A stretch of 34,861 nt of DNA from a bacterium (GTDB taxonomy: Bacteria > Patescibacteriota > Microgenomatia > UBA1406 > GWC2-37-13), in the NCBI GenBank assembly GCA_021825445.1, contig JAKAHA010000010.1, positions 1 to 34,861 of the forward strand, given 5' to 3'. The notes beneath the pieces are model-generated. The model did not search any database. It saw only the letters and a list, made by a program, of their open reading frames with translations, and was not told the origin of the DNA. Within the stretch, counting starts at the first letter, position 1; each line of letters starts with the position of its first letter. Positions 1-34,861 of this stretch are shown here, piece after piece. The position numbers and the translations under genes are program-made.

Positions 1-105
1 GAAAGGGTAATTTGCCACATTAGCCACTTGTTTTTTGAGTAGAGCATTAAAAAGAGTACTTTTTCCAACATTTGGCAATCCGACGATACCGATTGACAGC
101 TTCAT
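1..105 (-). CDS. ychF: Ribosome-binding ATPase YchF, N-terminal fragment
   Basis: Partial gene running off the left edge; only the first 35 codons are present. The translation starts with an Obg-like G1/P-loop, GLPNVGKST at residues 9-17, and ends in ANYPF, the pattern expected of YchF/OLA1 (family knowledge: usual motif ANYPFCTI). YchF is a universal cytosolic ATPase/GTPase that binds ribosomes and acts in translation and stress responses. The start is the ATG at 105, where the family normally begins. It is divergent from the XRE regulator at 230. A different Obg-family GTPase is possible, but NYPF right after the P-loop helix is typical of YchF. Confidence 0.85.
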
Positions 106-175
106 AGATGAATATTATAACATACACCTATATCGTCAAAAAAATACTTTCCTAACAATCCGAAATACTACTTTT

Positions 176-219
176 GTAGGTTATAAACCATTGACAGGTA
201 ATTTTAATTTATATATTCT
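176..219 (+). promoter_or_regulatory. Promoter and operator-like dyad of first XRE gene
   Basis: A near-palindrome GTAGGTTATAAACCA (176-190) abuts a consensus promoter, TTGACA at 191-196, 17-nt spacer, TATTCT at 214-219. The -10 box ends 10 nt before the ATG at 230, so the transcript has almost no leader. A perfect version of the dyad (GTAGGTTATAACCTAC) occurs at 1272-1287 before the paralogous XRE gene, so this is probably the regulators' shared operator (inference). Confidence 0.6.
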
Positions 220-229
220 CTACACCAGC

Positions 230-451
230 ATGCGTGAAAATTTTTTCTACCATAATTTAGGAAAAATAATCATTCGTCTGCGAGAAAAAAAGAGGCTGAC
301 GCAAGAACAGCTTTGCCTTCTTTGTGATATTGATCGTTCATATTTTTCACGAATTGAAAAAGGACTGGCAAATCCATCAATCAGAACCCTTTATAAACTA
401 AGTCGAGTCCTAAGAATAAAAATATATGATTTATTCAAAAGAGCCACCTAG
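230..451 (+). CDS. XRE-family helix-turn-helix regulator (copy A)
   Basis: A 73-residue protein that is essentially one Cro/C1 (XRE) helix-turn-helix domain: LTQEQLCLLCDIDRSYFSRI forms the HTH around residues 23-42, followed by the family signature EKGLANPSIRTL. I chose the ATG at 230, not an upstream in-frame codon, because the promoter box ends at 219 and because the paralogue at 1322 aligns from the same point with the same length. It is about 40% identical by eye to that paralogue. A dyad shared by both promoters suggests auto- and cross-regulation. Its stop codon overlaps the first base of REP copy 1. A stand-alone XRE repressor of this size could regulate the adjacent RayT transposase, but that is inference. 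Confidence 0.85.
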   Translation: MRENFFYHNLGKIIIRLREKKRLTQEQLCLLCDIDRSYFSRIEKGLANPSIRTLYKLSRVLRIKIYDLFKRAT

Positions 452-489
452 CCACCCTTGTACTAACCTCCGAGGTTAGTACAGCTTGG
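451..489 (+). repeat. REP palindrome, copy 1 (5' flank of RayT)
   Basis: Starts GCCACCCTTGTACTAACCTC. Positions 459-470 and 472-483 are perfect 12-nt inverted arms around a single C at 471. The distal half is degenerate (ACAGCTTGG). It lies between XRE copy A and rayT. Related copies are at 1158-1198 and 28756-28796. Confidence 0.85.
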
Positions 490-496
490 AAAAAAT

Positions 497-1141
497 ATGA
501 AAAGAACAAATAGATTTATTGAGGGCGAAATTTATCACGTATTCAATAAAAGCATCTCTAAATATGGTATTTTTAATGATCTTGATAATGGTCAGAGGTT
601 TTTAAATACTTTTCAGCACTATAATAGTCGATTATCTTTGAAAAGCTACTCTGATTTTAATAAAAGAAAGAAATTTAATTATGGAAATATTATAAATCCA
701 ATAGAAAATAGTTATTGTAAAGTTTTAACTTATTGTATTATGCCGGACCACTACCATTTTTTACTTAAAATATTAAAAAGCGATTCACTTTCAAAATTAA
801 TTAGTGACATTGAGAATAGCTATACTCGTTTTTTTAATATTAAATTTGAACGTCGGGGTCCTTTATGGCAAAATTGTTTTAAAGTTGTTAAAATTCGGTT
901 TGATGATCAGTTATTACGTGTGAGCAGATATATTCATCTTAATCCGATTGTAAAACGTTTGGTAGATAGGCCAGAAGACTGGATTTTTTCATCATATAAG
1001 GATTTTGTAACAAATAAAAATGTTTTAAAAAATATTAAGGAATTAAAAGTACAAAAAATCATAGAGTATAAGGAATTTGTTGAAAATATCGATAATTATT
1101 CAAAAGATTTAACAAATATCAAAAAATTAATGTTAGAATAA
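497..1141 (+). CDS. rayT: REP-associated tyrosine transposase (RayT, Y1/HUH)
   Basis: 214-residue IS200/IS605-type Y1 transposase of the TnpA-REP (RayT) class. The HUH metal motif is HYH at residues 85-87 in the signature YCIMPDHYHFLL. A likely nucleophile is Tyr109 in ENSYTRFF. The typical RayT C-terminal stretches RRGPLWQ and SRYIHLNP are present. Family members nick single-stranded DNA at structured REP palindromes and are domesticated single-copy genes rather than free IS elements. The gene is flanked on both sides by palindromes of the expected type (451-489 and 1158-1198), and a third copy lies 27 kb away. It sits between two paralogous XRE genes. The A-rich GGAAAAA before the ATG is a weak ribosome site. 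No disruption is seen. Confidence 0.92.
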   Translation: MKRTNRFIEGEIYHVFNKSISKYGIFNDLDNGQRFLNTFQHYNSRLSLKSYSDFNKRKKFNYGNIINPIENSYCKVLTYCIMPDHYHFLLKILKSDSLSKLISDIENSYTRFFNIKFERRGPLWQNCFKVVKIRFDDQLLRVSRYIHLNPIVKRLVDRPEDWIFSSYKDFVTNKNVLKNIKELKVQKIIEYKEFVENIDNYSKDLTNIKKLMLE

Positions 1142-1157
1142 TTTATAGCTTGTTACA

Positions 1158-1198
1158 GCCACCCTTGTACTAACCTCGGAGGTTAGTACAAGGGTGGC
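1158..1198 (+). repeat. REP palindrome, copy 2 (3' flank of RayT), perfect
   Basis: Perfect inverted repeat with 20-nt arms: GCCACCCTTGTACTAACCTC at 1158-1177, a single G at 1178, and the exact reverse complement at 1179-1198. It begins 16 nt after the rayT stop. It may also act as a hairpin ending rayT transcripts, though no T-run follows directly. Confidence 0.9.
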
Positions 1199-1233
1199 GA
1201 AAGGGGAGTATTTTTATAATGTGGTATATCGAG

Positions 1234-1287
1234 ATAATTGTTTTGTCATGACGATCTAAAACAATTATTTTGTAGGTTATAACCTAC
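1234..1287 (+). promoter_or_regulatory. Double dyad upstream of second XRE gene
   Basis: Two separate dyads. ATAATTGTTTT (1234-1244) is repeated inverted as AAAACAATTAT (1258-1268), giving 11-bp arms around a 13-nt loop. It is followed directly by the perfect palindrome GTAGGTTATAACCTAC (1272-1287). The second matches the imperfect dyad at 176-190. These are likely binding sites for the XRE proteins. Confidence 0.55.
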
Positions 1288-1321
1288 TGAATTTAAACTG
1301 ATGTTCAAATATTATTACCCA

Positions 1322-1543
1322 ATGGCCAGAGGCAATTTCTACTATAAAAGATTGGGTGAAAAAATCATTATTTACCGAAAAAAACTTAAACTTTCACAAC
1401 AACAAGTTGCAACTCTTTCTGATGTTGATCGTAGTTACTTGGCTGAAGTTGAGGAGGGGAAGGCAAATCCTTCAATTAAATTTCTTCATCGCATTTCAAA
1501 AACTCTGAAGGTGAAAGTAGGGAATTTGATAAAAGAGCTGTAG
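1322..1543 (+). CDS. XRE-family helix-turn-helix regulator (copy B)
   Basis: A 73-residue single-domain XRE regulator, paralogue of the protein at 230-451. The HTH is LSQQQVATLSDVDRSYLAEV, followed by EEGKANPSIKFL. An in-frame ATG at 1301 would add seven residues. I prefer 1322 because it aligns exactly with copy A in length and N-terminus (MARGNFYY against MRENFFYH). The distance from the palindromic operator to this ATG (about 42 nt from its centre) is also similar to copy A (about 47 nt). It is followed at 1561 by a TrmH-like methyltransferase, possibly co-transcribed. The RayT/REP module lies between the two copies, so it either inserted between duplicated genes or the three form one functional module. 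Confidence 0.85.
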   Translation: MARGNFYYKRLGEKIIIYRKKLKLSQQQVATLSDVDRSYLAEVEEGKANPSIKFLHRISKTLKVKVGNLIKEL

Positions 1544-1560
1544 ATTTGTATAATTCTCGC

Positions 1561-2112
1561 ATGAAACTCAATGCTAAAGAGATGCGGGATGTCGATGAGA
1601 CGGATAATATTATTGCCCAAAAAATCAAAAACCTCAAACGTCGCAAAATGTATTTTATCTTGGAAAATATTTATGATACTTATAACATTGGAGGATTGTT
1701 TCGCTTGGCCGATGCACTAGCTATTGAAAAAATATATATCTGCGGCGAATCGGAAATTCCACCTAATCCAAAGATAAAAAAAGCCTCGATTGGGACTTAT
1801 AAAGTTGTGCCGTGGGAATACAAAAAATCTGCAAGGGAAGCGATCGTAGAACTACGAACTACGAACTACGAACTACAACCTAAAATAATTGCAGTTGAAC
1901 AGGCAAAAAACTCTATTTCTTATTCAAAGGCTGATTATTCAACCCCAGTTGCGCTCATTCTTGGAAATGAAACTTATGGAGTGACGGAGAAGACTTTAAA
2001 ATTAGCAGACCAAATAGTTGAGATTCCGATGTGGGGAATAAACAAGTCACTTAACGTCATTGTCTCTGCAGCGATTGTAAGTTATTGGGCGGTCAATAGC
2101 TCGTTCAAATAA
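1561..2112 (+). CDS. SpoU/TrmH-family RNA 2'-O-methyltransferase
   Basis: 183 residues with the three SPOUT (trefoil-knot SAM methyltransferase) motifs in order: motif 1 NIYDTYNIGGLFRLADAL, motif 2 LILGNETYGV and motif 3 IPMWGINKSLNVIVSAAI. Proteins of this family methylate a ribose in tRNA or rRNA; the exact substrate cannot be read from sequence. The start is the ATG at 1561; an upstream TTG at 1546 is in frame but less likely. The gene follows XRE copy B by 17 nt. Oddity: a four-unit tandem heptamer (GAACTAC) at 1849-1876 encodes RTTNYEL between motifs 1 and 2, a repeat-derived in-frame insertion like the one in copA. Confidence 0.9.
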   Translation: MKLNAKEMRDVDETDNIIAQKIKNLKRRKMYFILENIYDTYNIGGLFRLADALAIEKIYICGESEIPPNPKIKKASIGTYKVVPWEYKKSAREAIVELRTTNYELQPKIIAVEQAKNSISYSKADYSTPVALILGNETYGVTEKTLKLADQIVEIPMWGINKSLNVIVSAAIVSYWAVNSSFK

Positions 2113-2150
2113 GTCTTCATACCGTTTTTAATTTTATATAGGGTTTTTAT

Positions 2151-2238
2151 GTCATCCCCGTGAAGACGGGGATCCAGTCTATAATTACTTCTTTTAAATG
2201 GTATATTTAGTCTGGATTTCCGCCTCCGCGGAAATGAC
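2151..2238. repeat. Palindromic repeat family A, copy 1
   Basis: 88-bp element made of two hairpins: GTCATCCCCGTGAAGACGGG with GATCCAGTC, then an AT spacer, then TAGTCTGGATTTCCGC with GCGGAAATGAC. It starts GTCAT and ends ATGAC, so the ends are also inverted. Other copies are at 9706-9793, 25936-26022, 28005-28080 and 33594-33620. Confidence 0.9.
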
Positions 2239-2261
2239 AATGCTCAAAAATAAAATACCCC

Positions 2262-2290
2262 TTGACAAACTAAAAAATATCCTTTAATGT
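2262..2290 (+). promoter_or_regulatory. Promoter of putative small RNA
   Basis: TTGACA at 2262-2267, 17-nt spacer, TAATGT at 2285-2290. No ORF follows; the next feature downstream is a series of hairpins ending in a T-run at 2511. Confidence 0.55.
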
Positions 2291-2296
2291 TTAATT

Positions 2297-2516
2297 ATAG
2301 GATTAATTTTAATTATAAGTTTTGATTAAAGACTGATCAAACTTTAATCATAAAATAATCGAAAAAAACTATGAATACTTATCGACTAATAGTTTTTGAA
2401 GATTCAAACTTGTCTGAAAGTTTGTGGTCTGGATAAATCAATTTCAGCGCAAGTAAGTTGAAAACTTATACGCCGCCGAGTCCAAAGAAATTTTCCGAGG
2501 GCCCGGCGCGTTTTTT
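2297..2516 (+). ncRNA. Putative structured non-coding RNA, unassigned family
   Basis: A roughly 220-nt transcript is predicted between a good promoter and a GC-rich terminator (2471-2510, followed by six T). The interval has no supportable ORF but has a chain of local hairpins: GATTAAAG/CTTTAATC, AAAAACTAT/ATAGTTTTT, CAAACTT/AAGTTTG and GTAAGTT/AACTTAT. The region between the TrmH and MFS genes (2113-2588) otherwise contains only repeat family A and a short CCCGC/GCGGG hairpin at 2530-2542. I do not recognise it as tmRNA, SRP RNA, RNase P RNA or 6S RNA. Existence as a transcript is inferred. Confidence 0.4.
2471..2516 (+). terminator. Rho-independent terminator of the small RNA
   Basis: CGCCG (2471-2475) pairs with CGGCG (2504-2508), with additional GC pairing possible inside, and is followed by TTTTTT at 2511-2516. 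It is by far the most GC-rich stretch of the interval. Confidence 0.6.
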
Positions 2517-2588
2517 GTAGAAACAGTTTCCCGCTTCGCGGGTGGAATAACAGTGAGCGAATAGTTCTAAAAAAGGCTTGAAGGAAGA

Positions 2589-3779
2589 TTAGGAAAGTTT
2601 GACATAATCCCTTACCAGCTTTATTGAGAGGGGCACAACTGTCATCAATGTCAATACGCCAAGTAGAGTATACATTGTTCTCATTCCGCCAAAATTGGCA
2701 ATAATCGGACCAGAAATTGTAATTATGACCACATATATGATACCAATGAACATACTTAAGGCCGAAAGGGCCGTTGCTCGGTAACGGGAATCATACTCTT
2801 CATTGGTGTATTTATTAAGAAAAATAAATCTAGCAGTTGCTGAAATCATCGAAAATGCTACAAAAGGGATGCCTATTACACCATAAAGAAAGCGTCCAGG
2901 CAAAAATGCAATAAGCATCATGATAGGAAAGAACATGAAGGAATTTTTTTTAGTAAATATTTTTTCATTTTTAACGATCAGATTGATTATTAATATGTTT
3001 ATTAGTCTTAACGAACCGTCGATCACACCTCGCATTTGATTGGAAAAACCCAAATCGACCAACATATACGAATTAAAAAACATTGCACACGTCCAGGTAA
3101 TTCCACCAACGGCAATGTAATACCAAGACACAAGTGATGAATGAGGATTTTTAAAAAGCTCGCGAACTCCAAGATTAATCTGATTAATGTAATTTTTCAA
3201 TGTAAATTTAACCGTATCAATTAGTGGCTCAAAATAAAAAAAGCTCAAAATTGTATTTATAAATTGAAAAAAACCACAAATTGTAAAGGGCAACCAAGGA
3301 GCAACTGTATAAAGAAAGCCCCCCGACACTGTACCTATTATTAGTCCTATTTGAAAATATATATTTTGTCTAACAAGAATTTTTGCATAATTTTTTTCAA
3401 ATTTATCTTGTTTTAAAGAATCATAAACTAAGGCGTCAGTTGAGCCTGAAAGTAGAGAATCCCCAATACCCCCTAAAAAATATGCAAATAAGAAATGATA
3501 AAAATTCTGCGAGAAAAAAAGTAATAAAAAATAAAAGGAGTTAATAAAAAAACCAAGGATAATTGTTAATCTTTTACCTAATATATCGGCAAGGGCTCCA
3601 GTTGGTAGCTCGGTCACAAGCTGGATAAAATAACGAAAAGCAAAAAGAAAAGATACTTGAGGAATTGTGACTTTTCCTTGGAGGTAAATAATGATTATGG
3701 GGATAATAAAAACCATTGAATCAAAAAACGAAGTGAGATAATAAACCGCAATATTTCGAGGTGAAATTTTCTTTTGCAT
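2589..3779 (-). CDS. Major facilitator superfamily transporter
   Basis: 396-residue integral membrane protein with about twelve hydrophobic segments. The loop 2-3 motif GALADILGKRLTII near residues 61-74 corresponds to MFS motif A (G-x-L-a-D-x-x-G-r-k). Length and topology fit MFS secondary transporters, which move small solutes across the cytoplasmic membrane; the substrate cannot be inferred. The start is the ATG at 3779, supported by a -10 box 6 nt upstream. The gene is followed by the non-coding RNA region on the opposite strand. The upstream neighbour on the same strand (3805) ends 25 nt away, so this gene probably has its own promoter inside that gap. Confidence 0.85.
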   Translation of the reverse strand: MQKKISPRNIAVYYLTSFFDSMVFIIPIIIIYLQGKVTIPQVSFLFAFRYFIQLVTELPTGALADILGKRLTIILGFFINSFYFLLLFFSQNFYHFLFAYFLGGIGDSLLSGSTDALVYDSLKQDKFEKNYAKILVRQNIYFQIGLIIGTVSGGFLYTVAPWLPFTICGFFQFINTILSFFYFEPLIDTVKFTLKNYINQINLGVRELFKNPHSSLVSWYYIAVGGITWTCAMFFNSYMLVDLGFSNQMRGVIDGSLRLINILIINLIVKNEKIFTKKNSFMFFPIMMLIAFLPGRFLYGVIGIPFVAFSMISATARFIFLNKYTNEEYDSRYRATALSALSMFIGIIYVVIITISGPIIANFGGMRTMYTLLGVLTLMTVVPLSIKLVRDYVKLS

Positions 3780-3785
3780 TTGAAA

Positions 3786-3791
3786 ATTATA
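3786..3791 (-). promoter_or_regulatory. Extended -10 promoter of MFS gene
   Basis: On the minus strand TGATATAAT gives an extended -10 (TGn-TATAAT), which ends 6 nt before the ATG. No convincing -35. The transcript would be leaderless or nearly so. Confidence 0.5.
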
Positions 3792-3804
3792 TCACTATCT
3801 CAAA

Positions 3805-4110
3805 TCAAGATTTTGAAGTTAAATGAGCATATGCGTAATCGTAACCTTTGGACGCTGCAACTGTCGTATAAGCTGCTCTTTGTGCTAAAGATAGTGAAGG
3901 TGATAATGGGAATAAAGATGCAGTTAATACGACGTCAGCTATATCAGACAATATAGCAATTCCCAAAGCACGTCTGCTTTTACTTGAGCCACTTACACCT
4001 GCTTCTTTAATAGCTATTGATGTGCTGGTAGTCAGAGGGGCAAATAACCATCCTATAGACAGAAGCCCTATTTTTAGAAGTTCTTTATTTTGTTTTGTGA
4101 TTTCCGCCAT
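3805..4110 (-). CDS. Small membrane protein, function unknown
   Basis: 101 residues. A hydrophobic segment around 13-33 (LLKIGLLSIGWLFAPL) and a second around 48-75 suggest two membrane-spanning helices. Between them is a polar SGSSKSRRA loop. I do not recognise the family. It lies between the MFS and CinA-like genes on the same strand. No Shine-Dalgarno sequence is seen before the ATG at 4110. The coding call rests on an uninterrupted frame and plausible composition. Confidence 0.6.
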   Translation of the reverse strand: MAEITKQNKELLKIGLLSIGWLFAPLTTSTSIAIKEAGVSGSSKSRRALGIAILSDIADVVLTASLFPLSPSLSLAQRAAYTTVAASKGYDYAYAHLTSKS

Positions 4111-4230
4111 TTACGATTACCATGATAACGAAAGTATCATAAGAAAGCAAGATGTTTGCGGAATTGGTAATCCAGTTATTGGGTGAAAGGAAAAAGGGGA
4201 AACTGCAGGAGGTTGAGATTTATATATCCT

Positions 4231-5436
4231 TTAATTTTTTTCACTTAGAATTTTTAATAAATATCTATAAACGATTATTGTTGACATTTCTTTCATTTCA
4301 AGTCTATTTCTTACAGGTATGCGAATAGATTTTGCATGTGCTCTTTTATCTTTTGCCAAAACAGCAAAATATATTGATCCCTTACTTTGTTTTATTGTAT
4401 CTTTATTTCTATTATCTTTATTTTCAAGTAATCCAGTAAAGCCTATTTGTACTTGAGTTTCAGGTTTTTTAGGATCTAATCCAATTACTGTTCTAGCCAA
4501 TTCATATGCAGCAAATTCACTATATACTGCAGCTTGAGTTAAGGTATCTTCAGGAACACCAGCTTCTCGTTTAACGTCTTCATTGTATAAAACATTAGAT
4601 CTTCCTATTACGTCGGCTCCACCTTCAATATCTGTTAATGCATCAACTAATCGACCTCCCGTTGCAGATTCTGCTGAGGCTAATTTATATTTTTTTGCTT
4701 TAAGCTTTTTTATTATTTGTTTCATTAGATCATTACGATAATCCAAAAAATGTTTTTGGGTATGTCTTGGCTGAAATGGAAAATCTGATGGATAACCAAG
4801 TTCTTTTAATAAGAATAATAAAGCTTTATGGGTCACAAATTGCTTTTTTAATGAATTTAAAGTGGCTCCCTCGATCCATTTAGGATTTCTTTGTATTTCT
4901 GAATCAAAATCGTCTATTCCAATAGTTAAAACAGTAGGCATATTAGCACTATCATTTCTCAGTCTTTTTTTTGTCATTATCGATACGTGGACGTCTGAAC
5001 CTTTTTCTAATATATTTCCAGTTGTGACTAGTGTAACTTCTTCGGGTCTATCGTAATTCATTCTTGCTGCAGCAGTTGAAGAGGCTATTGCTGAATTCTC
5101 TTTATGAGCCCGAAAAGTACCAACAAAAAGACCTGGCATGGCAGCTTCAACAGCTTCAGGGTTAACGGTAATTAGTGAATGGGCAAATACAGATGTAACT
5201 CCTCGATTATTTGTAATAGCGTCAGTGATTTTTCCTGAAGTAGCTAATCCTTCCCATAAGTTAATTTTTATACCACATTGAGTCAATGCTTGAATTAAGT
5301 TGCTTGCAAGTACATCTATGGAGCCATTACAAATAAAATGCTCTTTATTTGCCAGTAGCTTTTCTAAAACATGTTCTGTCCTGTCAAATGGTGAATGACT
5401 AATAGTTCTACCATTATTTATCTTTTTTTCTGCCAT
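4231..5436 (-). CDS. Tandem CinA-C (PncC-like) protein, first domain degenerate
   Basis: 401 residues carrying two consecutive CinA C-terminal domains. The second (about 237-400) has the expected signature KYKLASAESATGGRLVDALT followed by GVPEDTL, AVYSEFAAYELA and IGFTG. This is the NMN deamidase (PncC) fold, which converts nicotinamide mononucleotide to nicotinate mononucleotide in pyridine nucleotide recycling. The first (about 40-160) keeps the frame of the fold (LASNLIQALTQCGIKI, then EGLATSGKITDAIT, then VTLVTTG) but lacks the active-site SATGG, so it is probably non-catalytic. The N-terminal molybdopterin-binding domain of full CinA is absent. A TTGAAT-17-TATAAG promoter is visible upstream. 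It lies near nadC, nadA and nadB, which supports an NAD-related role (inference). Confidence 0.75.
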   Translation of the reverse strand: MAEKKINNGRTISHSPFDRTEHVLEKLLANKEHFICNGSIDVLASNLIQALTQCGIKINLWEGLATSGKITDAITNNRGVTSVFAHSLITVNPEAVEAAMPGLFVGTFRAHKENSAIASSTAAARMNYDRPEEVTLVTTGNILEKGSDVHVSIMTKKRLRNDSANMPTVLTIGIDDFDSEIQRNPKWIEGATLNSLKKQFVTHKALLFLLKELGYPSDFPFQPRHTQKHFLDYRNDLMKQIIKKLKAKKYKLASAESATGGRLVDALTDIEGGADVIGRSNVLYNEDVKREAGVPEDTLTQAAVYSEFAAYELARTVIGLDPKKPETQVQIGFTGLLENKDNRNKDTIKQSKGSIYFAVLAKDKRAHAKSIRIPVRNRLEMKEMSTIIVYRYLLKILSEKN

Positions 5437-5533
5437 ATTATTAAAGCTTTTAATCCTATAATATAAGATGTACTTATACCAAATTTTATAAAAATATTCA
5501 AGTAAAGATATTGATGGATAAGCCTAAATTAAA

Positions 5534-6289
5534 TTATTGAATAAACTTTATTAGCAGAATAATCGTAATAATTATTGATAAGATTTTGATGAATTTGTTG
5601 CCGAATTTTATGCCATAATGGGTGCCGATTTCGGAGCCAATAAACATACCAAAAAATAAGGGTAGACAGATTGCGAAATTAACCTGCCTGTTAATTAAAA
5701 AAATTATTGTTGCCCCAAGTGACTGAACTAATCCGGGGATTTTCCTTGTACCGGTACTTTCAAGAAAACTTTGGTTAAAAATAAAGATCAACCCGTAAGT
5801 ATAAAAAGTGGCAACTCCTGCTCCAAGAAATCCTGAATAGGCTCCAAGTACCGTCGCCAAAATTGCTCCAAAAACATAAGCGGGTTTACTTATTTTTTTA
5901 GAAATATCCAATAAAACCCCCTTTTTTGGCTTGATAAATAAGGAAAGTAGAGAAGCAAGAAGCGCCATAACAAGAATAGTTTTAATATAGATTGGTGGAG
6001 TATTGATAACCAAGGATGATCCAAATATTGAGCCAATAAAAGCAAAGATAGCCAAATATAAACCAAGTTTATAATTTATAAAATTTTTTTTATGCAATTG
6101 ATGAAATCCTCCCAAATTTATGCCAAAACTGGCAAAAGTATTGGCGGCTATCGTCATCGGGAGTGAGATACCAAGAGACGCAATAATTGGAATGTTGATA
6201 AAGGCAGCACCACCAACAAGAGTGCCAAACATGCTGGAAAATAGACCAGTGAAAAATAAAATTATTATATGTAATAAGGAAGGGTCCAT
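5534..6289 (-). CDS. TauE/SafE-family membrane transporter
   Basis: 251 residues, about eight hydrophobic helices, two inverted halves with the characteristic small-residue turns FGTLVGGAAFINIPI (about residues 21-35) and LGAYSGFLGAGVATF (about 143-157). Members export sulfite, sulfonates or other organic anions across the cytoplasmic membrane; the substrate here is unknown. It is 51 nt downstream of nadC on the same strand, so it may be co-transcribed with the NAD genes. An unrelated TauE-like domain occurs in the copper locus at 26026. Confidence 0.85.
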   Translation of the reverse strand: MDPSLLHIIILFFTGLFSSMFGTLVGGAAFINIPIIASLGISLPMTIAANTFASFGINLGGFHQLHKKNFINYKLGLYLAIFAFIGSIFGSSLVINTPPIYIKTILVMALLASLLSLFIKPKKGVLLDISKKISKPAYVFGAILATVLGAYSGFLGAGVATFYTYGLIFIFNQSFLESTGTRKIPGLVQSLGATIIFLINRQVNFAICLPLFFGMFIGSEIGTHYGIKFGNKFIKILSIIITIILLIKFIQ

Positions 6290-6321
6290 AAAAATATGAG
6301 TATAGCAGAAAAGTAAATTAA

Positions 6322-6344
6322 GGAGCGATGAATCGCTCCACTAC
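6322..6344. repeat. Palindromic repeat family B, partial copy
   Basis: GGAGCGATGAATCGCTCC followed by ACTAC; half of a two-hairpin element also found at 8343-8401 and 20419-20488. It supplies the TAG stop codon of nadC (minus strand, 6341-6343). Confidence 0.8.
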
Positions 6345-7279
6345 ATAAAACTTAAAGATATATCTAGGGCTTTGGAAGAATGAGTTAGGGCGCCAAGGGA
6401 GATGACGTCCGCTCCGACTCGATCATAGTCACAAATATTATTTTCGTTAATCCCACCTGAGAGTTCAAAGACAATTTTCGAATTTGTTTTTTGCTTCCTA
6501 ATTATTTGAATTGTCTTTAAAGCGTCTTGAGGCTTAAAGTTATCAAGCATTATTATCAGTGGGACAGAAATATTTATTTTAAAATAATAATTTGCCAACG
6601 AAATTGCTTCTTTCTCCGTCTCAATCTCAATTTCAAACGGTTTTTTGACTTGAGATTTTTTAATAAAATCCAAAATATATTTTTGACTTTCCGCCCTTTT
6701 TACTCCAAATTTATTAGCCCATAGTTCGATATGGTTATCTTTGATAAGAATTTCATCAGAAAGAGATAGTCGGTGGGTAAGACCGCCACCGACCGATACG
6801 GCTTTTTTATCAAATAAGCCCCATAAAGTCTTTCGAGTTGAAGCAATATTTGTTTTTAAATTATTTACTATGATTATGGAATTTGTGAAAGTTGCAATGC
6901 CAGACATTCTCTGTAAAATATTTAAAATCGTCCTTTCATATTTTAAAATTTCCAGTGGGTCACCGGTGAGTTGCATCAATAAATCTTTATTATTTATTTT
7001 TGTTCCATCCTTGATATTTTGTTTAACTTTCAAATGAGTTTTTTTGTTAATTAGAAAAACCACTTCTTCAATTCCGGCAACGATCCCAGATTGTTTGGAA
7101 ACAATATTTGCTGTTACATTTTTATATTTCCCGGAAATTATTTTTGAAGTGATATCGTTTTCGACGAGATCGTTTTTGACTTGAAAATCGAAAAGATCGA
7201 GACAGGTTTGAGAGTAGACTTTGTTTTTGATGTTAAGAAGAGAAGACTTGTTGAAGTATTGATTAACTATACTGTTCAT
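6341..7279 (-). CDS. nadC: Nicotinate-nucleotide diphosphorylase (carboxylating)
   Basis: 312 residues. NadC (quinolinate phosphoribosyltransferase) joins quinolinate to PRPP, releasing CO2, to give nicotinate mononucleotide. The catalytic and substrate-binding core is intact: ASTRKTLWGL, then GGGLTHRLSLSDEILIKDNH, a close match to the family consensus. The C-terminal barrel motifs IMLDNF and FELSGGI follow. It is longer than the usual 270-290 residues, mostly at the N-terminus. It is the downstream partner of nadA on the minus strand, separated by a copy of repeat family C whose end abuts this start codon. Its stop codon lies in repeat family B. Confidence 0.95.
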   Translation of the reverse strand: MNSIVNQYFNKSSLLNIKNKVYSQTCLDLFDFQVKNDLVENDITSKIISGKYKNVTANIVSKQSGIVAGIEEVVFLINKKTHLKVKQNIKDGTKINNKDLLMQLTGDPLEILKYERTILNILQRMSGIATFTNSIIIVNNLKTNIASTRKTLWGLFDKKAVSVGGGLTHRLSLSDEILIKDNHIELWANKFGVKRAESQKYILDFIKKSQVKKPFEIEIETEKEAISLANYYFKINISVPLIIMLDNFKPQDALKTIQIIRKQKTNSKIVFELSGGINENNICDYDRVGADVISLGALTHSSKALDISLSFM

Positions 7280-7280
7280 A

Positions 7281-7399
7281 TAATTTCTAATTACTAATTA
7301 TTCTAATTGATCTAAATAATTTCCAATTTTTAAATCCCAATTGGTAATTGTAGTTTTGGCATTTTTTAGAAATTAGGCTAATTAGGTCAATTAGAAATT
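7281..7399 (-). repeat. Repeat family C, copy 1 (5' of nadC)
   Basis: AT-rich inverted repeat. Read on the minus strand it begins AATTTCTAATTGACCTAATT, has a middle section with TTGGGATTT, and ends GATCAATTAGAATAATTAG and TAATTAGAAATT just before the nadC ATG. The far end overlaps the last codons of nadA, giving its C-terminal ISN and stop. Sister copies at 21779-21889 and 30563-30670 also abut start codons in this orientation. Confidence 0.85.
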
Positions 7400-8337
7400 T
7401 TAAACATTCTTTCAATCGGCACTCTGGCTTTTTCGGCAATCTCTTTTGGTACTTTAACTTCAAATTCTAAATTAATTAGGGAATTTAAAAGTTTAGGTAA
7501 TGTTATTATCTTCATAAACTGGCAGACCATATCGGAGCGTAAGGGAGCAAAGTTTTTTTTCGGATTTTGTTTTTTCAGTTGGTGAATGATACCAGTTTCG
7601 GTCGCCACAATAAAATCAGATTTTTTTGAAATCTTGGTATATTTCATCATTCCTCCGGTTGAAAGAATATGAGTCTTTTCAGCCGGGATATCACCGTTTG
7701 CAACTAGATGCATGCAGTTTGAGACGCAACCGCATTCGGGATGAATAAGAAAATCGGCATCAGGTTGGGCTTTCATTTTGCTTAAGATATCTTCAGGGCG
7801 GACGCGGGCATGGACGTGGCACTCTCCTGGGTAAATTATCAAATCTCGACCTGTGATTTTGGCAACATATGACCCCAAAAACATATCAGGCACAAATAGA
7901 ATTTGTTTATCTTTGGGAATGGAGTTGACGACGGCGATGGCATTTGAGGAAGTGCAACAATAATCTGATTCGGCTTTGACTTCGGCTGTCGTATTGACAT
8001 AGGTAACCACAACTGCGTTTGGATATTTAGCTTTCCAACGACGAAGTTCTTGAGCGTCAATTGAGGCGGCGAGAGAACAGCCGGCTCCAAGATCGGGAAT
8101 AAAAACAGTCTTTTCCGGAGAAAAAATGGCTGCCGACTCTGCCATAAAATGAACACCACAAAAAACAATTAGTTTTTCGGAAGACTTTGCAGCTTGACGA
8201 GAAAGCTCGAGTGAATCACCGACGAAATCGGCAATGTCTTGGATGGCGGGGATTTGGTAGTTATGGGCAAGAATCAAAGCTCCACGCTTTTTTTTCCATT
8301 TTTTAATTTCGGAAATATATTCTTGATCTGTTTTCAT
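7387..8337 (-). CDS. nadA: Quinolinate synthase (4Fe-4S)
   Basis: 316 residues. NadA condenses iminoaspartate with dihydroxyacetone phosphate to make quinolinate. The fold's three repeated modules are visible: LILAHNYQIP at 21-30, FCGVHFMAESA at 59-69 and HPECGC at 199-204. The three cluster ligands expected from family spacing are Cys87 (GAGCSLA), Cys173 (PGECHVH) and Cys272 (DMVCQF). The short length matches the compact NadA of many non-proteobacterial species. It is divergent from nadB, with a 241-bp intergenic region holding repeat family B and a GC-rich inverted repeat. nadC follows on the same strand. The last codons fall in repeat family C. Confidence 0.95.
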   Translation of the reverse strand: MKTDQEYISEIKKWKKKRGALILAHNYQIPAIQDIADFVGDSLELSRQAAKSSEKLIVFCGVHFMAESAAIFSPEKTVFIPDLGAGCSLAASIDAQELRRWKAKYPNAVVVTYVNTTAEVKAESDYCCTSSNAIAVVNSIPKDKQILFVPDMFLGSYVAKITGRDLIIYPGECHVHARVRPEDILSKMKAQPDADFLIHPECGCVSNCMHLVANGDIPAEKTHILSTGGMMKYTKISKKSDFIVATETGIIHQLKKQNPKKNFAPLRSDMVCQFMKIITLPKLLNSLINLEFEVKVPKEIAEKARVPIERMFKISN

Positions 8338-8342
8338 TTGTT

Positions 8343-8401
8343 GTGGAGCGATTCATCGCTCTATAAATTGACAATTATGGTTTGATAAATCAAACCACTA
8401 C
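8343..8401. repeat. Palindromic repeat family B, copy 2
   Basis: Two hairpins: GGAGCGATTCATCGCTC, then TGGTTTGATAAATCAAACCA. The same two-hairpin order occurs at 20419-20488. It sits just upstream of nadA in the nadA/nadB intergenic region. Confidence 0.85.
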
Positions 8402-8470
8402 TAAAAAAATTCCGATTACCTCGTCTTGCCAAAACTTATTAAAAGCGAAGATACCTATTTTTGAGAAAAT

Positions 8471-8500
8471 CGCCAGGGGCCCCGTGGGGTGTGGCGGTCG
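8471..8500. other. GC-rich inverted repeat in the nadA-nadB intergenic region
   Basis: CGCCA (8471-8475) pairs with TGGCG (8492-8496), with GGGGCCCC inside, in otherwise AT-rich DNA. It lies upstream of the nadB promoter, so on the plus strand it is not in the nadB leader. On the minus strand it could be in a long nadA leader. I cannot match it to a known NAD riboswitch. Confidence 0.4.
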
Positions 8501-8536
8501 AAAAAATACGGTACCGAGCTTTTATAAAATATAAAT

Positions 8537-8565
8537 TTGTTATTTGTTTTCGCGTGTACTATTAT
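8537..8565 (+). promoter_or_regulatory. nadB promoter
   Basis: TTGTTA at 8537-8542, 17-nt spacer, TATTAT at 8560-8565. The -10 ends 13 nt before the nadB ATG at 8579. Confidence 0.65.
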
Positions 8566-8578
8566 AAGTTTCTAGCAA

Positions 8579-10051
8579 ATGAAAAACAACTTCGATTACA
8601 TAATCATCGGCTCGGGTATTGCTGGACTTACAACGGCTTTAACACTAGCGGATTCGGGTAAAGTCGCCATATTTACAAAAAAAAATCCTTCAGATTCTTC
8701 GACTAACCTAGCTCAAGGCGGAATGGCGGCGATGGTGGGAGGGGAAGATCGCAAAGAATGGCACATTGAAGACACGATGAAGGCGGGGGATTTTCATAAT
8801 AAAAGAGAGGCGGTCAAACTTCTTGTTGATGATAGTCAGGAAGCATTACTTTGGTTAAAAGAACAAGGAGTTTTATTTGATGTGAAGCCTTCTCTTGAAG
8901 CAGGGCACAGATTACCACGAATTTTTCATACGACCGATTTTACCGGAGCTGATATTCAAAAAACGTTGCTTAAAAAAATTTCTGAAAATAAAAATATTAA
9001 GATTTTTAAAAATACTTTAGCGGTTGATTTAATTGTGCAAAAAAATATTTGTCACGGCATTTATGTTTTGACTGAAGAAAATAAAATTGTTCCGTTTTTT
9101 TCTAAATCTGTTGTTTTAGCAACCGGAGGATCCGGTCAAGTTTACCAGTGGACGACAAACCCAACAGTTGCCACCGGAGACGGGTTGGCTATCGCAATCC
9201 GAGCTGGAGCAAAAACTTTAGATCTTGAATTTGTCCAGTTTCATCCGACTGCTTTTAAGGCAAAAATTTTACCTTTATTTTTGTTATCAGAGCGACTTCG
9301 AGGAGAAGGGGCGAGGTTGGTAGATGATAAAGGTCATAGGTTTGTTGATGAACTTCTTCCACGGGATATTGTAGCTCGGGCTGTTTTTGAAAAACAAAAA
9401 ACCAGTGAAGTTTTTTTGACAATGGCTCACTTGGATAAAAAAGAGATTATTAAAAAACTGCCAAATATTTATAAAAAACTAAAAACTTATGGCTATTATC
9501 TTACTCACGATCGTATACCAGTTACGCCAGCGGCTCACTATCAATGTGGAGGAATCATTACTGACCTTAATGGAAAAACGTCCATAAAAAATTTATATGC
9601 CGTGGGAGAGGTGGCGGCAACCGGGGTACATGGGGCAAATCGACTGGCGTCAAATTCGCTTTTGGAAGGAGTGGTGTACGGGAAACGGATTGGAAAGTTT
9701 ATTGTGTCATCCCCGCGGAGGCGGGGATCCAGTGTTTCCAATTTGATTCAGAGAAGTAATTTTAGTCTGGATTCCCTCCTTCGAGGGAATGACAGTAAGA
9801 CATTAAATAAAATAAAAACAAATATCCAAAAACTCATGTGGGAAAAGGTGGGGATTGTAAGAACAAAAAAAGAATTGTCAGGAGCTTTAAAAACTTTTAA
9901 ATCATACAAAAAACAACTTGAAAAAATTAAAAAAAAACGCGGAATTTCATATGAATTAATTGAAGTGCTTAATTTATCCGAAGTTGCACTCGCTATAACT
10001 CAATATGCTTTAAATCGTCCCAAAAGTCTTGGCGCTCACTACTTAAGATAG
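8579..10051 (+). CDS. nadB: L-aspartate oxidase with in-frame palindromic insertion
   Basis: 490 residues. NadB oxidises L-aspartate to iminoaspartate, the substrate of NadA. N-terminal FAD-binding Rossmann motif IIIGSGIAGLTTALTLADSG; then NLAQGGMAA, the active-site regions ATGGSGQVY, EFVQFHPTAF, LRGEGARLVD and LLPRDIVARAV; then HYQCGGI and the conserved GANRLASNSLLEG. The C-terminal helical domain (LMWEKVGIVR) is also present. Between these, residues about 377-405 (SSPRRRGSSVSNLI onward) are encoded entirely by a copy of palindromic repeat A (9706-9793) read in frame. They replace a normally variable linker, so the enzyme is probably still functional. It is divergent from nadA and nadC. The stop codon overlaps the convergent SHOCT gene by 9 bp. 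Confidence 0.95.
   Translation: MKNNFDYIIIGSGIAGLTTALTLADSGKVAIFTKKNPSDSSTNLAQGGMAAMVGGEDRKEWHIEDTMKAGDFHNKREAVKLLVDDSQEALLWLKEQGVLFDVKPSLEAGHRLPRIFHTTDFTGADIQKTLLKKISENKNIKIFKNTLAVDLIVQKNICHGIYVLTEENKIVPFFSKSVVLATGGSGQVYQWTTNPTVATGDGLAIAIRAGAKTLDLEFVQFHPTAFKAKILPLFLLSERLRGEGARLVDDKGHRFVDELLPRDIVARAVFEKQKTSEVFLTMAHLDKKEIIKKLPNIYKKLKTYGYYLTHDRIPVTPAAHYQCGGIITDLNGKTSIKNLYAVGEVAATGVHGANRLASNSLLEGVVYGKRIGKFIVSSPRRRGSSVSNLIQRSNFSLDSLLRGNDSKTLNKIKTNIQKLMWEKVGIVRTKKELSGALKTFKSYKKQLEKIKKKRGISYELIEVLNLSEVALAITQYALNRPKSLGAHYLR
9706..9793. repeat. Palindromic repeat family A, copy 2, inside nadB
   Basis: 88 bp, the same length as copy 1, beginning GTCATCCCCGCGGAGGCGGG and ending TCGAGGGAATGAC. Contained completely in the nadB reading frame without stop codons. 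Confidence 0.92.
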
Positions 10052-10309
10052 GTCTTTTTTCAGCTGTTCGAATTCCTTCTTATCAATCTCGCCTTTGGCA
10101 TATCTTTCACGGATTATATCAAGACTTCTATCTCCTTCAACTTCTTCCATTTCATCGTTGTGGCAACAGTGTGACGAGTGAGAAGATCTAAAAAACCTGA
10201 CAATAAGTAAGACTATCATACCCCAAAAAAGAACCTGAAAGAGAAACCCCAAAAACGAAAAACCCGGATTTATACCGTAGCCCAAGTCGTAGTTCCAATA
10301 GTGCATCAT
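10043..10309 (-). CDS. Small membrane protein with C-terminal SHOCT domain
   Basis: 88 residues. One hydrophobic helix at about 18-43 (FSFLGFLFQVLFWGMIVLLI), then a His/Cys-rich stretch SSHSSHCCHND (about 47-57) that could bind metal. A C-terminal SHOCT module follows (LDIIRERYAKGEIDKKEFEQ, about 64-83), a short helical motif usually at protein ends that is linked to oligomerisation. The function is unknown. Its 3' end overlaps the nadB stop region by 9 bp, tail to tail. Confidence 0.82.
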   Translation of the reverse strand: MMHYWNYDLGYGINPGFSFLGFLFQVLFWGMIVLLIVRFFRSSHSSHCCHNDEMEEVEGDRSLDIIRERYAKGEIDKKEFEQLKKDLS

Positions 10310-10484
10310 AATATTTATTTATAGAACTGTTAATTAGTTTGTTGGTTACTTAGTTATTTTGTAACTTAACCAACAACTTATATAATTATAATATTTTTTC
10401 TGAAAAAAGACTGAAATTATTTATTTATCAATAAGCTAAACCTAAGAAGAAAGATGATTGTTCTAATAAACAAGAATTCTAAAA

Positions 10485-10539
10485 ACTACCTACTGAAACA
10501 AATAATAATTTGCAAAACAGTGGGTAGTTGTCCTATAAT
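10485..10539 (+). promoter_or_regulatory. Promoter overlapped by large dyad, upstream of 10559 gene
   Basis: ACTACCTACTG (10485-10495) pairs with CAGTGGGTAGT (10518-10528) with one G-T wobble. The loop contains a second palindrome, CAAAT-AATA-ATTTG. A promoter TTGCAA (10510-10515), 18-nt spacer, TATAAT (10534-10539) lies across the right arm, so the dyad is placed like an operator. Earlier in this 249-bp intergenic region is another hairpin, GTTGGTTA/TAACCAAC, near 10340-10375. Confidence 0.5.
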
Positions 10540-10558
10540 ACAGTCTTCATAAAATATT

Positions 10559-11518
10559 ATGGGAAGGTTACCAGGTTACGATAATTCATTTGATCGTTCT
10601 GATAGAAGGAGAGCTTTGCTTGAAAGAGCTGGTAAAACAGGTTCTGAGGTTGTGCTAAATTTTGTGAAAGCAACTTCATTAATGGCTTTGCCAGCCGTAG
10701 CTATGATCGGACTTAATTATTTAGGGGTGCCAGTTGCTGAGGATGCAAAAGCTAGTTTGGCACATTTAGGAAATTCAATTCATCAGGGTGTTGATCTTGC
10801 CCTTAACCTTGCAAGGGGCTCTCTTCCTAAAGTTGATTTACAAAATATTAAAGAAATAGCGGTAAATGGTGGAGCGTTTACAGCCGGATTAACTATAGGT
10901 ATTTTATATAATTTTGGTTCAATCTTAGCGGTTTTGAAAAATTTAGACGGAAAAACAGAAGGAGGAAATTATGAACCTAGCGAGCCAATGCAAGATGACG
11001 GGACATACGTTTTTCAACTAGCGTGCGTTGATAAACGTAGAGTTAATAAGAGTGGAATTGCTGTTCCAGGTTCGTTTGGAATAATGGGATCGGGATTTAT
11101 TGATTTTTTAGCCGCAATGGGAGCTCAAGGTTTGCGACCAGAAACAATTGATGGAAATTTTTTATCAGGATTATTTTTAGGAAGTAATATTTTGACTGAA
11201 ATATATTCTCATATCGGTGTGTGGCAAGAGATTAGAAAAATATCAAAAGATCCGAGATATAAAGGACACCGGATAAAGATTGAAATGATGGACCATGATG
11301 ATGGTTGTGGAGCAGAGGGATTTACAAACCCTCTGAGTTATTGGCTAAAGTTTAAAAAACACGAATTAAAGCTGGCTGATTTGGTTGCGGTAGGTAATGA
11401 AATTGCAGGATACATTTATGTAAATGGAGTATTGGGTCCAGCAGTAGGAGTATTATCTGGAGGTAGAATTAGTTTATCAGCGGTGACAAAACGCTCTGAA
11501 ATGGAACAAGCTTATTGA
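10559..11518 (+). CDS. Membrane protein with carbonic-anhydrase-like metal motifs
   Basis: 319 residues, family not recognised. The N-terminal half has two probable membrane segments (about 38-58 and 104-126). The C-terminal half contains ACVDKR (Cys156-x-Asp158-x-Arg160) and, 86 residues later, MMDHDDGCGAEGF (His246-x3-Cys250-Gly). Beta-carbonic anhydrases bind zinc through Cys-x-Asp-x-Arg and His-x2-Cys-Gly, so the order and chemistry match. The His-Cys spacing is one residue longer and the intervening sequence does not obviously match. A divergent zinc enzyme of that fold is my best guess. The upstream dyad over the promoter suggests regulated expression. The ATG at 10559 is 19 nt after the -10 box. 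Confidence 0.6.
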   Translation: MGRLPGYDNSFDRSDRRRALLERAGKTGSEVVLNFVKATSLMALPAVAMIGLNYLGVPVAEDAKASLAHLGNSIHQGVDLALNLARGSLPKVDLQNIKEIAVNGGAFTAGLTIGILYNFGSILAVLKNLDGKTEGGNYEPSEPMQDDGTYVFQLACVDKRRVNKSGIAVPGSFGIMGSGFIDFLAAMGAQGLRPETIDGNFLSGLFLGSNILTEIYSHIGVWQEIRKISKDPRYKGHRIKIEMMDHDDGCGAEGFTNPLSYWLKFKKHELKLADLVAVGNEIAGYIYVNGVLGPAVGVLSGGRISLSAVTKRSEMEQAY

Positions 11519-11549
11519 CATCCCTCTTTCATCCTGTTAAGGTTAGAGT

Positions 11550-11633
11550 ATGAAAAAAGTTAAACAAGTCTTGAAAAAGGGGATGCACGGGGCAGTGAGA
11601 AAACTAAAAAGAAGAGTAAAAGAAATTCGATAA
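11550..11633 (+). CDS. Possible 27-residue highly basic peptide
   Basis: Short ORF starting MKKVKQVLKKG and ending in a KRRVKEIR tail, with about 13 Lys/Arg and only one acidic residue. It could form a cationic amphipathic helix. AAGG 10 nt upstream is a weak ribosome site. It lies between the 10559 gene and the toxin-antitoxin promoter. It could be a chance ORF in an A-rich stretch; no homologue is recognised. Confidence 0.3.
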   Translation: MKKVKQVLKKGMHGAVRKLKRRVKEIR

Positions 11634-11640
11634 ATTACAT

Positions 11641-11669
11641 TTGACATGTCAGTACTTCGTCAGTACAAT
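11641..11669 (+). promoter_or_regulatory. Toxin-antitoxin promoter with direct-repeat operator
   Basis: TTGACA at 11641-11646, 17-nt spacer, TACAAT at 11664-11669. Two direct repeats GTCAGTAC at 11648-11655 and 11659-11666 are spaced 11 bp, one helical turn, and lie between and over the promoter boxes. They are a probable antitoxin operator for autoregulation. The -10 ends 6 nt before the ATG, so the mRNA is predicted to be leaderless. Confidence 0.65.
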
Positions 11670-11675
11670 TAAAAC

Positions 11676-11918
11676 ATGTTAATACAAACTTTATATAAAA
11701 ACGGCAACTCAATAGCAGTTACTATTCCGCATCAGTATTTATCAGAATTGAACTTAAAAGAAGGGTCTGAGGTGGTGGTGGAAAAGGAAGGTCAAGATCT
11801 ACGTATTATTGCTAAAAAGCATACACTTGCCGCAGATGTGGATCCAAAATTTATGAAAATGGTTGATGATTTCGTCAATGATCATGAAAGTGTACTTCAT
11901 GAGTTAGCTCAAAAATAA
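11676..11918 (+). CDS. AbrB/MazE-type antitoxin
   Basis: 80 residues. The N-terminal SpoVT-AbrB swapped-hairpin DNA-binding domain is clear (TLYKNGNSIAVTIPHQYLSE, then LKEGSEVVVEKEG), at about residues 4-45. The C-terminal tail (about 50-80) is acidic and helical and would wrap the toxin. The stop TAA and the next gene's ATG share one A (11918), so the two are translationally coupled. The direct repeats in its promoter are probably its own binding site. AbrB-type antitoxins paired with Doc toxins are known, though Phd-type partners are more usual. Confidence 0.88.
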   Translation: MLIQTLYKNGNSIAVTIPHQYLSELNLKEGSEVVVEKEGQDLRIIAKKHTLAADVDPKFMKMVDDFVNDHESVLHELAQK

Positions 11919-12319
11919 TGAACGATACAACATGCTATCTTTCTATTACACAGGTTTTGGCAATTCACGATCAGATGATAAAACGTTTTGGGGGATCTGC
12001 CGGAGTAAGAGATTTAGGACTTATAAAATCTGCAATTGCCAGACCTCAAGCTACTTTTGATGGAGTTGATTTATATCAGACACTATTTGATAAAGCCGCA
12101 GCTTTATTACAATCTCTTTTAAAAAATCATCCTTTTATTGACGGAAATAAGAGAACTGCCCTCTCATCAGCTGGTATATTTCTTGCCTCAAATGGATATA
12201 AACTCATGAACAGACATAAACAGGAAGTGACCTTCACGCTTGCTGTAGCTAACGATAAGTTGACACTTCAAGATATATCTAATTGGTTCAAAAAATATTC
12301 AACTAAAATATTAATTTGA
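11918..12319 (+). CDS. doc: Doc (death-on-curing) family Fic toxin
   Basis: 133 residues, the normal Doc length. The Fic-fold active-site loop HPFIDGNKRT at residues 71-80 matches the H-x-F-x-x-x-N-K-R Doc pattern. His71 is the catalytic base. The N-terminal YLSITQVLAIHDQMIKRFGG and RDLGLIKSAIARPQ are typical of Doc. Doc proteins phosphorylate elongation factor Tu and stop translation; related Fic enzymes transfer AMP. It overlaps its antitoxin gene by one base. It lies immediately outside the left end of the integrative element, so it could stabilise this region or belong to an older insertion. Confidence 0.92.
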   Translation: MNDTTCYLSITQVLAIHDQMIKRFGGSAGVRDLGLIKSAIARPQATFDGVDLYQTLFDKAAALLQSLLKNHPFIDGNKRTALSSAGIFLASNGYKLMNRHKQEVTFTLAVANDKLTLQDISNWFKKYSTKILI

Positions 12320-12344
12320 TTTTATTTTGTTCTATATTTTTTTT

Positions 12345-12360
12345 GGGTGACTGACGGGAT
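12345..12360. repeat. Left attachment-site repeat (copy of tRNA-His 3' end)
   Basis: GGGTGACTGACGGGAT is identical to 20285-20300, which is the 3' end of tRNA-His on the minus strand. No other part of a tRNA is present here. It marks the distal end of an integrated element. Confidence 0.75.
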
Positions 12361-12405
12361 GGTTCGGCAAGCTCACCATTTACCTGATACTCATATTCGA
12401 CAATC

Positions 12406-12678
12406 TCAGGATTTACTCAATTGTTTTAATAACTCAATATTTCCTTCTATTAAAGCATTCTTCTTTGCATGACTCCACCCTTTAAGCTGTTTTTCACGTT
12501 TTTCAGCTAATTTTCTATTTGAATATTTTTCTGTATATTTTAACCGTATCTGAGAAAACTTTTTCGTTCCAATATTATATCCAGACTTATGTGATTCTAA
12601 CCTATTTTGAATATTTGATGTTAGACCAACATAAAAAGTTTTCTCATCGCAAAGAAGAATGTAAATATGCCATTCCAT
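12406..12678 (-). CDS. GIY-YIG (URI-type) nuclease domain protein
   Basis: 90 residues. It begins MEWHIYILLCDEKTFYVGLT, the GIY-YIG motif written here as HIYIL...FYVGLT, followed by the conserved Arg in NIQNRLESHKSG and a later Glu in AEKREKQLKGW. This is the small stand-alone UvrC-intron-type endonuclease family (COG2827-like). The upstream in-frame extension is rejected because it is made of the 23-bp tandem repeats. Its cellular role is unclear; such genes are often mobile. Confidence 0.88.
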   Translation of the reverse strand: MEWHIYILLCDEKTFYVGLTSNIQNRLESHKSGYNIGTKKFSQIRLKYTEKYSNRKLAEKREKQLKGWSHAKKNALIEGNIELLKQLSKS

Positions 12679-12692
12679 AAATATATTTTTAT

Positions 12693-12814
12693 GGGTAGTA
12701 AACCCTGGAATTGATGGGTCGTAAACCCTGAAATTGATGGGTCGTAAACCCTGAAATTGATGGGTAGTAAACCCTGAAATTGATGGGTAGTAAACCCTGA
12801 GCTTGTCGAATGGG
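12693..12814. repeat. 23-bp tandem repeat array, about 4.7 copies
   Basis: Unit begins GGGTAGTAAACCCTG and ends AATTGAT; starts at 12693, 12716, 12739, 12762 and 12785. Units two and three have GTCG for GTAG. The last unit runs into a 20-bp family E repeat (12795-12814). GGGTN4AAACCC in each unit is a small dyad. It lies just upstream of the GIY-YIG gene. There are no spacers, so it is not CRISPR. Confidence 0.9.
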
Positions 12815-12851
12815 TGACTGGGCGGACTCATTTAGAACCCAGGTTAGTCAG

Positions 12852-13349
12852 TTAGCTTTTCGATAAAACAACTGATTGTTTAACTTTTAAATGGGTTTTG
12901 TCCAATAACCAATATATAAATCTTTTATAAAATGGCGACATATTTAATCTATATATATTCCCTACAGCGTCATAAGCAGCAAAATAGCTTATATTTTTAA
13001 GATCGAGATCTTTTTGTTTTGTTAGAAAATCTGCACTTTTACCCTCTTTAAGCTCTCGACTTCCATAAATCATGCTATCGGAAAAAATAAAACCTCCTTT
13101 ATTTTTTAGATAAATACCGGCAGTTTTTGTTATAGTTACCGGTCTTCGTCCTTTATTAGCAACTGTTAGTGAAGCATATGTTTCTTTTGGGTCGTATGGA
13201 TGATTTCCAATTATTTTCCAGTTCTTGGTAAAAGTTAATTTGATGTCAGCTTGATCTCTTTTGTAATTGAAGTAAGTAAATACAAGACCAGCACTTCCAG
13301 TAATGGCACCCCAAACCGCTATTAAATCTATCAAGTTTAGTTTTACCAT
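12852..13349 (-). CDS. Membrane-anchored protein, function unknown
   Basis: 165 residues. One N-terminal transmembrane helix (about 6-28, LIDLIAVWGAITGSAGLVFT), then a soluble domain with a beta-rich look (ASLTVANKGRRPVTITKTAG), similar to small Ig-like accessory domains seen beside transmembrane anchors. A C-terminal basic segment follows. I do not recognise the family. On the minus strand TATAAT lies at 13358-13363, 8 nt before the ATG, with TTCAAT 17 nt further up, supporting this start. It is divergent from the OLD nuclease with only 91 bp between starts, so the two may be a regulated pair. Confidence 0.65.
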   Translation of the reverse strand: MVKLNLIDLIAVWGAITGSAGLVFTYFNYKRDQADIKLTFTKNWKIIGNHPYDPKETYASLTVANKGRRPVTITKTAGIYLKNKGGFIFSDSMIYGSRELKEGKSADFLTKQKDLDLKNISYFAAYDAVGNIYRLNMSPFYKRFIYWLLDKTHLKVKQSVVLSKS

Positions 13350-13440
13350 TTAAAACAATTATATAAAATAAATGTGACGAATTGAAGAATTGTAAGAATC
13401 AGAGTACAATTTATCTGAATATAAAAATAAATATTAAAAT

Positions 13441-15207
13441 ATGAAGCTAATTTCATTTAGGATAAAAGGATTCAAGTCAATCATTGATACGGGTGAAAGC
13501 AGGTTATCTGAAAAAGACTCCATTACAGTATTAGCCGGCCAGAATGAAGCAGGCAAAAGTGCTGCTCTTGAGGCTTTAGAATTTTTTAAGCAAGGACCTG
13601 GGCCAGACTTTGTAAGACTTCAAAAACGGATGGATAGTAGTAATACTGAAGTGACATGTAAATTCCTATTATCTGATGAAGATATAGCCGATATAAAAAA
13701 AGGGTTCAATGATCAACGAATAGACGATTTTTTTAAATCGTCAAAAACTGTAGAAATAAGGCGAATTTGGACAGAGGGTGCAAATGCGATAGGAGAACTT
13801 ATAATTGAAGATGATTATTTCACATCATTTGAATTTAATCCTCCCACATCTCCAGAGCCAGATCCAAATGCTCATCCGGGGACAGCTGAAGCAAAACCCC
13901 CAGAAGTGACAAAAGAAAGTTTAGTTAAGATATTTAGAGAGAGAATATTAGGAAAAATACCCGTAATTACACTATATCGATACTTTACTGACTTTTTACC
14001 TTCTGATATTGAAATAACAAAAATAGCAACCAATGCGGCTGTTAAAGATTTTGAAAAAGTTTTTGACGTTAACCTAATGACAGTAGCAAGTATTTCGGAT
14101 TCAAGACAGCTTGAGGCAACTTTGGAAGATATTAGCACAAAAGCAACTGATGATTTCAATAAATCATGGTCACAGCAATTGAACCTTACTGATGATACAA
14201 AATATAAATTTGTTGTCCGAATTAACCAGCAAGAACCGCGAAAAGTAACCTTTATGATTAAAGGCACAGATAATAAGCCACTATGGCTCGAGCAAAAAAG
14301 TATGGGTTTCAGATGGTTTAGCGCATTCCATCTACGATTAAGAGCTTTAGGTGCAACGGAAAATCTTAACAATCTTATTTTGTTAGTTGATGAGCCTGGA
14401 CAAAATCTGCATGAAAAAGCACAGCTAGATGCAAAAAAAGTTCTTGAAGAACTAGCTGCAAAAGGCGCTCAGATAATTTATTCGACACATAATGCTAAGT
14501 TAATAGGTACAGAAGGAGCAGAATTCGCTCGGATTCGACTCGTATCTAATTCAAAATCAAAAGGAACTAAAATTGAAACAGTCAGTCAATTCGCTTCTAG
14601 GCCTGATAATGGTAGTATGGATGCTTTATCGCCAATAATTACAGCAATGGGAATGAGTAGCATAAGTTCTTTTGTCGACAGAGAAAGATACAATGTTGTT
14701 GTAGAAGGTATTACCGATCATTATTATCTTTCAGCATTCAGAAAATTATTAGGTAAAAACGACAAATTATATTTTGTTCCTGCATGTGGCGTGCATAATG
14801 TTCCTAATTTAGTTAGTGTTCTTATAGGATGGGGTTTTAAATATAAAGCTGTTTTTGACGATGATGCTAAAGGCGGCAGGAAGGCATATACCTTATTAAA
14901 AAAGGAGTTCTATAATAATGATGACACTCTTGCTCATGAACACATATTGAAAATAAAAGATTGTAATGGAATCGAGGATGTTTTTAATACTCAAGATTAT
15001 TATAAATACGTATTAGGACAAGCTCAACCAACCGGCGATCAAAATAGAGCTAATTCTGAAATAGCTGATGGGAGAAAAGAGATCTTAGCCAGGGGTTTTT
15101 TAGAGAAGGTTGAAAATAATGAAACCATTAACCTAAGCAGTCAAACAAAATCTAAGATAAACAGTGTTTTTCAATGGTTATATCAAAAATTCAATATAGC
15201 TACTTAA
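13441..15207 (+). CDS. OLD-family ATP-dependent nuclease (ABC ATPase plus TOPRIM)
   Basis: 588 residues. Domains in order: an SMC/RecF-like ABC ATPase with Walker A GQNEAGKS (33-40) and Walker B LILLVDEPGQNLHE (about 315-328). The His switch is STHNAKLI. Then comes a TOPRIM nuclease domain with the acidic Glu in VVVEGITDHYYLSAF (about 419-433) and the DxD equivalent in AVFDDDAKGG (about 467-476). OLD proteins cut DNA in an ATP-dependent way and act in phage exclusion; GajA of Gabija is one relative. No UvrD-like gajB follows, so this is best called a stand-alone (class 1-like) OLD nuclease. Promoter TTGAAG-16-TACAAT (-10 at 13405-13410). It is probably the defence cargo of the island. Confidence 0.88.
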   Translation: MKLISFRIKGFKSIIDTGESRLSEKDSITVLAGQNEAGKSAALEALEFFKQGPGPDFVRLQKRMDSSNTEVTCKFLLSDEDIADIKKGFNDQRIDDFFKSSKTVEIRRIWTEGANAIGELIIEDDYFTSFEFNPPTSPEPDPNAHPGTAEAKPPEVTKESLVKIFRERILGKIPVITLYRYFTDFLPSDIEITKIATNAAVKDFEKVFDVNLMTVASISDSRQLEATLEDISTKATDDFNKSWSQQLNLTDDTKYKFVVRINQQEPRKVTFMIKGTDNKPLWLEQKSMGFRWFSAFHLRLRALGATENLNNLILLVDEPGQNLHEKAQLDAKKVLEELAAKGAQIIYSTHNAKLIGTEGAEFARIRLVSNSKSKGTKIETVSQFASRPDNGSMDALSPIITAMGMSSISSFVDRERYNVVVEGITDHYYLSAFRKLLGKNDKLYFVPACGVHNVPNLVSVLIGWGFKYKAVFDDDAKGGRKAYTLLKKEFYNNDDTLAHEHILKIKDCNGIEDVFNTQDYYKYVLGQAQPTGDQNRANSEIADGRKEILARGFLEKVENNETINLSSQTKSKINSVFQWLYQKFNIAT

Positions 15208-15404
15208 GTACTTCTATATTTTTCTATTAACCGCCTCAATTCTTTAGACTTTAGCCTTTTGTCGTCAATACGGTAATTTACATAGGAAATCATCCATCTG
15301 GCGCTCTCTGGGCTCTTGTTGCCCATAATTTGGGCAATTTCGCGTAGTTTCTTGCCTTGTTGGCGAAGCTCCCACGCTTGATAATAGCGTTTTAGATTTT
15401 TCAC
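15204..15404 (-). CDS. Small helix-turn-helix protein
   Basis: 66 residues, strongly basic. RYYQAWELRQQGKKLREIAQIMG with NKSPESARWMISYVNYRI resembles a resolvase/sigma-like helix-turn-helix of the kind used to count and read short sites. It converges with the OLD nuclease and overlaps its stop by 4 bp. It could regulate the island. I do not recognise a named family. Confidence 0.6.
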   Translation of the reverse strand: MKNLKRYYQAWELRQQGKKLREIAQIMGNKSPESARWMISYVNYRIDDKRLKSKELRRLIEKYRST

Positions 15405-15413
15405 TTTATTACT

Positions 15414-15833
15414 TTAATAATATCGCCAGTTTGGAAGTAGATCCCATCGGTTATTGTCCTTATCCCAACTTCGACAAAAGACATATCTTGGTCCATCATC
15501 AATTTTGGCTGCAAAATAACAAGTTAGGTTATTAAGAATAAGATAACCACCATTATTAAAATTGATTCGGGCTTTATTATTATCCAGCAAACTTACATCT
15601 AACTGATAACAATCTTTACTTGAATAATATGGAACTTTGCAGACTTGAACACGTTTTGTTCCTTTCCAGAATGGTTTTTTCTCACTCTCGTAATATAAGC
15701 TATATATTTTATTAAATATCCACCAAATCGCAAATATAAAAATAAAGAAATAAAAAATCCTTACAATAATTGCCGATATACTTTTGAATAATAAAATCGT
15801 TGCATCTTTTATACCAACTTCTTTCGGTTTCAT
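15414..15833 (-). CDS. Single-pass membrane protein, function unknown
   Basis: 139 residues starting MKPKEVGIKDATILLFKSIS, with one strong hydrophobic helix at about 13-40 (rich in Phe and Ile) and a soluble tail of about 95 residues. The tail has four Cys (in VCKVP, DCYQL, LTCYF and VFCRS) that might form two disulfides if extracytoplasmic. I chose the ATG at 15833 rather than the codon at 15857 because GGGGAG lies 10 nt upstream of it. A structured RNA (15845-15935) forms its 5' leader. Family unknown. Confidence 0.6.
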   Translation of the reverse strand: MKPKEVGIKDATILLFKSISAIIVRIFYFFIFIFAIWWIFNKIYSLYYESEKKPFWKGTKRVQVCKVPYYSSKDCYQLDVSLLDNNKARINFNNGGYLILNNLTCYFAAKIDDGPRYVFCRSWDKDNNRWDLLPNWRYY

Positions 15834-15844
15834 ACAATAAAAAC

Positions 15845-15935
15845 TCCCCGCCAGCACGGCTTGCGCCGCACGTATCCCTTTCGAGATACGACCTTCTCAG
15901 GCTCTGACGAGGAGATTGCTCCTGAGAAGGTTTTT
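15845..15935 (-). ncRNA. Structured leader RNA with two GNRA-capped stems
   Basis: Read on the minus strand: P1 is CCTTCTCAGG (15930-15921) with CCTGAGAAGG (15901-15892), enclosing an inner GGAG-CAAT-CTCC hairpin. P2 is CGTATCTC-GAAA-GGGATACG (15890-15871), an 8-bp stem with a GAAA tetraloop. P3 is CGGC-GCAA-GCCG (15868-15857), with a GCAA tetraloop. Then GGGGAG and the start of the 15833 gene. GNRA loops occur only in this orientation, which favours a minus-strand RNA. It is much more GC-rich than its surroundings. On the plus strand P1 is followed by TTTTT and could act as a terminator. It could be a cis-regulatory leader or a small RNA of the island. No known riboswitch is recognised. Confidence 0.5.
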
Positions 15936-16071
15936 AGCCATGCTTTGTTTCCAAAGTTTAGGCTCCGAATTGTTAAACTGATTTTAATATTTTTTGTCCT
16001 GTAATACAAGTTTTTCTAGATAATTGTAAGGAAAAAGGTATAATTGGAACAAATATAAATATAAAAATATT

Positions 16072-16740
16072 ATGTTAAAAGATTTATCGAAAGAAGATTT
16101 AGATAAAGCATATTTAGTATATGTGGAGCTTTATCATCAATCGTATATTAACTTACATAAGGAACAAATAGAATATCCTTCAGACGAAGACTTAAAAGAC
16201 AAACAAACCCTAACACATAAAGATAGAAAAGAAGCTCTTTTTAAGTTTCAAGAAGAAGGTGCTATCAAAATCAATGACGAAATTGGTTATGGTCGATACA
16301 ACACTCCATATAAATGGTTTGTTGAAATAATAAATCCGAATTTTGGTCTCCTTGAAGATAAACTTAAAAAGTTATGGCTAAAACTACATGAAGACAATCT
16401 TAATGCGACTATTGGAACAAAAAGGCCATTTCGGCGAGATTGGAAGATGGAAGAAAAAAATGGTAAGGTGATCGCAATTTATAATAATAGGGATTACATA
16501 TTATTAGACCATATTGGCAGTAAAAGACATAAGTATTTAAAATTCTTATACGATAATCCTGGATACCATTCTTATGGAGAAATCTTTTTAGCCATAAATA
16601 ATAAATACCCAGAATTCAAAAAAAGCCCTGCCCATCATAAATTAAAAAGAAACCTAGAGTTGCTTTTTGAAACCTTTAAAGAGAAAAAATATAGTTTCAT
16701 TAACTATAAAAAAGAACCCGCAGGTTTTTCTTTAGAGTAA
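16072..16740 (+). CDS. Hypothetical protein of the integrative element
   Basis: 222 residues, soluble and highly charged. The N-terminal part (about 5-60) is helical. The C-terminal half has a tail (NPGYHSYGEIFLAINNKYPE, about 163-182, followed by KLKRNLELLFE) that looks like a winged-helix DNA-binding module. This is fold-level inference only. TATAAT at 16039-16044 is 27 nt before the ATG. It is the first gene of the plus-strand block ending in the recombinase. I do not recognise the family. Confidence 0.6.
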   Translation: MLKDLSKEDLDKAYLVYVELYHQSYINLHKEQIEYPSDEDLKDKQTLTHKDRKEALFKFQEEGAIKINDEIGYGRYNTPYKWFVEIINPNFGLLEDKLKKLWLKLHEDNLNATIGTKRPFRRDWKMEEKNGKVIAIYNNRDYILLDHIGSKRHKYLKFLYDNPGYHSYGEIFLAINNKYPEFKKSPAHHKLKRNLELLFETFKEKKYSFINYKKEPAGFSLE

Positions 16741-16830
16741 ACTCCTACTTTTTCTACCTAAATTCTACCTTTCTTCGTTCTTGTAAGGCTCTAAATAAGG
16801 CTTAATATAGAAATAGAATTGTTTATAAAT

Positions 16831-17094
16831 ATGAAAAAACCGGATAAATATTATCGCTTAACTTCTTTTTACATAGCCGCTTTTTTACTAGCGAAAGGTT
16901 ATGATCTTGTCGGTGTCGAACCAACTGAACAACCAAGACGTTTTCAATTTGTATTTATTGATACTCCAACAAGAGCAAAGTTACTTCAGGTTTTTAACTT
17001 CGGAAGTGATAATGTCGATGAAGTAATGTGCGATGCGAGAAAGCTTGTAGCAGCAATAAAAACGTTAAAAGACAAGTTGTACCAGAGCAAATAA
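16831..17094 (+). CDS. DUF5659-like small protein
   Basis: 87 residues. YRLTSFYIAAFLLAKGYDLV, then FQFVFIDTPTRAKLLQVF, then ARKLVAAIKTLKDKLY follow the layout of DUF5659 proteins as I remember it: hydrophobic start with AAFLL.KG, central VFxD, C-terminal LKD.LY. These are common in mobile regions of Patescibacteria and Firmicutes; the function is unknown. The ATG at 16831 is preferred to the TTG at 16819. It ends one base before the next gene, so they form an operon. Confidence 0.65.
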   Translation: MKKPDKYYRLTSFYIAAFLLAKGYDLVGVEPTEQPRRFQFVFIDTPTRAKLLQVFNFGSDNVDEVMCDARKLVAAIKTLKDKLYQSK

Positions 17095-17095
17095 T

Positions 17096-17308
17096 ATGCT
17101 TACGAAAGAAGATATAGAAGAATACCAACAAATATACAAGAAAGTTTATGGAGAAGAAATTTCCTTTGAAGAGGCAATGGTACAAGGAAGAAGACTATTG
17201 AATTTCTTCAAATTGATCACGAAACAACCAGTTATAAATTTAAACAACTATAAATATGGCCAAAGCTCGAATGCTTCACGGATCAATCTCAAGATCGATA
17301 CAAGTTAA
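17096..17308 (+). CDS. Small acidic protein of the integrative element
   Basis: 70 residues. LTKEDIEEYQQIYKKVYGEE with ISFEEAMVQGRRLLNFFKLI forms a compact helical motif that I have seen beside DUF5659 genes in Patescibacteria mobile regions. The function is unknown. The ATG is one base after the previous stop. The 3' 53 bp overlap the start of the replication protein in another frame, so the last 17 residues are probably not conserved. Confidence 0.55.
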   Translation: MLTKEDIEEYQQIYKKVYGEEISFEEAMVQGRRLLNFFKLITKQPVINLNNYKYGQSSNASRINLKIDTS

Positions 17309-17984
17309 TAAGTTATGCTTACCAGCACGTTTGCTTTTTTCTTGGATGATCGCTCATGCTGATGATGAAGGTCGTATTAAAGGAGATCCAGACTATATTA
17401 GAGCAACAGTGGTTCCTATGACAAAATGGTCCTCAAATAATATCAAAAACTATCTCGAACAAATAAGGGAAATCGGTCTTATTTATTATTGGACCGATAA
17501 TGACGAGTGGTTCGTGGAATTTGTGAAATGGAGAGATTATCAATCTATTAAGAGCGACAGATTTAAACCGTCAAAATTACCCTCATTCAATAAAGAAATT
17601 GGAAACAAAATGGATACAGCGCGGATACAAAATATTGACAAGCTGTTTCCACAAGCGAATAAAGTTCAAACTAAAGAAAAAAAGTCAAATAGCGATGAAT
17701 ATAATCCTTTCGCTGATTTAAATATTCGTGATGAGGAGGATATAAACCCTAATACTTATAAGCCTAAAAACATAGGAGAATCATCTGCTCTTATAGCTTT
17801 CAAGCAATTAGAACCAGCTAACTTTAAGGCTTTCCGAACAACTTACCTTGCCGCTGCAAAAAAAGGATTACCTTCAGGATTATTTTTTAGATTTACAAGT
17901 GAGATTAAACAGGATGTTTCCATAAAGAATCCAGGTGCAGTATTTAATAAGAAAGTTCAGGAGTATTTTTCACGTCTGAAATAA
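17256..17984 (+). CDS. DnaD-like phage/plasmid replication protein
   Basis: 242 residues. The N-terminal winged-helix (about 1-115) has the characteristic opening MAKARMLHGSISRSIQVNKL, then ARLLFSWMIAHADDEGRIKG with YIRATVVP and WRDYQSI, typical of phage replisome organiser / DnaD-type N-terminal domains. A linker rich in polar residues and a C-terminal helical part follow. Such proteins bind an origin and recruit the host helicase loader. The presence of a replication gene implies the element replicates as a circle after excision. It overlaps the preceding small ORF by 53 bp. Confidence 0.72.
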   Translation: MAKARMLHGSISRSIQVNKLCLPARLLFSWMIAHADDEGRIKGDPDYIRATVVPMTKWSSNNIKNYLEQIREIGLIYYWTDNDEWFVEFVKWRDYQSIKSDRFKPSKLPSFNKEIGNKMDTARIQNIDKLFPQANKVQTKEKKSNSDEYNPFADLNIRDEEDINPNTYKPKNIGESSALIAFKQLEPANFKAFRTTYLAAAKKGLPSGLFFRFTSEIKQDVSIKNPGAVFNKKVQEYFSRLK

Positions 17985-18013
17985 AATATGACATTTAATA
18001 AGTCGAATCCTTA

Positions 18014-18601
18014 ATGATTTCGATAAAAAATATGGGAAGACAATATTATTCTTACAGACCGGTAGCCGAGAATTATAAAAAAATAAGAATATCTTCTTTA
18101 AAAAGGGATGGATATCTTGCTCAGTGGTATAGCGGCATTATCAGTTGGGGTTGTGGTCCAGGCGAATATAAAGAAAGCATAAAGATAGAATGCTCTATTA
18201 ACCCTATGTATCCAAATATAAAGTTTATTTATAATCAGATAAGTTATCTTGTTAGTCTTACTACAACGCCTTGTCATTTTGGTGGTAAAAGATATTGGTT
18301 TGTATGTCCTTTGACTATTAACGGTAGGGACTGCGGAAAAAGAGTTGGCGTACTTTATAAGGGAAATGATTATTTCGGTTGTCGACACTGTTTTAATTTG
18401 ACCTACCAATCAAGGAGGGATAATCCTACAGTTAAAGCTGTGTTGTTTCTCATTGATTATGAGAAAAATATTGAAAAATTAACCACAAAATTAAAACGAT
18501 ATTTTTATAAAGGAAAAGCAACAAGAAAACTCATGACACTTAATAAGATTGAACACAAAGTATTAAAAGCATATAAAGTTGTTAAGACGTTTAATTCTTG
18601 A
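18014..18601 (+). CDS. Zinc-ribbon protein of unknown function
   Basis: 195 residues. The central part has TTPCHFGGKRYWFVCP, DCGKRVGVLY and FGCRHCFNLTYQSRR. Cys106, Cys117, Cys124, Cys140 and Cys143 (approximate positions) can form a treble-clef or zinc-ribbon site. This recognisable family of hypothetical proteins is common in mobile elements and always carries the FxCxxCxxLTYxSxR signature. A role in DNA binding is likely but unproven. An alternative start is the ATG at 18032 (MGRQYYSY). It overlaps the upstream end of the recombinase ORF region by a few bases. Confidence 0.7.
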   Translation: MISIKNMGRQYYSYRPVAENYKKIRISSLKRDGYLAQWYSGIISWGCGPGEYKESIKIECSINPMYPNIKFIYNQISYLVSLTTTPCHFGGKRYWFVCPLTINGRDCGKRVGVLYKGNDYFGCRHCFNLTYQSRRDNPTVKAVLFLIDYEKNIEKLTTKLKRYFYKGKATRKLMTLNKIEHKVLKAYKVVKTFNS

Positions 18602-18623
18602 CATCGTTTATAAAGGGATTATC

Positions 18624-20294
18624 ATGGATGTAAGTATAAAAATAAATATGGATAGATATATTTTCTATAAACGCAAGTCGTCTGATTCCGAGGACCGGCA
18701 AATCTTAAGTTTGGAATCACAAGATAGGACAATTAAGGAAACTACTACCGGCTTTAATGGTTTTAAGATAATATCCGATTACGAAGAATCCAAATCGGCT
18801 AAAGCTCCCGGACGACCAAAGTTTAACGAGATGTGTGAAAAGCTGGAAAGAGGCCTAGCAAACTACATTATCTGTTGGCAATTAAACCGGTTGGCAAGAA
18901 ATCCTGTCGACGGCGGTCGGATAATTTGGTTGGTTCAAAATTACGGAGTAAAAATCGTGACTCCTTCAAAAACCTATGGTATTGATGACATACTTTTAAT
19001 GTATGTTGAGTTTGCCATGAGTAATCAGTTTATTAACGATTTGAAAAAATCGACAACCAGGGGTTTAAACGATAAACTTCATGCTGGTATTGCTCCAATC
19101 AGGGCGCCTATAGGATATTACAACGATGTTACTAAAAAACAAGGATTAAGGGATATTTTAGTCGATGATTTACGTTTTCCTCTTGTTAGAAAAATGTGGG
19201 ATTTATTTTTATCGGGCAATTATTCCGTACCGAGAATTTTAGATATGGCCACCAACCAATGGGGATTGAGGCAAAGAAATGGTCGTCCATTTTCACGGAC
19301 TCAAGCATTTAGACTCTTCAGAAACGTCTTTTATACCGGAAAGTATGAGTATAAGGGAGAAATCCATATAGGCGTCCACCAACCAATGATCACGATTGAC
19401 GAATATGATAAAGCCCAAAAAATATTAGGTAATAATGGTGGTTTTAGGCTTTCCAAACATACTTTTGCTTTCAATAATAAGATTATTCACTGTACTTGTG
19501 GGTCAGGCGTTACTGCTCATGAAAGATATAGAAAAGTGTGTTCAAAGTGTCATCATAAATATAATGCTGTAATAAATAGCCTATGTCCAAAATGTAAAAC
19601 ACCTGCACCGGAAGAAACATGGTATGGTTGCCTATACCATTGCACGAGAAAAAAGAACTCAAAGTGTACACAGCCATCAGTAAAATTGAAAGATTTAGAA
19701 GAACAATTTGACTATTATATTTCATCGCTCACTCTACCCAGTGAGTTTATAGATTGGGTATTGGTAAGGCTACGGAAGGCTCATGAGGAAGAAAGTCGAA
19801 GCCGAGATACGATCAATATCAATTTACAGGCAACACTCAACGCAACTACCCGCAAATTAGACAATCTTTTGTCCAAATATCTCAGTGAGGAAAATAAAAC
19901 AGGCGAAATAATAAGCGATGAAGAGTATAAAAGACAAAAATGGTTATTGGCCGATCAGAAAACGAAGATGGAAGAATCTTTAAAAGGATTTAGTAAGAGA
20001 CAGGATGATTGGCTGACTATCGCCGAAAAAGCCTTGGATTTTGCTCGTACAGCCCAAGAAAAGTTTAAAACGGCCAGTAAAGAAGAGAAACGGGAGATGG
20101 TTTTATCTTTTGGATTGAACCTGACTTTGGAGAATAGAAAATTATATCTTGACCTACTAAAACCATTCGGGAAGATAAAAGAAGCGGCTGATAGACTAAG
20201 AGATCCTTCAGAAAAGATTGAACCCGTACAACGGATAGACACAAAGGGCCAAACCTTCTATTTTGACTCTGCGAATCCCATTTGGGGTGACTGA
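18624..20294 (+). CDS. Large serine recombinase (site-specific integrase)
   Basis: 556 residues. Resolvase catalytic domain (about 10-150): FYKRKSSDSEDRQILSLESQ with the nucleophile Ser19 or Ser20, then WQLNRLARNPVDGGRI with the catalytic Arg. A recombinase (DNA-binding) domain spans about 170-290 (GLNDKLHAGIAPIRAPIGYY onward). A zinc-binding domain has Cys pairs HCTCGSG, CSKCHHK, CPKCKTP and CLYHC. A long coiled coil follows (about 385-470). Start: ATG 18624 preceded by AAAGGG; the TTG at 18579 is rejected. The final residues IWGD and the stop TGA are encoded inside tRNA-His (antisense), so the gene reaches into the attachment core. It presumably integrates and excises the 12345-20300 element. 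Confidence 0.9.
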   Translation: MDVSIKINMDRYIFYKRKSSDSEDRQILSLESQDRTIKETTTGFNGFKIISDYEESKSAKAPGRPKFNEMCEKLERGLANYIICWQLNRLARNPVDGGRIIWLVQNYGVKIVTPSKTYGIDDILLMYVEFAMSNQFINDLKKSTTRGLNDKLHAGIAPIRAPIGYYNDVTKKQGLRDILVDDLRFPLVRKMWDLFLSGNYSVPRILDMATNQWGLRQRNGRPFSRTQAFRLFRNVFYTGKYEYKGEIHIGVHQPMITIDEYDKAQKILGNNGGFRLSKHTFAFNNKIIHCTCGSGVTAHERYRKVCSKCHHKYNAVINSLCPKCKTPAPEETWYGCLYHCTRKKNSKCTQPSVKLKDLEEQFDYYISSLTLPSEFIDWVLVRLRKAHEEESRSRDTININLQATLNATTRKLDNLLSKYLSEENKTGEIISDEEYKRQKWLLADQKTKMEESLKGFSKRQDDWLTIAEKALDFARTAQEKFKTASKEEKREMVLSFGLNLTLENRKLYLDLLKPFGKIKEAADRLRDPSEKIEPVQRIDTKGQTFYFDSANPIWGD

Positions 20295-20358
20295 CGGGAT
20301 TTGAACCCGCAACATTCGCCTCCACAGGGCGACGCTCTACCGTTGAGCTACAATCACC
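20283..20358 (-). tRNA. tRNA-His (GUG)
   Basis: Cloverleaf with anticodon loop CUGUGGA (GTG) on a TCGCC/GGCGA stem, D-arm GCTC/GAGC and T-arm GCGGG/CCCGT. The extra G at -1 opposite C73, diagnostic of tRNA-His, is encoded, and the CCA end is encoded (20283-20285). Its 3' end is the attachment site of the integrative element and is duplicated at 12345-12360. Confidence 0.95.
20285..20300. repeat. Right attachment-site repeat
   Basis: GGGTGACTGACGGGAT inside tRNA-His, identical to 12345-12360. It also contains the stop codon of the recombinase gene (20292-20294). Confidence 0.75.
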
Positions 20359-20418
20359 AGTGTCAATATTATAAACTATAAATAACATTTAATCAGCCTC
20401 ATTATTTGCTTATAAAAC

Positions 20419-20488
20419 GTAGTGGAACGATTCATCGTTCCATAATTTATTCAATTGAATATTATGGTGTGATAAATCACACTACTAC
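20419..20488. repeat. Palindromic repeat family B, copy 3 (full length)
   Basis: About 70 bp: GGAACGATTCATCGTTCC hairpin, AT spacer, GTGTGATAAATCACAC hairpin, framed by GTAGTGG and CACTACTAC. It lies between tRNA-His and tRNA-Thr; nothing else is seen in 20359-20564. Confidence 0.88.
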
Positions 20489-20564
20489 TATAAAACATAA
20501 CAATATTTTTAAACGAAAAATAACAATCTGAATATCATTGAGCTTTGTTATAATATCTAGGATT

Positions 20565-20639
20565 GCCCTGATAGTTTAGTGGTAAAACAAACCCTTGGTA
20601 AGGGTTAGACTGTGAGTCCGATTCTCACTCAGGGCTCCA
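20565..20639 (+). tRNA. tRNA-Thr (GGU)
   Basis: Acceptor GCCCTGA/TCAGGGC, D-arm with AGTGGTAAAAC, anticodon stem AACCC/GGGTT with loop TTGGTAA (anticodon GGT), T-arm GTGAG/CTCAC, encoded CCA at 20637-20639. TATAAT at 20549-20554 lies just upstream as a promoter. Confidence 0.95.
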
Positions 20640-20653
20640 TTCCATCAATTACA

Positions 20654-21067
20654 ATGACAACCATAAAGCCACTTGAAGAAAAAAATAGCAGTCTTTCGAT
20701 ATACCGAATATTATTTTTAATATCTTTAATTGTAACTGGTATATTTTTAGATAAAACTTTCTTAAAACAAAAAGCAGAAATACCAAGTGTTTTGGGAAAA
20801 ACAAACGAAATTAAATTACCTACCCAAGAAAAAGTTATCAAGTCAATAGAAAATAATGATTTGATAAAAAGCTCGATACAAAAAGCCGAAGACTTTGGTG
20901 GAGTGGTGTTGGGAGAGGCGACTAGCACTGTCAATAAATTGGCGTCTGATGCTGGCGCCATAGTTTCAAAAACAATTTATGAAAATACAATAGGGAAGAT
21001 AGTTGATCAGGTTGATAAGTTACCAGCCGATCAGCAGGAGAAGATTAGAGAACAAATTTGCAAATGA
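20654..21067 (+). CDS. Membrane-anchored hypothetical protein
   Basis: 137 residues. A transmembrane helix at about 15-33 (SIYRILFLISLIVTGIFL) is followed by an extracytoplasmic, helix-forming tail with ENNDLIKSSIQKAEDFG and KIVDQVDKLPADQQEKIREQ. It starts 14 nt after tRNA-Thr, probably transcribed from the same promoter; the longer ORF that begins inside the tRNA is rejected. Function unknown. Confidence 0.65.
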   Translation: MTTIKPLEEKNSSLSIYRILFLISLIVTGIFLDKTFLKQKAEIPSVLGKTNEIKLPTQEKVIKSIENNDLIKSSIQKAEDFGGVVLGEATSTVNKLASDAGAIVSKTIYENTIGKIVDQVDKLPADQQEKIREQICK

Positions 21068-21075
21068 TTTGTCAT

Positions 21076-21104
21076 TTGAAATTACTACTAGGTTTTGCTA
21101 TTCT
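21076..21104 (+). promoter_or_regulatory. Promoter of the MBL-fold gene
   Basis: TTGAAA (21076-21081), 17-nt spacer, TATTCT (21099-21104). It ends 11 nt before the ATG at 21116. Confidence 0.55.
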
Positions 21105-21115
21105 TTTAAACACTT

Positions 21116-21775
21116 ATGGAAATTAAATATTTGGGTCATTCGTCATTTTTAATCAAAACTAAAACTGCTAGAATTGTGACCGACCCTTTTGACCCAGAAA
21201 TGGTTGGTCTAAAATTTCCAAAAACAGAAGCCGATGTCGTCACTATTTCTCATTCTCATAAAGATCATAATTTCACAAAAAATATAGTTGGAGTCGGCGG
21301 AGCAATCCCTTTGATGATTGATATGCCTGGAGAATTTGAAAAGTTAGGTGTCAGAATGTTTGGTTTTCAATCTTTTCATGACAAGGTAAAAGGTGCCGAG
21401 CGTGGTGAAAATATTATGTATAAATTTGAGGCAGAGGGAATTTCTGTCCTTCATTGTGGAGATTTGGGTGTCGTTCCTGAGGAAAATTTTCTTGAATTAA
21501 TTGGCGAAGTCGATATTTTGATGGTTCCGGTTGGAGGAAATTATAGTCTTTCGGCAGATGAGGCGATTGATTTGGTTAAAAAAATCGAGCCATCTATCGT
21601 GATCCCGATGCACTATAATTCTGAAAAACTAAATCAAACAAATTTTGGAAAATTAACTCCGGTTTCTGAATTTACAAAAAAGTTTGGATTGGATAATCCT
21701 GTTACTGAACCGAAATTAGTCTACAAAAAAGAAGAGTTAGAAGCTGAGATGAGGGTGGTGGTATTGGAAATATAA
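21116..21775 (+). CDS. MBL-fold metal-dependent hydrolase (UPF0173-like)
   Basis: 219 residues. Metal-binding HxHxDH motif in ISHSHKDHNF (about 44-53), followed by LHCGDLG (about 119-125) and a final His in IPMHYNSE (about 162-169). N-terminal MEIKYLGHSSFLIKT is typical of the UPF0173/YtkL-type beta-lactamase-fold hydrolases. These cleave phosphodiester, lactone or similar bonds with two zinc ions; the substrate is not known. It lies between the tRNA-linked membrane protein and dnaB, the latter separated by repeat C. Confidence 0.9.
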   Translation: MEIKYLGHSSFLIKTKTARIVTDPFDPEMVGLKFPKTEADVVTISHSHKDHNFTKNIVGVGGAIPLMIDMPGEFEKLGVRMFGFQSFHDKVKGAERGENIMYKFEAEGISVLHCGDLGVVPEENFLELIGEVDILMVPVGGNYSLSADEAIDLVKKIEPSIVIPMHYNSEKLNQTNFGKLTPVSEFTKKFGLDNPVTEPKLVYKKEELEAEMRVVVLEI

Positions 21776-21778
21776 AAT

Positions 21779-21889
21779 TGATCTAATTAACCTAATTATT
21801 CTAATTAATCTAAATAATACCCAATAACCAAAACTCAAATTTGGACATTTTTTAGGTCAATTAGTAATTAGAAATTAGGAATTAAATTA
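21779..21889 (+). repeat. Repeat family C, copy 2 (5' of dnaB)
   Basis: Plus-strand orientation: begins ATTGATCTAATTAACCTAAT, has AAATTTGGACATTTTTTAG in the middle and ends GGTCAATTAGTAATTAGAAA just before the dnaB ATG at 21890. It lacks a 9-nt unit (AATAATTAG) present in the right arm of the other two copies. Confidence 0.85.
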
Positions 21890-23221
21890 ATGGCTACTTC
21901 CGAAGGCTTTAAGACTCCTCCCCATGATCTTGATGCTGAGAAATCAGTATTGGGGGCAGTCTTAATCGATTCTACCTCCATCAATCTGGTTGCAGAATTT
22001 TTAAAAGCGGAACATTTTTACTCTCGTGAACATCAGTTGATTTATGGTGCGATGATCACCCTTTTTGAGCGTCAACAACCAATTGACGTTGTGACAATCC
22101 AAGACGAACTTAAAAAAACTGATTCTTTAAAGCAAATTGGTGGAAAAAATTATTTATCAGATCTAATCAACGCCGTTCCGACTTCCGCCTATATCGAACA
22201 ATACGGTCGAATTGTCAAGAATCATTTTGTCAAAAGACGTCTCATTCAAATGTCATCTCGACTGGTTGAAAAATCTTTTGACACAAAAGGAGATGTTAAA
22301 AAGTTACTCGACGATGCCGAGACCGAGATATTTGCTCTTTCCCAAGAACATCTTCATAGAGACTTTATTGAACTTAAAGAAGTATTGGCGGAAAGTTTTG
22401 AACGTCTTGAGGAATTTGTCAAAAAAGGTTCTCACCTTCGAGGAGTCTCAACTGGTTTTGTCGATCTTGACTCGAAGCTTGCCGGAATGCAGGATTCAAA
22501 TTTACTCATTCTTGCAGCCCGCCCAGGAATTGGAAAGACGACAATGGCTTTAAATATCGCTCTTCAAGCGGCAACAAAAAACAAAACTCCGGTAGGATTT
22601 TTTTCACTTGAGATGAGTAAGGAAGAATTGGTCGACCGTCTGCTTGTGGGGCAAGCAGATATTGATGCTTGGAGACTTAAAACGGGAAGGTTGTCTGAGG
22701 ACGATTATAAAAGGCTTACTGAGGCGATGGGTGATCTGTCTGAGGCTCCGATATTTATCGACGATACACCAGGGAGCTCAATTTTGGAAATGAGAACAAA
22801 AGCTAGAAAACTTAAAATGGAAAAAGGGATTAAACTTTTGATTGTTGATTATCTGCAGCTAATTGACGCTGGAAAAAGATTCGATTCAAGAGTGAATGAA
22901 GTTTCCTACGTCTCTCAGAATTTGAAAAATTTAGCTCGTGAACTTAAAATTCCGGTACTTGCTTTATCACAATTGTCTCGAGCGGTTGAACAGCGGGGGA
23001 CTCGCAAGCCCCAACTTTCAGATCTTAGGGAGTCAGGGAGCATCGAACAGGATGCCGACGTTGTCATGTTTTTATACCTTGAGCAGGAAACGGAAGATAT
23101 TTTGGACCAAAATAAAAAAATAATTAAGCTCTACATTGCCAAACACCGCAACGGCGCAACGGGCGAGATGGATCTTCTTTTCCGCGGCGACCGCGTAAAG
23201 TTCTACAGTGTGGAGAAATAA
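21890..23221 (+). CDS. dnaB: Replicative DNA helicase
   Basis: 443 residues, the standard DnaB length. N-terminal helical domain opens PPHDLDAEKSVLGAVL (about 7-22). The RecA-like motor has Walker A ARPGIGKTT (about 211-219), Walker B LLIVDYLQLI (about 320-329) and the arginine-finger region KHRNGATGE near the end. No intein is present. DnaB unwinds DNA at the replication fork as a homohexamer with primase. The start codon abuts repeat C, and no Shine-Dalgarno sequence is seen; translation may depend on the AT-rich leader. Confidence 0.95.
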   Translation: MATSEGFKTPPHDLDAEKSVLGAVLIDSTSINLVAEFLKAEHFYSREHQLIYGAMITLFERQQPIDVVTIQDELKKTDSLKQIGGKNYLSDLINAVPTSAYIEQYGRIVKNHFVKRRLIQMSSRLVEKSFDTKGDVKKLLDDAETEIFALSQEHLHRDFIELKEVLAESFERLEEFVKKGSHLRGVSTGFVDLDSKLAGMQDSNLLILAARPGIGKTTMALNIALQAATKNKTPVGFFSLEMSKEELVDRLLVGQADIDAWRLKTGRLSEDDYKRLTEAMGDLSEAPIFIDDTPGSSILEMRTKARKLKMEKGIKLLIVDYLQLIDAGKRFDSRVNEVSYVSQNLKNLARELKIPVLALSQLSRAVEQRGTRKPQLSDLRESGSIEQDADVVMFLYLEQETEDILDQNKKIIKLYIAKHRNGATGEMDLLFRGDRVKFYSVEK

Positions 23222-23226
23222 AACCC

Positions 23227-23267
23227 TTGACAATTTTTTTTACTTCATGTATCCTGGGGGGGAGGAT
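23227..23267 (+). promoter_or_regulatory. csoR promoter with G-tract dyad operator
   Basis: TTGACA (23227-23232), 17-nt spacer, TATCCT (23250-23255). The -10 box is the left arm of ATCCT-GGGGGGG-AGGAT (23251-23267). CsoR repressors bind G/C-tract dyads of this kind, so this is a plausible copper-responsive operator overlapping the -10. Confidence 0.6.
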
Positions 23268-23305
23268 GGAAATAAATATCAAATATTAAATACTAAATAT
23301 CAAAA

Positions 23306-23560
23306 ATGGATAACAAGAGAGCTTTACATAGGATGAGAATTGCCAAGGGGCATTTGGAGAAAGTTATTGATATGATCGAGAAGAGGGAATACTGCTTGGA
23401 TATAATTCAACAGTCTCAGGCTGTTCAATCGGCTCTAAGCAAAGCTGATGAAGTGATTCTTGAAAATCATTTAAGGACATGTGTAAAAAATTCAATGATC
23501 AGTGGGCAAGATGTGGATAAAAAGGTTGACGAAATTATTGAAGTATTTAAGCGTAAGTAG
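23306..23560 (+). CDS. csoR: CsoR-family copper-sensing repressor
   Basis: 84 residues, all-helical, starting with LHRMRIAKGHLEKVIDMIEK. The Cu(I) ligands of CsoR are present: Cys30 (EYCLDII), His55 and Cys59 (ENHLRTC), the C-H-C triad of copper sensors rather than the C-C of persulfide sensors. Copper binding releases CsoR from its operator and derepresses efflux genes. It heads the copper operon with copA and the TauE-cupredoxin fusion. A perfect palindrome follows its stop. Confidence 0.9.
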   Translation: MDNKRALHRMRIAKGHLEKVIDMIEKREYCLDIIQQSQAVQSALSKADEVILENHLRTCVKNSMISGQDVDKKVDEIIEVFKRK

Positions 23561-23580
23561 GGAACAAAAATTTTTGTTCC
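23561..23580. repeat. Perfect 20-bp palindrome between csoR and copA
   Basis: GGAACAAAAATTTTTGTTCC starts at the base after the csoR stop. It could be an RNA hairpin tuning csoR against copA expression, or an operator. A further small dyad, GTACAATCAGTAC, follows. Confidence 0.7.
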
Positions 23581-23601
23581 GTACAATCAGTACAAAAAAT
23601 T

Positions 23602-24279
23602 ATGAAACAACAATTTTTTATTAAAGGTCTTCATTGTGCCTCCTGTGTCTACACAACTGAAAAAGCGTTGAAAACAATTCCTGGTGTTAGTGAAGCTGTT
23701 GTAAATTTGGCAACAGGTAACGCTGTAATTTCAAGCGATAAACAAATAGACGAATTAAATATTAAAAGTGTTATCAAAGATTCAGGATATCAAGCAGTTA
23801 TGGAAGAAGAGCTAATGAAAGGACATGATCATCAAAAAATGTTGAAAGATAAAGAGATGAAAGATTTAAAAATAAAAACAATTTTTAGTTTGGTGAGTGC
23901 TTTTTCTATCATGTTTATAGTAAAAAATCTTTATCTTCAATTTATCTTGGCGACTATAGTGCAATTTTGGGGAGGGCTTGAATTTTACAAAGCAACATTG
24001 CCTGCATTAAAAAAACTTCGCGCAAATATGGATACTCTAGTGGTTGTTGGGACAAGTGTTGCTTATTTTTATTCGGTTTGGATAATTTTTTTTGCATTGA
24101 ATTTAATGCCATATTTTGAAACATCAACTGCAATTATTGCTTTAGTCTTATTGGGTCGTTATTTGGAGGCAAAAGCTAAAACGGGAACAGGTGAAGCGAT
24201 TAAAAAATTAATTGGGCTTCAGGCAAAGGAAGCAATCGTGTTGGTGAGAGAGAATGATGAAAGAATTAAAAACTTATGA
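23602..24279 (+). CDS. copA: Copper P-type ATPase, N-terminal part (HMA, TM1-4 region)
   Basis: 225 residues. Heavy-metal-associated domain (GLHCASC, about 9-15) with both Cys, a His-rich linker (GHDHQK) and four transmembrane segments to about residue 195 ([20 protein letters not shown]). It ends at the start of the actuator domain with [20 protein letters not shown] and TGA. The remainder of the enzyme is in the next ORF, which starts at 24276 and overlaps by 4 bp (ATGA). Together the two ORFs hold all domains of a Cu+ P1B-type ATPase. Either it is a real split gene joined by reinitiation, or a frameshift or base error separates one ORF; the second ORF is in the -1 frame. Confidence 0.85.
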
Positions 24280-25892
24280 AAGAACTGAAATTAGCCATCG
24301 ATAAAATTAAGGTAGGTGATCATATTCGAGTTCGTCCTGGAGAAAAAATTCCTGTTGATGGAATTATTATTGAGGGAGAGTCGGCAATTGATGAGTCGAT
24401 GGTGACGGGTGAGAGCATCCCTACTTCAAAATACAAAGGGGACACCGTAATTGGTGCAACGATAAATAAGTCGGGAAGTTTTATTTATAAAGCGACTAAA
24501 GTTGGGGCCGACACAATGCTTTCTAGAATCATAAAATTAGTTGAAGAAGCACAAGGTAGCAAAGCCCCAATCCAAAGGCTTGCCGATATTATTTCTTCGT
24601 ATTTTGTCCCGATCGTTATCATGTTGGCAATCGGAACATTTATTGGTTGGTATTTTGTTGGCGGACCCGCAACCGCAATGTTGAATGCTATTGCAGTTTT
24701 AATTATTGCTTGCCCTTGTGCAATGGGTCTTGCTACACCGACTGCAATTATGGTTGGCACAGGGATAGGAGCGGAGCATGGAATTTTGATCCGCGACGCT
24801 GAAAGCCTGGAAACTGCTCATAAAGTCAATACAATTATTTTTGACAAAACGGGAACTTTGACAAAAGGAAAACCGGAGGTAACTGATATTTTAATCCATG
24901 ATTCGGCGAAGAAATTTTTATCACACGAGAATCTCTCCCCTTCGGGGTCCCTCTCGAAAGTGAAAAAATTACTTTCGCCTCATCAATCAATAATTTTATC
25001 TTTAGCTGCTTCTCTTGAAAAACTTTCCGAACATCCGCTTGGAGAGGCAATTGTAAAAAAAGCAGAAGAGAAAAACCTTGCCCTGAGCGAAGTCGAAGGG
25101 TTCAGATCATTGACAGGGAGAGGGGTCACCGGGGATATCAAATATCAATCCGCCAGCCGGCGGACAAATATCAAAGTTATTTTAGGAAATGAAAAACTGA
25201 TGGAAGAAAACAAAATATCAATGAAGCAATTTAACAATAAAACAATAAAACTAAAAAATGAAGGGAAAACAGTTGTTTTTCTTGCTATTAAAAACTACAC
25301 CCTACGAACTACACCCTACAATCTAGTTGGCTTGCTCGCCATTGCCGATACAGTCAAGGAAAGTGCAAAAGAAGCGATTAAAAAACTTCGAGATTTGGAG
25401 ATTGAGACATTTATGATTACAGGAGATAATAGGCAGACAGCACTGGCGATTGCTAGTCAAGTTGGAATAAAAAAAGAAAATGTTTTTGCAGAAATTTTAC
25501 CTGAAGGTAAAGAAAAGCAAATTACTATCTTGAAGCGATCGCTACAAGATGGTAAAGTGGCTTTTGTTGGAGACGGAATCAATGACGCTCCAGCTCTAGC
25601 TACTGCCGATGTTGGAATAGCGATTGGCACAGGTACCGATGTTGCCATTGAAGCCTCCGGTATCACTCTTGTCAATAAAAATCTTTCATCAGTTGTATCG
25701 GCGATTAAACTATCCAAGCAAACAATGAAGACAATAAAAATGAATTTATTTTGGGCATTTGCGTATAATGTGGTTTTGATACCTGTTGCGATGATGGGGT
25801 GGATTAATCCAGTTTTGGCTTCCGGTGCCATGGCAATTTCTAGTATTTCAGTCATTACAAATTCGCTTTTGTTAAAAAAAGCAAAAATATAA
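24276..25892 (+). CDS. copA: Copper P-type ATPase, C-terminal part (actuator, CPC, catalytic)
   Basis: 538 residues. Actuator TGES (44-47), transmembrane metal site [12 protein letters not shown] (CPC at 146-148), phosphorylation site DKTGTLTKG (Asp190), nucleotide-domain SEHPLGEAI, then TGDNRQTA and [12 protein letters not shown], all required catalytic motifs. Cu(I) is pumped out at the cost of ATP. The N-domain carries at least four repeat-derived in-frame insertions: CCCC-TTC-GGGG with CGAAAGT/ACTTTCG (24930-24977), family E (25081-25100, LALSEVEG), CCGCC/GGCGG (25150-25163) and the AACTAC tandem (25293-25319). These are in surface loops, so activity is plausible. It starts in the ATGA overlap with the N-terminal ORF. 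Confidence 0.9.
25081..25100. repeat. Repeat family E, copy in copA
   Basis: CCCTGAGCGAAGTCGAAGGG encodes LALSEVEG in frame. The same 20-mer is at 27663-27682 (in PAP2), and a divergent form is at 12795-12814. Confidence 0.9.
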
Positions 25893-25896
25893 ACCT

Positions 25897-25932
25897 ATGT
25901 GCGGCGGATGCAGTAAACCAAAAGGAAAGTAA
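25897..25932 (+). CDS. Possible 11-residue CxxC micropeptide
   Basis: MCGGCSKPKGK and stop, 4 nt after the copA stop. CGGC is a typical soft-metal ligand motif and the position inside a copper operon is suggestive. It is too short to judge by codon statistics and could be chance; the downstream palindromic repeat starts 3 nt after its stop. Confidence 0.35.
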   Translation: MCGGCSKPKGK

Positions 25933-25935
25933 CGT

Positions 25936-26022
25936 GTCATCCCCGTGTAGACGGGGATCCAGTCGATAATCACATTTTAAAAAGGTAATTATAGTCTGGA
26001 TTCCCACCTTCGTGGGAATGAC
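25936..26022. repeat. Palindromic repeat family A, copy 3
   Basis: 87-bp two-hairpin element (GTCATCCCCGTGTAGACGGG ... TTCGTGGGAATGAC) filling the gap between the micropeptide and the next gene, whose ATG is 3 nt beyond. Confidence 0.9.
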
Positions 26023-26025
26023 ACT

Positions 26026-27354
26026 ATGAAATTCAATAAAAAAACTTTGCCCATTAAAGGCATGCACTGTCCGTCTTGTGAGATTTTAATAACGGACAAA
26101 TTTAAGGAAATGTCAAATGTGTCAGTTGTTAAACCAAATTTTAATAAACAGGAAGCTGAAGTTTATTTCACTGGACATTTGGACCAAAAGGCTTTAAACA
26201 TGAAAATCCAGCAATTTGGATATGAAATTGGAGACCCACCTACTACCGCCACGGCGGGATTCGGCGAGGCGAGGAAAAATATTGTTGAAGCATTTTTGAT
26301 TGCGGTTGGTTTGGGGCTAATATACTTAATTGCAAAAGAAATTAATATTATTCCGAATATTAATATCACTGGGAATTTGAATTTATTAACTGTTTTGTTT
26401 TTAGGCTTAGTTGCTTCAATTTCGACTTGCATGGCGACATCTGGAGCACTATTTTTGTCAACAATCGGCAAAAAAACAAACAGTTTAAAACAAGCAATTT
26501 ATTTTAGTTTGGGTCGAATTATTTCTTACGCTATTTTTGGTTTTATTGCTGGACTAATTGGTAGCGTCATTATTACTAATCTAAAATTTGGATCGGGATT
26601 AACATTATTGGCAGCAGTTTTTATGATTCTTCTTGGACTGGACATGTTAAAAATTCTTTCTTTTGCCTCAATCGTTCCATATGGAGTCACTTCAAATATT
26701 TTTAGAAAATTAGAACATTTCTTGATTAAAGATCCACATAAATCGGCCTTTTTTTTAGGAGCGATTACCTACTTTTTACCTTGTGGATTTACTCAGGCGA
26801 CTCAGGTTTATGCGTTGGGACTTGCTTCGCCTTTACAAAGTGCCCTAACCATGGCTGTCTTTGCCGCGGGAACCGCTCCAGCAATAATATTTATTGGTTC
26901 ATTAAAAGGCTTGTTAAAAAACACAATTTACCAATATTTTATGAAGGTTGTAGCTGTTGGCGTGTTAATTTTGGGTTTTTATTATATTTCAAATTTTCTG
27001 GCGATCTATGGGATTGGTTCAAATTGGACAAATAAGTCTAATAAGACTAGCTTGCTTGTGCAAGCAAGTGCGGTCAATTTGGTCGATGGTAAACAAATCA
27101 TCAATATGGCTGTAATAAATGGTGGGTATTCTCCTAATTTTCTTACAGTTAAAAAAGGGATACCAGTTAAATGGGTCATTGACGGAAAAAATGTTTTTGG
27201 TTGCCAGGGATATTTTGTCGTACCAACTTTAGGTATTTCTAAAGCACTTTCAGAGGGAGAAAATATTATAGAATTTACACCACAAGAAACGGGGATAATC
27301 AACTTTTCCTGTGGAATGGGAATGTATCGGGGAAGAATACAAATTATTGATTAG
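26026..27354 (+). CDS. HMA - TauE/SafE-like membrane - cupredoxin fusion
   Basis: 442 residues in three domains. (1) An HMA metallochaperone domain (about 8-72) with GMHCPSC (Cys15, Cys18). (2) A TauE/SafE or DsbD-like membrane domain (about 85-320), with STCMATSGALFL and YFLPCGFTQATQVYALGLAS, each carrying a Cys in a helix. (3) A C-terminal cupredoxin (about 345-442), with VFGCQGYFVVP and NFSCGMGMYRG holding copper-ligand Cys and Met. It probably hands Cu(I) from the cytosol through the membrane to the outer cupredoxin domain, or reduces it, acting with CopA. A short palindromic insertion (CCGCC/GGCGG) encodes TATAGFGEA near residue 75. It is the last gene of the copper operon. Confidence 0.85.
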   Translation: MKFNKKTLPIKGMHCPSCEILITDKFKEMSNVSVVKPNFNKQEAEVYFTGHLDQKALNMKIQQFGYEIGDPPTTATAGFGEARKNIVEAFLIAVGLGLIYLIAKEINIIPNINITGNLNLLTVLFLGLVASISTCMATSGALFLSTIGKKTNSLKQAIYFSLGRIISYAIFGFIAGLIGSVIITNLKFGSGLTLLAAVFMILLGLDMLKILSFASIVPYGVTSNIFRKLEHFLIKDPHKSAFFLGAITYFLPCGFTQATQVYALGLASPLQSALTMAVFAAGTAPAIIFIGSLKGLLKNTIYQYFMKVVAVGVLILGFYYISNFLAIYGIGSNWTNKSNKTSLLVQASAVNLVDGKQIINMAVINGGYSPNFLTVKKGIPVKWVIDGKNVFGCQGYFVVPTLGISKALSEGENIIEFTPQETGIINFSCGMGMYRGRIQIID

Positions 27355-27370
27355 ATGAAATAGGATATAA

Positions 27371-27964
27371 TCAGTTGAACCAGTCAAGTCTGTTGAATTT
27401 GAGAATCAAACTACTTATTAAATAACCCAAAATTGCTCCCGTAGCTACATCAAAAAAATAATGACAGCTTAGATATATTCTGGAGTATGAAATAAGAATT
27501 GCAACCAAATAATAAAACCATCTTCGTTTTTTGTCAAAGAAAGTTAAGACAGTGGCTGCGGCAAAGGCGGTTGTGGCATGAGTGGAAGGAAAGGAGAAGT
27601 CATGAGGACAGGAAAAAGTTGAAAATAGTTGTAAATGGTTATAAATAGTTGTAAATGGTTTACCCTGAGCGAAGTCGAAGGGACGTGGACGCATAAAAAT
27701 ATTTTTTAAGACGATATCAGATAAAAATGCTGTTAGCAAAAAAGTTGTTGAAAATAAAATAATAAATTTTTTATCTCGCTTGCTTATTCCTGGATTTTTT
27801 CTTTCTTCTAAAATTATGATAATTAAAATTACTAATAACCAAACTAAAATAGAGCTTCCTTTTAAGGAAAAAAAAGAGAAGAAATAGTTAAAAAATTGAT
27901 TGTGGGGAATTAGTTGATTAAAGAAATTGGTTAAAGAATAATCAAGAGAGATGATTTTATCCAT
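27371..27964 (-). CDS. PAP2-family membrane phosphatase
   Basis: 197 residues with about six helices. The three phosphatase signatures are present: KNIFMRPRP, FPSTHATTAF and SRIYLSCHYFFDVATG. The enzyme dephosphorylates lipid phosphates such as undecaprenyl pyrophosphate or phosphatidate at the outer membrane face. A family E repeat (27663-27682) between the first and second signatures encodes FDFAQGK in frame. The upstream ATG at 27973 overlaps a TATAAT (27972-27977), so the second ATG at 27964 is chosen. It converges with the copper operon, 16 bp away. Confidence 0.88.
   Translation of the reverse strand: MDKIISLDYSLTNFFNQLIPHNQFFNYFFSFFSLKGSSILVWLLVILIIIILEERKNPGISKRDKKFIILFSTTFLLTAFLSDIVLKNIFMRPRPFDFAQGKPFTTIYNHLQLFSTFSCPHDFSFPSTHATTAFAAATVLTFFDKKRRWFYYLVAILISYSRIYLSCHYFFDVATGAILGYLISSLILKFNRLDWFN
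27663..27682. repeat. Repeat family E, copy in PAP2
   Basis: CCCTGAGCGAAGTCGAAGGG, identical to 25081-25100, in frame on the minus strand. Confidence 0.9.
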
Positions 27965-28004
27965 AATTAACATTATAATGATTGAAATTGCTAATTGATA
28001 ATCA

Positions 28005-28080
28005 TAGTATGGATTCCCGCGTCCGCGGGAATGACATGTCTTGCGTTGTTTGTCATCCCCTTGAAGAAGGGGATCCAGTC
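28005..28080. repeat. Palindromic repeat family A, copy 4, halves exchanged
   Basis: The right-hand hairpin (TATGGATTCCCGCGTCCGCG...AATGAC, to 28035) comes before the left-hand hairpin (GTCATCCCCTTGAAGAAGGG, 28052 on). The order is reversed relative to copies 1-3, a circular permutation. It lies between PAP2 and the HAD gene. Confidence 0.8.
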
Positions 28081-28101
28081 TATTAATTACACTTTTTAAT
28101 T

Positions 28102-28746
28102 ATGATGATTAAATACGTTATCTTCGATTTCGATGGAACAATTGCCGATACGCTTCCCTTTAGTTTTCAAAAATTTTTGGAAGTAGCCAAGCTTTTGCAT
28201 ATTAATGATCTTAGTGACCGTGAAATTATTAAAGAAATCAGGTCAAAAAGTTACCAAGATTTGCTTAAAGGTAGCTTTAAAAGAGCCTGGCTCAAACTTC
28301 CTTTTGTTATTGATTTAATAAAAAGTTCACAGTTGGAACTTGAAAAAGAAATAAAAAATATTAAGTTTTTTCCTGGAATAAAGAAGTTTCTTTTTGATTT
28401 GAAAAAAGAAGGCTATAAACTGGCAATCATTTCTTCAAACCGAGTCGAGAATATTCATAAGTTTATTAAACATAACGATCTTGATGTTTTTGATTTTGTT
28501 CACGGAAAGACAGATCTTTTTGGAAAGGCGGGTTATTTAGGAAAGTTTTTAAACGATTTTAAATTGGAAAAATCAGAAGTAATTTACGTTGGTGACGAAA
28601 TCAGAGATGTTGAAGCATGCAAAAAAATTGGTATAAAAATAATCGGCGTTTCCTGGGGGCTTCACACGATTGAGGCTTTAAAGAAATCTGGAGTCGACTA
28701 CATTGTCAAAAAACCCGAAGAGATTTTTAAAATACTTACCGTTTAG
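28102..28746 (+). CDS. HAD-superfamily hydrolase, phosphoglycolate-phosphatase-like
   Basis: 214 residues. HAD motif I FDFDGTIADT (Asp nucleophile), motif II ISSN, motif III GKTDLFGKAG and motif IV VGDEIRDVEACKKIGIK with GVSWG. The cap domain is the alpha-helical C1 type. Members dephosphorylate small sugar phosphates; the substrate is not specified. Two ATGs are adjacent at 28102 and 28105. The gene is followed by the third REP palindrome, which may serve as a terminator. Confidence 0.88.
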   Translation: MMIKYVIFDFDGTIADTLPFSFQKFLEVAKLLHINDLSDREIIKEIRSKSYQDLLKGSFKRAWLKLPFVIDLIKSSQLELEKEIKNIKFFPGIKKFLFDLKKEGYKLAIISSNRVENIHKFIKHNDLDVFDFVHGKTDLFGKAGYLGKFLNDFKLEKSEVIYVGDEIRDVEACKKIGIKIIGVSWGLHTIEALKKSGVDYIVKKPEEIFKILTV

Positions 28747-28755
28747 CTTATTCTT

Positions 28756-28796
28756 GCCACCCTTGTACTAGCCTCCGAGGTTCGGACAGATTTGGC
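28756..28796 (+). repeat. REP palindrome, copy 3 (isolated)
   Basis: GCCACCCTTGTACTAGCCTC then CGAGGTTCGGACAG, ending TTTGGC: the same start as the copies at RayT, 27 kb away, with the degenerate distal half like copy 1. It lies between the HAD gene and the convergent orphan at 28813. Confidence 0.82.
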
Positions 28797-28812
28797 AAGA
28801 TGTAATTAAATA

Positions 28813-29973
28813 TTAGGAATCTGATCTTGAAGAAGTGACAACAAATGGTAGGGTTTCATTTGGATAAATTAGATCTGAATAAGGTCCTAAAGTTCTAAAT
28901 AACGAAACATTCTGTGATCCACCCTCTTCATGTATTGCAATATTTCTAATTGCTTCGATGTAGTCGTTAGATAGTTGGAGTTTAACTTCATCGAGTTTAT
29001 AATGGATTGGTGTATAAACACACGAACCAATCACTGAAGGATCGGGAAAAGCAACTACAAAGCGTTTATAATCATTATTAATAGCGAATTTATTTACCAA
29101 ATCAATCATTTGTATTATATTAAGCTCTTGTGGTTTTTGTCCAAAAGTTTTACTTGATTCATTGAAAGGTGAAAATATTGACGTTAGAAATGTCTTCATC
29201 TCTCCTTGTTTCGTATATAATGTAACTAAACAATTAGCAAATTCTCCCGTATACGCTTGGTTTTTAAGCGTGTCAACACCTTTGATGTCATCTAAGTCAG
29301 TGTCTAGTGTTGCAGAATCAACAACAAAACCATATTGAACCAAAGCATTAGTATTCTGTCTTTTATCATAAAAAGTTTTAAATTCCTTGGGTGTTGTGAT
29401 TATAGCTTTGCCATCTGCAATTACTAATCCTCCTGCGTAAGGTGATGGCTTATTTTGACTAGATGCTCTAGCATCAAAATTTCCGTCAGAAGTGGAATGT
29501 CCCGCAAAAAGACTAAATTTAGAATATTTTTGATCGGTACTTTTATATATTGGGTTAGGTAGTGTGATTGAAGGTGGACCATCAACCAAAGTTTGACCTA
29601 AACTAAAATACGTTTTATCTCCCGAGAGAGTTTCTTTTACAGGTTTTGCTTTGCAAGTATTTGTAATATCAAAAAAACCAATGTTCGTTCCATTCTTTAG
29701 TATATGAATACTACTACTTTCACAGACATTTTTCATCCAACTTTCATTGTAAGAGATAGGTTCATCCAAATTAAAAAGTTGTACATCTGTCATTTGAGCT
29801 AATCGAGATTGAATAATTTCGCTTATATCTTTGGAAGCCTTGCCAGTAACTAATGAATGATATGCTAAATTAAAAAAATCAGGATTAAACTTGTATGCAC
29901 CATATAACATACCCGCGAATGCTGGAATACCATATATAAAGAATTCTCGCCTGCCTATTTTTGGTTTATCCAC
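28813..29973 (-). CDS. Secreted/anchored protein, function unknown
   Basis: 386 residues with GTG start at 29973. The N-terminus MDKPKIGRREFFIYGIPAFA looks like a twin-arginine-type or single hydrophobic anchor (RR at 8-9, hydrophobic at about 11-30). The mature part is soluble. Features: FSLFAGHSTSDGN and YAGGLVIADGKAIIT around 150-190. I do not recognise the family. The start is supported by a consensus promoter whose -10 box ends 5 nt upstream. It converges with the HAD gene, and the MTase gene upstream ends at 30004. Confidence 0.65.
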   Translation of the reverse strand: MDKPKIGRREFFIYGIPAFAGMLYGAYKFNPDFFNLAYHSLVTGKASKDISEIIQSRLAQMTDVQLFNLDEPISYNESWMKNVCESSSIHILKNGTNIGFFDITNTCKAKPVKETLSGDKTYFSLGQTLVDGPPSITLPNPIYKSTDQKYSKFSLFAGHSTSDGNFDARASSQNKPSPYAGGLVIADGKAIITTPKEFKTFYDKRQNTNALVQYGFVVDSATLDTDLDDIKGVDTLKNQAYTGEFANCLVTLYTKQGEMKTFLTSIFSPFNESSKTFGQKPQELNIIQMIDLVNKFAINNDYKRFVVAFPDPSVIGSCVYTPIHYKLDEVKLQLSNDYIEAIRNIAIHEEGGSQNVSLFRTLGPYSDLIYPNETLPFVVTSSRSDS

Positions 29974-29978
29974 GCAAA

Positions 29979-30007
29979 ATTATACCACTATCCTATAGTA
30001 GTTTCAA
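29979..30007 (-). promoter_or_regulatory. Leaderless promoter of the secreted orphan
   Basis: On the minus strand TTGAAA (30007-30002), 17-nt spacer, TATAAT (29984-29979), then 5 nt to a GTG start at 29973. A predicted leaderless mRNA. Confidence 0.68.
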
Positions 30008-30558
30008 TTGGAATAAATAAATATTTTATTCTTCCCTTGAATGACTCTATCGTTTTTTTTAAGACTTTTGATTGGATACATATAGCTCACCACTTTAAAC
30101 TTTGATATTTGGAGTTTGATATTTGAAATAGTTTTTTCCAAAAACCAGGGGGAGATGTAGAGATAGAAGGTTGGTAGAGACAAGGCATTGCCTTGTCTGT
30201 ACAAATGAGAAGAAAAATTCATTTTAAAAATATCGTCACGAATGATTTTTATATTTTTTCCATTTGGATGAAATAATCTACGAAGATGAAGGATAAAAAT
30301 CAAAATCGGATTGATTTCGACGGCGATAAACTGGGTGTTCAAACCATTTTTATATGCTTTTCTAGCTGCTTTAAAAATCACAATTCCGTCTCCCGCCCCG
30401 AGATCTATTATGATCTGATTATTTTTTAAATTCAAAGCCTTGATAATTAGAGAAATATCAGCGGGCTGAGTTGGGAAGTAGGGGATGGGAGATAATTTTT
30501 TCGAAGAAAAAAGCAGGATTATTGCAATTAAAACCCCTACTAAAATATATATTAACAT
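30004..30558 (-). CDS. SAM-dependent methyltransferase with membrane anchor
   Basis: 184 residues. A hydrophobic N-terminus (about 1-18) is followed by the Rossmann-fold motif IIIDLGAGDGIVIFKA (motif I) and FIAVEINPILIF (motif II with acidic Glu), a class I methyltransferase core. The substrate is unknown. A palindromic repeat (30174-30202, family D) encodes LYRQGNALSLP in frame, and another repeat-derived stretch encodes ISNIKLQISKFK. Repeat C lies immediately upstream of the ATG. Confidence 0.82.
   Translation of the reverse strand: MLIYILVGVLIAIILLFSSKKLSPIPYFPTQPADISLIIKALNLKNNQIIIDLGAGDGIVIFKAARKAYKNGLNTQFIAVEINPILIFILHLRRLFHPNGKNIKIIRDDIFKMNFSSHLYRQGNALSLPTFYLYISPWFLEKTISNIKLQISKFKVVSYMYPIKSLKKNDRVIQGKNKIFIYSN
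30174..30202. repeat. Repeat family D, copy 1, inside methyltransferase gene
   Basis: 29 bp: GTAGAGACAAGGCA plus its near-inverted complement; the perfect palindrome of this family is at 32014-32041. Read in frame as part of the protein. Confidence 0.88.
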
Positions 30559-30562
30559 TTAT

Positions 30563-30670
30563 AAATTTCTAATTACTAATTATTCTAATTGACCTAAAAA
30601 AGTTCCAAATCCCAATTTATACATTGGTCATTATTTAGATCAATTAGAAATTAGGTTAATTAGGTCAATT
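30563..30670 (-). repeat. Repeat family C, copy 3 (5' of methyltransferase)
   Basis: On the minus strand it begins AATTGACCTAATTAACCTAA, has AAATTGGGATTTGG in the middle, ends GGTCAATTAGAATAATTAG and TAATTAGAAATT a few bases before the ATG at 30558. Same orientation as in nadC and dnaB. Confidence 0.85.
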
Positions 30671-30684
30671 TTGTTCTTTATCAT

Positions 30685-31999
<1,315 letters not shown>

Positions 32000-32013
32000 A
32001 TATTATTAATGTT

Positions 32014-32041
32014 GTAGAGACGAGGCATGCCTCGTCTCTAC
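32014..32041. repeat. Repeat family D, perfect 28-bp palindrome
   Basis: GTAGAGACGAGGCA followed by its exact reverse complement, between purA and guaB, 11 nt before the guaB ATG. A near-copy is inside the methyltransferase gene. Confidence 0.9.
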
Positions 32042-32051
32042 CAATTTTTTT

Positions 32052-33107
32052 ATGAATATTCGAAAAAATATCGGTCTAACCTTTGACGACGTATTACTTG
32101 TTCCTCAAAAGACTGATATAGTCTCCCGAGGAGATGTTGATCTAACGACCAATTTAACCAAAAAAATTAAATTAAAGATTCCTGTGATTTCTGCCAATAT
32201 GGATACGGTTACCGAAACTGAGATGGCAATAGCTTTGGCTCGGGAGGGCGGAATTGGAATCATTCACAGATTTTTGACGATAGAAAGAGAGGCTGAGATG
32301 GTCTCAGACGTCAAAAAAGAGGGGTTGCTGGTTGGGGCGGCTGTTGGAATAAGAGGAGATTATTTGGAGCGAGCCCAAGCACTGGTTAGTGCTGGAGTTG
32401 ATGTGATTGTCATTGATATTGCCCACGGTCACTCACTTTATTTAATTAAGGTTTTAAAAGATTTGAAGAAAAAATTTCCAAAAGTTGATGTAATTGCAGG
32501 AAATGTGGCGACTCCCGAAGCGACTGAGGAACTTATTAAAAATGGAGCATCGGCTATCAAGGTTGGGATCGGTCCGGGAGCTTTATGTATTACTCGCATT
32601 GTTGCTGGTGCCGGCGTTCCACAACTAACTGCAATTTCAGAATGTGCGGCGGTTGCGAAAAAATTTGGTGTACCAATTATTGCTGATGGGGGAATCAGAA
32701 ATTCTGGAGATATGGTAAAAGCCTTAGCCGTTGGTGCCTCAACTGTGATGATTGGAACTTTATTTGCAGGTTGTAAAGAATCTCCAGCCCTAACTTTTTT
32801 TAAAAATAATCGAAAATATAAACTGACTCGAGGAATGGCGTCTTTAATGGCAAATCATGATCGACAAAAAAATGATGTAACGGTCAAAAAAGATTTGAAA
32901 GAGTATGCAGCCGAAGGAGTCGAGGCAGTTGTACCATACAGGGGGCATCTGGCTGAATTTTTAAATCAAATGCTTGGTGGAGTCCGATCAGGATTTTCAT
33001 ATTGTGGAGCTAAAAATATCATTGAGGCTTGGAAAAAAGCCGAATTTATTCAAATCACTCAAAGTTCGCTCATCGAATCCAAACCACACGACGTCGAGCA
33101 GATTTAA
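32052..33107 (+). CDS. guaB: IMP dehydrogenase lacking CBS domains
   Basis: 351 residues against about 480-500 for a usual IMPDH. The catalytic barrel is complete: FDDVLLVPQ, ISANMDTVTE, GGIGIIHRF, the NAD/IMP site and the catalytic Cys179 in GPGALCITR (usually GPGSICTTR), then ADGGIRNSGD, GTLFAGCKESP and YRGHL. Residues 76-98 run directly from TIEREAEMVSDVKKEG into LLVGAAV, where normal enzymes hold the Bateman (CBS pair) domain, so the regulatory module is missing. A GMP reductase is an alternative, but the neighbourhood (purA) and catalytic flap favour IMPDH. The stop overlaps the convergent gene by 4 bp. Confidence 0.9.
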   Translation: MNIRKNIGLTFDDVLLVPQKTDIVSRGDVDLTTNLTKKIKLKIPVISANMDTVTETEMAIALAREGGIGIIHRFLTIEREAEMVSDVKKEGLLVGAAVGIRGDYLERAQALVSAGVDVIVIDIAHGHSLYLIKVLKDLKKKFPKVDVIAGNVATPEATEELIKNGASAIKVGIGPGALCITRIVAGAGVPQLTAISECAAVAKKFGVPIIADGGIRNSGDMVKALAVGASTVMIGTLFAGCKESPALTFFKNNRKYKLTRGMASLMANHDRQKNDVTVKKDLKEYAAEGVEAVVPYRGHLAEFLNQMLGGVRSGFSYCGAKNIIEAWKKAEFIQITQSSLIESKPHDVEQI

Positions 33108-33382
33108 GTGATATTTACTTTATGGGCTTTTCTTGCATAAGCAGCAAATTCGGAGTTTGATCGTAAAGTCCAATAGCGATGATTGAAATATAAAGTCATG
33201 TTTGTTTGGCAGATATATATTGGTAAGTCCCAATGTTTTCTTGAAGTTTTTTTTGCAACGATATCATGTTGTAAGACGCCTCTACCAGAACCCAAAGGAT
33301 ATATTACCGTTCCCTCACTAAATCTAAAGACTGTTTCAGGAATAGTTTCTTCCAAATGCAACTGATAAACTTTTTCGTGCAT
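33104..33382 (-). CDS. Hypothetical protein, 92 residues
   Basis: Soluble, basic, with YQLHLEETIPETVFRFSEGT and LYFNHRYWTLRSNSEFAAYA; Cys only in ICQ. No family recognised. Convergent with guaB, overlapping by 4 bp. Upstream are the composite palindrome and tRNA-Leu on the same strand, so it may be co-transcribed after the tRNA. Confidence 0.55.
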   Translation of the reverse strand: MHEKVYQLHLEETIPETVFRFSEGTVIYPLGSGRGVLQHDIVAKKTSRKHWDLPIYICQTNMTLYFNHRYWTLRSNSEFAAYARKAHKVNIT

Positions 33383-33390
33383 TTTTTTAG

Positions 33391-33458
33391 TGGAACGTAA
33401 TATATCTTTGATATAAACGTTCCAACAACGTTGTCCCGTTTAGCGGGACTTACGTTGT
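33391..33458. repeat. Composite nested palindromes between orphan and tRNA-Leu
   Basis: TGGAACGT (33391-33398) pairs with ACGTTCCA (33417-33424). Immediately after, ACAACGT (33425-33431) pairs with ACGTTGT (33452-33458), enclosing GTCCCG-TTTAG-CGGGAC (33433-33449). It lies just 3' of tRNA-Leu, where it could help end the tRNA transcript, and just 5' of the 33382 gene. Confidence 0.7.
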
Positions 33459-33540
33459 GGGTGAGGAGGGAGTCGAACCCTCATGGAAGTGAATCCACTA
33501 GTTTTTGAGACTAGCCTGTATGCCATTCCAGCACTCACCC
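33458..33540 (-). tRNA. tRNA-Leu (CAA)
   Basis: Acceptor GGGTGAG/CTCACCC, anticodon stem CTAGT/ACTAG with loop CTCAAAA (anticodon CAA), a long variable arm GGATTCACTTCC as in class II tRNAs, T-arm GAGGG/CCCTC. Discriminator A73; CCA is not encoded, unlike tRNA-His and tRNA-Thr. Confidence 0.93.
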
Positions 33541-33593
33541 TAAGTCAAGAGATATTATAACAATTGGGTGGAAGATAAGAAATAGAAATAAAT

Positions 33594-33620
33594 GTCATCC
33601 CCGTGAAAACGGGGATCCAT
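33594..33620. repeat. Palindromic repeat family A, half copy
   Basis: Only the left hairpin (GTCATCCCCGTGAAAACGGG with GATCCAT). It forms the last codons of the 33595 gene on the minus strand. Confidence 0.85.
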
Positions 33621-33804
33621 GTTTTCGGAAGGGGTGAACCATCTTAAATATCTTTAAATTAAAATAAACGAGGACTCCAAAAATTAATAGAAAAATTGTC
33701 ATATAGGGAATTTTAAAAATTAACATGTCGATAAGTATAAACACACAAAGACTGTTTGAAATAAAAAATATTTTTACAACAATTGTCCAGAGATCTTTTT
33801 CCAT
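33595..33804 (-). CDS. Small membrane protein with repeat-derived C-terminus
   Basis: 69 residues, two hydrophobic helices (about 7-28 and 33-53, very Ile/Phe-rich). The last residues HGSPFSRG and the stop come from the half copy of repeat A, so the original C-terminus was probably replaced. Family unknown; a chance ORF cannot be excluded. Confidence 0.5.
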   Translation of the reverse strand: MEKDLWTIVVKIFFISNSLCVFILIDMLIFKIPYMTIFLLIFGVLVYFNLKIFKMVHPFRKHGSPFSRG

Positions 33805-33888
33805 AAATATGTGATATTTTGGAAAGACCTCTGTTTAACCAACGACATTTGTAAATGAAGGCTGTTTCTACAGATTTCTTATGAAATT

Positions 33889-34251
33889 TTATTTTTCTAA
33901 CTGTTTTTGATAATTTTTTTCAAGAATAAAAACATACATTATTTCTCCTGTTTTAGTGCTTAAATCACGGTGAGTACTAATTACGGTTTGTCCAGTAGTC
34001 TCTCTGATAATTTGTGACATTTCGCTAATATTTTGTTCATGCAGATGCCTTCTAATATCTTTTACCACCTCAATTCCTTTATCTCCTTTTAATAGACTTT
34101 TTTCAATCGGGGACAAATTACCATTTAGTCTGATAATTATCATATCTTCAACGATATATGTCTTGGTTTTTGTCGGTCCAACACCCAATATTTCTAAGTA
34201 AAACTTAGTTGCTTTTTTGGTTAGAGTATCTTCTATTTGTCCTTTTGTCAT
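33889..34251 (-). CDS. DUF2294-family protein
   Basis: 120 residues. The pattern GVGPTKTKTYIVEDMIIIRL, then LSPIEKSLLKGDKGIEVVKD and ISTHRDLSTKTGEIMYVFIL matches DUF2294 as I recall it (GRGP.xVKxYxVGDMVIVRLxGxLTPAE..., SxHxDISTKTGE). The function is not established. It is preceded by a strong hairpin in its leader (34262-34300). Confidence 0.82.
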   Translation of the reverse strand: MTKGQIEDTLTKKATKFYLEILGVGPTKTKTYIVEDMIIIRLNGNLSPIEKSLLKGDKGIEVVKDIRRHLHEQNISEMSQIIRETTGQTVISTHRDLSTKTGEIMYVFILEKNYQKQLEK

Positions 34252-34261
34252 AAAATTAAAA

Positions 34262-34300
34262 AAACCAGCCTGAGTCGCTCAAGCGACTTCTTGCTGGTTT
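34262..34300 (-). terminator. Terminator-like hairpin in the leader of the DUF2294 gene
   Basis: AAACCAGC (34262-34269) pairs with GCTGGTTT (34293-34300); inside, AGTCGC (34273-34278) pairs with GCGACT (34283-34288). On the minus strand the stem is followed by a run of T. It is located 11 nt before the ATG at 34251, so it could be an attenuator for this gene or a stop for transcripts entering from the right. Confidence 0.5.
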
Positions 34301-34417
34301 ACACTAAAACTATCTAATAAAATATAGATTTTTTTACTGTCTACCCCCCAATAATTACACAGCCAAATTATAAGCGTTTAAGCTCGTCTTGTCAACGACC
34401 GCAAAATAAATCTTCTA

Positions 34418-34445
34418 TTGCATTTTTTTTAAAATCAAATATAAT
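34418..34445 (+). promoter_or_regulatory. pyrB promoter
   Basis: TTGCAT (34418-34423), 16-nt spacer, TATAAT (34440-34445). A dyad ATGACCTT (34463-34470) with AAGGTCAT lies in the leader and includes an in-frame ATG. Confidence 0.6.
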
Positions 34446-34507
34446 AGTATTCTCAGATACATATGACCTTTCAATTAATTCAAGGTCATGGTGAGTCGCA
34501 TCGAACC

Positions 34508-34861
34508 ATGAAAAAATCTGAGATTTTTTTTGGGCAAGATATTATTTCCCTCGACCAATTTAATCGTAAATCTGTTGAAAAAATTTTTTCCGAAGTCTCC
34601 AAAATTAAAAAAACTCCAACAAAAAAATTATTAAAAACTTTAGCTGGAAAGATAGTCGGTCTTATGTTTTTTGAACCTTCAACTAGGACTTTTAGTTCAA
34701 ACTCGGCAGCCGTAAAAAGATTAGGTGGTCAGACTATTGAATATCAAAATCCTCTTTCAACTTCTTCCGTTGTCAAAGGTGAAACTATTGAAGATACTAC
34801 AAAAATGATGGAGCAGTATTGTGATGCTATAGTTATGCGCCATCCAATTGCAGGAACTTTA
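34508..34861 (+). CDS. pyrB: Aspartate carbamoyltransferase catalytic subunit, N-terminal part
   Basis: 118 codons to the right edge. PyrB joins carbamoyl phosphate and aspartate, the committed step of pyrimidine synthesis. The carbamoyl-phosphate site FFEPSTRTF (about 57-65) and the following SVVKGETIEDT and MRHPIAGTL regions are present. The start is taken as ATG 34508 (MKKSEIFFGQ), with an in-frame alternative at 34463 adding 15 residues. The promoter at 34418-34445 fits either; the 34463 ATG lies in the leader hairpin. Confidence 0.92.
   Translation, partial: MKKSEIFFGQDIISLDQFNRKSVEKIFSEVSKIKKTPTKKLLKTLAGKIVGLMFFEPSTRTFSSNSAAVKRLGGQTIEYQNPLSTSSVVKGETIEDTTKMMEQYCDAIVMRHPIAGTL

Follow-up and report, generated by a model that had tools for sequence, protein, structure and literature searches.

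A common promoter element links DNA-uptake genes, recA, small XRE proteins and RAYT transposases in Candidatus Roizmanbacteria

We show here a promoter element of about 75 bp, the geometry of the promoters that it marks and the membership of the corresponding regulon in Candidatus Roizmanbacteria (Patescibacteria, Microgenomates). That the regulon itself is real we regard as practically certain. The analysed stretch of DNA (34,861 nucleotides, called the window below) belongs to a 1.02 Mb assembly of 33 contigs, which XRE2 matches in named genomes place in Ca. Roizmanbacteria, and we consider it probable that it represents a node of a genus-wide, competence-like regulon which includes RAYT transposases and is probably controlled by autoregulated XRE proteins.

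Organisation of the window

The first 2.1 kb of the window contain, in this order, the start of ychF on the reverse strand, XRE1, REP1, RAYT, REP2, XRE2 and a SpoU/TrmH methyltransferase. The coordinates and the HTH_3 and Y1_Tnp matches confirmed the layout XRE - REP - RayT - REP - XRE of the original prediction, and the palindrome with perfect 20-nt arms predicted on one side of RayT is REP2. The features are as follows.

1..105, reverse strand: 5' end of a gene for an Obg-like GTPase, taken to be ychF, divergent from XRE1; its 35 residues are 91-100% identical to a GTPase ORF of 367-382 aa in G002, G015 and G018
126..196, forward strand: element copy 1 (XRE1) with upstream TATATCG, core TTTTGTAGGTTATAA and the -35 box TTGACA at 191-196; model R1 match C5:128-201 (E 7e-19) and alignment
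214..219, forward strand: predicted -10 box of XRE1, TATTCT, 17 nt past the -35 box; column composition of 150 elements and sequence
230..451, forward strand: XRE1, 73 aa, single-domain Cro/CI-type HTH protein (HTH_3, 1.3e-13)
450..490, no strand: REP1, palindrome with core ACCTC-N-GAGGT and an imperfect lower stem; 12-nt perfect arms 459-470/472-483
497..1141, forward strand: RAYT (Y1 HUH transposase), 214 aa, with His85-Tyr-His87 and a YIHLNP motif (Tyr145); Y1_Tnp PF01797, 3.6e-11
1158..1198, no strand: REP2, perfect 20-nt arms 1158-1177/1179-1198; repeat comparison
1222..1292, forward strand: element copy 2 (XRE2) with GGTATATCG, a core with the perfect dyad GTAGGTTATAACCTAC at 1272-1287 and a degenerate -35 box CTGAAT at 1287-1292; model R1 match C5:1222-1295 (E 1e-18)
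1310..1315, forward strand: predicted -10 box of XRE2, TATTAT; promoter geometry of 150 aligned elements and sequence
1322..1543, forward strand: XRE2, 73 aa, with its start moved from 1301 to 1322 (HTH_3, 3.3e-13; conserved start; ATG 100 nt from the element start, the commonest spacing)
1561..2112, forward strand: SpoU/TrmH-family RNA 2'-O-methyltransferase downstream of XRE2, an ordinary neighbour (PF00588, 7.9e-32)
28753..28801, no strand: third REP copy of the window, diverged (REP search)

The start of XRE2 was placed at 1322 and not at the listed ATG 1301 because the conserved start MxRGNFYYKRLG lies at 1322 and position 1301 is upstream of the predicted -10 box. With this start both XRE paralogues have the same length, as predicted, and they are ~45% identical. 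The scan of the locus for known RNA families gave sub-threshold chance matches only.

Other parts of the window contain further repeats and a possible integrated element. A second hairpin repeat, GTCATCCCCG...CGGGGATCCAG, is dispersed over five places (2145-2260, 9700-9815, 25930-26044, 28046-28100 and 33588-33642) and is frequently accompanied by CTGGATTCCC...GGGAATGAC; the copy at 9700-9815 lies in frame within nadB and is reminiscent of the in-frame palindromic elements of Rickettsia. A large serine recombinase gene adjoins tRNA-His (18579-20357), and upstream of it are Fic/Doc, GIY-YIG and AAA_15 (OLD-like) genes (11918-15207); together these may form an integrated element. The 5' part of the GIY-YIG ORF is a tandem array of a 23-nt unit (12688-12805).

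The promoter element

Four more genomic sites align without gaps, over ~75 nt, to the sequences that precede XRE1 and XRE2. A sequence-only model (R1) trained on these six copies and then searched over the 1.02 Mb genome found 26 full copies with E<=3e-8, separated by a sharp score gap from the next match, a half-site before recA (E 6e-4). A 27th listed match (C18:1-55) was left out, since it lies on a contig end that overlaps the XRE1 copy. Searching the genome for the pattern, with three mismatches allowed, returned the same sites, and the control gave no match. All 26 copies lie upstream of a co-directional gene. Their alignment is gapless, with TATATCG, a C at position 35 and TTTTGTAGGTTATAA-N-C near-invariant and with variable spacers. 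The consensus TATATCG-N~40-TTTTGTAGGTTATAA-N-C-N2-TTGACA has fixed spacing and a -35 box at its end.

Among 150 distinct elements aligned from this genome and its relatives, TTGACA occupies columns 65-70 and TATAAT columns 88-93, exactly 17 nt later; the -10 box lies outside the columns of the model. The ATG of 142 genes has its mode at column 100, and 50% of them fall at 98-107. With an ATG 7 nt past the -10 box, many targets would have leaderless mRNAs, and the mRNAs of element-driven genes are probably of this kind. The element is placed immediately before a sigma70-type promoter, whose -35 box closes it, and the transcript would begin at the ATG or close to it.

The element is present in all 19 congeners (1-34 copies each) and in 10 of the 17 other members of the family, and 20 genomes from farther away gave one weak case; because of this distribution we regard it as a lineage-specific promoter code. 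The literature searched, which leaves most subscription journals aside, contained no description of the element or of a promoter uniting DNA uptake, recA, XRE and RAYT, and within the same limits reports on regulons of Patescibacteria or Roizmanbacteria and on RAYT in Patescibacteria were silent on it.

The matching dyads predicted in the two XRE promoters are real (imperfect at 174-189 for XRE1, perfect at 1272-1287 for XRE2), but they are merely part of the ~75-nt element. Their reading as the operator is weak: most target copies are asymmetric, and at XRE promoters covariation preserving a dyad did not exceed that of shuffles (124 vs 122, p 0.32).

Genes under the element

In the genome of the window the 26 copies precede XRE1, XRE2, comEA, five TrpR-like genes, five genes for small membrane proteins, three S23-type genes, three more Y1 transposases, two PaaX-like genes, a Gp49/HigB gene followed by an XRE gene, and genes for GT87, an LCAT-like protein, a lamin-tail protein and a coiled-coil protein. 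Toxin-antitoxin genes are among the target classes. For many targets (small membrane proteins, GT87, LCAT-like, S23) a tie to DNA uptake is not apparent. Membrane proteins of 60-70 aa, with no Pfam match where scanned, are repeatedly the first gene past the element, here and in relatives (L074, L075, L080, L087, L094).

Two features of a competence regulon were found, a promoter signal common to DNA-uptake genes and the inclusion of recombination genes. The element is followed by comEA, an S23-type gene and the start of comEC in the genome of the window (G000), and comEA-comEC follow it also in G014 and G008; ComEC was identified by NCBIfam in G014, and the same N-terminus occurs in G000 and G008. 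The number of three genomes reflects the fact that only some loci were read. The core site precedes recA in 15 of 17 Roizmanbacteria genomes (p<=0.01 each; a half-site in the genome of the window), and in G008 an element stands before YifB/ComM. This gene content makes a competence-like function of the regulon, in DNA uptake and recombination, likely. Upstream of recA, many congeners (L270, L271, L274, L277, L280, L281) have a conserved stretch of their own (like ATCAGCTTAATCTATC) just before the core, which replaces the distant TATATCG.

The core is also found at 34 of the 41 XRE loci of Roizmanbacteria, mostly 53-64 nt before the ATG, and the element at about 41 of the 56 Y1 transposase loci of the genus (38 full elements with a score >0 and three core sites; 400 shuffled windows of 700 nt scored -14.6 at most). 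The usual spacing at these loci is 100-132 nt. Three of the 15 Y1_Tnp loci without the element are at contig ends, and three resemble plain IS200 transposases as judged by reading their sequences. All six RAYTs of G008 carry the element (hypergeometric p 7e-9, 720 genes assumed). The RAYT of the window has no element of its own. The nearest one, 371 nt upstream, belongs to XRE1, and XRE1 and RAYT are therefore probably transcribed as an operon, as in G002 and G015.

The REP-RAYT-REP block

The REP-RAYT-REP block is one unit, a REPtron. The transposase is a single-copy gene, and its H85-Y-H87 and YIHLNP motifs are invariant across six orthologues. Its score against REP_Tyr_transpos (NF047646) was 71.8 bits, below the cut-off of 80, and its sole sequence relative among solved structures was TnpA-REP 4er8, a weak match (E 0.011). 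REP1 and REP2 are 97% alike across 34 nt. The REP core occurs in 11 genomic copies as opposed to none for the reversed control, so it is not due to chance. The core ACCTCNGAGGT lies on both sides of RAYT in the window, G002, G015, G017 and G019, as well as at further loci, and RAYTs of the same subtype in relatives have palindromes on either side with the core ACCTC-N-GAGGT and lineage-specific stems. A GTAG-type tetranucleotide was absent from the REP feet in the window and in the REP sequences of relatives, read by eye. Two REP copies (1501-1523 in both L001 and L006) lie within ORFs, a 592-aa membrane protein and an AroB-like ORF, and leave the frames unbroken.

In G000, G002 and G015, all at the ychF locus, the block separates the stop codon of XRE1 from the promoter of XRE2, and the complete five-part arrangement recurs in these genomes only. 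XRE1 and XRE2 are adjacent without RAYT or REP in G007:C18 and G009:C85, which supports the suggestion that RayT was inserted between tandem duplicates. RAYT is also directly upstream of an XRE gene at two other kinds of locus: at the pth locus (G017, G010, G019) it precedes XRE2 without XRE1, and at G006:C34 it adjoins a different XRE. Several other relatives have XRE2 alone, and REP-RAYT-REP units occur away from XRE genes at G006:C7, G007:C11 and G017:C10. The five parts do not form a conserved unit. From its distribution among relatives, REP-RAYT-REP appears as an insertion that came repeatedly to lie beside an XRE gene. The original prediction of a self-regulated, XRE-controlled REPtron accordingly fails as a symmetric module, since XRE pairs without RAYT and RAYT away from XRE are what had been named as refuting it; what survives is a looser association of RAYT with XRE, in recurrent adjacency and a common promoter element.

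Candidate regulators and alternative explanations

The solved structures nearest to XRE1 and XRE2 are SinR (5e-13), C.BclI and C.AhdI. Across the family, genomes with the element tend to be those that give a strong XRE hit (25/5/1/6; Fisher p 0.0012, a test which ignores shared ancestry). Judging from these sequence data, we lean towards the XRE proteins as the regulator of the element, under autoregulation. XRE1 and XRE2, with a SinR/C-protein-like HTH and the element in their own promoters, would bind the element and set a switch. In the window a REPtron is inserted between XRE1 and the XRE2 promoter, with RAYT now probably read from the XRE1 promoter, so that a single-strand transposase would be produced while the cell is taking up single-stranded DNA.

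The regulon may instead be real and answer to another protein, for example a long TrpR-like one or some other factor, with the XRE genes as members only; we hold this to be rather unlikely. It would fit G008, which has 34 elements and no XRE hit (G012, with two elements, also has none; both genomes are ~80% complete), the five TrpR-like genes of the window's genome that carry the element, and the operator symmetry that covariation does not conserve. TrpR-like proteins, however, went undetected in five congeners with 1-13 elements each (G001, G011, G012, G013, G018) and were rejected as a universal regulator, and the element is kept at the XRE promoters counted above even where elements are few. 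An SOS (LexA) operator, which would make the regulon a DNA-damage response, is suggested by recA as a target and by the presence of a LexA gene, yet it is scarcely credible. LexA occurs in nearly all genomes with or without the element, lexA promoters across the genus carry the different, Cheo-type box GTGAACAAATGTTTAC, which recA promoters lack, and in the window's genome no element lies upstream of lexA; lexA and recA have no operator in common, and to the extent that sequence permits LexA is excluded. A LexA box, TTGACAGTGAACAAATGTTTACTATAAT, is conserved in the lexA promoters of Roizmanbacteria (L340-L357), where it overlaps the -35 and -10 boxes; recA is not under this box.

Two other explanations concern mobility. 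If the element were a mobile repeat, a MITE-like promoter cassette perhaps spread by RAYT, and not a regulatory site under selection, its many copies, several of them before transposase genes, and the gene families with several element-bearing members would be expected; but conservation is confined to islands at fixed spacing, every copy has the position and orientation of a promoter, the element is unrelated to the REP palindromes, and it is retained across species at orthologous genes (the recA core site, XRE, comEA), which makes this highly improbable. That a REPtron landed by chance between two XRE genes, the neighbourhood having no functional meaning, is unlikely, if less so. The RAYT-free XRE pairs of G007 and G009 and the three units away from XRE genes speak for it, while the adjacency at three kinds of locus and the promoter element that RAYT and XRE have in common genus-wide speak against it.

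Comparison with known systems and significance

Natural competence regulons include those of Haemophilus (CRP-S), Bacillus (ComK) and Streptococcus (ComX). Like them, the present regulon places comEA/comEC, recA, a ComM-family helicase and accessory genes including toxin-antitoxin genes under one promoter signal. Unlike in those three genera, the signal is 75 bp long, has sigma70-type -35/-10 boxes and is apparently leaderless, small XRE proteins are the probable regulator and RAYT transposases are members. Restriction-modification C proteins regulate their own gene. XRE1 and XRE2, single-domain HTH proteins with SinR and C proteins as their nearest solved structures, differ from these in having no adjacent restriction-modification genes, another operator sequence and putative targets genome-wide.

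Within the Patescibacteria, comEC-dependent natural transformation has been shown in Saccharibacteria (PMC10633639), and comEA-comEC genes occur in the present genomes. The competence passages of that paper describe the machinery and no promoter signal, and Saccharibacteria are another lineage than the one studied here. With REPtrons and RAYTs (TnpA-REP; PMC8266576, PMC2817692) the block shares a single-copy HUH Y1 transposase, flanking palindromic REPs that are also scattered through the genome, the HUH and YIHLNP motifs and 4er8 as the only solved relative found. It differs from the REPtrons of PMC8266576 in the missing GTAG tetranucleotide beside the REPs, and some REPtrons tolerate changes at this position beside the stem (PMC8266576). 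Also different are its low REP copy number (11) and its NCBIfam score below the cut-off, and the RAYT promoters of Roizmanbacteria use an element common to DNA-uptake genes.

REPtrons and competence regulons are known kinds of system; new, by the literature searched, is a promoter common to DNA uptake, recA, small XRE regulators and RAYTs. A tentative reading, somewhat doubtful on the sequence evidence, is that a Patescibacterial competence regulon, switched by two small autoregulated XRE proteins, took in the RAYTs of the genus; DNA import and REP mobilisation would then coincide, and imported single-stranded DNA could be a substrate or a source of REPs.

The control of gene expression in Patescibacteria is almost unknown, and the gain here is a precise, checkable promoter code together with candidate regulators and a set of targets indicative of DNA uptake. 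The old question of why bacteria keep apparently domesticated RAYT transposases, and when they express them, meets here RAYT promoters within a regulon of DNA uptake and recA. The common element suggests one switch for DNA import and mobile DNA together.

Follow-up and report, generated by a model that had tools for sequence, protein, structure and literature searches.

Serine integrases are prime tools for the insertion of large DNA, and how their target specificity evolves is a standing question. To our knowledge, the targets of the large serine integrases of phages (SPbeta, TP901-1, Bxb1, phiC31 type) are not tRNA genes. According to Islander, only tyrosine integrases are known to target tRNA genes (PMC4383910), and no later contradiction was found in the open-access literature. 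The text available for M. abscessus places 16 of 23 tyrosine-integrase sites in overlap with tRNA or tmRNA genes and reports no serine site at either (PMC10654092); the available part of the TIGER/Islander 2025 work does not split sites by integrase type. A search of the open-access literature turned up neither serine integrases that target tRNA genes nor elements of this kind in Patescibacteria.

Like islands of the Islander class (PMC4383910), the element described here occupies the 3' end of a tRNA gene, has a restored tRNA, and holds a tRNA fragment at its far end; those islands carry a tyrosine integrase, whereas this one carries an unrelated serine recombinase. Like the streptococcal ICEs and IMEs in rumA, it has its att site in the 3' part of a serine integrase gene, so that integration joins the integrase end to the target gene. 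The rumA elements alter a protein-gene target, and their integrase C-terminus differs between the integrated and excised forms (PMC4701971); here, in contrast, a tRNA gene is targeted and regains its end. Resolvase and recombinase domains are shared with the phage enzymes, as may be the cysteine-rich, probably coiled-coil C-terminal region that follows them, but the closest phage records are about 19-28% identical to this recombinase among the matches listed.

The window (the whole stretch of DNA that was analysed) comprises 34,861 nucleotides of contig JAKAHA010000010.1, from a member of the Patescibacteriota. We read positions 12345-20300, with a probability of about 0.9, as a 7.9-kb integrative element put into the 3' end of tRNA-His by its own large serine recombinase (LSR; Table 1). 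An earlier note on this DNA had proposed such an element, framed by a 16-bp copy of the tRNA 3' end, and the proposal holds in all its points to within one base: both copies of the 16-mer GGGTGACTGACGGGAT are exact. Shuffled windows yield an expected 0.06 matches to it with three mismatches allowed. Across the 1.02-Mb genome, with up to two mismatches, it occurs only at the two element ends and in a second tRNA-His gene (one mismatch); the exact copies number two, both of them element ends. The tRNA-His gene is intact, as the earlier note had said (Rfam score, 69.2 bits), and spans 20283-20357, against the 20283-20358 given there. Its strand is the minus strand, which turns the 3' end toward the recombinase.

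Table 1. Features of the integrative element, in window coordinates
Feature	Coordinates	Strand	Basis
Distal 16-bp core copy, outer element boundary	12345..12360	+	exact match to 20285-20300
GIY-YIG endonuclease-like protein, ORF extended via short repeats	12406..12831	-	PF01541 1.6e-14
165-aa protein	12852..13349	-	no family above cut-off (Pfam, PHROGs, NCBIfam, PADLOC)
Putative OLD-family ATPase-TOPRIM nuclease, probable anti-phage cargo	13441..15207	+	AAA_15, PADLOC Old
Small protein, N-terminal half hydrophobic (inspection)	15414..15857	-	no curated family (Pfam, PHROGs, NCBIfam)
LOOT RNA (RF03000), divergent from integrase module	15855..15964	-	81.8 bits, E 4e-14
222-aa protein	16072..16740	+	no family in Pfam, PHROGs, NCBIfam
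DUF5659 small protein, part of DUF5659-Rep-integrase module	16819..17094	+	PF18903 1.4e-9
Replication initiation protein (Rep)	17256..17984	+	phrog_1408 5e-10; 44-61% identical homologues
195-aa protein, cysteine motifs	18014..18601	+	no family in Pfam, PHROGs, NCBIfam
Large serine recombinase, 548 aa, likely start ATG 18648, stop in tRNA core	18648..20294	+	PF00239, PF07508, phrog_95
tRNA-His(GTG), restored target; element side probably supplies 3' end and CCA	20283..20357	-	
Integrase-proximal 16-bp core copy, within tRNA and integrase gene	20285..20300	+	

The recombinase has an N-terminal resolvase catalytic domain (PF00239, 3e-15, 56.8 bits) followed by the PF07508 Recombinase domain (6e-8, 33.4 bits), the arrangement that defines a large serine recombinase; both matches lie above the Pfam cut-off, and the protein matches the phrog_95 integrase at 1e-45. 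Its C-terminal region, on inspection, shows paired cysteines and an extended charged segment that looks helical, with no PF13408 match. (In the subclade of this integrase, including L004 and L006, the zinc ribbon at about residues 285-345 seems to hold a second, nested CxxC...CxxC ribbon, a pattern that matches eight of the 77 tRNA-class proteins described below.) The ORF coordinates bear out that the stop codon, TGA 20292-20294, lies inside both the tRNA gene and the core repeat. Related recombinases at tRNA-His, which the earlier note had proposed to look for, exist in three other elements. A 70% identical homologue from Roizmanbacteria (L024) has the same TGA in tRNA-His, in a frame broken into two ORFs; a 60% identical one from another MAG (L025) also has this TGA inside tRNA-His; and a 35% identical integrase (L233) is likewise in tRNA-His. 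No match to the window cargo was found in L024, whose gene content is quite different, or in L025, whose record holds little beyond the integrase; at the other end of the L024 element there is no second core copy with two or fewer mismatches.

The left repeat would be the original chromosomal end of tRNA-His. It is preceded by T, as is the GGG of native tRNA-His ends in five nearby relatives (L031-L034, L036), whereas the integrase-side flank, TTTGGGG, is common to the tRNA-His elements of the window, L024, and L025. This points to an encoded CCA supplied by the element, although the flanks are supporting rather than diagnostic evidence because native tRNA-His ends vary. Just outside the left repeat, at 11676-12319, lie genes for a MazE-like antitoxin and a Doc-type Fic toxin; within the element, units of about 27 bp (GGGTCGTAAACCCTGAAATTGAT...) are repeated in tandem at 12690-12815. 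These units lie upstream of the GIY-YIG reading frame, which takes them in.

An unoccupied site, another check that had been suggested, is present in a relative. Genome G015 (L066) has the nad genes, which precede the element in the window, 1.1 kb from tRNA-His with no element between, and beyond tRNA-His come tRNA-Thr and dnaB, the order found in the window. The flanking nad genes are 73-78% identical between the two genomes; over the 2.3 kb to the left of the repeat, the two differ. Among 36 other genomes searched, mostly draft assemblies like the other genomes compared, the 16-mer is single-copy in all 10 relatives that carry it; the window genome alone has two copies. Relatives that keep both 16-mers, which would have spoken against integration, are thus absent from these 10. 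Relative to dnaB, the divergent tRNA-His/tRNA-Thr pair (window 20283-20639) is flipped in G014 and G008 (L067, L068), and tRNA-His is likewise reversed in G016 and G017. Genome G008 also holds another recombinase fragment, whose end lies in tRNA-Thr.

The same arrangement recurs across Patescibacteria. We assembled 134 LSRs from this phylum: homologues from 57 relatives, a phylum draw of those among the matches listed for PF07508 in 287 genomes, and a few fetched otherwise. The reading frame enters the 3' end of an opposite-strand tRNA or tmRNA gene in 77 of them, and the targets comprise 19 tRNA isotypes plus tmRNA. ARAGORN calls identify 73 of these targets; the rest were recognized by inspection (the intron-split L114 and L115, the truncated L005, and the broken gene of L024). 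The called targets are Asn (13), Pro (8), Ser and Gln (6 each), Val, Glu, Lys, Thr, and Leu (4 each), Gly, Trp, and His (3 each), tmRNA, Ile, and Phe (2 each), and Tyr, Cys, Arg, Met, and Ala (once each). By chance, about 1% would lie next to a tRNA gene. A clade of shorter recombinases serves as an internal control: none of its 22 members is at a tRNA, and the contrast in tRNA use rests on this clade within Patescibacteria together with the literature. The remaining LSRs end in the start of ychF (7) or elsewhere (21, some with damaged tRNA ends, such as L155 and L113), run off contigs (3), or are short (4). By source, tRNA-ending LSRs make up 48 of 53 among relatives and, with the short clade excluded, 29 of 52 usable ones in the phylum draw, among the matches listed. 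The pairing of a serine recombinase with a tRNA, which the earlier note had called unusual, is so by published knowledge (Islander, PMC4383910) but not in this phylum.

Orientation at the 77 loci is always convergent, with the recombinase 3' end against the tRNA 3' end. Every stop codon in the 73 ARAGORN cases has reached or passed the tRNA 3' end, at depths of 2 to 243 nt, and none comes before it; attP would therefore overlap the LSR coding end. Judged from these overlaps, the LSRs of Patescibacteria appear commonly to use tRNA and tmRNA 3' ends as attB, with attP in their own coding end. A stop beyond the core should give the integrated and excised states different C-termini, as in the rumA elements (PMC4701971). 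Several of the target tRNAs contain a group I intron or other insert (L112, L114, L236, and L152, with L115 by inspection), and the LSR still abuts the tRNA 3' end. In the ychF group (L176, L204, L083, L089, L092, L094, and L096, plus L279, L283, and L286), the LSR frame ends in the 5' end of this GTPase gene; one member comes from the genome of the window itself (G000 contig 18).

Where distal repeats were found, the shared core lies in the last 2-20 nt or so of the tRNA gene. Significant repeats of the tRNA 3' end accompany L183 (tRNA-Lys, 21 bp) and L165 (tRNA-Asn, 13 bp); that of L131 (tRNA-Ser) is significant also, but may be a second tRNA-Ser gene, and the 10-bp tRNA-His match of L209 is by itself not significant. 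Within 15 kb, most other tRNA-class elements have no distal repeat that exceeds shuffles, and short cores or more distant ends are the probable cause; the outer ends and cores of elements lacking a significant repeat are thus putative. A tandem remnant at L169 is informative: its integrase end keeps 98% identity as far as GGCTCCCCC of tRNA-Asn and diverges from there. The exchange is thereby placed among the first 10 nt at the 3' end of this tRNA.

Target choice follows descent. On an integrase tree built without the tRNA-encoded tail, target isotype requires 43 changes, against 57-62 with shuffled labels, and tRNA versus other targets requires 15, against 33-44. Targets are thus clade-specific, yet close relatives switch tRNA: the recombinases of L122 (tRNA-Cys) and L125 (tmRNA) are 75% identical, and those of L124 (tRNA-Glu) and L126 (tRNA-Lys) 80% identical.

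The remaining genes of the window element suggest its way of life. The earlier note had listed a replication protein, an OLD nuclease, and no capsid or conjugation genes. The replication protein is supported with moderate strength by its phrog_1408 match; the OLD-family assignment is supported by the ATPase (AAA_15, 2e-19) and PADLOC Old (6e-25) matches, whereas the TOPRIM match (E 0.0018) falls below the Pfam cut-off. Among the element proteins scanned, Pfam, PHROGs, and NCBIfam disclosed no relaxase, coupling protein, or T4SS gene, and Pfam and PHROGs no capsid, terminase, portal, tail, or packaging gene; nor did PADLOC disclose a capsid, terminase, relaxase, or T4SS gene. Rep relatives occur in 8 of 281 genomes, the window's own included. 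Well-matched copies lie directly upstream of integrases that end in tRNA-Asn (L161 and L232), tRNA-Gln (L231), and tRNA-His (L233); in three of these (L161, L231, and L232), as in the window, Rep comes after a DUF5659-like protein. Homologues of the 195-aa protein are found by tblastn at other LSR loci (L173, L170, and L154). The L161 element has a gene for a restriction enzyme subunit and methyltransferase-like genes; together with the OLD-family nuclease of the window, these make a defence role for the cargo plausible.

The element also encodes a LOOT RNA, which the earlier note overlooked. The match spans the full RF03000 model, well above the curated cut-off of 46.4 bits, and here LOOT RNA is linked to LSR elements. 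We know of no function for LOOT RNA. Searched for across the class, it turned up in 38 of 281 genomes, with three copies in the window genome. The loci concerned are the window, L271-L290, and L152. An LSR with a usable frame lies within 10 kb at 18 of 21 flanked loci, one of which (L152) was chosen for its integrase and so is not independent. LOOT is always 5' of the LSR, at 0.6-4.9 kb (18 of 18), and on the opposite strand in 15 of 18; 11 of these 18 LSRs end in tRNAs and three in ychF. LOOT RNA thus seems to be a regular component of these elements, an association for which no description was found in the open-access literature.

These features suggest a model for integration at tRNA-His. 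The recombinase gene would have the attP site at its 3' end, and this site would carry the end of the tRNA gene, including CCA; attP would recombine with the chromosomal tRNA 3' end (attB), with the crossover inside the shared 16 bp. (A search for dyad symmetry around the core singled out no crossover dinucleotide.) Because attP carries a tRNA end, recombination would restore a working tRNA, keep the LSR gene adjacent to it, and displace the original end to 12345. Because the TGA lies within the core, the LSR protein would be identical whether the element is integrated or excised. The predicted excised circle is 7,940 bp. The direction of the reaction, the circular form, and the control of excision are presumed. 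With its DUF5659-Rep-LSR module, LOOT RNA, and OLD-family nuclease, the element is best seen as small, replicating, non-conjugative, and defence-carrying.

Other explanations deserve consideration. The two 16-mers might be a coincidence or a dispersed repeat with no tie to integration, and the left copy is indeed followed by a short hairpin-like repeat (GGTTCGGCAAGCTCACC) resembling a dispersed intergenic repeat. This is scarcely credible, given an expected number of matches far below one per window, exact copies confined to the element ends, single copies in relatives, and no further copies away from tRNA-His. Alternatively, the tRNA fragment might be the trace of an older tyrosine-integrase element, with the serine recombinase a passenger that arrived later and lies beside the tRNA by chance. 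Tyrosine integrases are the known users of tRNA genes (Islander, PMC4383910), and islands commonly accumulate at a single tRNA; against this stand the lack of a tyrosine recombinase among the element proteins (Pfam, PHROGs, NCBIfam), the recurrence of the overlap in 77 elements with 20 kinds of target, always 3' end to 3' end, and the tracking of target isotype with the recombinase tree. We regard such a passenger as very improbable.

Unlikely too, though worth keeping in mind, is a temperate-phage remnant or satellite that kept integrase, Rep, and cargo and is packaged by a helper phage. A Rep-integrase module without capsid genes would fit, Rep matches phage replication initiation families, and LOOT RNA and nuclease cargo are as compatible with a satellite as with an element of plasmid type. 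But no capsid, terminase, or packaging gene was found in the element, and the recombinase, with its distant phage relatives, has no relative in IMG/VR. Moreover, a satellite would alter the mode of transfer and leave the integration mechanism as it is.

Insertion by the element's own LSR thus remains our reading of the window. For the phylum, we think it likely that Patescibacteria harbor a diverse set of LSRs specialised on the 3' ends of tRNA and tmRNA genes of most isotypes, with attP fused to the coding end and repeated target switching; some of the elements share DUF5659-Rep, and LOOT RNA is frequent. The rule that only tyrosine integrases use tRNA genes, relied on by island finders such as Islander, is thereby removed; under it, such elements of Patescibacteria would escape detection. 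The link to LOOT RNA gives an orphan RNA a context, that of integrative elements. Moreover, related enzymes on about 20 tRNA and tmRNA targets, with 75-80% identical pairs that differ in target, make the evolution of specificity directly testable.

Follow-up and report, generated by a model that had tools for sequence, protein, structure and literature searches.

Family C, a short hairpin element at tight gene junctions, and its probable origin from an S23-encoding element resembling rRNA intervening sequences

The window analysed here is the whole of contig C5, a stretch of 34,861 bp from a 1.02-Mb, 33-contig genome (G000) that is 97.5% complete. All three copies of an inverted repeat, Family C, that an initial annotation had placed in the window are present, and their spans, as set by a profile, are listed in Table 1 with the neighboring genes. 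As that annotation had also claimed, one end of the repeat lies close to an ATG in each case, at a distance of 2–6 nt. The end ..AATTAGnnAATTAGAAATT stands 6 nt 5′ of the dnaB ATG (21890), 2 nt 5′ of the nadC ATG (7279, − strand), and 4 nt 5′ of the methyltransferase ATG (30558, − strand). The last residues of nadA and its TGA stop (7387–7389) are inside the element; the protein ends in ..K-ISN-stop, of which ISN-stop is element-encoded.

Table 1. Family C copies in the window, the parts of the dnaB copy, and the adjoining genes.
Feature	Position	Strand	Description and evidence
Family C, no ORF	21775..21883	+	Fills the gap between the MBL-fold hydrolase gene and dnaB; nhmmer 80.6 bits
B-end arm of dnaB copy	21776..21815	+	9-nt units AATTGATCT AATTAACCT AATTATTCT AATTAATCT; sequence, unit table
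Variable core of dnaB copy	21816..21848	+	CCAAT..TTTGG inner hairpin; alignment of copies
A-end arm of dnaB copy	21849..21883	+	AATTAG units; sequence and alignment
Family C	7282..7395	−	Between nadA and nadC; nhmmer 58.0 bits, ORFs
Family C	30563..30672	−	Between the divergent methyltransferase-like gene and purA; nhmmer 84.0 bits, ORFs
MBL-fold hydrolase (Lactamase_B_3), 5′ neighbor of dnaB copy	21116..21775	+	Pfam PF13483; stop 21773–21775
Replicative helicase DnaB, 3′ neighbor	21890..23221	+	Pfam PF03796/PF00772
nadC (quinolinate phosphoribosyltransferase), 3′ neighbor	6341..7279	−	Pfam PF01729/PF02749
Methyltransferase-like protein, neighbor	30004..30558	−	Pfam PF00398, weak match
purA, neighbor of 30563..30672 copy	ATG 30716	+	ORFs

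Elsewhere in the window, an IS200-like Y1 (RAYT-type) transposase gene at 497–1141 (window 451–1198) is flanked by long palindromes (GCCACCCTTGTACTAACCTCCGAGGTTAGTACA), of which a lone copy occurs at 28753–28801. A second repeat family, the REP-like GTCATCCCCGnnnnnnCGGGGATCCAGTC, occupies 2145–2260, 9700–9815, 25930–26044, 28046–28100, and 33588–33642; one of its copies (~9706–9793) is in frame within nadB and is read as ..SSPRRRGSS..DSLLRGNDS.. At 12688–12805, a 23-bp tandem repeat, present in almost five copies, lies in the N-terminal part of an ORF that by eye resembles a GIY-YIG nuclease. A large serine recombinase gene beside tRNA-His (18579–20357) suggests that an integrated element ends at this tRNA.

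Family C is matched by a profile of aligned copies at 54 places in the genome, 48 of them at least 90 bp long and with a good score, and a chance origin is therefore excluded. These 48 near full-length copies are mostly ~100–130 bp, carry inverted repeats, and lack an ORF; in this multicopy form they have the traits of a MITE. The arms, annotated earlier as about 40 bp, are imperfect and measure ~35–45 bp each. They are runs of the hexamer CTAATT (or AATTAG) joined by linkers of 1 or 3 nt. The hexamer is the most constant part, and the linkers vary, those of 3 nt being found mainly at one end (B) and those of 1 nt at the outer part of the other (A). Units of 9 nt (AATTGACCT, AATTAACCT; AATT-GAC-CT, AATT-AAC-CT) make up the B end and units of 7 nt (AGAAATT, i.e., AG-A-AATT) the A end, which gives the element a direction. 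In the alignment of copies, the ends are AATTGACC/AGAAATT and the core, CCAAT..ATTGG, is variable. The long AT-rich hairpin that had been envisaged for the leader agrees with structure prediction: the predicted RNA fold far exceeds that of dinucleotide shuffles on both strands, with a median z of −4.35 on one and −3.7 on the other (n = 46), and a stem-loop formed by complementary ends is also a trait of rRNA intervening sequences (IVS). Three intermediate-length copies without an ORF (C7:18994–19185, C9:28091–28301, and C2:37391–37589) have an extra inner hairpin, AACCAAT../..ATTGGTTATTG, and perhaps form a separate sub-family.

The mobility that had been proposed for Family C is upheld by empty sites in sister genomes, by the ~50 copies, and by copies in many relatives. 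In sister genomes the element is missing between the same genes, which shows that it was inserted; at some of these empty sites the gap between stop and ATG is 1–3 nt. At the dnaB junction, Family C is present in G000 and G015 and a hairpin of other units (CAAAATT) in G011, and the site is empty in G008 (GAAATTTAA-ATT-ATGGCT, i.e., TAA-ATT-ATG) and in G004/G010 (GAAATATAATTATGGC). The dnaX junction is filled by Family C in G000, G015, and G017 and by another hairpin in G006; in G008, G014, and G016 it is empty, with 1–2 nt from stop to ATG. At junction C2:20972 (L107:3973–4120, orthologues L258–L264), five genomes have differing hairpin-like inserts, two have none, and a purine-rich GGAGG 5′ of the start is retained in most, making this junction a natural series for the study of hairpin turnover. 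At the dnaB and dnaX sites, no target-site duplication of fixed length is readable, both the ends and the targets being A/T-rich.

The placement of Family C was examined in genome stretches around its copies, with gene starts called by a simple script with a codon model. Once the element is removed, the gap that remains is at most 20 nt for 33 of the 44 copies with both neighbors called (~75%), as compared with 20% of the gaps without Family C and ~1% of other intergenic bases. Of the 11 exceptions, several reflect small genes that the caller missed directly beside the copies. The window methyltransferase gene is among these; the starts MAKNKP.. and MVRIKGGV.. beside Family C copies are presumably those of rpmI and rplT, and MPELPEV.. 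is taken to be that of mutM. In relatives, 41 of 50 copies have a gene no more than 30 nt away on each side. Family C often provides the stop codon of the 5′ gene, and the end opposite the start usually abuts or supplies that stop. Convergent stop-to-stop junctions are filled as tightly as stop–start ones.

Orientation relative to the start codon, asserted from the window to be always the same, shows a bias and is not constant. The end GGTCAATTAG..AGAAATT (A) points toward the start in 20 of 30 tandem copies in G000 and in 28 of 37 in relatives. The reversed tandem copies number 10 and 9, those called convergent 11 and 9, and those called divergent 3 and 4, respectively, and 4 further copies in G000 are at contig edges. 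Binomial p values are 0.10 for G000 and 0.003 for relatives, with orthologous insertions counted more than once. The randomness of orientation and distance that had been named as counter-evidence is seen in neither property: distance to genes is extremely tight, and orientation is about 70:30, in keeping with the non-random placement that had been suspected.

Purifying selection alone could yield such placement. If copies inserted at random and those hitting genes or regulatory regions were lost, with operon gaps harmless, a densely packed genome in which most insertions would be lethal should retain much the same pattern. The occurrence of many unrelated hairpin families at the same junctions in different species is what permissive sites would give, and other gaps are also hairpin-rich (25 of 54 with z < −3). 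Against this, most copies are concentrated in the tight gaps that make up so small a share of other intergenic bases, and the tandem copies show an orientation bias. Moreover, only 2 of the 12 REP clusters from these stretches leave gaps this tight (≤20 nt; Fisher p = 4e-4 against Family C), in a control that is small and drawn from regions picked for holding Family C. This suggests that tight placement is a property of Family C itself and not just an outcome of selection; random insertion followed by selection is the less probable reading of the data.

It had also been proposed that the repeat is a mobile expression module or shared leader driving the 3′ gene. The commonest arrangement, with the A end beside the start codon, fits such a role, yet the genes that follow are unrelated to one another, their orthologues manage without the element, and copies at convergent junctions fit just as tightly. 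In the one copy tested, that of dnaB, there were 0 sigma-70-like promoters against a shuffle average of 1.7, and a search for intrinsic terminators gave none. Nor is a Shine-Dalgarno sequence supplied: a loose motif precedes 1 of 30 element-adjacent starts and 11 of 132 ordinary ones. Shine-Dalgarno sequences are nearly absent 5′ of called starts in general, yet a strong GGAGG does occur at a few junctions. The proposal does not hold in view of these results, and a leader function is very improbable. It is likewise improbable that the hairpin is retained at operon junctions for a role in the stability, processing, or termination of transcripts. The strong predicted fold of the element on either strand would suit such a role, as would the presence of copies at convergent ends and within r-protein operons, but terminator-like sites number 0 in the tested region, and the presence of the element at one and the same junction varies between close relatives, which argues against a conserved function.

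A different origin is indicated by a longer copy at C20:15657–16119, in which an open 119-codon ORF lies between Family C arms. The ORF matches Pfam 23S_rRNA_IVP (PF05635) with an E value of 1.8e-10, above the cut-off, and the S23 profile also matches the solved structure 2rld. The junction that holds this longer copy has no insert in G008, whose two genes overlap there (ATGA), and is near-gapless in G014, G016, and G017. The closest homologues of this S23 ORF have the same arms on both sides in G010 (87% identity) and in G022, a member of another genus (~70%); the homologue in G016 (85%) is truncated at a contig end and has the same arm on the side present. PF05635 occurs in 22 of 30 relatives, G000 included, and in 0 of 14 control genomes. 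In a scan of GTDB, the Family C profile matches 44 of 80 S23 loci and 0 of 23 control loci; most of the matches immediately adjoin the ORF, and the matching loci come from many CPR phyla and from Ignavibacteria. The S23 ORFs of other lineages also lie between arms, which there consist of different 7/9-nt units. When left arms were compared with reverse-complemented right arms (n = 34), true pairs scored 24.7 and mismatched pairs 12.3. This kind of test, done by simple alignment, is weak on the 80 GTDB loci, since mismatched pairs often have the same unit, and the profile count is the better measure. The arms and the S23 ORF travel together. Rfam searches of the S23 loci returned tRNAs only. 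A 23-nt motif (TTTGTAGGTTATAARCGATTGAC, window 173–195), often found just 5′ of S23 elements, has 22 copies in the genome against 0 for its reversed control; it is conserved at one junction in six relatives and has no Rfam match.

These loci bear on whether Family C is a classical MITE that depends on a DNA transposase acting in trans, for instance the Y1/RAYT-type enzyme of the window, with the S23 ORF as a passenger. Short length, high copy number, inverted repeats, and empty sites all fit a MITE, and an IS200-like Y1 gene is indeed at hand. That gene, however, has its own palindromes (451–483 and 1166–1198), unlike Family C, and a target-site duplication is not defined. At the loci examined, the ends of Family C are common to S23 elements and not to a transposase-bearing parent; S23, not a transposase, is found repeatedly between the arms, across phyla. 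A transposase-driven MITE is therefore an unlikely explanation. At the same time, we infer, rather than observe, movement by S23, because none of the loci examined showed a nuclease, integrase, or transposase between its Family C arms and S23 has no known catalytic activity.

S23 ORFs, whose proteins have no known function, occur in IVS of 23S rRNA, where the complementary IVS ends form a stem and RNase III removes the IVS (PMC4990558). Short inserts resembling IVS, and some IVP ORFs, occur in the rRNA genes of CPR bacteria (PMC11270868). In a congener, G007, the 23S rRNA has a hairpin of ~130 nt with CAAAATG-type units at RF02541 model position 583/584 (L268:3916–4079, − strand). Judging from the surrounding sequence, we take this position to be the tip of helix 25, a classical IVS site. 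Units of this type also make up the hairpin that fills the dnaB gap of G011, and rRNA IVS and the hairpins between genes thus seem to belong to a single kind of element. Copies of Family C itself were seen between protein genes and never in rRNA, and no S23 ORF was found within congeneric 23S rRNA. The insert in the 23S rRNA of G003 was considered as another unit hairpin and rejected; it is GC-richer and structured, and perhaps an intron.

Taken together, Family C is probably a short mobile element that arose by ORF deletion from an S23/IVP-encoding, IVS-like element, with fold-out of the hairpin keeping the junctions workable. The complete element would consist of a B-end arm (CTAATT units), the S23 ORF, and an A-end arm (AATTAG units). 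Both short and long forms insert between adjacent genes, which stay readable, and either edge of the element can give the stop of the 5′ gene and end a few nucleotides before the next ATG. The S23 protein may act on the hairpin arms and mobilize them, in trans for ORF-less copies; insertion may be directed to stop/start junctions, or copies may survive best there. The insert, predicted to form a long AU-rich hairpin, would then fold out of the mRNA, leaving the stop and the next start close together, as does an IVS at a helix tip in 23S rRNA, and insertion at a junction would be tolerated for this reason. No ribosome-binding site would be destroyed, because translation here hardly uses Shine-Dalgarno sequences. 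More tentatively, there could exist a widespread class of mobile elements, made up of an S23 gene, arms of 7/9-nt units, and ORF-less derivatives, specific for stop/start junctions and rRNA helix tips and moving by an S23-dependent mechanism. If so, S23/IVP would be the mobility factor of a transposase-free element.

The rRNA IVS themselves have been known for decades. Family C and its probable parent are read here as S23 elements of an IVS-like sort that lie outside rRNA, the short copies being MITE-like derivatives. In the open-access literature searched, which includes few subscription journals, only rRNA IVS and heptamer repeats came close; no S23-bearing intergenic elements or ORF-less derivatives are described there. 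With dozens of related insertions per genome, IVS movement and the role of S23 become countable and testable, and the system offers clean empty sites in sister species together with complete and ORF-less forms side by side. The origin of many hairpin-rich intergenic spacers in reduced CPR (Patescibacteria) genomes is thereby partly explained, and the data suggest that operons tolerate hairpins of ~100 nt at 2–10 nt 5′ of start codons.

Among known systems, diversity-generating retroelements encode Avd, an S23-like four-helix-bundle protein, and PF05635 also matches near a reverse transcriptase in G028. Reverse-transcriptase mobility of this kind was considered for Family C and rejected, as RVT_1 is absent from G000 and the 12 congeners searched (G001–G012). 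Correia elements of Neisseria and similar MITEs are ~100 bp, multicopy, and intergenic, with inverted repeats and no ORF. The MITE-type RUP of pneumococcus is of the same make (PMC3049150). Family C resembles both in all these features and differs from them in its S23-bearing parent, in which no transposase was seen, in the lack of a defined target-site duplication, and in its exact junction fit. The TAACTGA heptamers of marine Beggiatoaceae are likewise 7-nt units directly 5′ of starts, mostly forward and mostly without a ribosome-binding site; there, however, a single unit is repeated directly, without a partner in inverted orientation, and the repeats are not known to carry an S23 ORF (PMC4679880). 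REP/REPIN sequences are intergenic palindromes of 20–40 bp tagged by GTAG/CGTC and moved by a Y1 transposase (PMC3733652). One such system is apparently present in the window; Family C is similar in being intergenic and palindromic and differs in having no GTAG/CGTC tag, and the REP-like family of the window is placed differently. With the rRNA IVS of Coxiella, Leptospira, and Salmonella, Family C shares complementary ends forming a long stem, sporadic occurrence, a presumed tolerance since the stem folds out, and an optional S23 ORF, which is carried by its complete members (G000 C20, G010, and G022) and accompanied by arms at 44 of the 80 S23 loci counted above. In contrast to those IVS, it lies between protein-coding genes, is present in ~50 copies per genome, has arms of 7/9-nt units, and is mostly ORF-less.
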